Of a stretch of 64,000 nt of DNA, positions 1-64,000 are shown piece by piece. Each line of letters starts with the position of its first letter. Position 1 is the first letter of the stretch. The stretch comes from Chryseobacterium sp. (GTDB taxonomy: Bacteria > Bacteroidota > Bacteroidia > Flavobacteriales > Weeksellaceae). The DNA is taken from NCBI RefSeq assembly GCF_008831505.1, contig NZ_CP044507.1, forward strand, positions 868,001 to 932,000, in the 5' to 3' direction. The translations under genes and the position numbers were made by a program. The notes beneath the pieces were generated by a model that was not told the origin of the DNA, searched no databases, and worked only from the letters and a program-made list of their open reading frames with translations.

Positions 1-164
1 CGTGCACTGATCCCCGGGATACTTTCCTGTATGGCATTAAACCTCTCATTACCTACTGAAACAGAGATAATAATTGGCAGTTTCCATTTACCATTTATAA
101 CATTCAGGGCCTCACGTACCGGTTCTAAAGTGTCCAGACAATTGCTGCATTCTCTCTTTGCCAT
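1..164 (-). CDS. HxlR-family transcriptional regulator, N-terminal part (truncated by window edge)
   Basis: Reading the minus strand from the ATG at 164 gives 54 complete codons that run off the window. The visible protein has an early Cys pair (ECSNC) and the winged-helix signature of HxlR/DUF24 regulators: a NGKWKLPII segment followed by RFNAIQESIPGIS. HxlR proteins are dimeric MarR-like regulators, often sensing electrophiles or redox state through an N-terminal Cys and controlling the divergent neighbour. Here the divergent neighbour is a flavin-dependent oxidoreductase, which fits. An alternative ATG at 170 adds two residues. Family call is firm; the signal is unknown. Confidence 0.85.
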   Translation of the reverse strand, partial: MAKRECSNCLDTLEPVREALNVINGKWKLPIIISVSVGNERFNAIQESIPGISA

Positions 165-194
165 AATCATCTATTATAGATATAGCGCTTACCT

Positions 195-228
195 TTTGAA
201 AGCACTATACAAAAGTAAGTTAATTTTG
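195..228 (+). promoter_or_regulatory. promoter of the LLM oxidoreductase gene
   Basis: TTTG at 195-198 and TAATTTTG at 221-228 match the Bacteroidetes -33/-7 consensus with a 22-nt spacer. A second -7-like box, TAAATTTG, overlaps at 230-237. Confidence 0.5.
210..217 (-). promoter_or_regulatory. -7 box of the divergent HxlR gene
   Basis: TACTTTTG on the minus strand, about 45 nt upstream of the HxlR start. It lies back to back with the forward -7 box at 221-228, so one bound regulator could block both promoters. Confidence 0.45.
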
Positions 229-270
229 GTAAATTTGCAGAACCATTTCAATACACTGAAAATGATAAAT

Positions 271-1284
271 ATGAATAACCGAACAATATCATACTCAATC
301 CTGGAACTCGCGATCGTTTCGCAGGGACAAAGTTCTAAGGAAACTCTAAACAACTCTCTGGTTCTGGCAAAAGAGGCCGAAGAACTTGGCTATAAGCGAT
401 TCTGGTTTGCAGAACATCATAATTCCGAGTCCGTAGGCAGCAGCGCTACCTCGGTCCTTATTGGCTATGTAGCCGAAAACACCACGAAACTTAGAGTGGG
501 TTCCGGCGGAATTATGCTTCCGAATCACGCCCCGCTTATCATTGCTGAACAGTTCAGTACACTCGCACACCTATATCCGGGCCGGATTGATTTAGGACTT
601 GGGCGTGCACCCGGTACCGACCAGGAAACCGCCCGTGAGATCCGTTCGGATTTTATGCAGGCCGCACATTCATTCCCAAGAGAGGTGGCAAAGATTCAGC
701 AGTATTTTTCAGCCGACAATAAAACCGCTAAGGTACGCGTACCTATGGCCGAAGGAACTGACGTTCCGGTTTATATATTAGGTTCCAGTACCGACAGCGC
801 ACATCTTGCGGCTCAAAAAGGCCTGCCGTATGCTTTTGCCAGCCATTTCGCGACCACGCATCTGCATAGTGCGCTCCGGATTTACCGCGACGAATTCCAG
901 CCCTCAGAGTTTTTGGAAAAGCCTTACACCATTGCTGGTGTGAATGTATATGTCGCAGATACTGATGAAGAAGCGCAGGAACTCTTTACGTCGCTGATTC
1001 GAATGTTTATTGGCATACTTACAGGTGCCCGAGATCCGCTTTATCCACCCGGACCCATGACGAACGATTTGGAGGAGATGTTCCACCATCCGGCGGTGCA
1101 GCAAATGCTGAAATACTCCTTTGTGGGAAGCCGCGAAACTGTGAAAAGGGAAATCAGGCAGTTCCTGGAAGAAACCGGCGTAGATGAACTCATCGTTGTT
1201 TCTACAATGTTCAACCTTCAGGATAGGCTCAAATCCGCACATCTGTTTTCGGAAATTATGACGGAAATAAACAATGGGAATTAA
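271..1284 (+). CDS. LLM class flavin-dependent oxidoreductase
   Basis: About 337 aa. It is a member of the bacterial luciferase-like monooxygenase superfamily: a TIM-barrel enzyme using reduced FMN and O2. Visible signatures are YKRFWFAEHHN near residue 45, RVGSGGIMLPNHAPL near 75, and the GRIDLGLGRAPGTD motif near 110 typical of this subgroup. I start at ATG 271 (MNNRTISYS); an in-frame ATG at 262 is possible. The open frame continues upstream to 31 but crosses the divergent promoter and the HxlR gene, so that extension is not coding. The substrate is unknown. Likely controlled by the divergent HxlR regulator. Confidence 0.88.
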   Translation: MNNRTISYSILELAIVSQGQSSKETLNNSLVLAKEAEELGYKRFWFAEHHNSESVGSSATSVLIGYVAENTTKLRVGSGGIMLPNHAPLIIAEQFSTLAHLYPGRIDLGLGRAPGTDQETAREIRSDFMQAAHSFPREVAKIQQYFSADNKTAKVRVPMAEGTDVPVYILGSSTDSAHLAAQKGLPYAFASHFATTHLHSALRIYRDEFQPSEFLEKPYTIAGVNVYVADTDEEAQELFTSLIRMFIGILTGARDPLYPPGPMTNDLEEMFHHPAVQQMLKYSFVGSRETVKREIRQFLEETGVDELIVVSTMFNLQDRLKSAHLFSEIMTEINNGN

Positions 1285-1316
1285 GCAGCTGACAATTCTT
1301 AACTGATCAGCTTAGA

Positions 1317-2612
1317 TCAGAATAAATCCGGATTTTCGCCTGGATTTTCTTTCAGTTCATCAAACTTAGCCTTCATAGTGGGATTGTTGTGCGTAAGTTT
1401 CTTGATTGTAAGATCCTCAGTTTTCTGATTGGCCAGTCTGAGGTTATTTTCCGAAGAAAGCAGTGCTTCCTTGGTTTTCTGAAGCTGATGGATGGTTTTG
1501 TCAATGCCGTCTATGGCATCCTTAAACTTTCGGCTGGCCAGATCGTAATTCCGCGCAAATCCTTCCTTGAACTTGTTCATTTTCTCCTCAAAGTTCGTAA
1601 TATCGATATTCTGGCTTTTCACCAGGGCGAGTTCAGCCTTGTACTGAAGGGAGTTCATGGCTGCATTGCGGAGTAAGGTGATGATGGGGATAAAGAATTG
1701 GGGTCTTACCACGTACATCTTGCTGTAGCGGTGGGAAACGTCTACGATACCGGAATTATAGTACTCGCTTTCTGCCTCCAGGCATGAAACAAGAACAGCG
1801 TATTCGCACTTCTTCTCATTACGGTCTTTGTCCAGTTCTTTCAGGAAATCCTCATTCCTCTTTTTTGTAGCTGTTGCGTCGCATTCATTTTTCATTTCGA
1901 ACATAATCGAAATGATTTCATTGCCGGCATCATCAAACTCTTTGTAAATGTAGTCACCTTTACTGCCGGAACGTGCGTCATTGTCTTTTTCGAAATAGGC
2001 TTTCTGGAAAGCCGTAGCGCGCAGTTTGTTGAATTCGATCTCGCAGTGCTGCTCCAGGGACTCGCCCAGCATTTTGGTGCTCAGTTTGAGTTTCATATCA
2101 CGAATGCGGGCTATTTCATCATCTTTATATTTAATGATGGCTTCCTTATTCTGAAGTTCGGTGGCAAAATGCTGTTTCAGGGATCCCTCCAGATTCTGTT
2201 TCTCCAGATCCTTGGTACGCACCTCATGAGCCAGTGCATCGCGTTCCTTTTCAATCTTCTGCACAGCTTCAGTAACGGCCAGTTGTTTCTGAATCTCTAC
2301 ATTATCGATGATGGATTTCAGTTTCAGGATTTCAGCTTCTTTCTGATTAATCTTTTCGGCCAGAGCCACTTCGCTCTGAGCTTTAAGTTCAGAAATTTCG
2401 CGGTCTTTTTTTGCCAGGTTTTCCTGAAGTGTCTGCCTTACCTGAGCCTCCGCCAGTTTTACGGCGCTTTCTTTTTCACGGTCGGCCAGCGCCAGCCGGG
2501 TTTTAAGTTCGTGTTCAAACTGATGGTCGCGTACCTGCCGCACAATATCGGCAAATCCGGCTTCATCAATTTTAAAGGCTTTGTTACAGTGGGGGCAGAT
2601 TATTTCGTTCAT
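1317..2612 (-). CDS. DUF2130 domain-containing protein
   Basis: 431 aa. The N-terminus carries a CPHC zinc-knuckle-like motif, followed by a long charged coiled coil (about residues 20-200) rich in Lys/Glu/Gln. The globular C-terminal half contains the DUF2130 core ([41 protein letters not shown]). DUF2130 has been compared with nuclease-like folds; function is not established. It lies 62 nt downstream of mutS2 on the same strand, so a shared transcript is plausible. Confidence 0.85.
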
Positions 2613-2674
2613 GTTATACAGTTGTAAGTGAAGCTAAGCTAAGGATTATTAGGGAATTCAGGATCTGACACAGG

Positions 2675-4822
2675 CTAAATTCTTTCAAGTTCATCCGCGC
2701 TGATTGTCGTTTTGAAAGTGCCGTAATTTACGGTTATTTTGTTTTTGGAAACTTTCTCAATAGTTCCCACACTTGTGCTGCCCGTGATCCTAACACGCTG
2801 GCCGGGTTTCAGCCATAATTCACGTTCTTCTTTTTTCCTTTCAACAATCTTTTCGTGGGCTTCCGCAATTTTTTCCTGGATATCAGCCTTTTTTAACTGT
2901 TGGGTAATTTTGCGCTTTACAACCTGCAGTTTTTTGGATTCATCCTTATCCGTACCCAGCTTTCTGAATTTCTCCTGCTCCAGAATCTTTACAAAATCGC
3001 GCACAACATCTTTCCGGGATTTCCCCTTCATATAGGCATCTATAAAGCCTTCAATCTTATTTCCGAACTGCAGCTTGCGGTGCTCTTCCTCGTACAGTTT
3101 CTGGAAGTTGAAGAGTTTCTGCTGCAGTTGCTCATTCAGTTTTTGCAAATGATCGCGTTTGTCAGTTACCGAGTCTTTCTGTTCCGAAAGATTGGTGCGA
3201 AGCTTCTCTACCTCAAATTTTTCCTGCTGCAGTTTTACAATGGTTTTGTCCAGGTTCACCACATCCTTTTCAACCTTCTTCTTGGCAGATCTCAGGATGA
3301 ACTGTGGGATTTTATTTTTCTCGGCTACCTCAAAAGTAAATGAACTGCCGGCCTGACCTACTTCCAGTTTATAGAGTGGTTCCAGACTCTTCTCATCGAA
3401 AAGCATGGCGGCATTTTCTGCATTCGGCAGCTGTTCCACAACAAGTTTAATGTTGGTATAGTGGGTGGTGATGATGGCAAAGCTCTTCTTTCCGTAAAAA
3501 TATTCCAGAAAACTCTCGGCCAGGGCACCACCCAATTCAGGGTCCGAACCGGTTCCAAATTCGTCGATGAGCAGCAGTGTTTTGGCGTCGGCTTCCTTAA
3601 TGATGCCCGACATCTTCTTGAGGCGCGAGGAATAAGTGGAAAGGTGATTCTCAATAGACTGATTGTCACCGATATCTGTCATTATTTTGTCAAAGAAAAA
3701 CATCTCCGACTTCGGATGCGCCGGGACCAGGATACCGCTCTGAATCATAAGCTGCAGTAAACCCACCGTCTTTAGTGTGATTGATTTTCCGCCGGCATTG
3801 GGTCCGGAAATACAAAGGATCCTGTTGTGCTCCGTAAGAGTCAGCGTTTGGGGAAATATCTTTTTCCCTTCTGCTTTATTGCTTAAAAACAGCAGCGGAT
3901 GATAAGCCTCCCTCAGTCTTAGGGTAGGATGACGGTTTATTTTGGGGAGAATTCCGTTAATCTGCTCAGCGAATTTTGCTTTTGCGCGAGTAAGATCGAG
4001 ATCGAAAAGATACATTTGGTATTCGCTGAGTTGGGGCTGGAATTCTGCCGTTTCAGCCGTCAGTCTCCGCAGAATGCGGTCCAGTTCTTTTTTTTCCTCC
4101 TCCTCACTTTCCCGCTGCTTAAAATAATGCTTCAGCACACTTTCCGGCTGAATGTAAGTAATGGAACCTGTTTTCGAAATTCCCAAAACCCGCCCCGGAA
4201 CTCTTTTCTTGAAGCCTGATTTTACTGCCAATACACGCTGATCTTCAATAATGGTCTCGCGTATTTCATCCAGAAAGTCACTTTGCCCATAGGTGGTGAG
4301 GGCACGGTTAAAGTTTTCCTGAATGGCTTTTCTTGAATGCTGTATTTCGGTCCGGATTTCTTTAAGTAGGGTAGAAGCGTCGCTTTTTACATCGCCGAAC
4401 CGGTTAAAGACCTTGTCAATCCTGTCAATGATTTCTTTGCGGAATTCAAGTTTCCTGATTTCAGCCGTCAGATGCGGAAAGGTCTCCTCGAAATTGGGTA
4501 AGAATTTTTGCAGCCTTCCAATCTGCGCCGTAATATTCTTTATTTTGATAAAAGATTTCGCATCCAGCCGGAAGTTTTCAATAACCATAAGTTTCAGTTC
4601 ATCGTCAATATCTTCAAATTCATTAAACGGAATGATGTTATGACTTTCAAAACTGGTGAGGAATTCTGCAGTTTTCTTCAGCGTAAGCTCAGCATCGTCT
4701 ATCGCCAATGGACGCAGCTCCATAATCCGGTCCTGCGTTTTGTGAGAGTATGCAAATGGAGCAATTTCCGCTAAAAGCGCGGGGAATTCCAATTCGTCTA
4801 AATCTTCTTGTTGTATCAGCAC
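2675..4822 (-). CDS. mutS2: MutS2-family ATPase lacking the Smr domain
   Basis: 715 aa from a GTG start at 4822 (begins VLIQQEDLDELEF). The ATPase core is intact: Walker A GPNAGGKS near residue 340 and Walker B LLIDEFGTGSDP near 413. A long coiled coil (about 500-650) and a KOW-like segment (KPGQRVRITG) follow. MutS2 proteins act on branched DNA or stalled ribosomes. The canonical C-terminal Smr endonuclease domain is absent: the protein ends right after the KOW-like segment. The open frame extends upstream to an ATG at 4888, but the -7 box at 4827-4834 and the homology-like N-terminus favour GTG 4822. Confidence 0.88.
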   Translation of the reverse strand: MLIQQEDLDELEFPALLAEIAPFAYSHKTQDRIMELRPLAIDDAELTLKKTAEFLTSFESHNIIPFNEFEDIDDELKLMVIENFRLDAKSFIKIKNITAQIGRLQKFLPNFEETFPHLTAEIRKLEFRKEIIDRIDKVFNRFGDVKSDASTLLKEIRTEIQHSRKAIQENFNRALTTYGQSDFLDEIRETIIEDQRVLAVKSGFKKRVPGRVLGISKTGSITYIQPESVLKHYFKQRESEEEEKKELDRILRRLTAETAEFQPQLSEYQMYLFDLDLTRAKAKFAEQINGILPKINRHPTLRLREAYHPLLFLSNKAEGKKIFPQTLTLTEHNRILCISGPNAGGKSITLKTVGLLQLMIQSGILVPAHPKSEMFFFDKIMTDIGDNQSIENHLSTYSSRLKKMSGIIKEADAKTLLLIDEFGTGSDPELGGALAESFLEYFYGKKSFAIITTHYTNIKLVVEQLPNAENAAMLFDEKSLEPLYKLEVGQAGSSFTFEVAEKNKIPQFILRSAKKKVEKDVVNLDKTIVKLQQEKFEVEKLRTNLSEQKDSVTDKRDHLQKLNEQLQQKLFNFQKLYEEEHRKLQFGNKIEGFIDAYMKGKSRKDVVRDFVKILEQEKFRKLGTDKDESKKLQVVKRKITQQLKKADIQEKIAEAHEKIVERKKEERELWLKPGQRVRITGSTSVGTIEKVSKNKITVNYGTFKTTISADELERI

Positions 4823-4826
4823 AGTG

Positions 4827-4834
4827 CAAATATA
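4827..4834 (-). promoter_or_regulatory. -7 box of mutS2, 4 nt before the GTG start
   Basis: Minus-strand TATATTTG followed by CACT and then GTG (4822). A TSS at the usual distance would fall on the start codon, predicting a leaderless mRNA. Confidence 0.55.
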
Positions 4835-5036
4835 AGTTAATAGTTGTAGGTAAGGCTGGCCGCAGGCGATATGATTACCTAAACTCACCGTTAAACCCGT
4901 AACTTAACATCAAAGAATATTCCCTAAAAATTTCTGGCCTGCAATTGGGGATGTGCACTACATACTTCAACAAAATTCGGACAACCTGGCAACTACCAAA
5001 ATAAAATCTGCAAATTTGCAGTCAAATTATAAGCAA

Positions 5037-5681
5037 ATGGCGGACTGGAAAGAAATACTTGCACCCATAAAAAACTCAACCTACTTCGAACAGCTCTGGA
5101 AGGATGTACAGTCAGAATATGCAGATACAAAATGCTTTCCGCCCAAAAAACAGATTTTCCGTGCCCTGGAACTTACTCCGTTTAATGAGCTAAGGGTCGT
5201 TATTCTCGGTCAGGATCCTTATCATAATGACGGACAGGCCAACGGTCTTTGTTTTTCGGTGTCCGAAAGTGTTGCTACGCCGCCGTCTTTAAAGAATATA
5301 TTTACAGAGCTCCAGTCTGATTTAGGAATTGAACGTACCCGCAAAGACCTGGAAGACTGGGCTACGCAGGGCGTACTTCTGCTCAACGCCACGCTGACGG
5401 TAAGGGCGCATTCACCTAACTCACATAAGGATTTAGGTTGGGAGAGATTTACAGACTTCATCATCAGTGAGATTTCAGCCAGAAAAGAAAAAGTTGTTTT
5501 TGTTTTATGGGGTGCCTTCGCACAAAAAAAGGAGGAACTTATCGATTCCTCCAAACATCTGATTATTAAGTCGGCGCATCCTTCACCATTTTCGGTCTAC
5601 CGCGGATTTTACGGCAGCCGGCCCTTTTCGCAGGTTAACGCTTGGCTTGCTCGCCACGGCCAACCCCAGATTCAATGGTAA
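5037..5681 (+). CDS. ung: uracil-DNA glycosylase
   Basis: 214 aa, normal family length, from ATG 5037 (MADWKEIL). Removes uracil from DNA as the first step of base excision repair. Family 1 motifs are present: the water-activating GQDPYH loop, LLNATLTV, the LWGAFAQKK segment, and the HPSPFSVYRGF leucine/intercalation loop. An upstream in-frame ATG at 4953 gives an unlikely N-terminal tail. Its stop codon abuts that of the convergent lipoprotein gene with no spacer (stops at 5679-5681 and 5682-5684). Confidence 0.96.
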   Translation: MADWKEILAPIKNSTYFEQLWKDVQSEYADTKCFPPKKQIFRALELTPFNELRVVILGQDPYHNDGQANGLCFSVSESVATPPSLKNIFTELQSDLGIERTRKDLEDWATQGVLLLNATLTVRAHSPNSHKDLGWERFTDFIISEISARKEKVVFVLWGAFAQKKEELIDSSKHLIIKSAHPSPFSVYRGFYGSRPFSQVNAWLARHGQPQIQW

Positions 5682-6272
5682 TTACCTTACAGAGGGCTCT
5701 ACCGAATTCTGTGCGACTTTATCAACTTTAATTCCAATGACATATTTTCCGGAATTTGCCGCAAATCCTGCTCCTGCAGTCGGGTAGGGATTTGCCTCTA
5801 CCAGGGTGTACCTGTAACCGTTAAAGAAAGCTTTATTATCATAACCTCGCTGCGGATTACTTTGCGTGGACAGCTTCACTTTAACCGGACGGGTATAGGT
5901 TCCCATCAGTTCAATCTCTGCTGTCGCTACGCCTTCCCAGACGCAGTTTACTTCCTTCGGACAGCGGCTGTCCTCCAGCATCTTTGTGAAGGTGAAAGTC
6001 ATATCATGATCTTTGAGAAACATGGATTCTCCTTCTTTAAAATACAGAACACCTTCCATTTTTTGAATTTTTGCTGCAGCTTCTTTATTTTCAACCCGTT
6101 TGGGTTCTTTAGGGATATTGGTATCGGTATTCTTTGCTTTATTCTTTGCAGGACTTGTGACATTGCTCTTTTCCGTTTCAGGAAGCGGCTTTTTTTCCTG
6201 AAGGTGTTTTTCCTGTGCAGAACATGCCAATATTGAAAGCGATATAATTCCGGTGAGAAGTAAGTTGTACAT
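5682..6272 (-). CDS. putative lipoprotein, function unknown
   Basis: 196 aa. Signal peptide with lipobox (SILAC, Cys near residue 17) predicts a lipoprotein. A Lys/Glu/Asn-rich linker (about 20-65) is followed by a beta-rich domain with the DSRCPKEVNCVWEG motif, in which two Cys flank a short loop. That Cys-loop-Trp motif recurs in small secreted or lipid-anchored proteins of unknown function. The next gene downstream is ung in convergent orientation; upstream is the DUF456 gene 10 nt away on the same strand, so the two are probably cotranscribed. Confidence 0.7.
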   Translation of the reverse strand: MYNLLLTGIISLSILACSAQEKHLQEKKPLPETEKSNVTSPAKNKAKNTDTNIPKEPKRVENKEAAAKIQKMEGVLYFKEGESMFLKDHDMTFTFTKMLEDSRCPKEVNCVWEGVATAEIELMGTYTRPVKVKLSTQSNPQRGYDNKAFFNGYRYTLVEANPYPTAGAGFAANSGKYVIGIKVDKVAQNSVEPSVR

Positions 6273-6282
6273 TGGTTAATAT

Positions 6283-6771
6283 TTATGGGTTAATGATGTC
6301 CCACAATACAACCAAAAACATTGCCACACCAACCATCAGGTTAAAGCCGGTACCGATGATGAAGCCAATTAATGCACCTTTCATAGAGTTAAAGGCTTTT
6401 TTCCTGTCGCCGGCATCATGGAGTAACTCACCGATAAAGACTCCGGCAAACATACCGATAAGAAAACCAAAAGGGATAGGAAGGAAGAAACCAACAAAAG
6501 TTCCGATTACAGAACCAATGCTTCCCCAACGGGTGCCGCCATACTTTCGGTTGGTTTTGGCAGGTATCACGTAATTCAGCACTATGGAAGCTGCCGTCAG
6601 GAGGGAAAATATCCAGATATAGGCCATAGAAAGATCTGAACCTGTCCCGAATTTATAAATTAGCACACCGCACAGGCTTAGTAAAAGTCCCGGAAGAACC
6701 GGCAGAATGGTGCCTGCTATTCCAAGAACAAGCAGTATAATACTTATGAGGGATATAAGTTCGTAATCCAT
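6283..6771 (-). CDS. DUF456 family membrane protein
   Basis: 162 aa, about five hydrophobic segments. Hallmarks of DUF456 are visible: GTILPVLPGLLLSLCG near residues 20-35, KYGGTRWGSIGSVIGT near 78-92, and glycine-zipper-like repeats (GFLIGMFAGVFIGE). The family is an uncharacterised inner-membrane protein. It precedes the lipoprotein gene by 10 nt and follows a terminator. Confidence 0.88.
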   Translation of the reverse strand: MDYELISLISIILLVLGIAGTILPVLPGLLLSLCGVLIYKFGTGSDLSMAYIWIFSLLTAASIVLNYVIPAKTNRKYGGTRWGSIGSVIGTFVGFFLPIPFGFLIGMFAGVFIGELLHDAGDRKKAFNSMKGALIGFIIGTGFNLMVGVAMFLVVLWDIINP

Positions 6772-6792
6772 ATTGTATAATAATTGATGAAT

Positions 6793-6824
6793 AAAAAGAG
6801 AGCAGCCATTTAAGTGCCGCTCTC
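6793..6824 (-). terminator. Rho-independent terminator of the 6849-8039 lipoprotein gene
   Basis: Minus strand: GAGAGC(GGC) stem with its complement, then a run of five T (A-run at 6793-6797). Confidence 0.7.
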
Positions 6825-6848
6825 CGTTTTGCAGTAAGATAATTTTAT

Positions 6849-8039
6849 TTAAAGATTTAAAATTACATACTGAAGGATGGGGGCAGTATTTCCAATATTG
6901 CCCGTTGCATGGTTATGAAATGTGGTATAATAGATATTTCCGCTTGTTGAAACACCTGTACATGAGCCTACGGAATCACCATGACCCAGGTGAGCCTGAA
7001 GTGCATTTTGATTGATGGTTAGCGTAACGGGCGTTCCGTTGTCGTCATGACAAATGGTAATCCAGCCACTGTTCGCCGAGTTTCCGACAGGCATGGCAGG
7101 TGCGCCGGTGCTGTGGAATTTATTGGTACGAAGCATAAGTGCTTCATTATTACGCTGTACCAATACTTCCCAGAAGGCTGCATCGTAGCTGATGACTTTC
7201 TGCCATGAACCTAAATCGTACTGGATGTCCAGCGTATTGAAACCTAAAGCGTTTGCCAGGTTCACATTGCTCACAGCACAGTTGGTATAAGTAGTAGCCG
7301 AACCTGTACTGGTGGAACACATCAATGCATCCGGGATAAAACCGCCGGCGGTATTGCAGGCCGGTGTGTTGTTATTCCCACCCAGTAGGTACGCCACGTC
7401 CCAGTCTGATGCATAGAGGCTGCCACCATTACTTACAAAAGTTGCCAGGTTGTCATAGATTTCGGTGTCATTATTTGGTGTTGAAGTACCGGAATGACTT
7501 TGTCCACGTGAACCGCAGTTCAGGAAAATAACATCATACTGCGATAGTGTGCTCATTACCTTCAGGTCGTTATAATCAATTTCTGTCACCAGATAACCAA
7601 GGCCCGTCACGATATCTTCAATTTCATCATAACTGCCTTTAACATAGGCCATATTGGCTACCTGATTAAGTTTGGTTACGTTCAGTGGGGCAACAACATT
7701 GTCGGATTTCGGTACGTTGATTGTGAATTCGGAGCGGAAGTTTGACCCATCACCCGTCTGGATATGAATGGTACGCTGACCTTCCGGTGCCTCCAGTGTG
7801 AAATCACCGGCTGCATTTGAGAAGGTGCGGTAAATTTTGTTTTGGCCGTCAAAGGTGAAAACCAGGGCGCCACCTATGGGCTTGGTTCCGTTTTTAGCCA
7901 TCACCTTACCGCTCACGCTGCCTTTTTTAGTGCTTACCGGAGTGGGGTTGGTCACTTCAACAATATTGTCATCACTGCGTATACAGCCGTACAGTGACAG
8001 CAGCATAATACTTAGAAAAAGGTAAATTGTTTTTTTCAT
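6849..8039 (-). CDS. lipoprotein with carboxypeptidase-regulatory-like domain
   Basis: 396 aa from ATG 8039. Lipobox at LSLYGC (Cys near 19). Residues about 35-120 form a carboxypeptidase-D-regulatory-like beta-sandwich (SGKVMAKNGTKPIGGALVF, FSNAAGDFTLEAPEG). The remainder resembles a glutamine-amidotransferase/ThuA-like Rossmann domain: MAYVKGSYDEIEDIVTGLGY, YDVIFLNCGS, then LATFVSNGGSLYASDWD. Catalytic residues cannot be assigned with confidence. Probably an envelope-anchored protein exposed at the surface or periplasm. The in-frame ATG at 8081 is rejected because it precedes the signal peptide and overlaps the promoter. Confidence 0.75.
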   Translation of the reverse strand: MKKTIYLFLSIMLLSLYGCIRSDDNIVEVTNPTPVSTKKGSVSGKVMAKNGTKPIGGALVFTFDGQNKIYRTFSNAAGDFTLEAPEGQRTIHIQTGDGSNFRSEFTINVPKSDNVVAPLNVTKLNQVANMAYVKGSYDEIEDIVTGLGYLVTEIDYNDLKVMSTLSQYDVIFLNCGSRGQSHSGTSTPNNDTEIYDNLATFVSNGGSLYASDWDVAYLLGGNNNTPACNTAGGFIPDALMCSTSTGSATTYTNCAVSNVNLANALGFNTLDIQYDLGSWQKVISYDAAFWEVLVQRNNEALMLRTNKFHSTGAPAMPVGNSANSGWITICHDDNGTPVTLTINQNALQAHLGHGDSVGSCTGVSTSGNIYYTTFHNHATGNIGNTAPILQYVILNL

Positions 8040-8078
8040 AGAATGATTTTTAAAAGTTAATGATTGTGATTTGTATAA

Positions 8079-8086
8079 CAAATATA
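8079..8086 (-). promoter_or_regulatory. -7 box of the large lipoprotein gene
   Basis: Minus-strand TATATTTG about 40 nt upstream of ATG 8039, leaving a normal short 5' leader. Confidence 0.5.
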
Positions 8087-8204
8087 AATATTTTTTAATA
8101 ATGTTGTAAACAAATAGTTGGATTACCTCTATATTATTATTGATTTTTTCAATTAACTATTTGAATGTGATTTAAGTTTAACGATAATGATGGTTAATAT
8201 TTAG

Positions 8205-8212
8205 TAAATTTG
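8205..8212 (+). promoter_or_regulatory. -7 box of the MscS-family gene, 5 nt before the ATG
   Basis: TAAATTTG followed by CTAGA and ATG 8218. The spacing predicts a TSS at or within a base or two of the start codon. Confidence 0.5.
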
Positions 8213-8217
8213 CTAGA

Positions 8218-9474
8218 ATGAAAGAGGAAATTCAGCAAACGAAGACTTTACTGGCAGATCTGGTATCAACGATCCACCGGTTTATTGCGGAAAATATTTC
8301 TGACATGTGGGAGGTGCAGGTTCTGATTAAGTTTCTGATGCTGTTCGGGATCGTAATTGCTTTGGATCTTCTGATAAAAATGATCCTGCTTCCGATTTTC
8401 TCCAGTTATCGTGACGGGGAAAAATATCCCTTCCTGAAAGCGGTGCACGCTTCCGGAATCACGCGCTCCGTAGCTAACATCATTGCGCTCCTGCTGGGTA
8501 ACATTCTTTTCACGGCCTTTTTCAATGATTATCATGATAAGACCTTCAGTTTCCTGCAAAGGGTTTATAATGTGGTGGCAATTATTGCCGTTGCCAGAAT
8601 GGGCCTGCGTGCAATGAAGGCTGTAGAAAATTACTTTTTCTACAAAAAGGATTATTACAAGATTGTGGCGCTGAAAGCCATTTCCGAGACCCTAAAGACC
8701 ATCGGAATCTTCATCTTTATAGTGGTGCTGATTTCGGTAATCTTCGGAATTCAGGGAACCACTATCTTAGGTAGTCTGGGAGCCATCACCGCTGTTCTGG
8801 TCCTTGTTTTCCGCGATACTATCCTTGGTTTTATGACGAGCCTGCACGTTGCAACCTCCAAGAACCTCAAAGTGGGCGACTGGATCGGTATCCCAAAATA
8901 TAACCTGGAAGGTACGATTGAGGAAATAAACCTCCTGACGACAAAAATCCAGAATTTTGATAAGACTAAATCTACAATTCCTACCTACGATCTTCTGTCT
9001 ACGGAGATTAAAAACATGCAGGTGATGTCTGAGAGCAATACCAGACGTATAAAGCGGTCCATCAGTTTCAATATTAAATCGTTTAAATTCCTGAGCCCTG
9101 ATGATATAGATAAGCTGTCCAAAATTAATTTAGTGGCAGATTACCTTAAACTGAAAAAAGAAGAAATTGCCGCCGAACGTGCAGGTCTGCAGAATTCCGA
9201 TCTTCTTATAAACGGCCGTCAGCTTACCAACATTGGGGTCTTCAGGGAATATACTTTCAACTATTTAAAAAACAGTGCGCATATTGATCAGGAAGGTACT
9301 CTGATGGTTCGGCAGCTCGAAAATACGCCGCAGGGTCTGCCGCTTGAAATATACTGCTTTACAAATGATTCTGTCTGGACCAACTACGAAGAGATTCAGT
9401 CTGATATTTTTGACCATCTGCTTGTAGCTTCCCGTGAGTTTGACCTGGAGGTAATGCAGTTTAACAAAATTTAA
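8218..9474 (+). CDS. mechanosensitive channel, MscS family (YbdG-like)
   Basis: 418 aa. Five hydrophobic segments (roughly 35-60, 80-100, 115-135, 165-190, 195-215) lead into the pore/beta region: FRDTILGFMTSLHVATSKNL, then GDWIGIPKYNLEGTIEEINL and NFDKTKSTIPTYDL. These match the YbdG branch of MscS, inner-membrane channels that open under osmotic downshock or set osmotic tolerance. First gene of a forward run; pdxJ starts 9 nt after its stop. Confidence 0.92.
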   Translation: MKEEIQQTKTLLADLVSTIHRFIAENISDMWEVQVLIKFLMLFGIVIALDLLIKMILLPIFSSYRDGEKYPFLKAVHASGITRSVANIIALLLGNILFTAFFNDYHDKTFSFLQRVYNVVAIIAVARMGLRAMKAVENYFFYKKDYYKIVALKAISETLKTIGIFIFIVVLISVIFGIQGTTILGSLGAITAVLVLVFRDTILGFMTSLHVATSKNLKVGDWIGIPKYNLEGTIEEINLLTTKIQNFDKTKSTIPTYDLLSTEIKNMQVMSESNTRRIKRSISFNIKSFKFLSPDDIDKLSKINLVADYLKLKKEEIAAERAGLQNSDLLINGRQLTNIGVFREYTFNYLKNSAHIDQEGTLMVRQLENTPQGLPLEIYCFTNDSVWTNYEEIQSDIFDHLLVASREFDLEVMQFNKI

Positions 9475-9483
9475 ACTTTAACG

Positions 9484-10203
9484 ATGACTAAACTCAGTGT
9501 AAATATAAACAAGATCGCCACACTTCGTAATGCGAGAGGTGGAGAATTGCCCAGTGTGACTGAGGCTGCGGTAAAACTTCAGAAATTCGGCGCGCAGGGA
9601 ATTACAATCCATCCAAGACCGGACGAAAGGCATATCACCCGAAAAGACGTGTATGACCTGAAGCCGCTGGTTATAACTGAATATAATATTGAAGGAAATC
9701 CCCACCGGGCATTTATTGATATGGTTCTCGAGGTTAAACCCGAACAGGTAACGCTGGTGCCGGATGCTGATGATGCCATAACCTCCAATGCCGGTTGGGA
9801 CTGCATAAAGTACGGTGGTTTTCTGACAGAAGTAATCAAGGAATTTAAAGACGCAGGCATTCGCACTTCAGTTTTTCTGGATCCCAATCCTGAAATGGTG
9901 AAATATGCCGCCGAAACAGGTGCGGACCGTATTGAACTCTACACGGAAGCATATGCAAAAAACTATGTGGTGAACAGGGAGCAGGCCGTTCAGGATTATG
10001 TGAAGACCGCTGAAGAAGCTCACCTTAACGGACTTGGAGTGAACGCCGGTCATGATTTAAGCCTCGACAATATTAAATACTTTGCTGATACTGTTCCGGG
10101 ACTGTTGGAAGTGTCCATTGGACATGCTTTAATTTCCGAAGCACTTTACATGGGCATGGAAAATACAGTTCAGGCCTATCTGAAAAGGCTGGCTAAGTGG
10201 TAA
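9484..10203 (+). CDS. pdxJ: pyridoxine 5'-phosphate synthase
   Basis: 239 aa, standard length. Condenses 1-deoxyxylulose 5-phosphate with 3-amino-2-oxopropyl phosphate to make vitamin B6 phosphate. TIM-barrel motifs are clear: SVNINKIATLRNARGG at the N-terminus, ITIHPRPDERHI (catalytic His/Arg), TLVPDADDAITS, GADRIELYTE, and LGVNAGHDLS near the C-terminus. Nine nt downstream of the MscS gene, so probably cotranscribed. Confidence 0.97.
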   Translation: MTKLSVNINKIATLRNARGGELPSVTEAAVKLQKFGAQGITIHPRPDERHITRKDVYDLKPLVITEYNIEGNPHRAFIDMVLEVKPEQVTLVPDADDAITSNAGWDCIKYGGFLTEVIKEFKDAGIRTSVFLDPNPEMVKYAAETGADRIELYTEAYAKNYVVNREQAVQDYVKTAEEAHLNGLGVNAGHDLSLDNIKYFADTVPGLLEVSIGHALISEALYMGMENTVQAYLKRLAKW

Positions 10204-10221
10204 CAGGGGCAATTTTATTGC

Positions 10222-10229
10222 TATTTTTG
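10222..10229 (+). promoter_or_regulatory. -7 box upstream of the alpha/beta hydrolase
   Basis: TATTTTTG 17 nt before ATG 10247; it could give an internal promoter in the run. Confidence 0.4.
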
Positions 10230-10246
10230 AATCAAAATTTTTTAGA

Positions 10247-11035
10247 ATGAATATTCTCCACTCGAAGATATACGGACAGGATAAATCCGGAATCCCATTG
10301 CTCGTATTTCATGGTCTTTTCGGAATGCTGGACAACTGGGCCAGTTTCGGAAAGATTATGGGCGATTTCTTTCCCGTTCATCTTGTCGACTTAAGAAACC
10401 ACGGCAAAAGTTTCCACTCCGAGGATATGTCCCATGACGATCTTGCTCATGACATTGCTCACTATATGGAAGCACATAAGCTGGAAAAGGTAAATCTTCT
10501 CGGTCATTCCCTGGGTGGTAAGGCAGTGATGCAGTTTGCTGTGAAATATCCGGTAAAAGTAGAGAAACTGATTGTGGTTGATATCGCTCCCAAGGCTTAT
10601 CCTCCGCATCATCAGGGAATTATTAAAGCCCTTCAGACTGTAAATTTTGAAGAAATGACCTCCAGGCAGGAAGTGGAAGATGCACTTAAGGAATATATTC
10701 CTGAAACCTCAGTCATTCAGTTTCTGGCTAAAAACCTATACTGGACCGAAGATAAAAAATTAGCCTGGCGCTTTAACCTGGATACGCTTTCCAATAAATA
10801 TGACCAGTTTGTATCCAATGCCATTAAATTTGGGGTGTTTACCGGTGAAACGCTCTTTATCGGTGGTGCCAAATCGAACTATATCCTGCCTCAGGACGAG
10901 TTTCAAATAAAACAGCAGTTTCCTCATTCTTCTGTAGTGACCATTGCCAACGCTGGACACTGGGTCCAGGCTGAAAACCCAACCGATTTCAATGAAGTCG
11001 TTAAGGATTTCATATTCGATATTAAAAAATACTGA
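10247..11035 (+). CDS. alpha/beta-fold hydrolase (YbfF-like esterase)
   Basis: 262 aa. Nucleophile elbow GHSLGG near residue 86, oxyanion-side HGLFG near 24, and LVDLRNHGKS, a YbfF-group signature. The catalytic His is probably in NAGHWVQAE near 235. YbfF-type enzymes hydrolyse acyl esters and thioesters in vitro; the physiological substrate is not known. It sits between pdxJ and an epimerase gene, 22 nt before the latter. Confidence 0.88.
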   Translation: MNILHSKIYGQDKSGIPLLVFHGLFGMLDNWASFGKIMGDFFPVHLVDLRNHGKSFHSEDMSHDDLAHDIAHYMEAHKLEKVNLLGHSLGGKAVMQFAVKYPVKVEKLIVVDIAPKAYPPHHQGIIKALQTVNFEEMTSRQEVEDALKEYIPETSVIQFLAKNLYWTEDKKLAWRFNLDTLSNKYDQFVSNAIKFGVFTGETLFIGGAKSNYILPQDEFQIKQQFPHSSVVTIANAGHWVQAENPTDFNEVVKDFIFDIKKY

Positions 11036-11057
11036 TGCAAAAGTATCAAAGCAACAT

Positions 11058-12089
11058 ATGGTTTTAGTTACAGGCGCAACAGGGATTCTGGGCCGGGTCA
11101 TTCTCTTGGAACTCCTTAACAGGGGATATCAGGTGCGTGCTGCGAAGCGTCCTTCAAGCGATCTGGACGAAGTCCGAGAGTCCTTCAGTTACTACACCGA
11201 CAGTCCTGATGAATACCTTGACAAAATTGAGTGGATTGATGCTGATTTTGATGATATTCATTCTTTGGAAGCCGCTGTAACGGGGGTTAGCAGCGTATAT
11301 CACTGTGCCGGGAAGGTGAGTTTTTATCCTACTGATGAGAAAGAAATTTACAGCACCAATGTAACGGGAACTGCCAATCTGCTTTATGCATGCGAAAATT
11401 CTTCAGTTCAGGACTTCTGTTTTATCAGTTCAGTAGCAGTCCTGGACGGTCTGAATGAGACAGGACTGATGGATGAAGACTCAGATTTCAATCCCAAACT
11501 CAACCACTCTCATTACGCCATTTCCAAACACCTGTCGGAAATGGAAGTTTGGCGCGCTTCGGCAGAAGGCTTAAATACTGTAATTCTAAACCCCGGCATT
11601 ATTCTGGGCAGCGGTAACTGGAATGCCAGCAGTGGAGAACTTTTTAAAACGATTGAAAAATATCCTTATGCCATGCCCGGCAGCACTTCTTATGTTGATG
11701 TGCGCGATGTAGCTGAAATTTCGGTACGACTGATGGAAGAGAATATATTCGGTGAAAGGTTTATCGTCAGTTCTGAAAACCGTACATATGCGGATATTGC
11801 TCGCAGGATACGCCGTAGATTGGGCAAGCCGAAGCCGAAAGTGTTATCAGGAACTATCCTGGATGCCGGTTATTTTCTACAGCTTATTTTTGGAGGCCTT
11901 TTCCCGGCGCTGCGTATAATGAACAGGACAAATTTGCAGACAGTGAGGTCCCGCAGTCATGTTTGCAATAAAAAGATCACCGAGCAACTCAACTGGGACT
12001 TTATTCCGGTGAATGAAAGTCTGGAATTTCACCTTTCAAATTATATTTCGCATAAAAAAAACTATAATATCACTGATGAATATCGCTGA
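11058..12089 (+). CDS. NAD(P)-dependent epimerase/dehydratase (extended SDR)
   Basis: 343 aa from ATG 11058 (MVLVTGATG). Extended short-chain dehydrogenase: Rossmann glycine motif TGATGILG at the N-terminus and active-site YAISK near residue 156, with an upstream ISSVAV serine. Members of this subgroup act on sugar nucleotides, sterols or dihydroflavonol-like substrates; the substrate is not predictable here. The longer frame starting at 10944 overlaps the preceding gene and is rejected. It overlaps the start of the acyl-CoA ligase by 14 nt, indicating translational coupling. Confidence 0.85.
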   Translation: MVLVTGATGILGRVILLELLNRGYQVRAAKRPSSDLDEVRESFSYYTDSPDEYLDKIEWIDADFDDIHSLEAAVTGVSSVYHCAGKVSFYPTDEKEIYSTNVTGTANLLYACENSSVQDFCFISSVAVLDGLNETGLMDEDSDFNPKLNHSHYAISKHLSEMEVWRASAEGLNTVILNPGIILGSGNWNASSGELFKTIEKYPYAMPGSTSYVDVRDVAEISVRLMEENIFGERFIVSSENRTYADIARRIRRRLGKPKPKVLSGTILDAGYFLQLIFGGLFPALRIMNRTNLQTVRSRSHVCNKKITEQLNWDFIPVNESLEFHLSNYISHKKNYNITDEYR

Positions 12090-13848
12090 ATTCCTGAATG
12101 TCAATGCAAGAAACTACCCGTATAAAGCCGCAATCGGTTTTAAGGTAAGGGAAGAATGGAGAGAACTGAAATGGCCGGTATTCCGCGATATGGTTTTCAA
12201 AACGGCGAATGCACTGCGTGAAGCCGGAATCGGCGAGAACGATTGTGTAGCTATTTATTCAGATAACTCTGCAGAATGGATTACAATGGACCTTGCTGTC
12301 CTGAGTCTGGGCGCAGTTACCGTACCTGTATATTCAACCAACAATAAAGAACAGGCGGCCTACATCCTGAATGATTCAAAAGCCAGAATAGTGCTGGCCG
12401 GCAATCAGGAACAGTATGATTCGTGTTACGCTATTATGCAGGAGGGTTCGGCATTAGAGCATATTATTCTTGCCAAAAAAAGAGATTGGATCAAGAAGGA
12501 CCGCAGCTCCTATTTTGAGGATTTCATCAAAAAAAGTTCGCCACAATTTGAGATTTGCCCCAAAGAAGAGGATGATCTTGCGACTCTTATCTATACTTCC
12601 GGAACAACCGGTGTGCCTAAAGGCGTAATGCTTACCCACGGTAACTTCCAAAAGTGCTTCAAAGCACATTTCGATTTTTTTAAGTTCCGGGATTTTGAAA
12701 GGGAGCACTCGCTGGCTTTCCTGCCGCTTACCCACGTCTTCGAAAGGAGCTGGACGCTGCTTTCTCTTTCGGGTGGTGCCAAGGTGACTTTCCTGGAAAA
12801 CACCAAACTTATCGCCCATACTCTAACCGAGGTAAAACCCACCATGATGTGTGCGGTACCGCGTTTCTACCAGAAAATATATTCAGGTGTGCACGATATG
12901 GTGCAGGAAGGATCTCCACTTAAAAAGAAAATCTTTGCCTGGGCGCTGGATGTAGGAAGTGAAATGGCTGAACGCAGGCGGCTGGAGAAAAGTGTATCGC
13001 CTGGCTTAAGATTGAAAAATGCCCTTGCCAACCGTCTTGTTTTCGCAAAAATAAAGAATAAGATGGGCGGCAAACTCTGGTTTATGGCCTGTGGTGGCGC
13101 CTCTGTATCACCGGAAGTCACGCGTTTCTTCGATGCAATCGGAATGCACATGACCGTTGGCTACGGACTCACCGAAACTACAGCTACACTTACTGCTTTT
13201 CCGTTTACAAAGTACAGGCACGGCTCGGCGGGTATTCCTCTGGGCGATACGGAACTTAAAATCGGCGAAAACAATGAGATTTTAGCAAAGGGAAGCGGTA
13301 TTATGAAAGGCTATTATAACAAACCCCGGGAAACGGCGGAAGTCTTTACCGAAGACGGCTGGTTTAAGACAGGTGACGCCGGCGAGTTTGATGATCAGGG
13401 CAACCTTACGATTACAGACCGTATAAAGGATCTTATGAAAACCTCCAACGGTAAGTATGTAGCCCCGCAGCCTATCGAGAATCTGCTGTCCAATGACAGT
13501 CTTATCGAGCAGGTGATGGTGGTGGCTGAGGGTAAGCCCTATGTGACCGCCCTCATTGTGCCCAATTTTGAAAACCTGAAACAGCAGCTGGACAGACTGA
13601 AAATCCCATTTTCATCATGGAGAGAAATTGTGAACCTACAGCAGATTAAAGATCTCTATCATCAAAAACTTGAATTGATACAAAGCGGCCTTCCCGGCTT
13701 TGAAAAAGTGAAGAAATTTGAACTGATGCCGTCGGAATTTGAAATTGGTGCCGGTGAAATTACCCCAACTTTAAAAATAAAGAGGAATATTTTACTCAGA
13801 AAATACGAATCGCTTATTGAAAGCATGTACGATGCTAAAATGGGTTAA
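12076..13848 (+). CDS. long-chain fatty-acid--CoA ligase (AMP-forming)
   Basis: 590 aa from ATG 12076 (MNIAEFLNVNARNYP). Activates fatty acids to acyl-CoA through an acyl-AMP. ANL-superfamily motifs: P-loop YTSGTTGVPKGVMLTHGN near residue 173, YGLTETT near 360, GDAGEFD near 435, and the hinge/catalytic-lysine region DRIKDLMKTSNGKYVAPQ. This matches the FAA1/FadD15-like family. Start lies inside the epimerase gene (14-nt overlap), and mvaD follows 19 nt after the stop. Confidence 0.93.
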   Translation: MNIAEFLNVNARNYPYKAAIGFKVREEWRELKWPVFRDMVFKTANALREAGIGENDCVAIYSDNSAEWITMDLAVLSLGAVTVPVYSTNNKEQAAYILNDSKARIVLAGNQEQYDSCYAIMQEGSALEHIILAKKRDWIKKDRSSYFEDFIKKSSPQFEICPKEEDDLATLIYTSGTTGVPKGVMLTHGNFQKCFKAHFDFFKFRDFEREHSLAFLPLTHVFERSWTLLSLSGGAKVTFLENTKLIAHTLTEVKPTMMCAVPRFYQKIYSGVHDMVQEGSPLKKKIFAWALDVGSEMAERRRLEKSVSPGLRLKNALANRLVFAKIKNKMGGKLWFMACGGASVSPEVTRFFDAIGMHMTVGYGLTETTATLTAFPFTKYRHGSAGIPLGDTELKIGENNEILAKGSGIMKGYYNKPRETAEVFTEDGWFKTGDAGEFDDQGNLTITDRIKDLMKTSNGKYVAPQPIENLLSNDSLIEQVMVVAEGKPYVTALIVPNFENLKQQLDRLKIPFSSWREIVNLQQIKDLYHQKLELIQSGLPGFEKVKKFELMPSEFEIGAGEITPTLKIKRNILLRKYESLIESMYDAKMG

Positions 13849-13867
13849 ATCCAAAGGATTATTAATA

Positions 13868-14926
13868 ATGGAAAAAGAATTTTTGTCAGAAAAGACCTTT
13901 AATATAAAAGACATCACAGTTTCGGCCAGCTGTCCGTCTAATATTGCACTTATCAAGTATTGGGGTAAATATTCCAGGCAAATTCCCGCCAATCCAAGCA
14001 TCAGTTATACCCTGAACCACTGCCGGACGAACACTACACTTGAATTTTCGTCGGGCGGACACTTTTCAGTACAGACCTTCCTGTCCGGCAATGAAGAGCT
14101 TAAGTTTGCTGATAAAATTGAGAAATACTTCAGGAGCATTGAGCCTTACTTGCCCTGGATTTTGCAGGGACAATACATCATCCGCACAGAAAATACTTTT
14201 CCCCACAGTTCCGGCATCGCGAGTTCCGCGTCAGGTTTTGGAGCCATTGCCAAATGTCTGATGGAAGTTGATGATGCATTCTCCGGTGAAAGGGGGATTG
14301 AATATAAAATGAAGAAAGCCAGTTTCCTGGCCCGTTTGGGGAGCGGAAGTGCCTGCCGAAGCCTTTTTGAAGGACTCGTAGTATGGGGCAATACATCCGA
14401 GGTGGATGGCAGCAGTGACCTGTTCGCAGTCCGCTATCCCGACAGTGAGGTTCATCCTGTGTTTCGAGATTTTAACGATTGGGTGCTGTTGATTCACGAG
14501 GGTGAAAAATCCGTGAGTTCCACTGTAGGGCATGGGCTTATGAATACCAATCCTTACGCGCAGCGGAGATTTCAGGAGGCACATGAGAATTTTACTTTGC
14601 TGAAGGAAATCCTGCGAAATGGAGATATGGAAGGCTTCATTAAGTTGGTGGAGCACGAAGCACTTACCCTGCATGCGATGATGATGATGAGTGAACCTGC
14701 CTTCATCCTGATGAAAACCGGAACACTGGCCGTCATCAACAAAATATGGGAATTCAGGAAGTCCACAGGTTTACCGCTGTTCTTTACGCTTGATGCCGGA
14801 GCAAATGTTCATCTGCTTTTCCCAAATAATGGCACTGAAGGTCTAATAAAGGAATTTATAGAGGCTGAATTACTTCAGCATACTCAGAATAACGGAGTTG
14901 TGAAGGATGTGATGACGTTCCTTTAA
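13868..14926 (+). CDS. mvaD: diphosphomevalonate decarboxylase family protein
   Basis: 352 aa from ATG 13868. GHMP-kinase-fold enzyme of the mevalonate pathway, converting mevalonate diphosphate to isopentenyl diphosphate. Key signs are PSNIALIKYWGK near residue 23 and the Ser-rich ATP loop SSGIASSASGFGA near 115, plus LGSGSACRS. It is longer at the N-terminus than classical MvaD and belongs to the Bacteroidetes group that may also include mevalonate-3,5-bisphosphate decarboxylases, so exact specificity is open. Fits the use of the mevalonate pathway by Flavobacteriia. Confidence 0.88.
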   Translation: MEKEFLSEKTFNIKDITVSASCPSNIALIKYWGKYSRQIPANPSISYTLNHCRTNTTLEFSSGGHFSVQTFLSGNEELKFADKIEKYFRSIEPYLPWILQGQYIIRTENTFPHSSGIASSASGFGAIAKCLMEVDDAFSGERGIEYKMKKASFLARLGSGSACRSLFEGLVVWGNTSEVDGSSDLFAVRYPDSEVHPVFRDFNDWVLLIHEGEKSVSSTVGHGLMNTNPYAQRRFQEAHENFTLLKEILRNGDMEGFIKLVEHEALTLHAMMMMSEPAFILMKTGTLAVINKIWEFRKSTGLPLFFTLDAGANVHLLFPNNGTEGLIKEFIEAELLQHTQNNGVVKDVMTFL

Positions 14927-14937
14927 AGAAACATCTG

Positions 14938-15315
14938 ATGAAAATCCATCATATTGCAGTCATCTGCTCAGATTATGAAGTTTCTAAAAAATACTATACC
15001 GAAATTTTGGGACTTCAGGTCTTGCGTGAGGTTTACCGTGCGGAGCGAAAATCCTATAAACTGGATTTGGGCATCGGTGATCAGTATGTAATTGAGCTAT
15101 TTTCATTTCCAGATCCGCCGCCCCGTCCGTCAAGGCCAGAAAGCTGCGGGCTCAGGCATTTGGCTTTCAGTGTAAAAGATCTTCAGGCAAAACGTGCTGA
15201 ACTGATTGGCAAAATCCAGCACTGTGAAGATATCCGGACGGATGAATTTACCGGAAAGAAATTCTTCTTCACTCAGGATCCAGACGCTCTGCCCATTGAA
15301 TTTTACGAAGCTTAG
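14938..15315 (+). CDS. VOC family protein (GloA2/YaeR-like)
   Basis: 125 aa. Single-domain vicinal-oxygen-chelate fold starting KIHHIAVICSDYE with ILGLQVLRE, then the second half LRHLAFSVKDLQ and a C-terminal DPDALPIEFYE. Metal ligands are probably the first His, the Glu in the ELFSF strand, the His in RHLAF and the C-terminal Glu. The GloA2/YaeR group is related to glyoxalase I but without proven activity. Last gene of the forward run, 11 nt after mvaD. Confidence 0.88.
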   Translation: MKIHHIAVICSDYEVSKKYYTEILGLQVLREVYRAERKSYKLDLGIGDQYVIELFSFPDPPPRPSRPESCGLRHLAFSVKDLQAKRAELIGKIQHCEDIRTDEFTGKKFFFTQDPDALPIEFYEA

Positions 15316-15340
15316 AAAGTTGTGTTAAAATGCGCCCGGC

Positions 15341-16432
15341 TCAGTGCGGATGTTCGGTTCTGTCCCGGTTGTCGGACTCCTCTTTCCGGCCTTCAACTAT
15401 AAGCTCATCCACTACCTCCTTCTCTTCCTCTTTCAGCGTCTTCACTTCATCTTTCTGCACTTGTTTCGCTACCGGATCGATATGAAATTCGCACAGAATA
15501 GGGAAGTGGTCCGAACCTATATGTTCCAGGGTTTCCAGCCTGTCCACAAAAATATCCGAGCTGTGGAAAAGAAGATCCAGCGGTACACGGAAAAACCAGT
15601 ATTTAGCGTGAAATGTTGCCAGAATTCCGCGGCCTACACGCGCATCAATCAGCTCGCTGGTTTTGCGGAAAAGGATAGAGGTATCCGACCAGGCTACGGT
15701 ATTGAAATCGCCAATGACCAGTGTCGGAGTTTTTGTTCCCCGGATTTTTTTGGCCACACAAAGCAGGTCCCCGTCCCGTTCTTTGGAGGTTCGTTCTTCG
15801 GTGGGGCTGGGCGGCGGCGGGTGCACACCGAAAAGAATGAAATCCCGCCCATCTTCCGTCTTGAAATGCGACTCAAAACTTGGAATATCATCGGCCACAA
15901 AAAAGTGAATTTCTGACTTCTGAAGCGGCATTTTGGAATACAGATGCATACCGTAGGTATTGTCCAGTGTCATCTTCTGGGTGTGGGGATACTGTTTTTC
16001 CAGTTTGCGGTTGGCCTCTTCCCATTTTGAGTCCGTCTCCATGGTAATGAAGATATCCGGCTGATGTTTCGCAATGAGTTCGTGAAATCTGCTAAATTCA
16101 GTATTGAACTGGTGCACATTTACAGACAGAATTTTTACCTTCGAAGAGGACTGTGAAGTTTTTGAAGTTTTCTTGCGCTTATAGAATTTTGTATAGCGAA
16201 TCAGAACATAAAGGTGATAACACATAAGACCGAACTGAATGGTATTTAATACCCAGAACCAAATGTCTTTGCTTACCAGTACAATGCTGAATCCAAAAAC
16301 CGCAGCCTGCAGGATGAGCAATTGAATTTTCATAAATTCCGGCACGCGGAAAATCCAGTGCTGATTTCTTATAAAAGGGAGTACACTCAGCAGGATAAGC
16401 AGTGCGGACAATACGTTTAGAAACAGTTCCAT
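15341..16432 (-). CDS. membrane-anchored endonuclease/exonuclease/phosphatase family protein
   Basis: 363 aa. Two or three N-terminal transmembrane segments (about 1-20, 38-55, 58-80) are followed by an EEP (DNase I-like) domain: VKILSVNVHQFN, PDIFITMETDS (metal-binding Glu), GVHPPPP, VIGDFNTVAWSD (catalytic Asp/Asn) and the terminal SDHFPIL His. A charged tail ends the protein. Typical of uncharacterised Bacteroidetes EEP proteins that may act as phosphodiesterases outside the membrane; substrate unknown. Confidence 0.88.
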   Translation of the reverse strand: MELFLNVLSALLILLSVLPFIRNQHWIFRVPEFMKIQLLILQAAVFGFSIVLVSKDIWFWVLNTIQFGLMCYHLYVLIRYTKFYKRKKTSKTSQSSSKVKILSVNVHQFNTEFSRFHELIAKHQPDIFITMETDSKWEEANRKLEKQYPHTQKMTLDNTYGMHLYSKMPLQKSEIHFFVADDIPSFESHFKTEDGRDFILFGVHPPPPSPTEERTSKERDGDLLCVAKKIRGTKTPTLVIGDFNTVAWSDTSILFRKTSELIDARVGRGILATFHAKYWFFRVPLDLLFHSSDIFVDRLETLEHIGSDHFPILCEFHIDPVAKQVQKDEVKTLKEEEKEVVDELIVEGRKEESDNRDRTEHPH

Positions 16433-16506
16433 AGTTTAATAGCTGCAAAGTAAAATAAAAAACCCGCATTTAAAGCTTTTCTGCTCGATTTTATTCATTG
16501 TGGACC

Positions 16507-16538
16507 TTGGTGCCTATGGGATTCCTTTTGTATTTTTG
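16507..16538 (+). promoter_or_regulatory. promoter of purK
   Basis: TTG at 16507-16509, 21-nt spacer, TATTTTTG at 16531-16538. Predicted 5' leader about 58 nt. Confidence 0.55.
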
Positions 16539-16600
16539 CGCTGCCGGCAACGTACGTATGTTAAACCGGCATCTTTCTCTTCAATTAAAATTCAAAAATT

Positions 16601-17710
16601 ATGAAAATCGGGATATTAGGTGGCGGACAGTTGGGACGGATGTTAATTCAGGAAGGTCTGAAATACGACGACGAATGGTTTACCCTGGATCCTGCAGCCG
16701 ACGCGCCCTGCAGTACCATTTCCGATTTTACTCAGGGCAAATTTGATGAGTATGAGACGGTTTTCAACTTTGGGAAGGGGAAAGATGTGGTTTCCATTGA
16801 AATTGAGCATGTGGATGTGGATGCACTTTTTGAACTTAAAGCCTCAGGCATCAGAGTTTGCCCAAGTCCCGAAATCATCCGGATCATCCAGCAGAAGATA
16901 TTGCAGAAGAAATTCTACAAAAAGCATGGTATCCCAAGTCCTGAATTCCAGATTATTCAGCAGAAATCCGAAGTAGATTTCCCCTTGCCGTTTGTACAGA
17001 AAATGAATACCGGCGGTTACGACGGTAAAGGGGTACAGGTCATACGTACGGAAGACGATCTGCAGAAACTTTGGAATGTACCCTCCGTACTGGAAGCTCT
17101 TGTCGATATTGAAAAGGAACTTTCCATCATCGTGGCGATTGGCGAGGACGGCGAAACGAAAACCTTCCCGGTAACTGAAATGGTGGCCGATCCCAAACTG
17201 AATCTTCTGGATTTCAACATCTGTCCGGCACATATTTCCGAGGATGTGGAAAAGCAGATCATCGACATTACCGCGCAGTTCACTAAAGCCGCCAACTCTG
17301 CCGGCCTTTTTGCCATTGAACTCTTCCTCGATAAAGAAGGTAAAGTTTGGGTAAATGAAACTGCGCCCAGGCTGCATAATTCCGGGCATCAAACGCAGGA
17401 AGGAAATGCCAACTCGCAGTTTGAGCAGCTGTGCCGGATCCTGAAGAATGTACCGCTGGCCGATACCGAGGCAATGGGCTACTCGGGCATGCTGAATCTT
17501 GTGGGGGATGAAAACCATTCCGGTAAGGTAAGATATGAAGGTTTGGAAGAGGTGATGAAACTGCCACAGACTTATGTACACCTTTACGGAAAAACCAGCA
17601 CTAAACCTGGACGAAAAATGGGCCACATCAATGTATTGGCAGCTAACCGCGAGGAACTTATGGAAAAACTGATCCGCATTAAGTCGATGGTGAAGGTTAC
17701 TTCCGTTTAA
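16601..17710 (+). CDS. purK: N5-carboxyaminoimidazole ribonucleotide synthase
   Basis: 369 aa. ATP-grasp enzyme that carboxylates AIR to N5-CAIR in purine synthesis, using ATP and bicarbonate. Visible are the N-terminal Rossmann motif KIGILGGGQLGRML, SIEIEHVD, the ATP-loop segment FVQKMNTGGYDGKG near residue 135, and the C-terminal ETAPRLHNSGH. Its partner purE lies about 1 kb downstream on the same strand, separated by a convergent transporter gene that overlaps the end of purK by 14 nt. Confidence 0.96.
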   Translation: MKIGILGGGQLGRMLIQEGLKYDDEWFTLDPAADAPCSTISDFTQGKFDEYETVFNFGKGKDVVSIEIEHVDVDALFELKASGIRVCPSPEIIRIIQQKILQKKFYKKHGIPSPEFQIIQQKSEVDFPLPFVQKMNTGGYDGKGVQVIRTEDDLQKLWNVPSVLEALVDIEKELSIIVAIGEDGETKTFPVTEMVADPKLNLLDFNICPAHISEDVEKQIIDITAQFTKAANSAGLFAIELFLDKEGKVWVNETAPRLHNSGHQTQEGNANSQFEQLCRILKNVPLADTEAMGYSGMLNLVGDENHSGKVRYEGLEEVMKLPQTYVHLYGKTSTKPGRKMGHINVLAANREELMEKLIRIKSMVKVTSV

Positions 17711-18602
17711 GCATTCCGGGCCGGTAGTTCATGATGATGACTCCGGTGATGATGAGTATCGCTGCAATGATAAACTTCACTGTGATTTCTTCATTCAGCA
17801 CCAGCCAGCCCAGGAAGATGGCAATACCCGTATTGACGTAGGAAAGCATGGATATTTGCGTGGGCCGCAGTCTCTTCAGCGCATAATTGAATGCAAAATA
17901 AGCAGCCACCGAGCCAAAACAGGCCAGATAAACCGTTGCTGCAATACTTCGGGCCGACCATAAACGGTAATCCGTTTCTTCAGAAAAAAGGAAGGCGATA
18001 ATTAGCTGCACGATTCCGGCGAAGGCAAACTGATAAAACAGGTTTAGAAAAAGATTATCGTTGCGGAACTGAATTTTCTTCGTGTAGATCGTTCCGCCTG
18101 CCCAACCGAATATGGCCAGGAAAAGCAGGATAATTCCGAAAAGATAGTCCGGATTGCCAAAATCTGACATTCCGTTCCAAAAGATAAACAGCACGCCGCT
18201 GAAGCCAAAAAGTATCCCGGCAACCGATCTGAAAGAAAATTTTTCCAGTCCGAAAATAACACTGCAAAGCAAAACGGCAATTGGTGACATTGAACTTACC
18301 AGGGAGGCCAGACTGCTTGAAATATGAGCTTCGGCCACGGTAGTAAGACCGTTGGCAACGATCAGCATCAGCGACGAAAGGGTGATCTGCACCATGAAGT
18401 TACGGCGTCCGATCCATTTTAACTGTCCGCGCGCAATCAGGAAAAGAAGTAGGATAAGTGCGGCCAGCAGCTGCCGTAATCCGGCTACAAACCAGGGCGG
18501 GATGGTTTCCACACCGATCTTTATGCCGAGAAAGGTGGTTCCCCAAACGATGGCGATGGTAAGAACTGCTATGATGAGCCGGAGATCTGCGCTGATTTTC
18601 AC
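17697..18602 (-). CDS. EamA/DMT-family transporter
   Basis: 301 aa from a GTG start at 18602 (VKISADLRL). Ten hydrophobic segments in two EamA repeats; the first begins VWGTTFLGIKIGVETIPPW, a typical EamA N-terminus, and the second AIFGWAGGTIYTKK. Probably exports or imports small metabolites; substrate unknown. A longer start at ATG 18626 would place the start upstream of the -7 box and is less likely. The gene lies between purK and purE on the opposite strand; its 3' end overlaps the end of purK. Confidence 0.87.
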   Translation of the reverse strand: MKISADLRLIIAVLTIAIVWGTTFLGIKIGVETIPPWFVAGLRQLLAALILLLFLIARGQLKWIGRRNFMVQITLSSLMLIVANGLTTVAEAHISSSLASLVSSMSPIAVLLCSVIFGLEKFSFRSVAGILFGFSGVLFIFWNGMSDFGNPDYLFGIILLFLAIFGWAGGTIYTKKIQFRNDNLFLNLFYQFAFAGIVQLIIAFLFSEETDYRLWSARSIAATVYLACFGSVAAYFAFNYALKRLRPTQISMLSYVNTGIAIFLGWLVLNEEITVKFIIAAILIITGVIIMNYRPGMLKRK

Positions 18603-18606
18603 GCTG

Positions 18607-18614
18607 CAAAAGTA
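18607..18614 (-). promoter_or_regulatory. -7 box of the EamA gene, 4 nt before the GTG start
   Basis: Minus-strand TACTTTTG, then CAGC, then GTG 18602. Same geometry as mutS2 and lptB. Confidence 0.5.
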
Positions 18615-18695
18615 GCCATTCCACACGGCATGAGGTCTTTTTTTGCTAAATTTTCCTAACTTTAAGCCTTCAAAATAAATATCTTTTTTCTCGGT

Positions 18696-19199
18696 ATGGT
18701 CGGAATAATTATGGGTAGCCAGAGCGATCTGGCCATTATGCAGCAGGCAGCAGATTTCTTGAAATCACAGAATATAGACTATGAACTTACGGTGGTTTCG
18801 GCGCACAGAACGCCGGAACGCATGTTTGACTATGCAAAATCTGCAAAAAGCCGCGGACTGAAGGTAATTGTTGCCGGAGCAGGCGGCGCCGCACACCTTC
18901 CGGGTATGGTGGCCAGCTGTACCACACTTCCTGTAATCGGCGTGCCGATATTATCTTCAAACTCCATTGACGGTTGGGATTCCATCCTGTCCATTTTGCA
19001 GATGCCTTCCGGAATTCCGGTGGCTACAGTAGCGCTGAACGGTGCCATGAATGCCGGGATTTTGGCCGCTAAGATCATCGGCGCCTCAGATGATGCAGTT
19101 GCAGAAAGACTGGAAAAATATCAGGAATCACTAAAGGAGAAAGTCATGAGAACGGTAGAGGAAATCAACAGGAGCCATCCCAACAACTTTGATAAATAG
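18696..19199 (+). CDS. purE: N5-carboxyaminoimidazole ribonucleotide mutase
   Basis: 167 aa, normal class I PurE length. Moves the carboxyl group of N5-CAIR to C4 to give CAIR. Signatures: [11 protein letters not shown] at the N-terminus, the catalytic-His loop [13 protein letters not shown] near residue 40, [11 protein letters not shown] near 67, and [13 protein letters not shown]. Partner of purK upstream. A weak TAACTTTA box lies about 30 nt before the ATG. Confidence 0.96.
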
Positions 19200-19215
19200 C
19201 CGGCCACGGTCCACA

Positions 19216-19238
19216 GATGGCGGATAATCGCCGCCATC
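19216..19238. terminator. hairpin downstream of purE
   Basis: Perfect 8-bp stem GATGGCGG/CCGCCATC with a 7-nt loop 17 nt after purE. No strong T-run follows, so terminator function is only probable. Confidence 0.45.
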
Positions 19239-19322
19239 CTGTTTCAATTCCTGAATCAAATTAATTTTGAGCTCAAAAGAAGCCGACTTCTCATATAGAA
19301 ATGTGGAGAAGTATACATTTGC

Positions 19323-19961
19323 TTACTTTTTGAAGAATTCCATCAGATCCATATAATTCTTCTGGTTCACGCCGTGACCGCTCATATACTCGCGGAAAGT
19401 GAAGTAGCAGCTAAGGTCGTACAACAGATCTGCGGCTTTGCGGCCCCATTCCAATGGGATTACAGTGTCGTCGGTGCCGTGTGAGATAAAGAAACGCAGG
19501 TGTTCCAGTTTTTTCTTGTCCTTAACAATTTCGCCGAGAAGTTTTTCTTCAGGGTAACAGCTCAGACAGGCTACTTTGCTGAACAGTTCAGGCAAACGTA
19601 GCGCAAGTGCATAGCTAAGAATTCCGCCCTGCGAGAATCCGCACAGATGTGTTTTGTTGTCGGTTAGTCCATATTGGTTGGATATCCGGAGCATCTGATC
19701 CAGGATTCCGTTCAGCGAAGCATTGGCCTGTGCAGTATCTACAAATTTTTCAGGGTCCATAAAATCGATATCATACCAGGAATAACCTTCATATTCAGTG
19801 GAATGTGGCGCCCGAAAACTTACCACGATCCAATCGTCGGGTAAGGTGGGTGTAAATGAGAAAAGGTCCTGTTCATTACTGCCGTAGCCGTGAAGAAGAA
19901 ACAGAATGGTGGTTTGCGGAGTGATATGCTGAGGTTCGCGTATGAGGTATTGAAGGTCCAT
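19323..19961 (-). CDS. phospholipase/carboxylesterase-family alpha/beta hydrolase
   Basis: 212 aa from ATG 19961 (MDLQYLIREP). HGYGSNEQDLF near residue 22, nucleophile elbow GFSQGG near 112, catalytic Asp in SHGTDDTVIP and His in SGHGVNQ. This is the serine-esterase/acyl-protein-thioesterase-like family acting on short or medium acyl esters. The ATG at 20015 adds a basic, non-conserved tail. Physiological substrate unknown. Confidence 0.88.
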   Translation of the reverse strand: MDLQYLIREPQHITPQTTILFLLHGYGSNEQDLFSFTPTLPDDWIVVSFRAPHSTEYEGYSWYDIDFMDPEKFVDTAQANASLNGILDQMLRISNQYGLTDNKTHLCGFSQGGILSYALALRLPELFSKVACLSCYPEEKLLGEIVKDKKKLEHLRFFISHGTDDTVIPLEWGRKAADLLYDLSCYFTFREYMSGHGVNQKNYMDLMEFFKK

Positions 19962-20086
19962 AAAATATTTTCTGCGAATATACTCAAATCTGTTGCCACG
20001 CCCGGGGATTGTCATTAAGGCCGGAATAAGGTGTAATTTAATTGCAAATAATGTTCAGAATGTCAAACTTTATTATCAAAAAATCC

Positions 20087-20094
20087 TATATTTG
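20087..20094 (+). promoter_or_regulatory. -7 box of the small lipoprotein gene
   Basis: TATATTTG 22 nt before ATG 20117. Confidence 0.5.
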
Positions 20095-20116
20095 ACCGTT
20101 AATAATAAAATTTGGC

Positions 20117-20530
20117 ATGAAAAGAACGCTTCTTTCCCGTAAAAAGATCAGTTTTACGTTACCGTTAATAGCTTCAGTTACTATATTAAGCCTTTTTTCC
20201 TCCTGTAAGGAGCGTGAAGAAGACCCGAACGAAACGCTGAGCGTAGCCTTTACCGTACAGGCAACTCCGCTGGTAGACATCAATGCGGTGGTTACTCAGG
20301 TAGGTACAGTACAAAGCACCAAGTTCAATGTTCCCGGAACTACCTGGTCCAGTGAGCCGCAAATCGTGAACAGTTCTGTAGGAGCTGTACATCTTGCTGC
20401 AACCGGAGAGGGTGTAGATGCCGATTCCAGACTGATTGTAAGGATTTTTGTAAACGGTGAACAGAAAGCTGTTGATACTGCCAAAGGTATCAACCTGATG
20501 GCCAAGACGGTGGTGGATTTTAATAAATAA
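20117..20530 (+). CDS. small putative lipoprotein, function unknown
   Basis: 137 aa. Basic N-terminus, hydrophobic core and lipobox LFSSC (Cys near residue 33). The mature part is beta-strand rich (FTVQATPLVDINAVVTQVG, LIVRIFVNGEQ) and ends KTVVDFNK; no family recognised. A decayed copy of its 3' third plus terminator lies at 21268-21497, so it once had a paralogue or was partly duplicated. Its own terminator follows at 20551. Confidence 0.75.
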   Translation: MKRTLLSRKKISFTLPLIASVTILSLFSSCKEREEDPNETLSVAFTVQATPLVDINAVVTQVGTVQSTKFNVPGTTWSSEPQIVNSSVGAVHLAATGEGVDADSRLIVRIFVNGEQKAVDTAKGINLMAKTVVDFNK

Positions 20531-20550
20531 GAATTAGCTCGTCATTATAA

Positions 20551-20586
20551 AACTCCCGGAAATTTATTTTCGGGAGTTGTTTTTTG
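20551..20586 (+). terminator. Rho-independent terminator of the small lipoprotein gene
   Basis: AACTCCCG ... CGGGAGTT stem (8 bp, extendable inside), then a T-rich run. The same hairpin recurs at 21468-21497. Confidence 0.8.
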
Positions 20587-20728
20587 TCGTAGAATATGAA
20601 GCGGGGACTCTGGATTTGCCTCAAGAAGAAATACATTCTTGGACAGTTCTTCTTTATCTTGTGATGGTATTTGGAGGACATGAAAAATCAAGTGGTTTAA
20701 CAAGAGCCAAGAAAAAGATTTAAAAAAA

Positions 20729-21226
20729 ATGGCTGGAACGATCCTTAATAATGAAATGATACAATCAAGTATCGCAAAGTGGGCAGATACCATCTCTGCT
20801 TCTAATTGGGGTGGGAATAATCTACATATTGATGAAATTGACAGTTTGATGAATTTGGAACGGAATCAATGGGTTAGGGTGTCATTTTCTATTCTCAATA
20901 TTATTAGTAATAAAAAAAGAAAACCTGATTCTCTAATACCTTTTTTACATATAGATTTGGAATTTACCAAGTGTAAGATCGAAATTAATAATATTACCCT
21001 CGATTGGCTAGAAGAAAACATCGATCGCTATACTCCTCCGAGTCTGCATTTTACTACTAAAGAATATTTTAACAGTTTTTACGTTCGCGAATTATCTCGC
21101 TGTGAAGTGGGAAATGATATTTTAGAATACATTAATTACTCAGATAAGCTCTCATTTTTTAAAAGACAATACTTGGATAAAGACGAGGAGATGTATTCAA
21201 ATGAAATTTACATATTTATTGATTGA
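20729..21226 (+). CDS. orphan hypothetical protein
   Basis: 165 aa, no signal peptide or membrane segment, acidic, rich in Ile/Asn/Glu. Clearly more AT-rich than its neighbours by eye, with Bacteroidetes-atypical codon choice (AAT, ATA, TTA), suggesting recent acquisition. No family recognised. Its size, acidity and isolated position resemble an immunity-type or accessory protein, but that is a guess. It is bracketed by two copies of the lipoprotein 3' end and terminator. Confidence 0.6.
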   Translation: MAGTILNNEMIQSSIAKWADTISASNWGGNNLHIDEIDSLMNLERNQWVRVSFSILNIISNKKRKPDSLIPFLHIDLEFTKCKIEINNITLDWLEENIDRYTPPSLHFTTKEYFNSFYVRELSRCEVGNDILEYINYSDKLSFFKRQYLDKDEEMYSNEIYIFID

Positions 21227-21267
21227 AGCATATAGGAATCAAATAGAGACGAGATGAAAGGGGAAAG

Positions 21268-21441
21268 GAGCCGCAAATCGTAAACAGTTCTGTAGGAGCA
21301 GTACTTCTTGCTACAACCGGTGAAGGTGTAAATGGATTCCAGACTTATCGCAAGGATTTTTGCAAGTGACGAACAGAAAACTGTAGATACCGCTAAAGTA
21401 TCAACCTGATGGCCAAGACGGTGGTGGATTTCAATAAATAA
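21268..21441 (+). pseudogene. decayed 3' copy of the small lipoprotein gene
   Basis: Aligns base by base with 20354-20530, from GAGCCGCAAATCGT to the terminal AATAAATAA. Relative to the intact gene it has a 2-nt deletion (about 21329) and a 1-nt deletion (about 21401), so the frame is broken; the 5' two thirds are missing. Homology continues into the terminator hairpin. Either a partial segmental duplication or the remnant of a former paralogue. Confidence 0.85.
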
Positions 21442-21467
21442 AAGATTAGCAATCCAAAGCAAATAAC

Positions 21468-21497
21468 AACTCCCGGAAATGTTCTTTCCGGGAGTTT
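21468..21497. terminator. duplicated terminator hairpin, convergent
   Basis: Perfect 12-bp stem AACTCCCGGAAA/TTTCCGGGAGTT with a 5-nt loop. Related to the hairpin at 20551. It can also serve the minus-strand desaturase gene ending at 21515. Confidence 0.7.
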
Positions 21498-21514
21498 AAA
21501 TTGACTGTTTTAAT

Positions 21515-22267
21515 TTATAGTTCGCGCTCTACTTTTGCGACTGGCTTCAGCTTAATAAGCCTCATTTTGTCCAGCAGAAGCATAATGTAGTAGGTCACAT
21601 CTATCTCGTGCCATCTTACGCCGCCAAAGTTGGCTCTGCTGCCGTGTTTGTGGTGATTGTTGTGATAACCTTCGCCCATCATCAGCCAGTCGAATCTGAA
21701 AAGGTTTTTAGAGGTATCTGAAACTTTAAAGTTCACATAGCCGTAAATGTGCCCGAACCAGTTGATGATCACGCCGTGAATAGGCGCCATCATATAAGCA
21801 ACAGGAAGTAAGAGCCACTGCCACCAGGCCGTAGCGAAAATATAAAAGAAGGCGGTATAGCCGGCCGCCCAGACAAGTCTGGAAAACCATGAACTTGCAA
21901 AGCGGTCAAACGCTTCCCACTTCGGAACGTTCTTGGTGAATTTTTCTTCTATAGCTACCTTTTGCTGGTTAATCTGCTGATAAATGGATTTCGTACGCCA
22001 CATCATTGTGAAAAGGTTATGGTCGTATTTCGGCGAGTGCGGATCTTTTTCAGTGTCGGCGTAGGCATGATGCATGCGGTGCATGACACCATAGCCATAA
22101 GCCGAAAGATAATTGGATCCCTGTGTGATCCAGGTGAGGACATAACATAGCTTTTCGCCAAAACGGGACATTTTAAAACTTTGATGAGCGGCGTAGCGGT
22201 GGAGGAAGAAGGTTTGGAAAAAAAGTCCGGAATACCAAAGGACTGCAATAAAAATAAGGATGGTCAT
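21515..22267 (-). CDS. acyl-CoA desaturase / fatty acid desaturase
   Basis: 250 aa integral-membrane di-iron desaturase. Three His boxes are present: HRYAAH near residue 23, HRMHH near 62 and HNNHH near 203, with four hydrophobic stretches between. This layout is the delta-9 type (stearoyl-CoA desaturase-like) introducing a double bond in membrane acyl chains. Shorter than many homologues (about 300 aa) and starting close to the first membrane helix, but all boxes are intact. Separated from tyrS by the tyrS terminator. Confidence 0.92.
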   Translation of the reverse strand: MTILIFIAVLWYSGLFFQTFFLHRYAAHQSFKMSRFGEKLCYVLTWITQGSNYLSAYGYGVMHRMHHAYADTEKDPHSPKYDHNLFTMMWRTKSIYQQINQQKVAIEEKFTKNVPKWEAFDRFASSWFSRLVWAAGYTAFFYIFATAWWQWLLLPVAYMMAPIHGVIINWFGHIYGYVNFKVSDTSKNLFRFDWLMMGEGYHNNHHKHGSRANFGGVRWHEIDVTYYIMLLLDKMRLIKLKPVAKVEREL

Positions 22268-22354
22268 GAAATGAAAGAATATATGAAGCCATAAAGTTAC
22301 GCCGAATACAGTAAAATCATGGTCTGTAGCTCCACCTTACACTATGCATACAAT

Positions 22355-22381
22355 AAAAGCCGCAAAAAATTTGCGGCTTTT
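22355..22381 (-). terminator. Rho-independent terminator of tyrS
   Basis: 12-bp perfect stem AAAAGCCGCAAA/TTTGCGGCTTTT with a short loop; the minus-strand transcript ends in a T-run. Confidence 0.85.
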
Positions 22382-22401
22382 ATAGGTGTTATATGGTGTG
22401 T

Positions 22402-23697
22402 TTACACTGCTTTCACGATGAAATAATTCTTCTTTCCTTTCTGCAGCAGCAGGAATTTCCCGTCAATTAAATCTGCTTCAGAAACTTCAAACGTGTCGTC
22501 TACTTTGTCTTTATTGATGGAGATGGAATTGCTTTGCAGCTCCCTCCTGGCTTCACCTTTAGACTTCAGGAAACCTGATTTCTCAGAGATAAGGTCAATG
22601 ATGTTGGATCCGATCAGTTCCGCTTTTGAAATATCCTTCTGTGGCACTCCGTCGAACACTTCAAGAAAGGTATGTTCATCAAGATTTTTAAGGTCTTCTG
22701 CCGTAGAACGCCCGAAAAGTATATCCGAGGCCTTCACTGCTTTTTCAAAATCTTCGCGGCTGTGTACCCAAACCGTCACTTCTTCCGCCAGTTTTTTCTG
22801 AAGTTTCCTTTCATGGGGAGCCTGCTTATGCTCCTCTATCAGACTTTCAATTTCTTCTTTGCCCAGGAAGGTGTAGAATTTTATAAAACGTTCGGCATCC
22901 TCATCGGTCGCATTTACCCAAAACTGGTAGAAACGGTAGGGAGAAGTCCTTTTGGGATCCAGCCAGTAATTCTCGCCACTTTCAGATTTCCCGAATTTGG
23001 AGCCATCAGCCTTGGTGATAAGCGGAACCGTTAAGGCAAAGGCTTCGCCCTGTACCTTTCTGCGGATAAGTTCCGTTCCCGTGGTGATGTTTCCCCACTG
23101 GTCCGAGCCGCCCATCTGCAGCTTCACGTTATTGTTTTTGTAAAGGTGCAGGAAATCATAGCCCTGCAGTAACTGATAAGTAAATTCTGTAAAACTCATC
23201 CCCTCGGCACCGTTTTCGCCTGTAATCCGCTTCTTTACTGATTCCTTGGCCATCATATAGTTAACGGTCAGGTTCTTGCCCACATCGCGTACAAAATCAA
23301 GGAAGCTGAATTCCTTCATCCAGTCGTAATTGTTCACGAGCTCGGCTCTGTTCTCTTCCTCACCTTCAAAGTTGAGGAATTTTGAAAGTTGCGCCTTGAT
23401 GCAGTCTACATAATGATTCAGTGTTGCTTCGTCCAGGAGGTTTCTTTCGCTGGATTTGCCGGACGGATCGCCAATCATACCGGTGGCACCGCCCACAAGA
23501 GCAATCGGCTTATGGCCGTGCTGCTGGAAATGGGCCAGAACTTTAATCGGAATCAGACTTCCTATATGCAGTGAATCCGCTGTGGGGTCAAAACCTATAT
23601 ATGCCGACGTAACTTCCTTATTCAACTGTTCATCAGTTCCGGGCATCATGTCTGCGTAAAGTCCTCGCCATTTAAGTTCTTCGATAAAAGGATTCAT
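22402..23697 (-). CDS. tyrS: tyrosine--tRNA ligase
   Basis: 431 aa from ATG 23697 ([12 protein letters not shown]), the usual bacterial length. Class I signatures: HIGS near residue 45 (HIGH equivalent) and KFGKS (KMSKS equivalent), with [14 protein letters not shown] and GGSDQWGN tyrosine/tRNA-binding segments. An S4-like RNA-binding region lies at the C-terminus ([21 protein letters not shown]). Upstream in-frame codons to 23838 belong to the leader and overlap the end of tatC. Confidence 0.97.
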
Positions 23698-23755
23698 TTC
23701 TATAAAATTTTGGGTAAATATAATGTTATAACAGCCTGAAATTTTGGTTCGGATA

Positions 23756-24601
23756 TCACTCTGCCTTCCGGGTGGCCAAAACTTCAGTTTTCTGCAGGCG
23801 TTTAAAGGTGCGTGCACTAAGTGCGATACTGAATTCAAAAAGAATAAGAAGTGGGATAGCAGCCATCATCATGCTGATGACATCAGCCGGCGTAATAACC
23901 GCTGCAATGATCATAATAAGCACTATGGCATGTCGCCTGTAAGTCCTGAGGAATTTTGGCGTCAGGATGCCGATGGTTGTCAGGAAATAGACGATCACCG
24001 GAAATAGGAATACGATTCCCATACCGAGAACAATCTGGAAAAACAGGGCCGTGTAATCAGAAAGGTCATACAGAGGTTCAATGATATCAGAAATTTTGAA
24101 AAGTACGGCAAAGTTGATGGCAAAGGGCAGGATAAGATAATATCCGCAAAGAATGCCCAGAAGGAACAGGATCCATACGGAGTTAATCAGCATCAGCGAA
24201 TTGTTTTTTTCCTGAGGCCGGAGAGCTGGTGATATAAAGCGCCAGAGTTCCCAAACAATATAAGGAAAGGCCAGTACCACGCCACCCAGGAAGGAGACGG
24301 ACATCATCACATTAAACTGCTGGTAGAGTTTCTGTACACGAACCGGAAAATCATCCGGAAGTATCATGGCATCCACACCGCTCATTTGCCTGGACAGCAT
24401 ATTGATCACCTGAAATGTGGGAAAATCATTTCGCACCGGACCGAAAAATACCTGGTCCATAATCCATTCAATATTGAAACCTACCACCAGCGCACCTATG
24501 ACTATCGCTATGATACATCTGATCAGGTGGCCGCGCAGTTCGCCAATGTGTCCCATAAAGGACATGTCTTTTCCTTCGCTCATTTTATTGGGTTCCGGCA
24601 T
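23756..24601 (-). CDS. tatC: twin-arginine translocase subunit TatC
   Basis: 281 aa, six transmembrane segments. Starts with the conserved [14 protein letters not shown] region that binds twin-arginine signal peptides, contains [16 protein letters not shown] (the family FPxxxxExWxFxxPxL motif) and [13 protein letters not shown] near the end. The first periplasmic loop (about 60-105) is long, as in other Bacteroidetes TatC. No tatA is present in this window. kdsD lies upstream on the same strand. Confidence 0.96.
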
Positions 24602-24624
24602 TCAGCATATGAAAACGGAAGCTG

Positions 24625-24632
24625 CAAAAATA
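24625..24632 (-). promoter_or_regulatory. -7 box of tatC
   Basis: Minus-strand TATTTTTG 23 nt before ATG 24601. Confidence 0.5.
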
Positions 24633-24680
24633 CTGATTTCTGCGGGATAATAGGCAGGCTGGGTTCAGGAAAACCAGTTA

Positions 24681-25640
24681 CTAATTGATGCCTTCATCCA
24701 GTAGCCTGTGGATGTCGATGATGCCAAAATACTGTCCCTGGTCTGTAACGATCAGCTGCCCGATATTCCGCTCTTTAAGGATAGCCATAGCCACTTTGGC
24801 CAGTTCCTCTTTGTCGATGCTTTTAGGATGGTGGCTCATAATTTCTTTGGCAGTGACTTTCGAGACATCTTCTTCGCGCATCAGCATACGGCGCAGATCA
24901 CCGTCGGTAATAACACCAACGATTTCCTGGTCACGGGTGACCACTGTAATTCCGTGCGAGGAACCGCTTACTGAAATAATGATTTCTCTGATGCCGGCAT
25001 CTTCGGTAACCTGTGGTTTCTGCGGAGAAAGGAACTGTTTTACGCGGGCGGTGAGGTTTTTCCCCAGGCTGCCACCGGGATGGAACCTGGCAAAATCCTG
25101 CTCGCGGAAGCCACTAATTTCCATTAGGCAAACGGCCAAAGCGTCACCCAAAGACATCTGCACGGTGGTGGAGCTGGTGGGTGCCAGTTTTATGGGGCAG
25201 GCTTCCTTTTCTACAGAAGAGTCCAGGATGACCTCCGAAAATTCAGCCAGTTTAGAATTGGGATTTCCGGTCATGCCAATAAGGGCTGACGAATATTCTT
25301 TCAGAAATGGCAGCAGGTTTACGATTTCGGGCGAATTGCCGCTGTTGGAAATGCAAAGCACCACATCGCTTTTCTGAATGACACCCAGGTCGCCGTGTAT
25401 GGCTTCCGACGCGTGAAGAAACTGTGCCGGTGTACCGGTAGAATTAAGGGTAGCTACAATTTTATTTCCTACATGGGCAGATTTGCCTATTCCCACAACA
25501 ATAAGTTTTCCTGCAGCGCCGTTTATAATCTCCACGGCTTTAAGGAAATGGTGATCCAGACGGTTTTTAAGATTTTCGAGTTCCTGTATTTCAATGCTTA
25601 CTGCAGACCTGGCAATATCGAGGATTTTTTCCGGATTCAT
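24681..25640 (-). CDS. kdsD: KpsF/GutQ-family arabinose 5-phosphate isomerase
   Basis: 319 aa. Interconverts ribulose 5-phosphate and arabinose 5-phosphate, the first step to Kdo for LPS. N-terminal SIS domain (VGIGKSAHVGNKIVATLNSTG, HGDLGVIQKSDVVLCISNSG) and two C-terminal CBS domains (about 200-319; VTRDQEIVGVITDGDLRRML and VTDQGQYFGIIDIHRLLD). The GDL..H(F)PGGSLG-type segment FARFHPGGSLGKNL is conserved. A Kdo-pathway role is assumed from family membership. Confidence 0.93.
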   Translation of the reverse strand: MNPEKILDIARSAVSIEIQELENLKNRLDHHFLKAVEIINGAAGKLIVVGIGKSAHVGNKIVATLNSTGTPAQFLHASEAIHGDLGVIQKSDVVLCISNSGNSPEIVNLLPFLKEYSSALIGMTGNPNSKLAEFSEVILDSSVEKEACPIKLAPTSSTTVQMSLGDALAVCLMEISGFREQDFARFHPGGSLGKNLTARVKQFLSPQKPQVTEDAGIREIIISVSGSSHGITVVTRDQEIVGVITDGDLRRMLMREEDVSKVTAKEIMSHHPKSIDKEELAKVAMAILKERNIGQLIVTDQGQYFGIIDIHRLLDEGIN

Positions 25641-25746
25641 TTTCAGATATTTGGGATGGAATTTGGATATGATTTATATCATTTATTTTTTTGTGTTAAC
25701 GCGTTGAAAATCGACTCCATAGATTGAGTTTGTGATTTTAATTTGT

Positions 25747-25754
25747 TAACTTTG
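25747..25754 (+). promoter_or_regulatory. -7 box of recQ
   Basis: TAACTTTG about 100 nt upstream of the chosen recQ start, in the divergent kdsD/recQ spacer. Confidence 0.4.
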
Positions 25755-25856
25755 GCTTATTTGCAAATTTAGAAAACTTTAAACGAATTACGTTTACTGA
25801 ATACAGAATGTGGATGTAGAAAGACCTTAGTGGTAAAGCCCGCTTACGGTCTTAAA

Positions 25857-28073
25857 ATGAATAATAAGATGAAAATAACTTCCGCCGAACTAACAGGCGA
25901 ACTTAAAAAATATTTCGGATTTTCAAAATTCAAAGGTCAGCAGAAAGAAATCATCACTACCCTGCTGGGAGGCAATGATGTTTTTGTGCTTATGCCTACG
26001 GGTGGCGGAAAATCCCTTTGCTACCAGTTGCCCGCCCTTATTTCGGAGGGAACCGCAATCGTAGTCTCACCGCTGATCGCCCTGATGAAAAATCAGGTAG
26101 ATGCCGTGAACGGCCTCTCCTCGGATCCCGGCGTAGCCCATGTCCTGAACTCATCGCTTAACAAGACCCAAACCAAGCAGGTTTTCGACGATATTACCGC
26201 AGGACGAACCAAATTATTATATGTTGCCCCCGAATCACTCATCAAGGAAGAGTATCTTGACTTTCTGAAGGAGGTTAAGATTTCCTTTGTAGCCATTGAC
26301 GAGGCGCACTGTATTTCCGAGTGGGGCCATGATTTCCGCCCGGAATACCGCAATCTGAAGCTGATCATTGACAAAGTTGCCGATGTTCCCGTAATTGCGC
26401 TTACCGCTACTGCTACACCTAAGGTGCAGGACGATATTCAGAAAACACTTGGAATGACCGATGCGAAAGTGTTTAAGGAAAGTTTTAACCGGCCTAACCT
26501 TTTTTATGAAGTACGCCCGAAGGTCAACATTGACAAGGAAATTGTCCGCTTCATAAATCAGCATAAAGGGAAGTCCGGAATTGTGTACTGCCTGAGCCGC
26601 CGGAAGGTAGAAGAGTTTGCTCAGCTGCTGCAGGTGAACGGAATCAACGCACTGCCTTATCATGCGGGTCTGGACCAGAAAACCAGGGTAGCCAATCAGG
26701 ATAAGTTCCTGATGGAGGAGGCTGATGTAATTGTGGCTACCATCGCTTTCGGTATGGGTATTGACAAGCCGGATGTACGATTTGTTATTCACTATGATAT
26801 TCCAAAATCCCTGGAGAGTTATTACCAGGAGACCGGCCGTGCCGGCAGGGATGGTGGCGAGGGTCACTGCCTGGCTTTCTACGATCCCAAAGACATTGAG
26901 AAGCTGGAAAAGTTCCTGGCCCAAAAACCTGTCTCAGAGCGCGAAATTGGCCTGCAGCTGCTGAACGAAGTGGTGGGTTATGTGGAAACCTCCATGAGCC
27001 GCCGCCAGTACATACTGCATTATTTCGGCGAAAAGTTTGATCCTGTAAAGGGCGAGGGAGCGCAAATGTGCGACAACTCTGTAAATCCACCCAAGTTGGT
27101 GGATGCTACGGCCGAGCTGAAGATGGTCCTGGAGATGGTGAAAGAGCTGGATGAAAAATTTAAAACTAAAGACCTCATCTCGGTGATTGTCGGTAAAGAA
27201 AATTCTGTTACCAAATCTTATAAACTGGAATCCGGAAGACATTTCGGCATGGGCAGGGATAAACCTGAGAATTTCTGGAAATCAATTATCCGTCAGGCTA
27301 CCGTTCAGAATTATCTCCAAAAAGACATTGAGACCTACGGGGTTCTTAAGGTTACCGAAAAAGGTTCGAATGTAATTTCAGGGAAAGATACTGAAGCTTT
27401 CCAAATTGCCGAAGACAGGCAGTACGATCTTGCACAGACTAAGGCCAATTCAGACCAAATGCAGGGTCAGCAGGGTGGTGGACTGGATCAAAACCTGTTT
27501 GCGCAACTGAAAGATCTTCGTAAAAAGGTGGCTAAAAAACACGGAATTCCGCCTTACACGGTGTTCATGGATCCCAGTCTGGAAGATATGACTGTTCAGT
27601 ATCCGATTAAGATTGAGGAAATCGGTAAGATTTATGGCGTAGGCGAGGGCAAGGCCAGAAAATACGGTAAGGAATTCGCTGAATTCATCAGCAGGTATGT
27701 AGAGGAAAACAATATTGAACGTACACAGGACATGGTTATCAAGCAGGTGGCAAACAAGTCATCCCACAAGGTGTTCATCATCCAGAGTACCGATAAGAAA
27801 ATTGACCTGGAAGACATTGCCAAAGCGAAGAACCTCAGTATGCACGACCTCCTTAAGGAAATGGAAAGTATTGTATATCAGGGTACCAAACTTAAGATTG
27901 ACTATTACATCGATGAGAATTTTGATGAGGATATTGTAGAGGAATTCATGGACTTTATGAAAGGCTCCGAAAGTGACAGTATGAAAGTATTGCTCAATGA
28001 ATTTGGTGACGACCTTAGTGATGATGAGGTTCGTATGCTCCGTATCAAATTTATTTCGGATGTAGCCAATTAA
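25857..28073 (+). CDS. recQ: ATP-dependent DNA helicase RecQ
   Basis: 738 aa from ATG 25857; ATG 25869 is an alternative. 3'-5' helicase for recombination and repair. Walker [15 protein letters not shown] near residue 48, DEAH box with [18 protein letters not shown] near 147, motif [12 protein letters not shown] near 325. RQC and HRDC regions follow; the HRDC is near 555-630. The zinc cluster is degenerate: where classical RecQ has four Cys, here the sequence reads MSRR and QMCDNS, leaving one Cys. A C-terminal acidic extension of about 100 aa ends the protein. Confidence 0.95.
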
Positions 28074-28107
28074 TGCCTTTGGCTTCACGCTGAAGAAAGA
28101 TAAATTT

Positions 28108-28140
28108 TTCCGGCATCTCCTGGGTGCCGGAATTTTTTTT
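28108..28140 (+). terminator. Rho-independent terminator of recQ
   Basis: TTCCGGCA/TGCCGGAA stem followed by eight T. Confidence 0.9.
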
Positions 28141-28212
28141 GTTTTGATTTTTTGTCGCTTCCTACATTTGTTAATTGTGCGTATCCGTACAAGTTTTGCT
28201 TCAAAATTTTCG

Positions 28213-28220
28213 TAATTTTG
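28213..28220 (+). promoter_or_regulatory. -7 box of lpdA
   Basis: TAATTTTG 35 nt before ATG 28256. Confidence 0.5.
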
Positions 28221-28255
28221 TGCCACTTAATTTTTAATTATCAAATCAAAATAAA

Positions 28256-29659
28256 ATGAGTCAATTTGATGTTACCGTTATCGGTTCAGGTCCCGGTGGT
28301 TACGTAGCTGCAATCCGTTGCGCACAGTTGGGTTTAAAAACTGCAATCATTGAGAAATATCCCACCATGGGCGGTACCTGCCTCAATGTAGGTTGTATTC
28401 CTTCCAAAGCGCTCCTGGACAGTTCAGAACATTTTGAAAACGCAAAACATAACTTTGCCTCTCACGGAATCATCATCGATGAGCCAAAAGCTGATCTTGC
28501 ACGGATGATTGAAAGAAAAAATGAAGTAGTGGAGCAAACCACCAAAGGGATCAACTTCCTGATGGACAAAAACAAGATCACCGTTTTCGAAGGGGTGGGA
28601 AGTTTTGAATCTTCCACTCAGGTTAAGGTTACCAAAAACGACGGTTCCACTGAAACCTTAGACTCAAAATACATCATTATCGCAACAGGTTCCAAACCCA
28701 GCTCACTTCCATTCATCACTTTGGATAAGGAGAGAGTGATCACTTCTACAGAAGCTCTGGAACTTAAGGAAATTCCAAAACATCTGGTGGTCATCGGCGG
28801 TGGTGTCATCGGTCTGGAACTGGGTTCTGTTTATAAGAGATTAGGATCAGAGGTTACTGTTGTTGAATTTATGGATAAGATCATTCCTACAATGGATGGT
28901 GCTTTGTCCAAGGAGCTTAACAAAGTTCTCAGAAAGCAGGGTATGAAATTCATGCTTTCCACAGCGGTGCAGGCGGTTGAAAGAAGTGGCGACACTGTAA
29001 AAGTAACTGCAAAAGATAAAAAAGGTGCTGAAGTAGTGGTGGAAGGAGATTACGTTCTTGTTTCGGTGGGCAGAAGACCTTATACTGACGGCCTTGCACT
29101 GGAAAAAGCCGGTGTGGATATGGATGAGAGAGGTCGCGTGAAAACGGATGAACATTTGCAGACCAACGTTTCCAATATCTACGCAATCGGTGATGTGGTT
29201 ACGGGAGCTATGTTGGCACATAAGGCGTCTGAAGAAGGAGTACTTGTAGCCGAGCAGATTGCCGGACAGAAACCACACATCAATTATAACCTTATCCCTG
29301 GCGTAGTTTATACCTGGCCGGAAGTGGCCGCTGTTGGTAAGACGGAAGAGCAGCTTAAGGAAGAAGGTGTAGCCATTAAAGTGGGCAGTTTCCCAATGCG
29401 TGCATTAGGCAGAAGCAGGGCTTCAGGCGATGTTGACGGATTTGTTAAAATCATTGCCGACGAGAAGACAGACGAGGTTTTGGGAGTACACATGATCGGC
29501 GCCAGAGCGGCCGATATGATCGCTGCTGCTGTAACCGCCATGGAATACCGTGCAAGTGCCGAAGATATCGCAAGAATGTCGCACGCGCACCCAACCTTTG
29601 CAGAAGCCATCAAGGAAGCAGCACTGGACGCTACCGCAAAAATTGCGATACACATGTAA
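28256..29659 (+). CDS. lpdA: dihydrolipoyl dehydrogenase
   Basis: 467 aa. E3 flavoprotein of 2-oxoacid dehydrogenase and glycine cleavage complexes, reoxidising dihydrolipoamide with NAD+. FAD site IGSGPGGYVAAIRCAQLG, redox disulfide GGTCLNVGCIPSKALL (Cys pair near 41/46), NAD site GGGVIGLELGSVYKRLG near 180, and the C-terminal His-Glu pair SHAHPTFAEAIKEAA from the partner subunit. Own promoter and terminator, so monocistronic. Confidence 0.97.
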   Translation: MSQFDVTVIGSGPGGYVAAIRCAQLGLKTAIIEKYPTMGGTCLNVGCIPSKALLDSSEHFENAKHNFASHGIIIDEPKADLARMIERKNEVVEQTTKGINFLMDKNKITVFEGVGSFESSTQVKVTKNDGSTETLDSKYIIIATGSKPSSLPFITLDKERVITSTEALELKEIPKHLVVIGGGVIGLELGSVYKRLGSEVTVVEFMDKIIPTMDGALSKELNKVLRKQGMKFMLSTAVQAVERSGDTVKVTAKDKKGAEVVVEGDYVLVSVGRRPYTDGLALEKAGVDMDERGRVKTDEHLQTNVSNIYAIGDVVTGAMLAHKASEEGVLVAEQIAGQKPHINYNLIPGVVYTWPEVAAVGKTEEQLKEEGVAIKVGSFPMRALGRSRASGDVDGFVKIIADEKTDEVLGVHMIGARAADMIAAAVTAMEYRASAEDIARMSHAHPTFAEAIKEAALDATAKIAIHM

Positions 29660-29690
29660 TCAGAGGCAAACAGCCATCGCTAATAAAATC

Positions 29691-29724
29691 ATCCGTCTCA
29701 ATACCCAATTGAGGCGGATTTTTG
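29691..29724 (+). terminator. Rho-independent terminator of lpdA
   Basis: 12-bp stem ATCCGTCTCAAT/ATTGAGGCGGAT (one G-T wobble) and a following T-run. Confidence 0.85.
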
Positions 29725-29739
29725 TTTGGGATAGGAATC

Positions 29740-30407
29740 GTTGAGTCTTGAGAGTAGAATATCTGCGTAATCTGCAGGCATTAAAAAGTTAATTTGCGCT
29801 AATCTGCGTGAAAAATACCGCTCACAGATTACACAGATATTCACAGATTAGATCTGCGCAATCCGCATAATCTGAAGACATAAAATATAATAATCTGCGT
29901 GAATCTGCGTGAAAAAGATTGCTCACAGATCACACCGATATTCACAGTAAACATCTGCGCAATCTGCGTAATCTGCAGACATAAAATATAATAATCTGCG
30001 TGAATCTGCGTGAAAAATATTGCTCACAGATCACACAGATATTCACAGATTAGATCTGCGCAATCCGCGTAATCTGCGGGCATAAAATATAATAATCTGC
30101 GTGAATCTGCGTGAAAAATACCGCTCACAGATCACACAGATATTCACAGATATCATCTGCGCAATCCGCGTAATCTGCGGGCATAAAATATAATAATCTG
30201 CGTGAATCTGCGTGAAAAATACCGCTCACAGATCACATAGATACTCACAGATATCATCTTCGCAATCCGCGTAATCTGCGGGCATAAAATATAATATTCT
30301 GCGTGAATAAGATTGCTCACAGATCACACCGATATTCACAGTAAACATCTGCGCAATCGCGTCATCTGCAAACTATATAATATATTGATCTGCGTGAAAA
30401 ATTCTGC
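29740..30407. repeat. tandem array with 101-bp period (TCTGCG-rich)
   Basis: Six units begin at 29790, 29891, 29992, 30093, 30194 and 30295, spaced exactly 101 bp, with degenerate flanks. Each unit starts TAATCTGCGTGAATCTGCG and has two arms: a TCTGCGTGAA-rich arm and a CACAGATCACACAGATATTCACAG arm, which are imperfect reverse complements, so each unit can fold. The sixth unit has lost about 10 nt and a partial seventh merges into the stop codon of the radical SAM gene. No spacer diversity, so not CRISPR. Confidence 0.95.
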
Positions 30408-32603
30408 TCAAAGAATCAGTATCACCCCGCTATGTCTGAGTTTTTGCATCGGTTTTGAAAACCAAAACAGCTCAAAATCCTCAAATTCTGCCTCAAAGTT
30501 GCTCTTCAGCTCTTGCAGGGTGAGTTTGCGGGCATTTTCAACAGGATTTTCGGCCATAACTTTCATCAACCACCCCGCTTTAGCTTCTTCCAGTTCCACA
30601 GTCACTCTGTTGGTTTTCAAGTGAAAGGTCAGTTGTGTAAATAATGTGGTCTGGCCTTTCCTGGTTTTACTGTAATGTTCAGCCTGCGGATTTGTATTTG
30701 TGAAAATCACTTTCGAGCTTCCTTTAAAAGTAAAATTCTCCTCATCCAGCAGGCAGTCATGGATATAAGTGGGAGGAATAGTTGTTTTTGGAATTTTGAA
30801 ATCAAACCATTCGCGCAGTGGCAGGTCAAAATTTATTCCGTGCATATAATTGAAGATCGACTTTCTCAAACCCGCGCTGAAACGGCTGTGATCGATTCCT
30901 GTCTTGTCTGTGAACTGAACGTCATTATTCGCAAACCGAATGTCCTGAAGTACAGGCTGTACGCCAAACTCCTCCGGATTCTTTCCTACCGGCGAATGTG
31001 CTGTCATGGCAAACTGATGCCAGAAGCCACTTTGTACAATACCTATTTCAAATAGTTGCCGCACCATCTCCAGCGAATCTACGGTTTCCTGCACCGTTTG
31101 TGTAGGGTAACCGTACATCAGGTAGGAATGCACCATAATTCCGGCTTCGGTAAAATTCCGCGTCACTTTGGCTACCTGCTCCACCGAAACTCCTTTGTCA
31201 ATCAGTTTCAACAGGCGGTCACTGGCCACTTCCAGGCCGCCGGAAACGGCAATGCAGCCGGAAAGTTTGAGCAGATAACAAAGGTCGCCGGTAAAACTTT
31301 TCTCAAACCTGATATTGGTCCACCAGGTCACCACCAGTTTTCGTCTCAGGATTTCCAGCGCTACCTCACGCATAAGTGCCGGCGGAGCAGCTTCATCAAC
31401 AAAATGAAAACCTGATTCCCCGGTTTCCGCAATTAAGATTTCCATACGGTCTACAAGAATTTTGGCCGAAACAGGCTCATAGGTCTTGATGTAGTCCAGT
31501 GAAATATCGCAGAAGGTGCACTTGCCCCAATAGCAGCCGTGTGCCATCGTAAGCTTATTCCACCTTCCGTCGCTCCACAAACTGTGCATAGGGTTGGCCA
31601 CTTCAATTACCGAGATATAGCTTTCCAGCAGCAAATCGCTGTAATCAGGTGTGCCTGTATAAGCCATTTTATAATCAGGTCGGATAGAATTGTCTTTATA
31701 AACAGTTTCGCCGTTCTGCAGCAGGAATGTCCTTTTAAATTCTGGCTCCGCACTCTGTGTTAAACCACAAACGTGCGCATGAAGCAGTTGGATGGGCAGT
31801 TCGCCGTCGTCCAGTGTTATGAAGTCAAAAAACTCAAATACTCGGGCATCTTTCAGATCGCGCAGTTCCGTATTGGGAAATCCGCCGCCCATGGCCGTCT
31901 TCACTTCCGGATAATTTTGTTTTATAAATTGGGCAGCTCTGAAAGCTGAATACAGATTTCCCGGAAAAGGCACGGAAAAACAAACTATCTTCGGCTGAAT
32001 CTCATCAATTCTTTTCTTCAGAATTTTTAATGTAAACTGGTCGGTGAAGGTCGGATTACCCTGAAGTTTCGCATACAGTTCATCAAATGAATTGGCACTT
32101 TGGCCGATGCGTTCTGCGTAACGGCTGAAGCCGAAATCGGGGTCAATGTTTTCGATAATAAAATCTGAAAGGTCTTCTAGATACAGCGTGGCCAAATGTT
32201 TTGCCCGGTCCTGCAGTCCCATGTTACCAAATGCATAATCCAGATCATCCAGCGCATTGAACCGCGAGGCTTCCGGCAGGAAATTCATTGTGCAGATCTG
32301 TCTGGCCAGGGTAGGGTTTCGGTTTTGCAGAAAAAGCGTCACCTGATCTATGGTATTTACATACTCATCGCGCATTGCAAAAATCCGACTGCTGTTTTCT
32401 GAGAGAGCGGATACATCACTAACACCTTCAAACACTTTCGCCAGTCCGTCCTTTGAAAAAAGCTCAAGAATCACCTCTATACCCAAGTCCATCTGAAATG
32501 AGCAGATGTTTTTTGTGTTCAGGAATCCCTTCAGATAGGCTGTGGCGGGGTAAGGCGTGTTCAGCTGGGTAAAAGGGGGAGTGATTAAGAGAAGATCTTT
32601 CAA
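30408..32603 (-). CDS. B12-binding-type radical SAM protein, function unknown
   Basis: About 731 aa. No ATG is available; TTG 32603 (then KDLLLITPPFTQLNTPYP) fits, while TTG 32618 overlaps the -7 box. The N-terminal third resembles cobalamin-binding radical SAM proteins (KIVCFSVPFPGN, KTAMGGGFPNTE) but no DxHxxG His motif is seen. The cluster motif near residue 356 is GCYWGKCTFC, that is Cx4Cx2C instead of the canonical Cx3Cx2C. Then come GFHFVDEAAPP, a SAM-domain strand, and MVHSYLMYGYPTQT. Reaction unknown. The stop codon lies inside the last degenerate unit of the tandem array. Confidence 0.82.
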   Translation of the reverse strand: MKDLLLITPPFTQLNTPYPATAYLKGFLNTKNICSFQMDLGIEVILELFSKDGLAKVFEGVSDVSALSENSSRIFAMRDEYVNTIDQVTLFLQNRNPTLARQICTMNFLPEASRFNALDDLDYAFGNMGLQDRAKHLATLYLEDLSDFIIENIDPDFGFSRYAERIGQSANSFDELYAKLQGNPTFTDQFTLKILKKRIDEIQPKIVCFSVPFPGNLYSAFRAAQFIKQNYPEVKTAMGGGFPNTELRDLKDARVFEFFDFITLDDGELPIQLLHAHVCGLTQSAEPEFKRTFLLQNGETVYKDNSIRPDYKMAYTGTPDYSDLLLESYISVIEVANPMHSLWSDGRWNKLTMAHGCYWGKCTFCDISLDYIKTYEPVSAKILVDRMEILIAETGESGFHFVDEAAPPALMREVALEILRRKLVVTWWTNIRFEKSFTGDLCYLLKLSGCIAVSGGLEVASDRLLKLIDKGVSVEQVAKVTRNFTEAGIMVHSYLMYGYPTQTVQETVDSLEMVRQLFEIGIVQSGFWHQFAMTAHSPVGKNPEEFGVQPVLQDIRFANNDVQFTDKTGIDHSRFSAGLRKSIFNYMHGINFDLPLREWFDFKIPKTTIPPTYIHDCLLDEENFTFKGSSKVIFTNTNPQAEHYSKTRKGQTTLFTQLTFHLKTNRVTVELEEAKAGWLMKVMAENPVENARKLTLQELKSNFEAEFEDFELFWFSKPMQKLRHSGVILIL

Positions 32604-32615
32604 GAATATTTTTTG

Positions 32616-32623
32616 CAAATTTA
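32616..32623 (-). promoter_or_regulatory. -7 box of the radical SAM gene
   Basis: Minus-strand TAAATTTG 12 nt before TTG 32603. It argues against the longer TTG 32618 start, which lies within the box. Confidence 0.5.
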
Positions 32624-32756
32624 TTGAAATATTGACAATACTACCAGCGTTTAACGGGACGCCGTACGATATGTATTCCTTCCTTGTGAACGCTGTATAA
32701 ATCTGATTTCATTTAGAATCAGAATTTTGCTTAGATTTACTGAAAGCAAGACTGAA

Positions 32757-32951
32757 ATGAACTCAACAGAACCTTCAATTATAAAGAACGGCGATCAGTG
32801 CCGGGTGACCGGAGGTACACATAAGGGGAAATCCGGTAGTGTGCAGGATTCCAATGTCAGTAAAACAGGTCAGTTAACAATTACTGTTGTACAGGATAGT
32901 GGGGTCCGTTTCAAAACTTTAGCAAAAAATGTTGAGTCAGTTCTAAAATGA
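32757..32951 (+). CDS. small KOW-motif protein
   Basis: 64 aa from ATG 32757 (MNSTEPSIIKNGDQCRV). Almost the whole protein is one KOW motif (VTGGTHKGKSGSV), the RNA/protein-binding fold of NusG and ribosomal proteins L24/L26. Stand-alone KOW proteins of this size occur in Flavobacteriia; role unknown. Lies 49 nt before the hemerythrin gene on the same strand. Confidence 0.75.
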   Translation: MNSTEPSIIKNGDQCRVTGGTHKGKSGSVQDSNVSKTGQLTITVVQDSGVRFKTLAKNVESVLK

Positions 32952-33000
32952 CCTGTTAAGCCGTTCTGCTGATGACTGTACCGAATTAAAGAAAATAAAA

Positions 33001-33453
33001 ATGAAAAGAAATTCCAATATCGTCCCGCTGTCCCGTGATCATCATTTCGGTCTCCTGTGCAGCTGGAAAATCCGTCAGGGACTAAGCAAAAACATTGACC
33101 CAAAGCGCATTTCCGTTTATCTGGATTATTTTTGGAACACTCACCTCAAAACTCATTTTAAGGAAGAGGAGGAAGTGCTTTTCATTAAAAGAGAAGATGC
33201 GCCTACAATGAAGGCTTTGGATGAGCACAGGCAAATTGAACACCTGGTAAACCGTATTACGGATGATCCCCGGGAAACTCTCCTGATGGAATTTTCGGAA
33301 CTTCTTCAGGAGCACATCCGTTTTGAGGAAAGGGTTTTGTTTCCCCATTTTGAAACTATTCTCACTGAACCCGAACTCGCGGAAGTAGGCAAACAGCTGG
33401 ACCTTATTCATCAACCTCAAACCGACGGTTATAAAGATGAGTTCTGGCGATGA
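33001..33453 (+). CDS. hemerythrin HHE domain protein
   Basis: 150 aa four-helix bundle. Candidate di-iron ligands follow the family pattern: His-His near residues 14-15, HLKTHFKEEEEVLF (H-x3-H-x3-E) near 49, DEHRQIEHL near 75, and EHIRFEERVLFPH near 105. Such cytoplasmic proteins bind O2 or NO or buffer iron. No signal peptide. Short distance from the KOW gene suggests cotranscription. Confidence 0.88.
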   Translation: MKRNSNIVPLSRDHHFGLLCSWKIRQGLSKNIDPKRISVYLDYFWNTHLKTHFKEEEEVLFIKREDAPTMKALDEHRQIEHLVNRITDDPRETLLMEFSELLQEHIRFEERVLFPHFETILTEPELAEVGKQLDLIHQPQTDGYKDEFWR

Positions 33454-33822
33454 TAGATCGTATAATTTAACATTAACTGATTTAAATGCACAAGAAGCAT
33501 TAATATTTTTAATATAAGCACGGGTTACAGCCCGCTGAAATGTTAAAAAATTCGTGATTTTATCGCACTTCCTGACCATTTTGGTCTGATGTTTTCATGC
33601 TTGTCACAATTGAAGATATGATAAAAAAATTACCGACTTACTTTTTTGCTTAAACCAGGCGCATACTTCAGCTTTTTTACTGAGTGTGGGTCTGGTTGTT
33701 TTACATTAACTTTTTTGAAAAAAAATGTTTCATAAAAGTGTAGTAGAGAATAAATTGTAATTTTTTTAGGATATCTTTGATGAAGCTGTCATCACGACTG
33801 TTGCTAAATTGTCTGATATCAC
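33454..33822. other. 369-nt intergenic region upstream of tamB
   Basis: AT-rich spacer. No ORF or RNA gene recognised. It holds a short CGGG/CCCG hairpin near 33521 and the tamB -7 box at the end. Confidence 0.5.
33772..33779 (+). promoter_or_regulatory. -7 box of tamB-tamL
   Basis: TATCTTTG 43 nt before ATG 33823. Confidence 0.5.
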
Positions 33823-36800
33823 ATGAAAAGTTTTAAAAAAGTCCTTAAATATGCCGGTATAACTTTAGGATCACTCATCATTCTGGTGGTATTTGCAGTC
33901 CTGAGCCTGCAGCTGCCGGCGGTCCAGAATTTTCTAAAAGTCAAACTGGTAAACTATCTTGAGGAAAAAATTCACACCAAGGTAACACTGGAACGCGTTT
34001 TTGTGGCGTTCCCCAACAGCCTGGTAATGGAAAATCTTTACCTCCAGGACCAGAACAAAGATACTTTGCTGTTCGCCAGGAAAGTGGATGTTGGTCTTCA
34101 TATTCCCAAACTTCTTAAAAGTACGGCAGATTTGACCTCTGTTGATCTGGCCGGAGTACGTGCCAATGTAATCCGCCGTCAGAACGGTAACTTTAATTTC
34201 GATTATATACTGGAGGCTTTCGCCACTAAGGACGCTGAGGAGAGTGAATCCAAGCCGTTTATTATTTCACTGGACAAAATTAAGCTTCAGGATATTGGAG
34301 TTAACTTTCGGGATCTTCAGGCCCGCAACGATCTGAGTGTATATTTTAAGTCCTTTGATACCCGCGTCAGGACTTTTGACCTTCAGAACAATTCCTATGC
34401 TGTAAATGACATCCTCATGGATGGACTGCGACTCCGTTTAAAGCAGGATTTGCTGGAGGAAGTTGCGGAGGAGGTAGAACAGACTGTTGATTCACTGAAC
34501 CGGCGCAAGCCTATGCAGTTGGGGCTTAACAGGATTAAACTGACAAATTTCGATATTGATTATGGTGATGATAACACAAAAACATTCGGTAAGGTCAAAT
34601 TCGCCGAACTCAGTTCGAAAGTAAATAAACTGGACCTGCAGAACAGTGATTTTGTTGTAGATAATGTGACACTGAAAGGTGCTGACATTAATGCGAAAAT
34701 GTTTATGCCGGGTTCCAAAGGCGCTTCAACCAAAGATAACACAGATAAAAATAATCAGAACACGGACAGGCCTCTCGCACTTCAGCTTAACAGATTAACA
34801 TTTGACGATGTCCGCGTGGTGTACGATAATACGGCAATACCAGTTACGAGGCGCGGTATGGATTTCAACCATCTTAATTTCTCTAAACTGGATATGGAGG
34901 TCCGGAACTTCCAGATGAAGGATGGAACATTTGCCGGCACGGTAAATTCGGCGGTGGTTAAAGAAGGTCGCGGACTGGATATTCAGCGTTTTGAAACCGA
35001 TTTTGTTTATGGTGAGAAACAGGCTTATCTGAAGGATCTTTATTTGCAGACTTCAAAGACACTTCTGCGCGATGAACTGGTATTGAACTACAATTCAACT
35101 GAGCAGCTGTCTGCCAATCCGGGGGCGGCACGGATATCGGCAAATCTTCGCAACTCAAAGGTAGGATTTTCAGATATTTTGATGCTGGTGCCATCCCTGC
35201 AGAATACCGTTCCGTTTAACAAATATCCTAATTCGGTTGTCAATGTAAATACAAGGCTTAGGGGCAGCCTGAATGACCTGCAGATCCAGTATCTGGAGCT
35301 TTCCGGGATTGACAGGCTGAAGGTCAACGCGTCGGGAAATGTAAAGAATGCCATGAATCCGGACAATCTTCTCTATGACCTGAACATCCGCGAACTCTCA
35401 TCCGATGCCCGCACAGTTACAAACTTGCTACCTAAAAATACATTGCCGGCTAATATCACATTACCCTCTTTTTTCAGGATTTCCGGTATCGCTAAAGGAA
35501 GTACTCAGGTCGTAAATGCCAACCTGAAATTAACGTCGACTCTTGGTAATGCCGCCATACGGGCCGCTTTGGACATGAGGCGTAAAAACCAGGAGCGCTA
35601 TGATGTCGTGGCTAATTTGCAAAATCTACAGATCGGAACAATTATACAGAATAAAGACCTGCGTTCCGTCACAGGGCAGATTGCTGTTAAGGGCCAGAGT
35701 TTCGATCCAAACCGGGCCATCGCCAATTTAAAGGGAAATATTGCCTCTGTATATTATAACGGCTATACCTACAGGAATATGAACCTTGCAGGCACGGTGA
35801 ACCGTGGGGCTTACGTTATTAACCTGGATTCCAAAGATCCGAATGCCAATTTAAAACTGCGTGCTTCAGGAGTTTACAAAGAAAATAATCCAAGCATCAG
35901 GGTAAATGGTAATATCCAGAAACTGGACCTCAACAAACTGGGTTTTTATAAGGATCAGATGATTCTTGCGGGTGAGTTGGCTGGTGATTTCACGAGTCTG
36001 GACCCTGACGCACCAAACGGTTACCTCTATCTGCGGAATTTTTCCATTTCAGATACAAAGGATGTCTATCCTCTGCAGGAAGTAGCACTCACAGCGCGGT
36101 CTACACCGGACAGTAACAGTATTAATCTGCAGTCTCAGATAGCAGATGTAGATCTGACAGGAAAATACAAACTGACGCAGATATTCGGCTCACTAATGCA
36201 GACGGTAAATGAGTATTATCAGTTTCAAGGCCCGGGAGCTGCGGCTTCAAAAGTGGATCCAAACCAGTTCTTCGCCTTCAGCGCAAAGATTAAGGATGAC
36301 GATTTGCTGCGCCGCTTTGTTCCTGAACTGAATTCCTTTGAACCTGTTGTTCTTACTGGAAATTATGTGGCAGATACCCGACAGCTGCAGATAAATGGTC
36401 AGATACCTCAGGTAAGCTACGGAAAGAATGATATTAGAGGTGGTGTGATTTCGGTGAATAATGCTGGTGATGCTTTGATATATGATGTAAGTCTCGACGA
36501 ATTCAAAAATGAGAGTATCGCATTGATGAAGGTAAACCTGAACGGTAATGTGAAGGACAATCTTATCACTTATAATGCATCAACCAAAGATGAAAAGGAT
36601 GCCACCAAATTTTTACTGGCCGGAACCGCAGAGAAATTAGGCGAACTGACGGAAATCAGCCTTAATCCCGATGGACTGATCCTGGATTACACCAACTGGC
36701 AGGTTGCACCGGGCAATTCTCTGCGAATTGGCAGCCGTGGTATTGTAGCTGATAATTTTGCGGTCTCCAACGCCGGAAGTGAAATTCGGTTGCAGTCCGA

Positions 36801-38835
36801 ATCCAATGTTCCCAACAGTCCGCTCAATGTAACCATCCGTGATTTCAAAATAGAATCCATTACAGAAATCCTGAAAAAAGATTCGCTTCTCGCGAAGGGA
36901 AATATCAACGGTACTGCGCAGTTGCGGGATCTTAAAAACAATATGTCCTTCACTTCGGATTTGGCGGTAACAGACCTCTTTGTGTACGGAAGTCCGGTGG
37001 GTAATGTGGATGTAAAAGTGAACAGCGAAACTTCTCAATTGCTGAGAGCCGATGTACAGGTTTCCGGTAATGATAATGATGTTAAGCTTCTGGGGACATA
37101 TAATACATCGTCCGGCATTCTGGATATGAATCTGGATATGGACAGGCTGCAGATGCAGACGGTTCAGGGGCTATCGCTCAATGCCATTGAAAATGCAGAA
37201 GGTTATCTTTCCGGCGATCTCAAAATTGCAGGTAATCTGGATGCACCTTCCATTCTTGGTGATGTTAGGTTTAATAATGTAGGTCTTGGGATCACACAGT
37301 TGGGAACTAAGTTCAAAAATATCAATGATGAAATCAGTTTTACAAGAAACGGGATTGATTTTAATGATTTCCAGCTTAAAGATGAAAGCGGAAATGCCAT
37401 TAGGGTTGACGGGTCAGTTTTAACTGAAAGATACAGGGAATTTGCATTTAATCTTGATGTTGATGCAGATGATTTCAAAGTGGTAGATTCCAGGAAAGAT
37501 AATGACAAACTGATGTACGGTGTACTTGCTGTAGATGCCGGCCTCCGTATCCGGGGTGATCTTGACTTGCCAAGGGTAGATGGCAGTATAGCTGTAACGG
37601 ATGTCACAGATTTCACATTTGTATTACCCCAGTCATCACCTGCAATGGAAGACAGAGAAGGTATAGTGGAATTCATAGACCAGGACCAGATCGCCCTTCA
37701 GGAAACTGTTACGGCAGATTCACTCACAAATCAAAGTGACATAAAAGGCCTGGACGTAAATGTAAACATTGAAGTGACCAAAGAAGCAAAGATCTCGCTG
37801 CTCATTGACAAAGCCAACGGAGATTTTGTGGCACTTCAGGGTGAAGCACAGCTGACCGGCGGGATAGATCCTTCAGGAAAGACCACGCTTGTAGGTGTTT
37901 ATGAAGTTGATCAGGGTGCCTACGAAATGTCGGTAAGTCTGCTGAGAAGAAAATTTGAAATTCAAAAGGGAAGCACGATAACCTGGACGGGTGAACCAAC
38001 CACTGCTGACCTGGATGTGACGGCCATATACAAAACCGATGCAGCACCACTGGACCTGCTGCAGCAGCAACTCACCGGCGTTACCGGCACTGAACTCAAC
38101 CAATACAAGCAGCGGATTCCTTTTAATACCCTGCTGATGATGAAGGGAGAACTCATGAAACCGGTTATTAGTTTTGATATTACAACGGATGAGGAAAACA
38201 GTTCGGTTTCAGCCACGGTATTAGACAATACGAGAGCTAAGCTGGACCAGCTCCGACGCGAAGAAGCTGAGATGAACAAGCAGGTTTTCGCGCTGCTTCT
38301 ACTGAACCGTTTCATTGGCGAAAATCCGTTCCAAAGCGAGACCGGACTCTCTGCTTCCACAATTGCGAAGCAAAGTGTGAGCAGGATACTTTCCGAGCAG
38401 TTAAATAACCTGGCTGAAGATCTGGTAGGAGGGGTAGAACTTAATTTTGACCTGGAATCCACTGAGGATTATTCCAGCGGAAACAGAAATGAGCGTACAG
38501 ACCTCAATGTGGATCTGAGCAAAAGACTTTTCGATGACCGCCTGAAAGTGACAGTAGGCAATAATTTCGGCATTTTAGGTGATACCCGGAAAAATGAGCA
38601 AACCACTAATATTGCCGGCGATGTAACTTTGGATTACAGCCTGTCCAAAGACGGCAGATATATGCTGCGTGCTTACCGCAAGAATGATTATCAGGTCGCC
38701 CTGCAGGGGCAGGTTATTGAAACCGGCGTGGGCTTCATTATTACTTTGGATTACGATAAATTCAGGGAGATTTTTGAAAGAAGCCGCAAACAGAGAGACA
38801 CAAAAAACAAAACCGAAAACACGACTTCAAAATAA
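33823..38835 (+). CDS. tamB: TamB-family translocation/assembly protein
   Basis: 1670 aa. One N-terminal membrane anchor (about 9-32, LGSLIILVVFAVLSLQLP) and then a very long repetitive beta-strand region typical of AsmA/TamB bridges, ending in the TamB (DUF490) C-terminal domain with LRRKFEIQKGSTITWTGEP near residue 1380 and KRLFDDRLKVTVGNNF near 1565. TamB spans the periplasm and partners a BamA-like protein, implicated in outer-membrane assembly and phospholipid transport. Its stop overlaps the start of tamL by one base (TAATG), so the two are translationally coupled. Confidence 0.93.
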   Translation: MKSFKKVLKYAGITLGSLIILVVFAVLSLQLPAVQNFLKVKLVNYLEEKIHTKVTLERVFVAFPNSLVMENLYLQDQNKDTLLFARKVDVGLHIPKLLKSTADLTSVDLAGVRANVIRRQNGNFNFDYILEAFATKDAEESESKPFIISLDKIKLQDIGVNFRDLQARNDLSVYFKSFDTRVRTFDLQNNSYAVNDILMDGLRLRLKQDLLEEVAEEVEQTVDSLNRRKPMQLGLNRIKLTNFDIDYGDDNTKTFGKVKFAELSSKVNKLDLQNSDFVVDNVTLKGADINAKMFMPGSKGASTKDNTDKNNQNTDRPLALQLNRLTFDDVRVVYDNTAIPVTRRGMDFNHLNFSKLDMEVRNFQMKDGTFAGTVNSAVVKEGRGLDIQRFETDFVYGEKQAYLKDLYLQTSKTLLRDELVLNYNSTEQLSANPGAARISANLRNSKVGFSDILMLVPSLQNTVPFNKYPNSVVNVNTRLRGSLNDLQIQYLELSGIDRLKVNASGNVKNAMNPDNLLYDLNIRELSSDARTVTNLLPKNTLPANITLPSFFRISGIAKGSTQVVNANLKLTSTLGNAAIRAALDMRRKNQERYDVVANLQNLQIGTIIQNKDLRSVTGQIAVKGQSFDPNRAIANLKGNIASVYYNGYTYRNMNLAGTVNRGAYVINLDSKDPNANLKLRASGVYKENNPSIRVNGNIQKLDLNKLGFYKDQMILAGELAGDFTSLDPDAPNGYLYLRNFSISDTKDVYPLQEVALTARSTPDSNSINLQSQIADVDLTGKYKLTQIFGSLMQTVNEYYQFQGPGAAASKVDPNQFFAFSAKIKDDDLLRRFVPELNSFEPVVLTGNYVADTRQLQINGQIPQVSYGKNDIRGGVISVNNAGDALIYDVSLDEFKNESIALMKVNLNGNVKDNLITYNASTKDEKDATKFLLAGTAEKLGELTEISLNPDGLILDYTNWQVAPGNSLRIGSRGIVADNFAVSNAGSEIRLQSESNVPNSPLNVTIRDFKIESITEILKKDSLLAKGNINGTAQLRDLKNNMSFTSDLAVTDLFVYGSPVGNVDVKVNSETSQLLRADVQVSGNDNDVKLLGTYNTSSGILDMNLDMDRLQMQTVQGLSLNAIENAEGYLSGDLKIAGNLDAPSILGDVRFNNVGLGITQLGTKFKNINDEISFTRNGIDFNDFQLKDESGNAIRVDGSVLTERYREFAFNLDVDADDFKVVDSRKDNDKLMYGVLAVDAGLRIRGDLDLPRVDGSIAVTDVTDFTFVLPQSSPAMEDREGIVEFIDQDQIALQETVTADSLTNQSDIKGLDVNVNIEVTKEAKISLLIDKANGDFVALQGEAQLTGGIDPSGKTTLVGVYEVDQGAYEMSVSLLRRKFEIQKGSTITWTGEPTTADLDVTAIYKTDAAPLDLLQQQLTGVTGTELNQYKQRIPFNTLLMMKGELMKPVISFDITTDEENSSVSATVLDNTRAKLDQLRREEAEMNKQVFALLLLNRFIGENPFQSETGLSASTIAKQSVSRILSEQLNNLAEDLVGGVELNFDLESTEDYSSGNRNERTDLNVDLSKRLFDDRLKVTVGNNFGILGDTRKNEQTTNIAGDVTLDYSLSKDGRYMLRAYRKNDYQVALQGQVIETGVGFIITLDYDKFREIFERSRKQRDTKNKTENTTSK

Positions 38836-41177
38836 TGAAGAAATCCAGTTTATTATATTTGCCTGCAGCTGCCGTAGCTTTAGCATTAACGGTTTCATCG
38901 TGCAGTAATACGCGCTTTCTGAAAGAAGGCGAAACACTTTACACAGGCGCCACCATCGACATCGTAAACGATACCTTAAGCAAAAAGGAAAAATCCAATC
39001 TGAAAGATGCGCTCAAGGATCAGTTGCGGCCAAAACCCAATTCTTCCTTTCTTGGTTTGCGGCCTCAGCTTTATATCTATAACATAACAAAGGAGCCAAA
39101 AAAGGAAAAGGGACTCCGTAACTGGCTGAAGTACAAAATTGGTGAAAAACCGGTGCTTTTGGGGGATGTGGATCGTGAATTCAATGAAAAGATCATCGTT
39201 AATTATTCTGAAAACAAAGGGTTCTTCAATGCACGTGCATCTTCGGATACCATTTCGAAAAACAGACGGGCAAAAGTTGCCTACACCCTGAAACCCGGCG
39301 CAAGGTATTTCATCAGCAACGTTACCTACCCGAAGGATTCAACTGTCATCAATGCAGAAATACAGTCTATTAAGGATAAATCATTCCTGAAGACGGGCAA
39401 TCCTTTTGATCTGGATGTGATTAAAGCGGAACGCGAGCGCATAGATGAACACCTTAAAGACAAAGGTTTCTATTATTTCGGCGCGGACAATATTGTGGTG
39501 CAGGCCGACAGTACCGTAACAAAAGATCCAAAAGTAGAGCTTATCATAAAGTTGAAAGACAATACTCCGCAACTTGCCAAAGAGCAGTTTACCATAGACA
39601 AAACCATCGTTTTTCCCGACTACAATATTGCTGACGCCAAGCTGGGAAAATATGGTATTCCCTATAATACGGATTCGGTGGAAGTTATAGACGACCTTTA
39701 CATCATTGACCCTGAGAATAAATTTAAGCCCAAAATATTTGACCGTGCGTTGTACTTTGACAAAGGTGACCTTTATAACAGGAAAGACCATAACCTCTCG
39801 CTCAACCGTCTGATCAGTCTGGGTGTTTTTAAATTCGTAAAGAATGAATTCATCGTTTCAGATTCGCTCAACCATAAATTTGATGCCTATTATCTGCTTA
39901 CGCCAAGGCCTTTTCAGTCCTTGCGACTGGAAACCTTAGGTAAGACGAGTTCTGCCAATTATACGGGCGGCGAGGTTAACCTCAACTGGACCCACCGAAA
40001 TCTCTTCCGTGGTGCCGAACAGCTGAAAGGTGCGGTGTATGGTGCTTTTGACGTGCAGGTTGGCGGCCCCAAAGATGCCAATAATATTATCAGGGTGGGT
40101 GCCAATGCACAGCTTTCTATTCCCAGGATTGTGGCGCCTTTCCGGTTTGAATCTTCCAGCGCATTTGTACCCCGGACCAATATAGAGTTGGGTTATGAGT
40201 ACCTGAGCCGGACAGGACTCTATACACTTCACAATTTCAATACCTCCTTCGGTTATTTGTGGAAGGAAAATGAGAGGAAAGAGCATAACCTCAAGGTTTT
40301 GGACGTTACGCTGGTGGCTCCCCAAAATGTGAGTGATAAATACCGTGAACAGATTGAAGGTAATCCAGCGGCGGGAATTCCTGCAAACCCTTCGCTTCAG
40401 CGCGTGATAGACAAACAGTTAATCTTCGGACCTGCGTACACTTATACTTACACCAACACCATGCTTCCGAAAAAAAATACGGTATATTATAAAGGTAGCG
40501 TGGACCTGGCGGGAAACATTGCCGGTCTTGTAACTGGCGCCAATGCTAAAGAGGGTAGCCAGAAAGAGCTTTTCGGCATTCCTTTCAGTCAGTATGCGAA
40601 GATGGAGCATGACTTCCGTTATTACCGAAAGGTGGGCGATAAGTCCTCAATCGCTTCCCGGGTAATTGCGGGTCTTGGCTACCCTTACGGAAACAGTACC
40701 ACCATTCCGTATGTAAAGCAATTCTTTGTGGGAGGAAGCAACAGCATACGGGCATTCCGGGCCAGGACCCTTGGGCCGGGCAGTTATGATCCGCGCGTGC
40801 AGAACGCCTCTTTTTTCTTTGATCAGTCCGGAGATATTAAATTGGAGATGAATCTGGAATACCGTGCGAATCTTTATAAATTCCTTAATGCTGCTATATT
40901 TGCTGATGCCGGAAATGTTTGGCTTGTAAATGAAGACCCGGAAAGACCCGGCGGTAAATTTTCAGGTGATTTTTTTAAAGAGATGGCAGTAGGAGCAGGG
41001 ATCGGTCTGCGTTTGGACTTTTCAATTCTCATTCTGCGCCTGGACCTGGCCATGCCACTTAGGGTTCCTTATTATGCTGAGGATGAGCGTTGGGCTTTTG
41101 ACAGGATTGATTTTGGAAGCAGTGCCTGGCGCCGTGATAATCTGATCCTCAACATCGCAATCGGCTATCCTTTCTGA
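38835..41177 (+). CDS. tamL: TamL, BamA/TamA-family outer-membrane lipoprotein
   Basis: 780 aa. Lipobox LTVSSC (Cys near residue 23) followed by SNTRFLKEGETLYTGA, the hallmark of Bacteroidetes TamL, in which the BamA homologue is itself a lipoprotein. POTRA-like repeats fill about 30-370; the 16-strand Omp85 barrel carries GGSNSIRAFRARTLGPG (VRGF/Y-type motif) near 635 and ends IAIGYPF with a C-terminal Phe. Couples to TamB encoded directly upstream. Confidence 0.93.
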   Translation: MKKSSLLYLPAAAVALALTVSSCSNTRFLKEGETLYTGATIDIVNDTLSKKEKSNLKDALKDQLRPKPNSSFLGLRPQLYIYNITKEPKKEKGLRNWLKYKIGEKPVLLGDVDREFNEKIIVNYSENKGFFNARASSDTISKNRRAKVAYTLKPGARYFISNVTYPKDSTVINAEIQSIKDKSFLKTGNPFDLDVIKAERERIDEHLKDKGFYYFGADNIVVQADSTVTKDPKVELIIKLKDNTPQLAKEQFTIDKTIVFPDYNIADAKLGKYGIPYNTDSVEVIDDLYIIDPENKFKPKIFDRALYFDKGDLYNRKDHNLSLNRLISLGVFKFVKNEFIVSDSLNHKFDAYYLLTPRPFQSLRLETLGKTSSANYTGGEVNLNWTHRNLFRGAEQLKGAVYGAFDVQVGGPKDANNIIRVGANAQLSIPRIVAPFRFESSSAFVPRTNIELGYEYLSRTGLYTLHNFNTSFGYLWKENERKEHNLKVLDVTLVAPQNVSDKYREQIEGNPAAGIPANPSLQRVIDKQLIFGPAYTYTYTNTMLPKKNTVYYKGSVDLAGNIAGLVTGANAKEGSQKELFGIPFSQYAKMEHDFRYYRKVGDKSSIASRVIAGLGYPYGNSTTIPYVKQFFVGGSNSIRAFRARTLGPGSYDPRVQNASFFFDQSGDIKLEMNLEYRANLYKFLNAAIFADAGNVWLVNEDPERPGGKFSGDFFKEMAVGAGIGLRLDFSILILRLDLAMPLRVPYYAEDERWAFDRIDFGSSAWRRDNLILNIAIGYPF

Positions 41178-41201
41178 GATATTGCGTTGAGAATTAATAC
41201 T

Positions 41202-41225
41202 AAAGAGGCATTGCCTCTTTTTTTT
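41202..41225 (+). terminator. Rho-independent terminator of tamB-tamL
   Basis: AAAGAGG ... CCTCTTT stem with a small loop followed by a T-run. Confidence 0.85.
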
Positions 41226-41236
41226 GTTTCAAATTT

Positions 41237-41259
41237 TTATTTAGAATTATTAAAAATAA
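41237..41259. promoter_or_regulatory. 23-bp palindromic operator-like site before the receptor operon
   Basis: TTATTTAGAAT-T-ATTAAAAATAA: 9 of 11 positions of each arm pair. Centred 24 nt upstream of the -7 box, so a bound protein would block the -33 region. The shape resembles Fur/DtxR-type operators; the identity of the regulator is inference, and the surrounding DNA is AT-rich. Confidence 0.4.
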
Positions 41260-41271
41260 GGGAAATTATTT

Positions 41272-41279
41272 TACATTTG
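41272..41279 (+). promoter_or_regulatory. -7 box of the receptor operon
   Basis: TACATTTG, downstream of the tamL terminator and of the palindrome; leader to the receptor ATG about 150 nt, containing a 43-codon ORF. Confidence 0.5.
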
Positions 41280-41304
41280 CAGCGTCTTTACAGACCTGAA
41301 ACAA

Positions 41305-41436
41305 ATGACTAACTTCTCCTATTACTTATATGCGTTTATGACATTGATACTCTCCAGAGATTTTGATACAGCATTGCGGGGTTTTCAGTCAAACTTAGCA
41401 AAAGGAATTTTAATATCATTTAAAAAATCAGTTTGA
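41305..41436 (+). CDS. possible 43-aa leader ORF
   Basis: Opens with ATG 41305 about 25 nt after the -7 box and ends with TGA overlapping the receptor ATG (TGATG). The peptide (MTNFSYYLYAFMTLILSRD...) has a short hydrophobic start and no recognisable family. Coupled stop/start is what a translated leader would show, but 132 nt open by chance is possible. Confidence 0.35.
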   Translation: MTNFSYYLYAFMTLILSRDFDTALRGFQSNLAKGILISFKKSV

Positions 41437-44180
41437 TGGCAGTGGTAAGGTTTATCATTTTCGTGTTGCCGTTACTTTTATTACCGACCCCTTTATTCGC
41501 ACAACTCAGTGGAGTGGTAGTGGAAGCCGATACACGCAAACCAGTTGGTGGCGTTCGGGTGATGGTTGAAAATACAGGGGTGTGGACGGTGACGGACAAT
41601 GCCGGTAATTTCGTATTACAATACAGCAGCGGTGAGACGGTGGTCTTCTCACGCGTTGGCCTGTTGGAAGAAAAGCGAACTTTCCTACAGCCTTTTTCCG
41701 GGAAAATTACAGTGGAAATGCAGGTAGCTTCAGTCCGGATTAAAGAAGTAACACTTACAGCCAGGAAAAAACACTACTCCGAAATTGAAATCAGGGAAGA
41801 AGCGCTGAAGAACATTCAGGCATTTTCAATAAGCGATGTGCTGGAGCAATTGCCCGGGCAGAAACTTCAGGACCTGAGGCTCAATGAATTTAAACCCATT
41901 GTTTTCCGTTCGGTGAATCCAAATGCGATCGCCGCAAACGGAATGGAGGGTTTCGGTAATAAATCTTTCGGAACTGCGGTGGTGGTAGACGGTATACCTG
42001 TGTCCAACAACGAAAATATGCAGAGCTACGTAGGAAATTACGCTCCTAACTCCAACTCGTTTCTGTATCAGGGATCTGTATTTTCACCCAATACTATTGG
42101 TTTCGGGGTTGCCAACGGTTATAACGGATATTTCTCCAATACCAATTTCGGCGCGGACCTGCGGGAGATTCCTGTTGAGAATATTGAAAGTGTGGAGGTG
42201 GTTCAGGGTATTCCCTCAGCACGTTATGGTGACCTTACTTCCGGCCTGGTCCACATTCACCAAAAAAGCGGCAGCACTCCTTACCGTGCTTACCTGGCAG
42301 TTCGTGAAGGTACCCAGGAATACAACCTGAATAAAGGTTTTAAACTTACCGAACGGATAGGATTCCTGAATGTAAATCTCAATTACCTCAGTTCCAATTC
42401 TGATCCGCGTACCAAATTCAACAATTATCAGCGTCTTGGAACTAATTTGTTATGGACTGTTTATGGTCGAAACCGTAATATCAGCAATTCACTTTCGGTA
42501 AATTACAGCAATAATCTGGACGATGCCAACTTTGAAGCCGAGGACCAGACCCAAAAAATCGTTTACAACAGAAAACGGGATTTCATGATCTCCAACCGTT
42601 TCAACTGGCGTCTAAAGACGGCGCTGGCAGATAACCTGAATGTAAGCGCAAGTTATTCACAGGGTTATCAGAACACCCATGAGTCCAGTATCTACAATTC
42701 GGGTGGGGAAGTTGTTGGAACCAGTTTGGTTGAAGGCGTTTACCTGGGAACTTATTCGCCCGTAGTATACCGCCAGACCAAGGAAGTGGAAGGTAAACCG
42801 GTCTCCATGTTTTTTTCTGCCGATGTAAAAAAGAATCTGAAAACCGAAAAAGGCTGGATCCATAATTTCCTCGTGGGTATCTCGGCACGCGGCAGTGACA
42901 ACCGGGGAGCGGGCCGTTTGGGAAGTCCCGAAACCATTATTGCTACCTTCCAGGGTGGTGGACAGGCCTTCAGACCGTATAATTTCGGCGAAAATGTCAG
43001 GCCGGAATATCAGTTTTCTCTTTTTGCAGAAAACAATATATTCAAGAAATTTGGTGAATTTGTTTTTAATCTGAACGCGGGCGCCAGGCTGGACCGTCAG
43101 GCCGGAACCACCATTCTGCAGCCCAGGCTTAATTCTTATCTTCTTTGGAAAGATCTAAAGGTTCGTGGTGGATTTGGTATCGCTTCAAAAGCACCCGGAA
43201 TCAATATGATTTATACGGGACCGCGGTATTTTGATATGATTTTGACTGATGTCCGTGTACCCGGAGTTTACAACTTCGGAATCGTACAGACTTTCATAGA
43301 CTATTCGGACAACAAGGACCTTAAGCCCAGCAGAAGTAACCGCACAGAGGTGGGATTGGATTACCGTTTACCCTTCGGAAATGTGAGTGTTACGGCATAT
43401 TACAACAAACTGCAGGACGGATTTACGAACGAAAGTTTCGCAGCCAAAAGGGATTTAGCCCAAGTTACGGTGCAGCCGGACGGCACCAATACACCTGCCT
43501 TTCAGATTACGGGTTATGACGATTATTATTTTCTGCAGAACCGTATTGTTAATGCGCTTACCTCTACCGATAAAGGTTTGGAATTTATGATGAACTTTAA
43601 CCGTTTGCCGGTAAACAACCTTTCACTGAATCTTAACGGAAGTTATGTAGAGACCACAAACAACTCCGGAACCGATAAATATTTCAGGTCTACAGACCTC
43701 ACCAAAGATGAAATCTACGGTCTGTACCGCTCTTTTACAAGTAAATACCGCCAGATGATGGTGGGGGCTGCCCTCAATTACCATTTGCCGGGCGCCGGGC
43801 TCCTGGTCACGCTGCGCACCCAGCATTTTATAGTTGATGATGCGTTTGTGCGTAACCCGCGCCTGCTGTATGCTTATATCGATACCAACTTAAACATGGT
43901 GGAGCTTACTCAGCAGCAAATTGATGATCCTTCACAGTTTGCACATATAAAAACCGCAAATGTAGATGAGGTAAATACCAGCCTGGATAAAGTGTACCAC
44001 AATATGAATCTCAAAATATCCAAGGATTTCCGGAATGGATTTAAATTTTCCTTTTACGCAAATAATTTCCTGGATCTAAAGCAAACCGAAACTTATTTTG
44101 AGTCCGGAGTATATAAAGTAAGACCAAAAGGTGGCCTGCTGGATCTGTCCTTCGGAGCCAAGATAGAGTACGAATTTTAA
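41436..44180 (+). CDS. TonB-dependent outer-membrane receptor
   Basis: 914 aa from ATG 41436. Signal peptide (LLLLPTPLFAQ) cleaved near residue 22; carboxypeptidase-regulatory-like domain (about 23-105, LSGVVVEADTRKPVGGV); plug domain (about 125-245, VLEQLPGQKLQDLRL, ENIESVEVVQGIPSARYGDL, SGLVHI); 22-strand barrel ending in Phe (EYEF). Substrate cannot be read from sequence. First main gene of a three-gene operon; the DUF4876 gene follows in 10 nt. Promoter carries an operator-like palindrome. Confidence 0.93.
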   Translation: MAVVRFIIFVLPLLLLPTPLFAQLSGVVVEADTRKPVGGVRVMVENTGVWTVTDNAGNFVLQYSSGETVVFSRVGLLEEKRTFLQPFSGKITVEMQVASVRIKEVTLTARKKHYSEIEIREEALKNIQAFSISDVLEQLPGQKLQDLRLNEFKPIVFRSVNPNAIAANGMEGFGNKSFGTAVVVDGIPVSNNENMQSYVGNYAPNSNSFLYQGSVFSPNTIGFGVANGYNGYFSNTNFGADLREIPVENIESVEVVQGIPSARYGDLTSGLVHIHQKSGSTPYRAYLAVREGTQEYNLNKGFKLTERIGFLNVNLNYLSSNSDPRTKFNNYQRLGTNLLWTVYGRNRNISNSLSVNYSNNLDDANFEAEDQTQKIVYNRKRDFMISNRFNWRLKTALADNLNVSASYSQGYQNTHESSIYNSGGEVVGTSLVEGVYLGTYSPVVYRQTKEVEGKPVSMFFSADVKKNLKTEKGWIHNFLVGISARGSDNRGAGRLGSPETIIATFQGGGQAFRPYNFGENVRPEYQFSLFAENNIFKKFGEFVFNLNAGARLDRQAGTTILQPRLNSYLLWKDLKVRGGFGIASKAPGINMIYTGPRYFDMILTDVRVPGVYNFGIVQTFIDYSDNKDLKPSRSNRTEVGLDYRLPFGNVSVTAYYNKLQDGFTNESFAAKRDLAQVTVQPDGTNTPAFQITGYDDYYFLQNRIVNALTSTDKGLEFMMNFNRLPVNNLSLNLNGSYVETTNNSGTDKYFRSTDLTKDEIYGLYRSFTSKYRQMMVGAALNYHLPGAGLLVTLRTQHFIVDDAFVRNPRLLYAYIDTNLNMVELTQQQIDDPSQFAHIKTANVDEVNTSLDKVYHNMNLKISKDFRNGFKFSFYANNFLDLKQTETYFESGVYKVRPKGGLLDLSFGAKIEYEF

Positions 44181-44190
44181 TTTTGTGAAT

Positions 44191-45549
44191 ATGAAGCAAA
44201 TTATAAGTATTATTTTCCTTTTACTGATGCTGTTTTCATGCAGGAGTGATGATTTTGGCTCCGGCAGTGGCTCCGGAAACCTTGTGCCGGTAACCTTTAC
44301 CGTTCAGGTAAGGTACGACAGCTACTTTGGCAATAAACAGTCCAAGAACGCGGTGGTCACCTTGGTGAATAACAGTTCGGGTGATACCTATACAGCAACC
44401 AGCGGAGATAACGGTGCTGCGGTTTTTGCAACCGTAATTCCGGGAAGCTATAAAGTTACCGTCTCCAAAACGATGCCTGCGGCAGAATTCCTTTCTGCTT
44501 TCGGATACACTTCACCGGTACCTGAGGTACATTTTAATGGGGTACAGGAAAATGTGATCGTAAATGCGAACGTAACTGCTACATCAATTGAGATTAAATC
44601 TGCACGGCTGGGCGATTTGGTAATCAAGCAGGTGTATTATGCAGGATCCCACGCAACGCAGGGAGCCTCGTTCCGGGATCAGTTTATTGAGATCTATAAC
44701 AATTCCAATGAGGTGATCTATGCCGACGGCCTTTTCATCGCGCAGTTATATGGCAAGAACAATATGACCGTAAATGCGACATCACTTGCAAACGGTCAGT
44801 TCGACTGGAGCAAATCTCTGGGTATGACTGCCGGAAGTTCTGCAAATACAGATTATGTATATGCGGATTATGTACTGCAGGTTCCGGGCAGCGGAACACA
44901 GTATCCACTCCAACCCGGGCAGTCACTCGTAATTGCACAGAACGGCTCCAACCATAAAGCGCCGCTGGTAGATAACACCGGTGTTCCGGTCACTGTTTTG
45001 AATCCATCACTTACTGTTGATTTAAGCACTGCAGATTTTGAAGCTTATCTGGGTGATTTCAAACTCTCCATCGGAGATACGGTTTATAAATACGACCTCC
45101 AGAACCCGGCTGTAAAAGATCTTACAATCGCCTATTGGGGAAAAACAGGCTACTGGAACAGTAATAATGACTTTCTGATCGATAATCTGGGCCGCGACAG
45201 TTTCGCTATTTTCAGGATGAATGATTTCGATGCGCTGCCCGATTATGCCGATCCTACAGTAGCTGTTGTTGGGACCAATACAAGATTCTATAAACAGATT
45301 CCTGTTTCTGTAATAATAGACGGGGTAGAGCTGCAGCACTTTAATCCCAATTCCCAACGGCCAAAGATGCTCGGTTCCGCGGTTGATGCTTCCTTTATCA
45401 ATACGGATGCAGCCTTTAATTCCCAGTCTGTCATCAGGAAAACAAAAACGGTTTTGCCGGATGGCCGCCGTATTTTGGAAGACACCAACAATTCCGCAAA
45501 TGATTTTGTTAAACTTTCAATGGCCAACCCGCGTGGCTTTGCGCTATGA
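44191..45549 (+). CDS. DUF4876 lipoprotein
   Basis: 452 aa from ATG 44191. Lipobox LMLFSC (Cys near residue 17). An Ig-like/carboxypeptidase-regulatory domain (about 30-130; AVVTLVNNSSGDTYT, PGSYKVTVSK) is followed by a lamin-tail-like segment (VIKQVYYAGSH, FRDQFIEIYNNSNEVIYADGL near 165-190) and a conserved C-terminal region. DUF4876 lipoproteins accompany TonB-dependent receptors in Bacteroidetes, suggesting a surface-exposed substrate-binding partner, by analogy with SusD; not demonstrated. Overlaps the next gene by 4 nt (ATGA). Confidence 0.85.
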   Translation: MKQIISIIFLLLMLFSCRSDDFGSGSGSGNLVPVTFTVQVRYDSYFGNKQSKNAVVTLVNNSSGDTYTATSGDNGAAVFATVIPGSYKVTVSKTMPAAEFLSAFGYTSPVPEVHFNGVQENVIVNANVTATSIEIKSARLGDLVIKQVYYAGSHATQGASFRDQFIEIYNNSNEVIYADGLFIAQLYGKNNMTVNATSLANGQFDWSKSLGMTAGSSANTDYVYADYVLQVPGSGTQYPLQPGQSLVIAQNGSNHKAPLVDNTGVPVTVLNPSLTVDLSTADFEAYLGDFKLSIGDTVYKYDLQNPAVKDLTIAYWGKTGYWNSNNDFLIDNLGRDSFAIFRMNDFDALPDYADPTVAVVGTNTRFYKQIPVSVIIDGVELQHFNPNSQRPKMLGSAVDASFINTDAAFNSQSVIRKTKTVLPDGRRILEDTNNSANDFVKLSMANPRGFAL

Positions 45550-47102
45550 TGAGATATAAACCGGAATTAACACTAAGTCTAATTCTGTCCTATCTGGCTG
45601 TAGCCGCACAGGAGAAGGACAGCCTGAATTTGATGCAGAACCGGATTTACAGGCCTCAGTTTGATCACCTGAAGACAAATCCGGTGCAATACACAGATTT
45701 ACCGCTGGCCGATTTTACAGAAACCAGCCTAATGCTTAGCAGCCGCGATCTCAATCTGAAACGTACCCAAACCGCCGGGCAAATCACTGAATATGGCTTT
45801 GCAACAGACGGTATCTTTAACATTCATCAGAATCTCCGGCTTTTTGGCAGTTTCAATTACGCTTTCATAAAGGAAAAAGAACTTGCCTACAACCTGACTT
45901 CCCAGCGCACGGAGAATAATATGATTCTAAATCCAAATTATCTGCTGGTACCAAAAGCCGGTGACTGGGAATCACAGGAGTACAAAGTAACCGGTGGTGC
46001 AAGTTACAGGCTTTCTTCTTTTGATTTTGGCGCAACTGTAAACTACGGAAACCGGAGTTCCTTCCGGGATACTGATCCCCGCCCCGGCATCTCCTCCGCC
46101 GATTACTCAGGAAAAGCTTTTGTTGGTTTTAATTTGGGAAAACATCAAATCTCATTTTTTGGACATTTAGGCCGCAAGACAGAAGAGCACGATATAATTT
46201 CAGTGAACGAATACATTAATGCACCCTCGTTTCCGGATACTTTCGTACGATTTTCGGCGGGTTATGGCCGGATAATTAATTTCCCGTCTTACAGTGATTT
46301 CATTTACAAAACTTTTGACCGAGGTTACGGTGCCGGTTATGCTTTCCAAGGTGAGCATGATTTGATAACTGTTAATTCCGGCTACTCAAAATCGATTGAG
46401 ACTTTATTTACAAAAGATGCAGGTGGAGCTGTCTATTTCGAGGAAAGTCTGGAAAACATGAAATACCGCCTAAAAAGTTACTATGCACAAGTGCAGTGGT
46501 TGCGGAGAGGTGCTGAAAAAGATATTATTACTAATTTAGATTTGAAGAGCATTACCGGCGATAATTATAGTGTGCCGGAGCAGGGTCAGAATTTCCGTAT
46601 GACCCTGGACCGGGCAGAACTTTCCAACGCGGTGGTCTGGAAGGACCGGAAGCGTGTGCTTCTGGGTTTAAATACAAGCGCGTCATACTCAGATTTTTCC
46701 GCAACAGACCTTTTAGGAGTTACCTATAAGTACATCAAATCTTTTGATTTACAGTTTGCAGCAAACCGCGACCTCCTTCATTCAACAGAATTTATACTGA
46801 ACCTGGAAGCGGGCGCTGAAGCCTATATTCCCCTCTGTCAAAGCCTGAATTATACAGCGGCATCCTCCAGTGACCTGATCTTCAATAATGTGATTGCGCC
46901 TGATCACGCATTTGAATCAACTACTAAATTAGGTCCGCAACTTACCCTGAACTTTTACCGTCCTTTAACTGCCAGAACAAACCTCAGGATTTTCACCAGT
47001 TTTGCGGCACTATATGCGCTAAGCAGTGAGTTTCAGGATCAAACCGATTATTCCGGTACGCCTAACCTCCGTTTTAATGCAGGAATTTCTTTGTTCTACT
47101 AG
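45546..47102 (+). CDS. DUF6850 outer-membrane beta-barrel protein
   Basis: 518 aa. Signal peptide (LSLILSYLAVAAQ). The rest alternates amphipathic strands rich in Tyr/Phe/Gly and ends with an aromatic C-terminal strand (NAGISLFY), as expected for an outer-membrane barrel. Conserved landmarks include SSRDLNLKRTQTAG, GDWESQEYKVTGGASY and GNRSSFRDTDPRPG. DUF6850 genes travel with DUF4876 and a TonB-dependent receptor. Translationally coupled to the DUF4876 gene by a 4-nt overlap. Transport role is inference. Confidence 0.82.
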   Translation: MMRYKPELTLSLILSYLAVAAQEKDSLNLMQNRIYRPQFDHLKTNPVQYTDLPLADFTETSLMLSSRDLNLKRTQTAGQITEYGFATDGIFNIHQNLRLFGSFNYAFIKEKELAYNLTSQRTENNMILNPNYLLVPKAGDWESQEYKVTGGASYRLSSFDFGATVNYGNRSSFRDTDPRPGISSADYSGKAFVGFNLGKHQISFFGHLGRKTEEHDIISVNEYINAPSFPDTFVRFSAGYGRIINFPSYSDFIYKTFDRGYGAGYAFQGEHDLITVNSGYSKSIETLFTKDAGGAVYFEESLENMKYRLKSYYAQVQWLRRGAEKDIITNLDLKSITGDNYSVPEQGQNFRMTLDRAELSNAVVWKDRKRVLLGLNTSASYSDFSATDLLGVTYKYIKSFDLQFAANRDLLHSTEFILNLEAGAEAYIPLCQSLNYTAASSSDLIFNNVIAPDHAFESTTKLGPQLTLNFYRPLTARTNLRIFTSFAALYALSSEFQDQTDYSGTPNLRFNAGISLFY

Positions 47103-47155
47103 CCTATATAGCCATTATGCGAAGTTGATCTGATTTAATGAGATGAAATTTGAGC

Positions 47156-47353
47156 TCAGCTCCGTTTGTGATAAGCAAATCTTGGTTTGATTTCGCGGTT
47201 CAGAAAGATTCCCTTGGAGTAGGCCGCCCTGAATTCGTCAAAAACCTCCTGCGGAACATCCAGATAATCATAAACTGAGCCTGAATTATAGACAATGGTC
47301 AGGATCCGCAGTTCGGGTTTGTAATAATATTTATTGATGACGGTAGAAGGCAT
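47156..47353 (-). CDS. KTSC domain protein
   Basis: 65 aa, a single KTSC domain: YYYKPELRILTIVYNSGSVYDYLDVPQEVFDEF, here shown in its YNSGSVYDYLDVP core, and a final KGIFLNREIKPRF. KTSC domains are small beta-barrel-like units of unknown function, often fused to RNA-acting enzymes. Stand-alone here, divergent from cvfB. Confidence 0.85.
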   Translation of the reverse strand: MPSTVINKYYYKPELRILTIVYNSGSVYDYLDVPQEVFDEFRAAYSKGIFLNREIKPRFAYHKRS

Positions 47354-47416
47354 AGTCCGGCAGGTGCAATATCTGTTCCTTTAGATTTCATACCTTTACA
47401 GCTTATTATTTTATAT

Positions 47417-48253
47417 ATGAAAATCGGCCAAACGCAAATTCTTAAAATTGCAGAGAAAAATTATTCCGGACTTTTCCTGGAAGACGAAAACGGGGAAAGG
47501 GCTTTCCTTCCCAAGATTTTTGCTTCAGAAGATGCTGAAGTTGGCAGTGACATGGAAGTTTTCGTATATCAGGACGACGACAGACTGAAGGCGACTACCG
47601 AAAAGCCGACCGCAGAAATCGGTGAGTTTGCCGTGATGACATGTGTGCAGGCGTTGCCCAGCGGTGCATTTATGGATTGGGGCATCATCAAGGATCTTTT
47701 TATTCCCTATCAGCAGCAGAAGCTGAAAATCCTGGAAGGTAAACGATATCTCGTTTATGTATATGTGGATGAAAAGCTGGGCCTGATAACCGGTACCACA
47801 AAGTTTAAGAGGAATCCGCAGTATGAAGATCTGCCCTTCCGCAAAGGAGACAAGGTGAATCTTATTATCATGGGCGAAAGCGAACTGGGCTGGAACGTGA
47901 TCATCAACAAAAAATACATAGGGCTAATTTATACTTCCGATGTTTATAAGCGGCTTTTTCCGCTTTCTGATGAGGTGGGATATATTAAAACCATTCGCGA
48001 GGACGGAAAAATCGATGTTTCCCTGCAGCCTGAAGGTTATGATAATATAGACGAATTCCAGCAGGTGATCCTGGAAAAACTGGAAAGCAATTACGGTCTT
48101 CTGTATCTTTCAGACAAATCCGAGCCGGAAGAAATTAAGCAGGAACTCCAGATGAGTAAGAAGAATTTCAAAAAAGCCATCGGTGGCCTGTACCGTGACA
48201 AGAAGATAGAAATATTTGAAGATAAAATACGTTTGGTTAACGAAGGAGAATAG
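47417..48253 (+). CDS. cvfB: S1-like RNA-binding protein, CvfB family
   Basis: 278 aa. Tandem S1-like domains (about 3-65, 68-130, 145-215) and a C-terminal winged-helix domain (SKKNFKKAIGGLYRDKKIEI). Diagnostic segments: GAFMDWGIIKDLFIPYQQQ and DKVNLIIMGESELGWNVIINKKYIGLIY, given here as GAFMDWG and KYIGLIY cores. CvfB homologues bind RNA and affect virulence gene expression in Staphylococcus; function in flavobacteria is unknown. Confidence 0.9.
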   Translation: MKIGQTQILKIAEKNYSGLFLEDENGERAFLPKIFASEDAEVGSDMEVFVYQDDDRLKATTEKPTAEIGEFAVMTCVQALPSGAFMDWGIIKDLFIPYQQQKLKILEGKRYLVYVYVDEKLGLITGTTKFKRNPQYEDLPFRKGDKVNLIIMGESELGWNVIINKKYIGLIYTSDVYKRLFPLSDEVGYIKTIREDGKIDVSLQPEGYDNIDEFQQVILEKLESNYGLLYLSDKSEPEEIKQELQMSKKNFKKAIGGLYRDKKIEIFEDKIRLVNEGE

Positions 48254-48311
48254 ACACGCAGGACTGGATTTCAGTCCTTTTTTATGCCTGGAATGGAAAA
48301 TCAATAAACAG

Positions 48312-48342
48312 AAAAAGAGCAGTGGTAAGAACTGCTCTTTTT
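48312..48342. terminator. bidirectional terminator between cvfB and tRNA-Pro
   Basis: 12-bp stem AAAAAGAGCAGT/ACTGCTCTTTTT; A- and T-runs allow use from both sides. Confidence 0.8.
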
Positions 48343-48348
48343 TATCAG

Positions 48349-48422
48349 TCGGGATGACTGGATTCGAACCAGCGACCCCTTGCACCCCATGCAAGTACGC
48401 TACCAGGCTGCGCTACATCCCG
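48349..48422 (-). tRNA. tRNA-Pro (anticodon GGG)
   Basis: 74 nt on the minus strand. Acceptor stem CGGGATG/CATCCCG with discriminator A, D-arm with CCTGGTAG, anticodon stem CTTGC/GCAAG around the loop ATGGGGT (anticodon GGG), and T-loop GGTTCGAATCC. CCA is not encoded. Confidence 0.96.
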
Positions 48423-48441
48423 AATTCGTGGGCAAAAGTAA

Positions 48442-48789
48442 TCATTCTTTTCTTACCAGCAAAATCCAGTCTTCTTCCAGGAATTTATAGCCAATATCAT
48501 AGACAAAACGGTACTCTGCACCGTTTTTATATATTTTCAGATTTGTAAAATATTCGAAATCAAAACCTTCGGCTGAAAGTTTACTGCGGGTGGTTTTCGC
48601 TTTGCCTTCGGTGAACTTTTGATCAGCTAAAATCCGGTGATTCTTTCGCAGTTTATTATTGATATTGCGCATCAGATTCGATGCGTCTTTATTCTGCTTA
48701 TTGTTAAAGGCATTACGGCACGCGTCCGAACAGAATTTCTTGTCGGATCTGCCGTGTATGGGCTCGCTGCATTCCAGACAGTTGTTCAT
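48442..48789 (-). CDS. small zinc-ribbon protein
   Basis: 115 aa from ATG 48789 (MNNCLECSEPI). N-terminal treble-clef/zinc ribbon with ligands C-x2-C ... C-x3-C (CLEC, FCSDAC), then a basic helix and a mixed C-terminal domain. Common in Bacteroidetes, function unknown; the basic surface suggests nucleic-acid binding. The start is 4 nt after the VOC gene stop, so they form an operon. The longer frame to 48888 overlaps the VOC gene. Confidence 0.75.
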   Translation of the reverse strand: MNNCLECSEPIHGRSDKKFCSDACRNAFNNKQNKDASNLMRNINNKLRKNHRILADQKFTEGKAKTTRSKLSAEGFDFEYFTNLKIYKNGAEYRFVYDIGYKFLEEDWILLVRKE

Positions 48790-48793
48790 GTGC

Positions 48794-49192
48794 TTAAGTT
48801 TTAAGTTTTTTGGCGAAAGCAATAATGTGACCGTCAGGATCAGCCAGATAACATGCACGGTCTCCCCAGTCGCGGTCGGAAGGTGCACTTACGATTTCAG
48901 CATTCAGATTAACGGCTTTCTGAAATTCAGCTTCAATATCATCAAGATAAAGATAAAGTTCACAACGCGGAATTCCTGTTCCGCTTGCAGGGTCGGGTGT
49001 TTTCCCGTGAAGAATTTTGTTTATGCTGCTGTTGGGCATCAAGCCCAGGGTGAAAAAATCAGAAAGCTGAAACTCTGTCATTCCGGGCACATCCAACACA
49101 GGCTCCAAACCAAGAATCTGTCTGTAAAAATCCCGGCTTGTGGCTTGATCTGTTACGTACAGGATTGAATGTACTTTCTGAAAGCTTTTCAT
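48794..49192 (-). CDS. VOC family protein (glyoxalase/bleomycin-resistance-like)
   Basis: 132 aa from ATG 49192 (MKSFQKVHSIL). Two-module VOC fold: FYRQILGLEPVLDVPG and then CELYLYLDDIEAEFQKAV ending LADPDGHIIAFAKK, here shown by the LADPDGH core. Substrate unknown; the C-terminal DPDGHII motif is typical of dioxygenase/glyoxalase-like members. Heads a two-gene operon with the zinc-ribbon gene. Confidence 0.85.
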   Translation of the reverse strand: MKSFQKVHSILYVTDQATSRDFYRQILGLEPVLDVPGMTEFQLSDFFTLGLMPNSSINKILHGKTPDPASGTGIPRCELYLYLDDIEAEFQKAVNLNAEIVSAPSDRDWGDRACYLADPDGHIIAFAKKLKT

Positions 49193-49261
49193 CACAATCA
49201 AATATAGCAAAATATCCGTTCGGAAACGGATATTTATAAGTATACTGTAAAGTTGTGGTAT

Positions 49262-49606
49262 TTACTGCTTAATGATTTGTTTAATTTTCTGAGTATTGTC
49301 GCTCAGTGTATATCTCATCAGATATTTGCCGGGTCTCAGGTTTCCAAGGTTAATCTCCGCCGCATTCATATTCACATTATAGCTTGCCACCTGAGTGCCA
49401 AGAATGGAATAAAAGGAAACCGACTTCACTTTTACCATTGGATCTTTTGCTTTCACCAACAGGATATCGCGTGTAGGATTAGGATAGGCCACCAAAGTTC
49501 CGTCATCATTTTTCTGGCTGATGCCAAAGGGTTCGCGGCTTTGAGCAGTTAAAGTGGAGCTGAAGCCAAGGCCAAAAAATAATATAATAAGTAAAAGTTT
49601 TTTCAT
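49262..49606 (-). CDS. T9SS type A sorting-domain-only protein
   Basis: 114 aa. Signal peptide (LLIILFFGLGFSSTLTAQ), a short linker, and then a complete type A sorting domain: AYPNPTRDILLVKA, SFYSILGTQV, NLGNLRPGKYLMRY, ending KIKQIIKQ. The sorting domain targets cargo to the type IX secretion system for surface attachment. Here no cargo domain exists between signal and sorting domain, so the mature product would be a 20-30 aa stub plus CTD. Confidence 0.88.
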   Translation of the reverse strand: MKKLLLIILFFGLGFSSTLTAQSREPFGISQKNDDGTLVAYPNPTRDILLVKAKDPMVKVKSVSFYSILGTQVASYNVNMNAAEINLGNLRPGKYLMRYTLSDNTQKIKQIIKQ

Positions 49607-49677
49607 TTTTTAATACAATACTTTACGAAGATAAGAAACTTCTTTTAACCTGCAATAGTTTTATCATTAACTATTGG

Positions 49678-49685
49678 TAAATTTG
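49678..49685 (+). promoter_or_regulatory. -7 box of hemB
   Basis: TAAATTTG 36 nt before ATG 49722. Confidence 0.5.
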
Positions 49686-49721
49686 TACTTTCAAAAAGAA
49701 TACCACTTTTACATTTATATT

Positions 49722-50714
49722 ATGATGATATATTCCCGGAACCGACGTCTCAGAGTGAGCGCCGCCATACGCAGTTTAGTACAGGAAACTGTCCTTACTA
49801 CCAACGACCTGGTAATGCCGGTTTTTGTAATGGAAGGCCAGAACAAACAGGAAGCTATTCCTTCTATGCCCGGAATATTCCGCAGGACTCTGGACTTAAC
49901 GGTAAAGGAGTGCCGCGAGCTGTATTCATTGGGAGTGAAAGGCGTGAACCTTTATATGAAGGTTTCTGAGAACCTGAAAGACAATACCGGAAAAGAATCC
50001 TGGAATGACAGCGGACTTATGCAGGATACCATCAAAGCGATCAAGGATGCTGTTCCCGGAATGGTGGTTATGCCCGATGTAGCGCTGGACCCATATTCGG
50101 TTTACGGTCATGACGGTATTATAACCAACGGAAAGGTTGAAAATGACGCTACCAACGAAGCACTTACAAAAATGGCTGTTTCTCACGCCAAGGCCGGTGC
50201 CGACATTGTTGCGCCCAGTGATATGATGGATGGCAGGGTGGCCGCTATACGTACTGGTTTGGAAGAAGGCGGTTTTACTGATGTAGGCATTTTAAGCTAC
50301 TCAGCAAAATATGCCAGTTCTTTTTATGGCCCGTTCCGCAGTGCTTTGGATTCAGCACCCGTGGATGCACAGGAAATTCCGCAGGACAAGAAAACCTATC
50401 AGATGGACTTTCATAACTCGCGCGAAGCTATTGATGAAGTATTGAAAGATGTAGCCGAAGGTGCCGATATCATTATGATTAAGCCGGGTATGCCATATCT
50501 GGATATCGTAGCCAAAGTTCGCGAAACCATTGAGTTGCCGATTGCCGTTTATAATGTAAGCGGCGAATATGCCATGCTGAAGGCGGCGGCACAGAACGGC
50601 TGGCTGGACAATGACAAAGCGGTTATTGAAAGTTTAACCTGTATCAAGCGCGCCGGCGCCGATATGATCTTTACCTATGCGGCCAAGGAAGCGGCCATCC
50701 TGCTGAACGGATAA
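49722..50714 (+). CDS. hemB: porphobilinogen synthase (delta-aminolevulinate dehydratase)
   Basis: 330 aa from ATG 49722 (ATG 49725 is possible). Condenses two 5-aminolevulinates to porphobilinogen for haem/tetrapyrrole synthesis. Schiff-base lysines lie in SAKYASSFYGPFR and IMIKPGMPYLD. The metal loop reads DVALDPYSVYGHDG, with Asp/Ala where zinc enzymes have three Cys, so this is the Mg-type, zinc-independent class. RBS absent, typical of the phylum. Confidence 0.96.
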   Translation: MMIYSRNRRLRVSAAIRSLVQETVLTTNDLVMPVFVMEGQNKQEAIPSMPGIFRRTLDLTVKECRELYSLGVKGVNLYMKVSENLKDNTGKESWNDSGLMQDTIKAIKDAVPGMVVMPDVALDPYSVYGHDGIITNGKVENDATNEALTKMAVSHAKAGADIVAPSDMMDGRVAAIRTGLEEGGFTDVGILSYSAKYASSFYGPFRSALDSAPVDAQEIPQDKKTYQMDFHNSREAIDEVLKDVAEGADIIMIKPGMPYLDIVAKVRETIELPIAVYNVSGEYAMLKAAAQNGWLDNDKAVIESLTCIKRAGADMIFTYAAKEAAILLNG

Positions 50715-50732
50715 ATTCTCACCACAAATTAC

Positions 50733-50766
50733 AGAGGGGTCTTCAATTATGGAGGCCCTCTTTTAT
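50733..50766 (+). terminator. Rho-independent terminator of hemB
   Basis: AGAGGG ... CCCTCT stem with an inner G-U-rich helix, then TTTTATTT. Confidence 0.75.
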
Positions 50767-50782
50767 TTGGAATATGTTGAAA

Positions 50783-51055
50783 TCACATTACTTCAAACAT
50801 TGAATTCACTGATTGTATCAAAAAACAGTCTTTTATTACTATTAATAGCATCATAATCAGTATAGTTACTGTTAAAGAAATTTTGATTTTTCCTCTTGTA
50901 TGAATAAGTAAAAAAACGAATAACGCGAAATTTATAATATCAAGTATAAGCCATTGGACCATTCCCATATAGCCCAAGAAATAATTCAAAATGCTTAAAG
51001 TAAAGAACAGTAGGGATATTATCCCCATATATTTAGTTTTGGTTAAATTTTCCAC
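50783..51055 (-). CDS. small membrane protein, function unknown
   Basis: 90 aa with three predicted transmembrane helices (about 10-28, 33-52, 58-78) and short hydrophilic ends. AT-rich compared with neighbours. No family recognised. Start ATG 51055 has no clear promoter. Confidence 0.55.
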   Translation of the reverse strand: MENLTKTKYMGIISLLFFTLSILNYFLGYMGMVQWLILDIINFALFVFLLIHTRGKIKISLTVTILIMMLLIVIKDCFLIQSVNSMFEVM

Positions 51056-51677
51056 TTCGATAGATATATGTTACTAATTCAAAATAAATAGTTTACATTT
51101 CGCCGCTGTCGCGGTTTTATTTACTGGCCTTTTATGCCGCTAACCACGGCGTGTACGGAGGTTTTCTCAGCGGGCACGGAGGTTTTTATACTATATTTTT
51201 GAATAAATCTAACATCTGAAATCTGATGTCTGAAATCTGATGTCTGAAATCTAAATACTTTAACCACAAAGTCCACAAAGGTTTTCACAAAGTGCACGGA
51301 GAGAAGATTCTTATTTTAATTTGAGTAAATCCAAAATCCACAGTTTAAAATTCAAAATCTGAATGGATTGTCCGCTTTTTACCTCAACATCAGGAAAACA
51401 GCCTCTTTGTCATTCCGCAGGAATCTCAATAGACAGAAATCTACTGTAAATAACAATTTGACGGATTTGTATCCGTATTTTTTTTAAATATATCTATATA
51501 ATCAGTGTGTATACTATTCGTGTGCGGTTAACCACGGCGTGTACGTAGGTTCTCTCAGCTTGCAGGGAAGTTTTACACTTCATTTTCTGAATAAATCTAA
51601 CTTCTAATCTCTAACTTCTAATCTCTAACCTCTGATATCTAATGTCCAGACAAAGTCCAAATTGAATAAAATTAAGC
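51056..51677. repeat. mosaic of intergenic repeats
   Basis: Two 73-nt copies beginning TAACCACGGCGTGTACG lie at 51141-51213 and 51529-51601, about 80% alike. Between them are a CACAAAG-rich tract (51261-51302), a TCTGAAATCTGATG tract (51214-51252), and one arm GTCATTCCGCAGGAATCT (51409-51426) shared with the 60-kb repeats. No ORF seen. Confidence 0.85.
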
Positions 51678-52007
51678 TTAGAACCAGGGTTTCCTTCCCT
51701 GAACATACGTGCGGTCAAACTGCTCGTCACTCATCGTAAGGTAAATAATACCTTCAATAAGAGGTACGATAAAAACTACAGGATAGAAGGCACTCCCAAT
51801 CCCGCAGGTAATGATGGTGAGCAGTGGCAGGATAATGAGCGTGGAAAGCAACAGCGTAATACCTTCACTTGTATAACCCAGATAGAACTTGTGGATGCCT
51901 AAAGCACCCAAAATGATGGCGAAGATGCCTGTGGCCAGTTTCTTGTCGGAGCGGTAATTGGGATTTCTGTTTTGTGGATCGGGATTATTGTAGCCGTAGG
52001 TTTCCAT
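51678..52007 (-). CDS. TM2 domain-containing protein
   Basis: 109 aa. Hydrophilic N-terminus (Asn/Tyr-rich, about 1-20), then a TM2 domain: KKLATGIFAIILGALGIHKFYLG, here the LGALGIHKFYLG core, two transmembrane helices joined by a short loop. TM2 proteins are small membrane proteins of unclear role. No operon partners. Confidence 0.88.
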   Translation of the reverse strand: METYGYNNPDPQNRNPNYRSDKKLATGIFAIILGALGIHKFYLGYTSEGITLLLSTLIILPLLTIITCGIGSAFYPVVFIVPLIEGIIYLTMSDEQFDRTYVQGRKPWF

Positions 52008-52117
52008 GGTTTTTTATTTAAAATTAACAATAATATTGAATTTCTGCACAAATATTTAAGGCTTGTGCCGATATATTCAAAAATTTGTGCTTACTGAAGT
52101 CGTGCACCATTTTTATT

Positions 52118-52125
52118 TATATTTG
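52118..52125 (+). promoter_or_regulatory. -7 box of lptB, 4 nt before the ATG
   Basis: TATATTTG, then CTGC, then ATG 52130. Predicts leaderless mRNA. Confidence 0.6.
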
Positions 52126-52129
52126 CTGC

Positions 52130-53191
52130 ATGATTTTACGGGGAGAAAATTTAATTAAGGAGTACGGACCGAAAAAGGTGGTGAAAGGCGTTTCTGTGCA
52201 GGTTTCACAAGGTGAAATTGTAGGGCTTTTAGGTCCCAACGGTGCCGGAAAGACAACTTCTTTCTATATGATTGTGGGTCTGGTGAAACCAACCTCCGGA
52301 AAAATCTACCTGGACGATAAGGAAATTACTTCAGATGCGATGTACCGCCGTGCACAGAAGGGTATTGGCTACCTGGCGCAGGAAGCATCGGTATTCCGTA
52401 AACTTTCTGTGGAGGAGAATATCTTAGGAGTTCTTCAGCTTACCAAGCTTTCCAAAAGGGAACAGCAGATGAAGTGCGACGAACTTATTGAGGAGTTTTC
52501 TCTCCAGCATGTGCGCAAGAACCGTGGCGACCTGCTTTCAGGTGGTGAAAGACGCCGGACCGAAATTGCCCGCTGTCTGGCTACAAGTCCCAACTTTATT
52601 CTATTGGATGAACCATTTGCGGGAGTGGACCCCATTGCGGTGGAGGATATCCAGAAAATAGTCCGCAGCCTTGTCGACAAAAACATAGGCATCCTGATTA
52701 CTGATCACAATGTGCAGCAAACCCTTGCAATTACCCACAAAACCTATATTATGTTTGAAGGTAAGATCCTGAAAGAAGGTCTGCCGCATGATCTGGCAAA
52801 TGATCCTCTGGTTCGGGAGGCTTATCTGGGGGAGAACTTTGTATATCAGGACATCCTGAATAAGGAACACACCAAATCATACGTATACAATATCTGGGCA
52901 GGTAATTTTGATACTAAAAACCAGTTCAGGGATTTTGTTGATGAAAATTTTTCCGGACTGGACAATCTTAGGCTGATGTACGGCTTTGAAGATATGAGTT
53001 TTGCTTCGCTGGCCAATTCAGAGATTGAACACATTTTCAACAATGTGGTTGATAAAAATGCGAACAATTCATTTCTTTTCCAGAAGAAGGAACTAACAAG
53101 CCGCTATTCAATGGAAATGGCAGAAGCTGAATCCAGCGCTGCCAGCCGTCCCGAACTGCACTATCTGACAAGCTACAGCTACAAAAACTAA
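52130..53191 (+). CDS. lptB: LPS-export ABC ATPase LptB with a C-terminal extension
   Basis: 353 aa from ATG 52130 (MILRGENLIKEYG). ATPase of the LptB2FG transporter that extracts LPS from the inner membrane. Walker A GPNGAGKTTS near 38, signature LLSGGERRR near 138, Walker B FILLDEPFAGVDP near 160, switch His in ITDHN; the LptB core ends with VREAYLGENF near 241. About 110 extra residues follow (from YVYNIWAGNFDTKNQFRDFV), absent from typical LptB; the IWAGNF start recalls the Imm22-type domain, not verified. Confidence 0.88.
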   Translation: MILRGENLIKEYGPKKVVKGVSVQVSQGEIVGLLGPNGAGKTTSFYMIVGLVKPTSGKIYLDDKEITSDAMYRRAQKGIGYLAQEASVFRKLSVEENILGVLQLTKLSKREQQMKCDELIEEFSLQHVRKNRGDLLSGGERRRTEIARCLATSPNFILLDEPFAGVDPIAVEDIQKIVRSLVDKNIGILITDHNVQQTLAITHKTYIMFEGKILKEGLPHDLANDPLVREAYLGENFVYQDILNKEHTKSYVYNIWAGNFDTKNQFRDFVDENFSGLDNLRLMYGFEDMSFASLANSEIEHIFNNVVDKNANNSFLFQKKELTSRYSMEMAEAESSAASRPELHYLTSYSYKN

Positions 53192-53257
53192 AACTGTTTT
53201 GGTCAAATTTTTGTTTATTTCAGGTTTTGGAATTTTCTGAAACCTTTTTTGACATTG

Positions 53258-55069
53258 ATGCCGAAACCATTTGCCCGCACCACCAACCTGATCAGCATTT
53301 ATAAACAGCTGAGACCGTTTATATCGCCTTACCGGTTTATGATTTACGGTACGCTGTTCCTCACCTTCCTGGGGGCGTTGGCGGCGCAGGTAAACCCGCT
53401 GGTGCTGAAGTATACCGTGGACGAAGTTACTGCGCTGGTAAATCTTCCGGATCCGATGAGTGAAGGTATTCATGTTCTGGTGGTCATCACCGCTATTTTG
53501 CTGGGCAAGGAGCTGGCCAACATTTTCATTCAGTTCGGCCAGAAATTCTATGGCGAAAAAATCAGGATTAATGTAAGTTCTGTATTGGCCCAAACTGCGA
53601 TTGATAAAATTCTCCGTTACAGGATCGCTTACTTTAACGATGAAAATCACGAAACCGGAAAGTTGCAGACCCGCATAGACCGCGGCATCGAAAGCCTGAC
53701 AAAATTGGTGCAGAATTTTTTTATTGATATCCTGCCTTTGTTTTCAAATGCCATTATCGCCCTGATCATCATGTACATGCAGAATGTATATGTGGGATTG
53801 GTTTCCACGGTGGTGGTGCCCATATATTTCTATGTAAGCGCGCTGCAGGCCAAAAGACTTTCAGGTGTGCGCCGTACGCTGAGAAATCAGCGGGAGCAGA
53901 AGACCTCAGGACTTCTTAATCTGATAGGCTCTATTATGGTGATCAAGAGTTTTGTACGCGAAAAATTTGAGGGTAAAAAACAGTTTGACCTCCAGATGCA
54001 GCTTATGGAAAGCCAACTCTACACCCGGCGTACCAATTTTATTTATGACGGTTTAAAAACCTTCATTGAGCAGTTTGGTGTTGTACTTATCATTTTGCTT
54101 ACTGTATACCTGGTCCTGGACCAGCAAATGACTATCGGGGCCATTATGCTGCACATTATGCTGTTCAATAACGTGTCTTCGCCCATCCGGCAACTGCACC
54201 GCATATACGACGATATGAATGATGCCTTCATATATGCTGAAGGATATTTCGACATTTTAAATGCTGATGATGAAACCGAGCCCAACGGAACACATATCGA
54301 CAGTGATATCTCAGGCAATTTTGAACTGAAAAATGTAGATTTCAGTTATCCCAATGGTACAAAGGCTTTGAATAATGTTTCAATGCGTATTGAAAACGGC
54401 AAAACAACGGCACTGGTAGGTTTAAGCGGCGCGGGAAAATCAACAGTGATCAATCTGCTCTGTAAGTTCTATTTGCCGGATTCGGGGAATATTACGCTCG
54501 ATAACATTAACCTGAATCAGTATGAAAATTCATTTCTTCGCGGCGATATTGGTTTGGTGCTGCAGCGCAACCATATTTTCCAGGGAAGCATTGAAGATAA
54601 CATCCGTTATGGTAATATGGAGGCCACTTTTGAAGAGATTGAAACTGCTGCCAGAAAAGCCTACCTGCATGACCAGATTATGGATTTGCCGCAAGGCTAT
54701 CAGCATGACGCAACGCAGCTGTCCGGCGGACAGCAGCAACGCATCGCCATCGCCCGGCTATTCCTGAAGGATCCGCCAATTATTTTCCTGGACGAACCAA
54801 CAGCCAGCCTGGACGCCATTGCCACCGAACAGATCAAAAATTCACTCGATGCGATTAAGGAGGGCAGGACGGTGATCATAATTTCCCATTCACTCTCGCA
54901 GATTCTGGACAGTGATATGATTTATGTGATGAAAAAGGGGAAAGTGGTTGAAAGTGGTAATCATGAGCAGCTGGTGAACATGAACGGAACCTACCGCGAG
55001 ATCTTTGATGCCTCAGCCCGAAGCCTCAATCTGGATAAACTGGTGAGTTCCTTCCGCGATAACCAATAA
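53258..55069 (+). CDS. ABC exporter, MsbA-like (permease-ATPase fusion)
   Basis: 603 aa from ATG 53258 (the upstream TTG 53249 is less likely). Six-helix membrane domain (about 20-320) and a C-terminal NBD: Walker A GLSGAGKST near 388, signature LSGGQQQR near 487, Walker B IIFLDEPTASLD near 508, D-loop and ISHSLSQ H-switch. Type I exporter of lipids, LPS precursors or drugs; a link to LPS is suggested by the adjacent lptB, 66 nt upstream. Substrate unknown. Confidence 0.9.
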   Translation: MPKPFARTTNLISIYKQLRPFISPYRFMIYGTLFLTFLGALAAQVNPLVLKYTVDEVTALVNLPDPMSEGIHVLVVITAILLGKELANIFIQFGQKFYGEKIRINVSSVLAQTAIDKILRYRIAYFNDENHETGKLQTRIDRGIESLTKLVQNFFIDILPLFSNAIIALIIMYMQNVYVGLVSTVVVPIYFYVSALQAKRLSGVRRTLRNQREQKTSGLLNLIGSIMVIKSFVREKFEGKKQFDLQMQLMESQLYTRRTNFIYDGLKTFIEQFGVVLIILLTVYLVLDQQMTIGAIMLHIMLFNNVSSPIRQLHRIYDDMNDAFIYAEGYFDILNADDETEPNGTHIDSDISGNFELKNVDFSYPNGTKALNNVSMRIENGKTTALVGLSGAGKSTVINLLCKFYLPDSGNITLDNINLNQYENSFLRGDIGLVLQRNHIFQGSIEDNIRYGNMEATFEEIETAARKAYLHDQIMDLPQGYQHDATQLSGGQQQRIAIARLFLKDPPIIFLDEPTASLDAIATEQIKNSLDAIKEGRTVIIISHSLSQILDSDMIYVMKKGKVVESGNHEQLVNMNGTYREIFDASARSLNLDKLVSSFRDNQ

Positions 55070-55097
55070 AAGACTGAAAATTACGTTTAATCCAGAC

Positions 55098-55682
55098 ATG
55101 AAAATATTTAATACGAACGCGGTGCTGGCTGTAGGTGCAATGATGCTGTTTTCCTGCCAGAAAATTGAGGAAAGCGTAACGACTATTGTAACAGATACTA
55201 AGGAGCAGGTTCAGCAGAAAGCCATGGAGACCGTGCACCAAACAATCACCGAACAGGTGAGCAGGGTAGTGAAGGCAGAGGATGTCGCTTTTGACAGTGT
55301 GTTTATAGGATCAAATGACCTGCAACTGAGTCCAATAACCGGCAAAAAGATTGTAACACCCAGTGGCTCGCCATATTATGTCTTTAAGTATAAAACTCCG
55401 GAGAAGGAACTACTGTTGCAGTCGCTTACAGAACAGCCGACAACCGATGAAAGCCGGTCTTCCAAAGAGTATAAGAAAGTTGATGGCGCATCCATCATCG
55501 AAAAGATCGCTTTTGTTGAAAAATTCATCCCCGGTGAATTGGTTAATGTTTCCTTTCTGAATGAACTTAGGACCGATAAAACAATAGAATATTATAAAAT
55601 AAGCCGTTTTCCAAACTCCAGCACCGTTATTTATCATCCCAAGGACCAGACGGTATGGCATTTCGTGGAGGTAATGAAGTAG
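55098..55682 (+). CDS. putative lipoprotein, function unknown
   Basis: 194 aa. Lipobox MMLFSC (Cys near residue 20), a helical segment with TTIVTDTKEQVQQKAMETVH-type repeats (about 25-50), then a beta-rich domain with ASIIEKIAFVEKFIPGELVN. No family recognised. Located 28 nt after the ABC exporter gene, so likely cotranscribed. Confidence 0.7.
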   Translation: MKIFNTNAVLAVGAMMLFSCQKIEESVTTIVTDTKEQVQQKAMETVHQTITEQVSRVVKAEDVAFDSVFIGSNDLQLSPITGKKIVTPSGSPYYVFKYKTPEKELLLQSLTEQPTTDESRSSKEYKKVDGASIIEKIAFVEKFIPGELVNVSFLNELRTDKTIEYYKISRFPNSSTVIYHPKDQTVWHFVEVMK

Positions 55683-55714
55683 GCTATCAACTTAAGATTT
55701 CCATTTTAAAACTT

Positions 55715-55722
55715 TATCTTTG
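55715..55722 (+). promoter_or_regulatory. -7 box of the adenosyltransferase gene, 3 nt before the ATG
   Basis: TATCTTTG, then GGT, then ATG 55726; leaderless geometry. Confidence 0.5.
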
Positions 55723-55725
55723 GGT

Positions 55726-56301
55726 ATGAAAATTTATACGAAGACCGGTGATAAAGGCGAAACCTCCCTATACGGCGGGACACGCGTTTCCAAAGCTTCA
55801 GCGCGGGTTGAATCTTATGGGACAATAGACGAGCTGAACTCATTTATAGGCTTTGCCAAAGCTGAGATAACGGACGAAGGTATACTTCATCAGCTTAAGA
55901 AAATTCAGTTTGACCTTTTTACGGTAGGTTCAGAATCGGCCACGCCCACCGATAAACTTACGCTGGCTAACGGAAAGTCAAGACTCTCTTTGATGATTTC
56001 TGAAACAGAAATTGAAGAACTGGAACAGTGGATGGATGAATTTGAAGCTGCTCTGGAGCCATTGCAGTATTTCATACTTCCGGGTGGTGGTAAAGGTGCC
56101 ACCTCGCTGCATATTTGCCGTACGGTTTGCCGCCGGGCTGAGCGCAGTCTGGTGTTCCTTAATGAGCACGAAGAGGTAAGACCGGAACTCATCAAATACC
56201 TGAACCGCCTGTCGGATTATCTTTTTGTTTTGGCCAGATATGTATCAAAAATTCAGTGTGAGCCGGAAGAATACTGGAATCCCAACGACCGCGGCCAATA
56301 A
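55726..56301 (+). CDS. cob(I)alamin adenosyltransferase, PduO type
   Basis: 191 aa. Makes adenosylcobalamin from cob(I)alamin and ATP. Family motifs: N-terminal ATP loop TKTGDKGETSLYGG, YGTIDELNSFIG near residue 31, the CRRAERSLV segment and RLSDYLFVLARY near the end. Implies B12 use, in line with the cobalamin-type radical SAM gene at 30-32 kb. Directly followed by the thiamine pyrophosphokinase gene with no gap, so an operon. Confidence 0.95.
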   Translation: MKIYTKTGDKGETSLYGGTRVSKASARVESYGTIDELNSFIGFAKAEITDEGILHQLKKIQFDLFTVGSESATPTDKLTLANGKSRLSLMISETEIEELEQWMDEFEAALEPLQYFILPGGGKGATSLHICRTVCRRAERSLVFLNEHEEVRPELIKYLNRLSDYLFVLARYVSKIQCEPEEYWNPNDRGQ

Positions 56302-56952
56302 ATGAATCGCGCACTTCTTTTCATCAACGGTGTTCCACCTAAGCAATTGCCGGAAACTGCTGCGTACGATATGGTTGCCTGCTCTGATGGTGCCTTTCAT
56401 TATCTGAAAGAAAAGGGTTTTGCTTTGAACCTGCTGGACTTTATTTCAGGTGATTTTGACAGTCATACGGGCAGCGACGAAGAAATTTACAGTCAGAGAT
56501 TCATCCATACACCGGATCAGGACAAAACGGATTTTCAGAAATCGCTGGAAATTCTGCTGGAACGCGGAATTCAAAAAGTAGATGTGTATGGCGGCAGTGG
56601 TGGCGAAATGGACCACTTTCTCGGAAATCTGCATGTAGCTTACCTTTTCAAAGACCGGGTAAAAATTACCTTTTATGATGAATTTTCCAGTTACTTTTTT
56701 GCGGACAAATACACAGTGCTCAACGGCATAAAAGACCGTCTGGTCTCGCTATACCCCTATCCCGAAGCAAACCAGATCACTACAAACGGATTAAGATGGC
56801 CTCTGAACGAAGAAAAACTGATGATTACAGACCGCATCGGCACAAGAAACCACGCTGCAGACGATTTGGTTGAAATAAAATTTGAAAATGGTGCGCTGGT
56901 ACTGTTCGTCGGCCTGGCAACAGGTATTTCAGCCGGCAGCGCTGACGGATAA
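56302..56952 (+). CDS. thiamine pyrophosphokinase
   Basis: 216 aa. Transfers pyrophosphate from ATP to thiamine to give thiamine diphosphate. Visible: VACSDGAFHYL near residue 26, the SGDFDS metal-binding motif near 50, DQDKTDFQKSLEILL near 73, VYGGSGGEMDHFLGN near 95, and RIGTRNHA in the C-terminal beta-sandwich. ATG follows immediately after the adenosyltransferase stop. Confidence 0.95.
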   Translation: MNRALLFINGVPPKQLPETAAYDMVACSDGAFHYLKEKGFALNLLDFISGDFDSHTGSDEEIYSQRFIHTPDQDKTDFQKSLEILLERGIQKVDVYGGSGGEMDHFLGNLHVAYLFKDRVKITFYDEFSSYFFADKYTVLNGIKDRLVSLYPYPEANQITTNGLRWPLNEEKLMITDRIGTRNHAADDLVEIKFENGALVLFVGLATGISAGSADG

Positions 56953-57028
56953 CTGAGCCGATTGCTCTTAAAAATCAACTTTTTTTACCACATTTGCATT
57001 TTGTAATTCCATAAACCGACAGCATATA

Positions 57029-58420
57029 ATGAAAATTAAATATTCAGAACTTATTGACCAGACCCTGTATTTCCCAACTGAAGAATTCAACGTGGTTGAG
57101 AACAGTCTGCAGTTTCACGATATTCCGCTTATGGATATTGTTGAGGAGTTTGGTACCCCGCTGAAATTTAATTATTTACCTAAGATTTCTACCAATATCC
57201 AGCGGGCAAAAGGCTGGTTTAAGGAAGCTATTGAAAAAAATGATTATAAGAAAGGCTATGTATACTGTTACTGTACCAAATCCAGCCAGTTTGCATTTGT
57301 TGTAGAGGAAGCGCTGAAGAATGATATTTCACTGGAGACTTCATCTGCCTACGATATGGACATTATCCGTTCGCTGTACAACAAAGGCAAGTACGGCAAG
57401 GATGTAGAGGTTATCTGTAACGGTTTTAAAACCGATGATTACCTGGCAAAGATCTCAGACCTCATCAACAACGGTTTCCAGAACATCATTCCTATACTGG
57501 ACAATTACCGCGAACTGGACAAGCTTACCGAAAGCATCGATACCACCTTTAACATAGGCATCCGTATCGCTTCGGAAGAAGAGCCTAAATTTGAGTTCTA
57601 CACCTCGCGGCTTGGAATTGGATACAAGGACATTATTCCTTATTACAGCCAGAAAATTGCCGAGCATCCCAATGCCAGGCTCAAGATGCTGCACTTTTTC
57701 ATTAATACCGGAATTAAGGATACTGCCTATTACTGGAACGAACTGTATAAATGTCTACGGGTATATGCCAGACTCAAGAAAATTGCGCCTGAAGTCGATT
57801 CACTTAACATCGGTGGCGGTTTCCCCATCAAAACCTCACTCAACTTTGATTATGATTACCAGTATATGGTGAATGAAATCGTTTCGCAGATCAAGAAATT
57901 CTGTGAGGAAGAAGGGGTGGAAGAACCGCATATCTACACGGAATTCGGCTCCTTTACGGTAGGTGAAAGCGGTGGACATCTTTACAAGGTGATTTCGCAG
58001 AAAAGACAGAACGACAGGGAAAAATGGAATATGATTGATTCCAGCTTCATGACTACACTTCCTGATACCTGGGCTATCTCTCGTAAGTTTATTATGCTGC
58101 CGCTTAACCGTTGGGACGATACCTATGAGCGTGTATTTCTGGGTGGACTCACGTGTGATTCGGATGATTATTACAACTCCGAGCAGCATACCAATGCCAT
58201 TTACCTGCCGGTCTTCAGTGAGACCAAGCCCATGTATATCGGATTTTTCCATACGGGAGCCTACCAGGAAACCATAGGAGGCTACGGCGGAGTTCACCAC
58301 TGTCTGATGCCGCAGCCAAAGCATATTTTAATCAACAAGGATGAAGACGGCAATTTTACGTACGAAGTCTTCCGCGAGGAGCAGCAGCCCGAGGAGGTTT
58401 TGAAACTTTTAGGATATTAA
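57029..58420 (+). CDS. speA: arginine decarboxylase (PLP, fold III)
   Basis: 463 aa. Biosynthetic arginine decarboxylase, arginine to agmatine, Bacteroidetes type and shorter than the enterobacterial SpeA (about 650 aa). PLP lysine in YCYCTKSSQFAFV near residue 82, LNIGGGFPI (phosphate loop) near 258, EFGSFTVGESGG near 308, and the CDSDDYY loop near 370 (active-site Cys from the partner subunit). speB, the next enzyme, lies 2.6 kb downstream. A terminator follows. Confidence 0.93.
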   Translation: MKIKYSELIDQTLYFPTEEFNVVENSLQFHDIPLMDIVEEFGTPLKFNYLPKISTNIQRAKGWFKEAIEKNDYKKGYVYCYCTKSSQFAFVVEEALKNDISLETSSAYDMDIIRSLYNKGKYGKDVEVICNGFKTDDYLAKISDLINNGFQNIIPILDNYRELDKLTESIDTTFNIGIRIASEEEPKFEFYTSRLGIGYKDIIPYYSQKIAEHPNARLKMLHFFINTGIKDTAYYWNELYKCLRVYARLKKIAPEVDSLNIGGGFPIKTSLNFDYDYQYMVNEIVSQIKKFCEEEGVEEPHIYTEFGSFTVGESGGHLYKVISQKRQNDREKWNMIDSSFMTTLPDTWAISRKFIMLPLNRWDDTYERVFLGGLTCDSDDYYNSEQHTNAIYLPVFSETKPMYIGFFHTGAYQETIGGYGGVHHCLMPQPKHILINKDEDGNFTYEVFREEQQPEEVLKLLGY

Positions 58421-58423
58421 AAT

Positions 58424-58453
58424 AAGGAGCAACACGTGAGTTGCTCCTTTTCA
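58424..58453 (+). terminator. Rho-independent terminator of speA
   Basis: 9-bp stem AAGGAGCAA/TTGCTCCTT with an 8-nt loop, then a T-rich run. Confidence 0.85.
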
Positions 58454-58479
58454 TTTGTGATCCCGCTTTACGCTGCAAT

Positions 58480-58532
58480 CTTTTAATATTTGGGTTGCGG
58501 CGGCTTCGCCGCCGTAACCCAAATATTAAAAG
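58480..58532. repeat. 25-bp inverted repeat with a 3-nt loop (REP-like)
   Basis: Left arm starts CTTTTAATATTTGGGTT, inner part GCGGCGGC, loop TTC, then the complement; 25 paired positions with one G-T. Flanking AAAAGGATTT-C-CTGCAA-GGGCT sequence is shared with the element at 59799-59861. Overlapping ORFs on both strands here are by-products of the palindrome. Confidence 0.9.
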
Positions 58533-58754
58533 GATTTCCACTGCAATCCGGGCTAAGATCCGGAGTTTACCTTCTCTGACGGAGGAATTAATCGGTACTT
58601 TGATAATCTTCAATTTATCAGTAATTTGAGCCAAGATAATGTCATTCCTCAGGTATTCAACCGCACCGCGCTGTTAATAATGGTTTCAGTGAAACGACAA
58701 TTGAAAACTTAGTTCAAAGACATTATAGGCTGGTTTTGTTTGTGTAATTAATCT

Positions 58755-58762
58755 TATATTCG
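58755..58762 (+). promoter_or_regulatory. -7-like box of the GLPGLI gene
   Basis: TATATTCG, one mismatch to TAnnTTTG, 19 nt before the ATT codon at 58782. A TTTG lies upstream near 58737. Confidence 0.35.
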
Positions 58763-58781
58763 TCATCACCGGTTTAGATTT

Positions 58782-59624
58782 ATTAATAAACTCCTTATCA
58801 AGCCATATTCCACACTACTTACGTTATTCCTTTGTGTTGTAAGTTCATTTTTATTTGGACAATCCTATTCAATACTTTATAAAGTAAGCTACCAGCCGGT
58901 TGCTGATCTCAAAGAGAGAAAAACTGAGTACATGATGTTGGAGGTCAATAATCACACAAGCCGGTTCTACAGCCTGGATCAGAAGAAACTTGATTCTATG
59001 GTGCAGGCCAATGATCCTGCGCTTTCAGACAGCTACGAAAGTCCAAATTTAAAGTTTGAGGTTTACAAAGATCTTGGGACAAAAAAATCATGGGTTTCAG
59101 CTGACTTTAATGATGTCACCTATACCTATGAAGAACCTGCGCTCACTTATGAGTTGGTGAAGACGAATATGGAAAAACAGGGAAATTATTCCATGAAACA
59201 GGCATGGACAAATGCAGGAGGTCGGGAGTGGGCTATTTTCTATACAGAGGATGTGCCCCTGTTTGTTGGGCCTTATATTTTTTCCGGCCTGCCTGGAATG
59301 GTCTTTAAAGCAATTTCAAGTGACATGGATTATGAAATATCTTTTGTCGGAATCCAAAAATACAATCAGATCAGGGAGATTAAACTACCCAAAGCCAACA
59401 TTACCAAAGAAAAGTATGCGAAGCAGATTCAGGAGTTCCTAAAGAATCCTGGACATCACAGCATAATGTACAAAAATATTTGGGGCGACAGGTTCCACTA
59501 TAATTTTAAAACAGCTTCGCCAGCTGTAATTAAGCAGCAGGAAGAACTGATTAAAAAGATCACTTCGAGATTTAATAACCCGTTAGATAAAGAAGTTTAT
59601 CTGTTTGATATCATTGTTCCATAA
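58782..59624 (+). CDS. GLPGLI family protein with non-canonical start
   Basis: 280 aa if initiated at ATT 58782 (then NKLLIKPYSTLLTLF). The frame has no ATG/GTG/TTG before ATG 58932, yet residues 2-28 form an obvious signal peptide ending FLFGQ. Mature part: YSILYKVSYQP strand and the family motif GPYIFSGLPGM near residue 160. GLPGLI proteins are secreted Bacteroidetes proteins of unknown function. ATG to ATT at the start may have weakened or ended translation, or ATT may serve as a rare start; a protein starting at 58932 would lack export. Confidence 0.75.
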   Translation: MNKLLIKPYSTLLTLFLCVVSSFLFGQSYSILYKVSYQPVADLKERKTEYMMLEVNNHTSRFYSLDQKKLDSMVQANDPALSDSYESPNLKFEVYKDLGTKKSWVSADFNDVTYTYEEPALTYELVKTNMEKQGNYSMKQAWTNAGGREWAIFYTEDVPLFVGPYIFSGLPGMVFKAISSDMDYEISFVGIQKYNQIREIKLPKANITKEKYAKQIQEFLKNPGHHSIMYKNIWGDRFHYNFKTASPAVIKQQEELIKKITSRFNNPLDKEVYLFDIIVP

Positions 59625-60236
59625 ATTCTATAAGTAAAATTATGGTAGAATTTCGAATTAACCTGATTTGTGCCCGCAGTTAGTTTAAGACAGGTTCCGT
59701 AAACGCTCCATACATATCAAACTTCTTGAAATACTTCTGCATATTTTCAATTCAATACCCGAAAAAAAGCCGAAATGTGGGCTTTAGTATAATCTTGAAT
59801 TTTGTTGGGGGCGACGAAGCCGCCAACAAAATCTAAAAGGATTTACGCTGCAAACGGGGCTGGTAGTCTGCTTTCACTTTGTGCGCCTGTTTGTCATTCA
59901 GCAGGAATCTCTACGAATTACTTCTTCTTCGGTTTAGATTCCTCCGGAATGACAGAAGTCATAGAAATAAAGTAATGTCCGTTTCGATTGCATTTTGATC
60001 GGATTACACTCACATCCAGACAGCAGCCTCCTTGTCATTCGCTGCAATTGGGGCTGAAAGTCTGTTCTTCACTTTGTGCGCCTGTTTGTCATTCCGCAGG
60101 AATCTCCACTAATTACTCCTTGCTCAGTTTAGATTCCTCCGGAATGACAGGCCAACGCGTATAATTTACTGCTGTTAGCTAAGTCTAATTCGCCACATGA
60201 GTGCTATAGAAGATGTAGCAAATCACTTAATAGCCT
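59625..60236. repeat. intergenic repeat region with two ~110-bp direct copies
   Basis: Copies at 59846-59955 and 60040-60150 begin CGCTGCAA and end GAATGACAG. Each carries an inverted pair, GTCATTCCGCAGGAATCT and AGATTCCTCCGGAATGAC, predicting a stem with few mismatches. No convincing gene in this stretch. Confidence 0.9.
59799..59832. repeat. imperfect hairpin related to the 58.5-kb element
   Basis: ATTTTGTTGG arm with its complement, 14 bp with one mismatch, loop GACGAA, then AAAAGGATTT-CGCTGCAA as at 58.5 kb. Confidence 0.75.
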
Positions 60237-60896
60237 CTAAAAATACTTCTGCACCTTCTCAAATTCAATATCCGAGAAATCGAAAACCGACAGATTGGCT
60301 TTGGTATAATCCTGATTTTTTGAATGTGCGCTTTGGTAAGCCGTACAGAAAATCCCCGCCGAATGCGCAGCCTCAATCCCGTTTGTTGAGTCTTCAATCA
60401 CCATGCAGTGTTCTCTGGGTTCGCCGGCCATGTCAGCCGCGAGTTCAAAGATCTCCGGGTGAGGCTTGGATTCCTGAAGATCCGCACCGGAAATTTTACC
60501 GATAAAATAGGGCTCAAGCTCAAACTTTTCGAACACCCAGTTGATGGTGTTCATGTGTGCCGACGAGGCCAGTACGAGCTTAACACCGTTTTCATAATAA
60601 TTCTCAATCAGGCTTTTTACGCCCGGAATCAGGTCGAAATCCGGGTCAGTATCAAAATAGTTTTTGAAATGATGTCTTTTTATCCGTGCCAGATCTTCAT
60701 GGTCGGCTTCCAGCCCAAAAGTGTCAATGAGTGTGGTGCAAACCCTCTTTGTAGATGCTCCCGTAAAGGTGGTAAAGAGTTCCTCAGAAACATCAATCCC
60801 GAAATCCTCAAACATCCGGAAATAAGCTTTCCTGTGTAAAGGTTCCGTGTCCACAATAACACCGTCCATATCAAATAAAACAGCTTTTAAAGGCAT
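60237..60896 (-). CDS. HAD-family phosphatase (beta-phosphoglucomutase-like)
   Basis: 219 aa from ATG 60896 (MPLKAVLFDMDGVIVDTEP). HAD motifs: I FDMDGVIVDTEP near residue 8, II LVLASSA near 111, III ESKPHPEIF near 144, IV VIEDSTNGIEAA near 165. Cap domain of the alpha-helical C1 type. Close to the beta-phosphoglucomutase/YqaB/YfbT group that dephosphorylates sugar phosphates; substrate unknown. Frame extends to 60965 but the ATG at 60896 matches the family start. Confidence 0.92.
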   Translation of the reverse strand: MPLKAVLFDMDGVIVDTEPLHRKAYFRMFEDFGIDVSEELFTTFTGASTKRVCTTLIDTFGLEADHEDLARIKRHHFKNYFDTDPDFDLIPGVKSLIENYYENGVKLVLASSAHMNTINWVFEKFELEPYFIGKISGADLQESKPHPEIFELAADMAGEPREHCMVIEDSTNGIEAAHSAGIFCTAYQSAHSKNQDYTKANLSVFDFSDIEFEKVQKYF

Positions 60897-60910
60897 TGCA
60901 ATTTTTTTTG

Positions 60911-60918
60911 CAAAACTA
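60911..60918 (-). promoter_or_regulatory. -7 box of the HAD gene
   Basis: Minus-strand TAGTTTTG, 14 nt before ATG 60896. Confidence 0.5.
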
Positions 60919-61003
60919 TTAAAATAATAGGGAACGAAGCCTACGGCATAATGTATATCCGGCAACAGTCACCATGAACGGCTGCCATTGACCGCAATTT
61001 TAT

Positions 61004-61011
61004 TATCTTTG
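61004..61011 (+). promoter_or_regulatory. -7 box of speB
   Basis: TATCTTTG 36 nt before ATG 61048. Confidence 0.5.
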
Positions 61012-61047
61012 ACATCCGAAAAAACAAATTAAAAAAGAAGACCATCA

Positions 61048-61899
61048 ATGAGAACATACGCCGCTATTCCCGAAGAGAATGCTACTCTGGAAAACTCGAA
61101 AGTGATGCTTGTGACCGTACCTTATGACGGAACTTCAACCTGGGGCAAGGGTGCCGACAAAGGACCTGAGCTTTTCCTGGATGCTTCCGAAAATATGGAA
61201 CTCTACGATATTGAAACCGGCACCGAGCCTTACCTGGAAGGGGTATATCTGGCGGGTGAGATTTCTGAAAATTCTTCTCCGGAGGCAATGACTGACGCCG
61301 TTTATCAGAAAACCAAAGAACTGATTAAGAATGATGGCAAACTGTTCACACTTTTTGGCGGCGAACATTCGGTTTCCATCGGCTCCATCCGTGCAGTGGG
61401 CGAGAAGTATGAGAATCTTACCGTTCTGCAGCTGGATGCGCATACAGATTTAAGACCTGAGTTTCACGGTTCCACCTCCAATCATGCCTGTGCGGTTTTT
61501 GAAGCTGCGCAGAAACTGAATCTGGTGCAGGTTGGGATCCGCTCCTGCGATGCTGAGGAAATGCAGTATGTACCGGAAGGTCAGTGTTTCTGGGCGCACG
61601 AGATCGCCACTAATCCCAACTGGATAGATGATGTTCTGGCCAAGGTTTCCGGTAATGTATACATCACCATTGACCTGGATGCTTTCGATCCGTCGATCGC
61701 TCCTTCCACAGGAACACCGGAACCGGGTGGCCTGCAGTGGTACCCAACTTTGGAACTGCTTAAAAAAGTGTTTGAAAAATGCAATGTGGTAGCCTTTGAT
61801 ATAGTAGAACTTATGGATTCGCCCATGCCAAAACCAACCGCTTTCCTAGCGGCCAAACTCTACTATAAGATGCTGGCCTATTATCACGTGAATAAATAG
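61048..61899 (+). CDS. speB: agmatinase (ureohydrolase family)
   Basis: 283 aa. Hydrolyses agmatine to putrescine and urea, completing the speA route. Binuclear Mn ligands are present: GGEHSVS near residue 106, DAHTDLR near 131 and TIDLDAFDPSIAPSTG near 206. Agmatinase is favoured over arginase or formiminoglutamase by context with speA and the GTPEPGGL motif, but specificity was not tested. Terminator follows. Confidence 0.9.
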   Translation: MRTYAAIPEENATLENSKVMLVTVPYDGTSTWGKGADKGPELFLDASENMELYDIETGTEPYLEGVYLAGEISENSSPEAMTDAVYQKTKELIKNDGKLFTLFGGEHSVSIGSIRAVGEKYENLTVLQLDAHTDLRPEFHGSTSNHACAVFEAAQKLNLVQVGIRSCDAEEMQYVPEGQCFWAHEIATNPNWIDDVLAKVSGNVYITIDLDAFDPSIAPSTGTPEPGGLQWYPTLELLKKVFEKCNVVAFDIVELMDSPMPKPTAFLAAKLYYKMLAYYHVNK

Positions 61900-61921
61900 A
61901 AATTTCTAAAATAGTGCACCT

Positions 61922-61955
61922 AAAACTTTCCGGGCTCCCGGGAAGTTTTTATTTT
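61922..61955 (+). terminator. Rho-independent terminator of speB
   Basis: 13-position stem AAAACTTTCCGGG/CCCGGGAAGTTTT (one G-T) and a T-rich run, between speB and alkB. It also overlaps the region just upstream of the alkB -7 box. Confidence 0.85.
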
Positions 61956-61960
61956 TATAC

Positions 61961-61967
61961 TAATTTG
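61961..61967 (+). promoter_or_regulatory. -7-like box of alkB, 4 nt before the ATG
   Basis: TAATTTG, one base shorter than TAnnTTTG, then CGGA and ATG 61972. Confidence 0.35.
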
Positions 61968-61971
61968 CGGA

Positions 61972-62586
61972 ATGATGTTGAATCTGTTTGACGATAATTT
62001 TGATCCGGAAAAAAATCTGCTGCCACAGGACGGTACGGTACTTTATTTTGGCAAAGTACTGGATCGCGCGCAGGCAGATGAATATTATGAAAAATTGCTG
62101 ACAGGAATTGTATGGAAAAATGATGAAGCCGTCATTTTTGGCAAAAAAATCTTAACCAAAAGGAAGGTTGCCTGGTATGGTGATGAGGGTTTTGAATATA
62201 CCTATTCCAAATCCACAAAAACTGCATTGGCGTGGACCAATGATCTTCTGGAACTGAAAAAAATTGCGGAACAGAAAACCGGTGAAACATTTAATTCCTG
62301 CCTGCTGAACCTTTATCACAGTGGCGAAGAAGGCATGGCCTATCACAGCGACGGCGAGAAGGACCTTAAGAAAAACGGCGCGATTGCCTCCCTGACTTTG
62401 GGTGCCGAAAGGAAATTTTCATTCAAGCATAAAACCACCGGCCAGAAAGTGGAGTTGGTTCTGGAACATGGTAGTTTATTGGTAATGAAAGACCAGACCC
62501 AGAGTTTTTGGCTGCACCGTTTGCCTCCGACCAAAAAGATATCCGCCCCGCGAATCAATCTTACCTTCCGCACGATCGAAAAATAA
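61972..62586 (+). CDS. alkB: AlkB-like alpha-ketoglutarate-dependent dioxygenase
   Basis: 204 aa. Fe(II)/2-oxoglutarate enzyme repairing alkylated bases by oxidative dealkylation. Iron ligands HSDGE (His/Asp) near residue 124 and the distal His in WLHRLPPTKK near 181, with the 2-OG-binding Arg in PRINLTFR at the end. Closer to the ALKBH2/3-like bacterial group than to E. coli AlkB, from the YHSGEEGMAYHSD segment. An in-frame ATG at 61975 is an alternative. Confidence 0.93.
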   Translation: MMLNLFDDNFDPEKNLLPQDGTVLYFGKVLDRAQADEYYEKLLTGIVWKNDEAVIFGKKILTKRKVAWYGDEGFEYTYSKSTKTALAWTNDLLELKKIAEQKTGETFNSCLLNLYHSGEEGMAYHSDGEKDLKKNGAIASLTLGAERKFSFKHKTTGQKVELVLEHGSLLVMKDQTQSFWLHRLPPTKKISAPRINLTFRTIEK

Positions 62587-62588
62587 GA

Positions 62589-62610
62589 AATCCCCGAATT
62601 TTCGGGGATT
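62589..62610. terminator. bidirectional terminator hairpin
   Basis: 10-bp stem AATCCCCGAA/TTCGGGGATT between the convergent alkB and SH3 genes. Confidence 0.75.
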
Positions 62611-62633
62611 GCAAAGTAGTTATTAGGCTGACG

Positions 62634-63053
62634 TTATGCTTTCAAATAACGCGCGTAAGCATAGCCCTCCTCTCCGGACGACGTTCTGATCTTCCACCAG
62701 TCATCTGAAGACTGCTCCACAAGCGTCACAGACTCACCTTTGGAAGCCTTCCCGATGATCGCTGCCTCGGTAGATGGTTCCTGTCTGATGTTCAGGCTGG
62801 ATTCTTCTGTATTTACTGTAAGGTTGGCACCGGATGCCAAGCCTGTAACCTGGACATCAAGATTGATGTCTGATGCAGAATACGTTGTATCTATGGCACC
62901 CAATGCGTTCCATACCGCATCTTTGGCAGCGGTGCTGCCTGCCGAACCCGAAACATAAAGTATACCGTCCTGTTCGCGTACCTGTAAACCGGAAATTCCC
63001 GCCGCTTGTGCTGCTGAGATTACACCGGCATATTTGTCCTGTAATGCGCTCAT
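62634..63053 (-). CDS. BON-like plus bacterial SH3 domain protein
   Basis: 139 aa, no signal peptide. N-terminal half resembles a BON domain (GISGLQVREQDGILYVSGSAGS, here the DGILYVSGSAGS core) and the C-terminal half is an SH3b domain (LNIRQEPSTEAAIIGKASKGE, WWKIRTSSGEEGYAYARYL core). SH3b units usually bind peptidoglycan or proteins, so the lack of a signal is unusual. The start is 9 nt after the stop of the upstream BON lipoprotein gene, so they form an operon. Confidence 0.82.
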   Translation of the reverse strand: MSALQDKYAGVISAAQAAGISGLQVREQDGILYVSGSAGSTAAKDAVWNALGAIDTTYSASDINLDVQVTGLASGANLTVNTEESSLNIRQEPSTEAAIIGKASKGESVTLVEQSSDDWWKIRTSSGEEGYAYARYLKA

Positions 63054-63061
63054 ATTTTTTC

Positions 63062-63538
63062 TTATTTAACGTTATAGTTGTAATTTACCTTACCTGCCTG
63101 AAGCGCATCTACCGATTCTTTAATCTTCCTGGCCTGAGCTGGCGATACATCACCTGTAAGGGTCAGTTCTCCGTTCACAACCTCTACTTTAACAGACGGG
63201 AAATCCTTTACCGCATCCTGAACTTTCTGCTGAACTGCCGGATCCACTGCGGACACCGTTTCAACTACAGGCGCTTCAATACGGGTCATATCCATTACAT
63301 CCTTAATTCCGGAAATCGCTTTCAGCTGGCTGATCATCGCGTCGCGGGAAGCTTCATCCGGGAAAGTTCCGCTCAAATGGGCCGTACCGTCCTTAACTTC
63401 TACGGTTGCACCGGGGTTGCTGGTAACCACTGTTGTTGCCTGGGTCGTAAGTTCTGCATCGGAAACTTTCTTCTTACAGGAAACTGAACCGAAAGATATA
63501 GCCAGCACCATGGCAGCCATCGCAAATGTTTTTTTCAT
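63062..63538 (-). CDS. BON-domain lipoprotein
   Basis: 158 aa. Lipobox FGSVSC (Cys near residue 21). Two tandem BON domains: about 28-85 (VEVKDGTAHLSGTF) and 98-158 (VEVVNGELTLTGDV), separated by an MTRIEAPVVET linker. BON domains bind phospholipid membranes; related proteins (OsmY, DolP) protect the envelope under stress. Ends at the SH3 gene, 8 nt apart. Confidence 0.88.
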   Translation of the reverse strand: MKKTFAMAAMVLAISFGSVSCKKKVSDAELTTQATTVVTSNPGATVEVKDGTAHLSGTFPDEASRDAMISQLKAISGIKDVMDMTRIEAPVVETVSAVDPAVQQKVQDAVKDFPSVKVEVVNGELTLTGDVSPAQARKIKESVDALQAGKVNYNYNVK

Positions 63539-63571
63539 AGTATTTTATTTAATGTTAAGAATTAATGATCT

Positions 63572-63579
63572 CAAATTTA
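63572..63579 (-). promoter_or_regulatory. -7 box of the BON operon
   Basis: Minus-strand TAAATTTG about 33 nt before ATG 63538. Confidence 0.5.
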
Positions 63580-63703
63580 GTAATACTTATCTGATTGTTG
63601 TTTCAGCTAAAGGCTAAATGTTTCTTAAATTTTAAGGTCGTAGTTCCGAACTGTTGCTTTGCTGGGTCTTGTCATGCCGGCTGAGGCGCAGGGCATTTTA
63701 ATG

Positions 63704-63737
63704 TTTGTTAACACTCTGATGAAAAATTATATATTTG
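63704..63737 (+). promoter_or_regulatory. promoter of the terminal symporter gene
   Basis: TTTG at 63704-63707, 22-nt spacer, TATATTTG at 63730-63737; ATG at 63757. Confidence 0.6.
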
Positions 63738-63756
63738 TAGCTATTATAAAAATTAT

Positions 63757-64000
63757 ATGAGTCCTACACTCCTGAGGATATTTCCTTATTTTACACTTAC
63801 GTTTGCCGTACTGCTTCATGGAATTAATCTGTTAAACCCTCTTCCCCCCGACTATCTTGTTTTTGGGCACCTGCTTTTTGTGCTGGGGATGGTTACTTAT
63901 GCAATACAGAGAAAAAACCTTACAACATGGATCCTGGTAAGTATTGTAATAGGTGTGATTGTGGGACGGGACTACCCCGGTGTAGCGCTTTCTCTGCAAC
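63757..64000 (+). CDS. membrane transporter N-terminus, probable DAACS symporter (truncated by window edge)
   Basis: 81 codons visible. Three hydrophobic stretches: FPYFTLTFAVLLHGINLL, LVFGHLLFVLGMVTYAI and LVSIVIGVIVGRDYPGVALSLQ. The last matches the first helix of dicarboxylate/amino acid:cation symporters (IxIGxxxG...P), here preceded by two extra N-terminal helices, as found in Bacteroidetes members. The rest lies outside the window, so the family call is moderate. Confidence 0.6.
   Translation, partial: MSPTLLRIFPYFTLTFAVLLHGINLLNPLPPDYLVFGHLLFVLGMVTYAIQRKNLTTWILVSIVIGVIVGRDYPGVALSLQ

Follow-up and report, generated by a model that had tools for sequence, protein, structure and literature searches.

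Gene content and boundaries of the locus

The locus lies within a 64,000-nt stretch of the genome of Chryseobacterium sp. (GCF_008831505.1, contig NZ_CP044507.1, forward-strand positions 868,001–932,000), referred to here as the window. Three plus-strand genes encode a 914-aa TonB-dependent receptor (41436..44180, start ATG 41436), a DUF4876 lipoprotein (44191..45549, start ATG 44191), and a 518-aa DUF6850 outer-membrane barrel (45546..47102). The first-pass annotation had described these genes as tightly coupled, and the coordinates, the 10-nt gap between the receptor and DUF4876 genes (4 nt if the alternative GTG at 44185 is used), and the 4-nt overlap of the DUF4876 and DUF6850 ORFs were all verified in the ORFs. 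The boundaries that it drew also hold: a terminator-like hairpin with a T-run was read by eye at about 41199–41224, and a convergent gene encoding a 65-aa KTSC protein (47156..47353, minus strand) marks the other side, outside the operon, and is followed by CvfB. The interval between DUF6850 and CvfB, which contains the KTSC gene here, contains the gene for a di-haem enzyme in C. defluvii and its close relatives. No gene starts at position 41237, initially given as the start of the locus; a Fur-box-like palindrome begins with this base.

Pfam identified three domains in the receptor: CarbopepD_reg_2 (E 5.5e-10), Plug (E 4.8e-9), and a barrel (PF00593, E 8.5e-12). The receptor fails the SusC/RagA model TIGR04056, with a score of 37.6 bits against a cut-off of 368.25.

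The DUF4876 protein, with residues numbered from the alternative GTG 44185, has a lipobox at Cys19 followed by RSDDF, an acidic, export-like signal. Pfam assigned residues 243–443 to PF16215 (E 4.6e-27; 95.7 bits against a gathering threshold of 27.9) and returned no SusD domain, as anticipated in the first-pass annotation; an LTD match (E 4e-6, 27.6 bits) is under its cut-off of 34.3. The earlier description of a lipoprotein with an Ig-like part stands for the lipoprotein, and the Ig-like part is better named a transthyretin/carboxypeptidase-regulatory domain (residues about 36–141). A solved homologue is PDB 4q1z, which is BT_1938; the fold matches it with a VIA Z of 30.1 (354 residues, rmsd 13.0), and the orientation of the domains is uncertain because the rmsd is high.

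The third protein matches PF21012 across the whole profile (E 1.4e-58). It starts with a hydrophobic stretch and an N-terminal helix and has no plug domain; the DSSP assignment of its AlphaFold2 model (mean pLDDT 83.9, pTM 0.83) gives some 18 long strands by visual count. CymA (Z 18.6) and FhaC (Z 17.5) stand on top of a long list of barrels matching the model, and Foldseek gave query TM-scores of 0.28–0.42 among the matches listed; these structure-library matches pick out no single barrel family (porin, FhaC, or FadL), and a family missing from them is not thereby ruled out.

Promoter region

A 23-bp palindrome, TTATTTAGAATTATTAAAAATAA (41237..41259, plus strand), was found de novo from 72 receptor-upstream regions (the window and 71 relatives). 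The window site has the top score, 10 of the 72 regions score under the 99% shuffle level, and the motif has one match in the window versus none in 100 shuffles. The palindrome lies upstream of the promoter, in which a likely -7 element, TACATTTG (41272..41279, plus strand), was read in the sequence; TAnnTTTG is the Bacteroidota -7 promoter pattern. At the level of sequence, the core of the palindrome matches the Riemerella anatipestifer Fur-box consensus ATTTAGAATTATTCTAAAT, reported in the accessible text of a study that detected Fur binding by EMSA at four promoters (PMC5609570). The Fur-box sequence given in the accessible text of another R. anatipestifer paper (PMC7976709) differs from this consensus and is of the E. 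coli type.

Scanning the 2.76-Mb genome with up to three mismatches identified the motif at nine places, against none for a reversed-pattern control. Four of these places are at feoB (about 260 nt ahead of the called ORF), at a receptor/PepSY-like pair with tandem sites, or at the trio operon; the PepSY-like protein matches PF16357 at 24.4 bits, slightly under the cut-off. The other five include one each before a SusC/SusD-like pair, nuoA, and gcvP, and the motif is therefore not proof of iron genes. In the sister species (G307), the palindrome is identical and the promoter block almost identical, and the leader downstream of the promoter has diverged. We considered a regulatory leader peptide, encoded by a 43-codon ORF (41305–41436) that overlaps the receptor start, and rejected it; unlike the operator and promoter, it is not kept in the sister species.

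Conservation of the trio

A survey of 296 evenly drawn Bacteroidota genomes identified 37 loci, and all 37 contain the receptor, as the conserved first gene, together with DUF4876 and DUF6850. Neither DUF4876 nor DUF6850 was found apart from a receptor in these loci; the three genes form a near-obligate unit, in agreement with the single functional system proposed in the first-pass annotation. We also compared a named set of the closest 80 loci; these are the best 80 of 345, and the set is therefore biased toward the query's clade.

A fourth gene encoding a di-haem enzyme

In 73 of the 80 named loci, a di-haem MauG/MbnH-type gene is next downstream of the trio (median gap 3 nt); it is divergent upstream in three further loci and absent from three. 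Within the survey, the enzyme is close to the trio in just 6 of 37 loci, and 12 of 28 other DUF4876-bearing survey genomes are without any CCP_MauG gene. The sole CCP_MauG gene of the window genome (PF03150, E 3e-59) is located about 815 kb from the trio; it belongs to the operon clade, where it is sister to an operon copy (support 100/99). By comparison, nine trio-bearing relatives have three to six CCP_MauG genes each. The first description of the trio as self-contained is not supported, as the fourth gene usual in close relatives is unlinked here. No di-haem remnant was detected between DUF6850 and CvfB, where the strongest of 115 tblastn rows spans 10 residues at E 0.099, and the 400-base region upstream of the unlinked gene has no Fur box (best score -11.6), so shared control with the trio is not seen in the window genome.

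Among 59 relatives, an enzyme match (E 1e-60 or better) was identified in eight of nine DUF4876 genomes versus 13 of 50 others; in those eight, the enzyme is within 1.8 kb of DUF4876 in six and unlinked in two. The genus is represented by four genomes only: two have the trio and the enzyme, and two are without the trio, one of them with a scar and the other with no enzyme match. The deletion scar, in a sister species, contains the receptor start and the enzyme end. In Chryseobacterium, the enzyme gene is outside the operon yet kept, a within-genus association that covers these four genomes. Operon-type enzymes also occur apart from the trio: G329 has one standing alone, and G341 has one next to SusC/SusD.

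Two CxxCH haem sites are present in 75 of 77 operon-cluster enzyme rows, and the remaining two rows are pieces called in L145. Classical di-haem peroxidases have a Met haem ligand, and a Tyr in its place is a mark of the MauG/MbnH type. All 75 rows examined have Tyr318 of the enzyme, and its counterpart in the alignment with the solved di-haem enzyme 6e1c, which we take to be an MbnH, is also a Tyr; at this position, the MauG alignment is gapped, and the printed classical-peroxidase alignments stop one residue before. The best solved matches across the entire enzyme are di-haem cytochrome c peroxidases, with whole-protein scores of 203 bits for classical peroxidases, 150 for 6e1c, and 92–99 for MauG. 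In 13 genomes including that of the window, a true MbnP gene was identified nine times, each adjoining a di-haem gene; the operon enzymes form a clade separate from these nine MbnP-linked enzymes.

Relation to known systems and to iron

Three published loci, PG1019-1022 of P. gingivalis and BT3625-3633 and BT1933-1939 of B. theta, resemble the trio in combining a TonB receptor with DUF4876 and are induced by iron depletion. According to the accessible text of PMC10434189, low iron induced PG1019-1022 20.8–214.5-fold, BT3625-3633 about 37–128-fold, and BT1933-1939 3.5–7.4-fold. Unlike in the operons of close relatives, no di-haem enzyme is named for these loci in the accessible tables of that paper, and BT3625-3633 has ABC, DUF4857, and PepSY partners that the trio does not; the accessible text names no substrate for them. 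In the accessible text of PMC10470040, a DUF4876 gene is one of those that respond most strongly to hemin (log2 fold change -5.42).

The xenosiderophore system XusABC (BT2063-2065) is likewise an iron-starvation-induced receptor and lipoprotein; however, it has DUF4374 and PepSY proteins (PMC10434189, accessible text), whereas the trio system has DUF4876, DUF6850, and the di-haem enzyme. We rejected membership in XusABC, as the trio consists of the receptor, DUF4876, and DUF6850, the next genes are KTSC and CvfB, and DUF4374 and PepSY are absent. MbnT/MbnP/MbnH, from copper-related methanobactin operons, likewise combines a TonB receptor, a partner, and a MauG-like di-haem enzyme (PMC3621798, accessible text). 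The trio system differs in having DUF4876 rather than MbnP, an enzyme from a clade apart, an additional dedicated barrel, and a Fur box as opposed to copper control. Membership in MbnP/MbnH was also rejected, given the separate enzyme clade and a window genome with no MbnP (PF20243) match.

The accessible part of an Elizabethkingia iron transcriptome (PMC7221216) could not be related to the trio operon. R. anatipestifer B739_1343 was set aside as a possible relative, with neither a Fur box nor iron control reported in the accessible text of PMC5976166. A literature search, with most subscription papers outside its coverage, returned no paper on the receptor/DUF4876/DUF6850/di-haem set, nothing on DUF6850, nothing connecting a lamin tail domain with TonB-dependent systems and a lipoprotein, and, among the titles listed on MauG and TonB-dependent systems in Bacteroidetes, none about such an operon.

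Discussion

We estimate a probability of roughly three in four that the trio is a Fur-repressed, TonB-dependent importer of a ferric complex, with a lipoprotein, a dedicated plug-less barrel, and a redox partner. When iron is short, Fur would leave the box at 41237–41259 and the three genes would be made. Judging from its family, the receptor would draw on TonB energy to bring the ferric complex across the outer membrane. The lipobox and the acidic export-like signal suggest that the DUF4876 lipoprotein is on the surface as the receptor's binding or docking partner, and DUF6850, a predicted barrel, may serve as a dedicated plug-less barrel in the same assembly. The di-haem enzyme, the fourth gene in most close relatives, is presumably periplasmic and most likely performs redox work for the importer: it could process the complex by oxidation after import, or it could oxidise a residue in the lipoprotein.

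MbnH modifies MbnP by aromatic-residue oxidation, creating a metal site. It is possible, albeit doubtful, that the di-haem enzyme acts on DUF4876 as a maturase of the MauG/MbnH type, oxidising one of its aromatic residues, with Trp208 (codon 44806–44808) as the best candidate, and so giving the surface lipoprotein a site that binds a metal or ligand. The invariant Tyr318, its counterpart in 6e1c, and the precedent of MbnP genes adjoining di-haem genes fit this reading, as does the distribution of Trp208, which is conserved throughout the named set (79 of 79 DUF4876 rows, counting that of the window) and missing from 26 of 29 survey rows without a nearby enzyme. However, L063, L065, and L081 have the enzyme and no Trp at position 208, and L066 has the aligned Trp though its genome is without a CCP_MauG gene; these four loci break a strict Trp208/enzyme linkage, which we rejected. 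Five more (L074, L078, L159, L168, and L174) have Trp208 without a nearby enzyme, Trp208 may instead be a structural residue specific to a clade, and the enzyme is closer overall to classical peroxidases than to 6e1c or MauG. We consider it quite unlikely that the enzyme, produced during iron starvation, oxidises Trp208 into a metal- or chelate-binding residue before display through or beside DUF6850, as an iron analogue of MbnH/MbnP built from unrelated parts; if true, DUF6850 would be a new kind of outer-membrane partner dedicated to a lipoprotein.

The enzyme might instead be an ordinary periplasmic peroxidase that clears hydrogen peroxide during iron import and is linked to the trio by co-expression only. 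Its CCP_MauG match, its best whole-protein solved matches, and the unlinked gene without a Fur box in the window genome are consistent with this explanation. We nevertheless regard it as unlikely: Tyr318 may stand at the place of the classical Met ligand, a position just past the end of the printed classical alignments; a two-haem protein would be costly to make under iron starvation unless it served iron uptake; and the only CCP_MauG gene of the window genome is of the operon clade, in contrast to the larger complements of the nine trio-bearing relatives. Very improbable is the uptake of a glycan or peptide in the manner of SusC/SusD, although the trio shares with SusC/SusD a lipoprotein and a receptor with a carboxypeptidase-regulatory N-domain, TIGR04056 gives a weak match, and an operator-like site also precedes a real SusC/SusD-like pair in the window genome. 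We discarded glycan import on the basis of the model score, far under the cut-off, the DUF4876 lipoprotein in place of SusD, and the iron-type operator; the low-iron induction of homologues (PMC10434189, accessible text) and the ten recurring neighbour genes, among which Pfam identified no carbohydrate enzymes, also argue against it.

The first-pass annotation assigned the system neither a nutrient nor a function; because the Fur box and the induction reported for homologues in low iron both indicate iron, the nutrient class can be narrowed to iron. Substrate and mechanism are directly testable, since tractable Flavobacterium, including F. johnsoniae strain CI04 (L124), has the operon, and the iron-responsive loci of Bacteroides and Porphyromonas include homologous ones. 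Two families of unknown function, DUF4876 and DUF6850, thereby gain one testable assignment, iron acquisition, and they are also tied to an enzyme of the MauG type, a family that builds cofactors out of protein side chains.

Organization and conservation of the three-gene set

The TonB-dependent receptor gene (41436-44180), the DUF4876 lipoprotein gene (44191-45549) and the DUF6850 gene (45546-47102) lie where the first-pass annotation had placed them, and both ORF coordinates and domain matches agree. The DUF4876 gene starts 10 nt past the receptor end and overlaps the DUF6850 gene by 4 nt; a minus-strand KTSC gene (47156-47353) bounds the trio. A 43-codon ORF (41305-41436) lies between the promoter and the receptor gene, with its stop codon overlapping the receptor ATG; comparison with a sister species (genome G307) showed no conservation of this ORF.

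We surveyed 296 genomes drawn evenly across the phylum. Profile searches identified DUF4876 in 29 genomes and DUF6850 above the cut-off in 29, with 27 common to both. In the two genomes with DUF4876 but no DUF6850 profile match (G009 and G035), the neighboring gene nevertheless belongs to the same BLAST cluster (loci L088 and L095); the two DUF6850-only genomes (G076 and G193) have weak matches of 31 and 27 bits in far longer proteins. We read 37 loci from 29 genomes, including the window locus, and in all 37 a receptor of a single cluster and a same-strand DUF6850 gene occur beside DUF4876, with one member located through profile coordinates in L081, L086 and L091, the DUF6850 gene truncated at a contig end in L071, and split ORFs in L068, L069 and L071. 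ABC-transporter genes separate DUF4876 from DUF6850 in L083 and L091. This co-occurrence bears out the earlier proposal that the three genes form one unit; the receptor/DUF4876/DUF6850 set is a real, conserved system.

The predicted structure of the DUF6850 protein (mean pLDDT 83.9) has approximately 18 long strands and no plug, and its structural matches are general barrels, including CymA (Z 18.6, rmsd 4.8, 287 residues). The predicted DUF4876 structure (pLDDT 85.6) has a transthyretin-like N-domain and matches 4q1z, which is BT_1938 of Bacteroides thetaiotaomicron (Z 30.1, rmsd 13.0, 354 residues). The DUF4876 lipobox cysteine is at residue 19 and is followed by RSDDF; two adjacent acidic residues occur within 7 residues of the cysteine in 69 of the 111 aligned homologues that have a cysteine at residues 11-45. 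This pattern resembles the signal by which Bacteroidota export lipoproteins to the cell surface.

Two other kinds of protein were observed near the trio. A protein of cluster c8, mostly ~300 aa, recurs in eight survey loci (L067, L068, L069, L070, L072, L073, L075 and L080), and the one copy tested had no Pfam match. Downstream of the trio, L089 (13349-16954) and L086 (2835-4742) encode far bigger members of the DUF4876 cluster (1203 and 636 aa, respectively).

A di-haem enzyme gene is the usual neighbor in close relatives

Among relatives in named genomes, for which the best 80 of 345 loci were kept, 75 yielded a complete set of core genes; the other five are one core gene short, either through an uncalled ORF (L149) or at a contig end (L109, L123, L163 and L165). 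In 73 of the 80 loci, the same-strand ORF right after DUF6850 belongs to one cluster of di-haem MauG/MbnH-type proteins (CCP_MauG, PF03150), with a median gap of 3 nt (range -89 to 270). The enzyme gene is divergent from the receptor gene in L166, L171 and L173 (75-89 nt apart), and L163 stops at the contig edge. No enzyme gene was found in L159, L168 and L174 within the locus stretch examined, at least 8.3 kb downstream; their genomes each have 3-7 CCP_MauG genes. The set had been described as self-contained, a description that does not hold given this usual fourth gene, which is unlinked in the window genome. The gene order is DUF6850, enzyme, CvfB in Chryseobacterium defluvii and DUF6850, KTSC, CvfB in the window, where a search between DUF6850 and CvfB found no enzyme-gene remnant.

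The sole CCP_MauG gene of the window genome (contig C1, 1730281-1731411) lies ~815 kb from the operon and is followed by a DUF4920 gene. In a tree of 75 proteins, its product falls within the operon clade, sister to the UBA1694 operon copy (100/99), and groups with Chryseobacterium operon copies (99/93). By comparison, the genomes of nine relatives with the trio each encode 3-6 CCP_MauG proteins. DUF4876 occurs in 9 of 59 relatives, and a match to the window genome's enzyme (E 1e-60 or better) was found in 8 of these 9 versus 13 of the 50 others; in six of the eight, the match is ≤1.8 kb from DUF4876. The ninth, G354, has a form of the locus with ABC, DUF4857 and PepSY genes. Straight after the di-haem enzyme, a DUF4920 protein (cluster d20, Pfam assignment made on the window genome's copy) is encoded in L179 (7778-8266) and eight named loci, and it also accompanies unlinked enzymes.

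Within the genus, the association between trio and enzyme was followed in four genomes. G307 is arranged like the window, with a trio lacking the enzyme and an unlinked enzyme that is 96% identical, and G309 has neither. G308 has no trio and carries a different enzyme paralogue elsewhere; in a scar (L228, 8601-9885), an ORF for the receptor's first ~200 residues overlaps an ORF for the enzyme's last ~227, and DUF4876 and DUF6850 are gone. CvfB lies ~4 kb downstream of the scar, past three other genes. The scar shows that an ancestor within the genus had the receptor and enzyme genes together.

Relationship of the enzyme to MauG and MbnH

The enzyme has two haem sites (PF03150, E 3e-59). Across the whole protein, classical peroxidases are the top matches (203 bits), followed by 6e1c (150), which we take to be an MbnH, and MauG (92-99); the C-terminal part matches 6e1c and MauG best. 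Tyr318 is present in all 75 enzyme rows longer than 300 aa, including the window genome's copy, and aligns with a tyrosine of 6e1c; in the alignment to MauG this position falls in a gap, and the printed alignments to classical enzymes end before it. The aligned tyrosine is presumably a haem ligand, replaced in classical enzymes, we assume, by methionine.

MbnH oxidizes a tryptophan in its partner MbnP. MbnP genes were found in 8 of 13 genomes searched (nine copies, each adjoining another CCP_MauG gene), and none was found in the window genome, one of the 13. The MbnP-linked enzymes form a clade apart from the operon enzymes; thus, the operon enzyme is a parallel branch to the MbnP/MbnH pair, with a different neighbor. 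In DUF4876, Trp208 is present in 79 of 79 named-set rows, the window counted, and in 6 of 35 survey rows; it is missing in 26 of 29 survey rows without an enzyme nearby and in three of six with one (L063, L065 and L081). We consider Trp208 no more than a candidate target of the enzyme. A 2013 paper describes MbnP and MbnH as a conserved pair whose role was not yet known at the time, in some cases near TonB transporters (PMC3621798).

In genome G341 (L233, 7479-14658), four genes are arranged in a comparable way but include another lipoprotein: a SusC/SusD-like pair, a 523-aa protein with no Pfam match, and an operon-type di-haem enzyme.

Probable iron control of the operon

A Fur-box-like palindrome (41237-41259) lies upstream of the receptor gene. 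De novo motif search, with no prior model, of 72 upstream regions (the window and 71 relatives) recovered TTATTTAgAATnATTcTAAATAA. The window site scored highest; against 720 shuffled sequences, 62 regions exceeded the 99th percentile and 53 exceeded every shuffle, with the motif trained on the same 72 sequences, many from close relatives, and shuffles preserving base composition only, so independent checks weigh more. The published R. anatipestifer Fur-box consensus is ATTTAGAATTATTCTAAAT, with Fur binding at four promoters (PMC5609570). Another sequence, ATTTATTTTTATTCTAAAT, is quoted ahead of an iron-induced receptor gene (PMC5976166) and closely resembles sites of several Flavobacterium in our comparison; a differing, E. 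coli-type Fur box is quoted elsewhere (PMC7976709). The window and its sister species G307 share an identical operator and a conserved -7 element; the leader that follows is not conserved.

At ≤3 mismatches, the pattern occurs at nine places in the 2.76-Mb window genome, and a control pattern at none. One place is upstream of the operon; a TonB receptor gene accompanied by a PepSY-like protein (under Pfam's cut-off) is preceded by two in tandem, and a further one lies ~260 nt ahead of the FeoB ORF. Of the remaining five (L189 to L193), three lie before nuoA, gcvP and a SusC/SusD-like pair, and two near a small protein and a hypothetical gene; these five could be chance matches or genuine sites, and they make it harder to equate the motif one-to-one with iron uptake.

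Loci homologous to the window operon respond to iron: PG1019-1022 of Porphyromonas gingivalis by 20.8-214.5-fold, and BT3625-3633 and BT1933-1939 by ~37-128-fold and 3.5-7.4-fold, respectively (PMC10434189). A P. gingivalis DUF4876 gene ranks with the genes that respond most strongly to hemin (PMC10470040), and an oxidative-stress study lists PG1019/1020 in a table (PMC10101095). The available text of these three papers gives no substrate for the homologous loci. We assign iron as the substrate class of the trio with good confidence.

Variable partners of a constant trio

Across the phylum, the enzyme is close to the trio in just 6 of 37 survey loci. L061 and L231 combine the trio with ABC, DUF4857 and PepSY genes, as does the B. 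thetaiotaomicron locus. In L087, and by cluster in L093, the trio occurs with an ECF sigma factor and FecR, secreted propeller proteins and M16 peptidases. The receptor, DUF4876 and DUF6850 are constant and the redox or inner-membrane partner varies, which suggests that the trio serves as an outer-membrane module delivering a complex whose later processing would differ between lineages.
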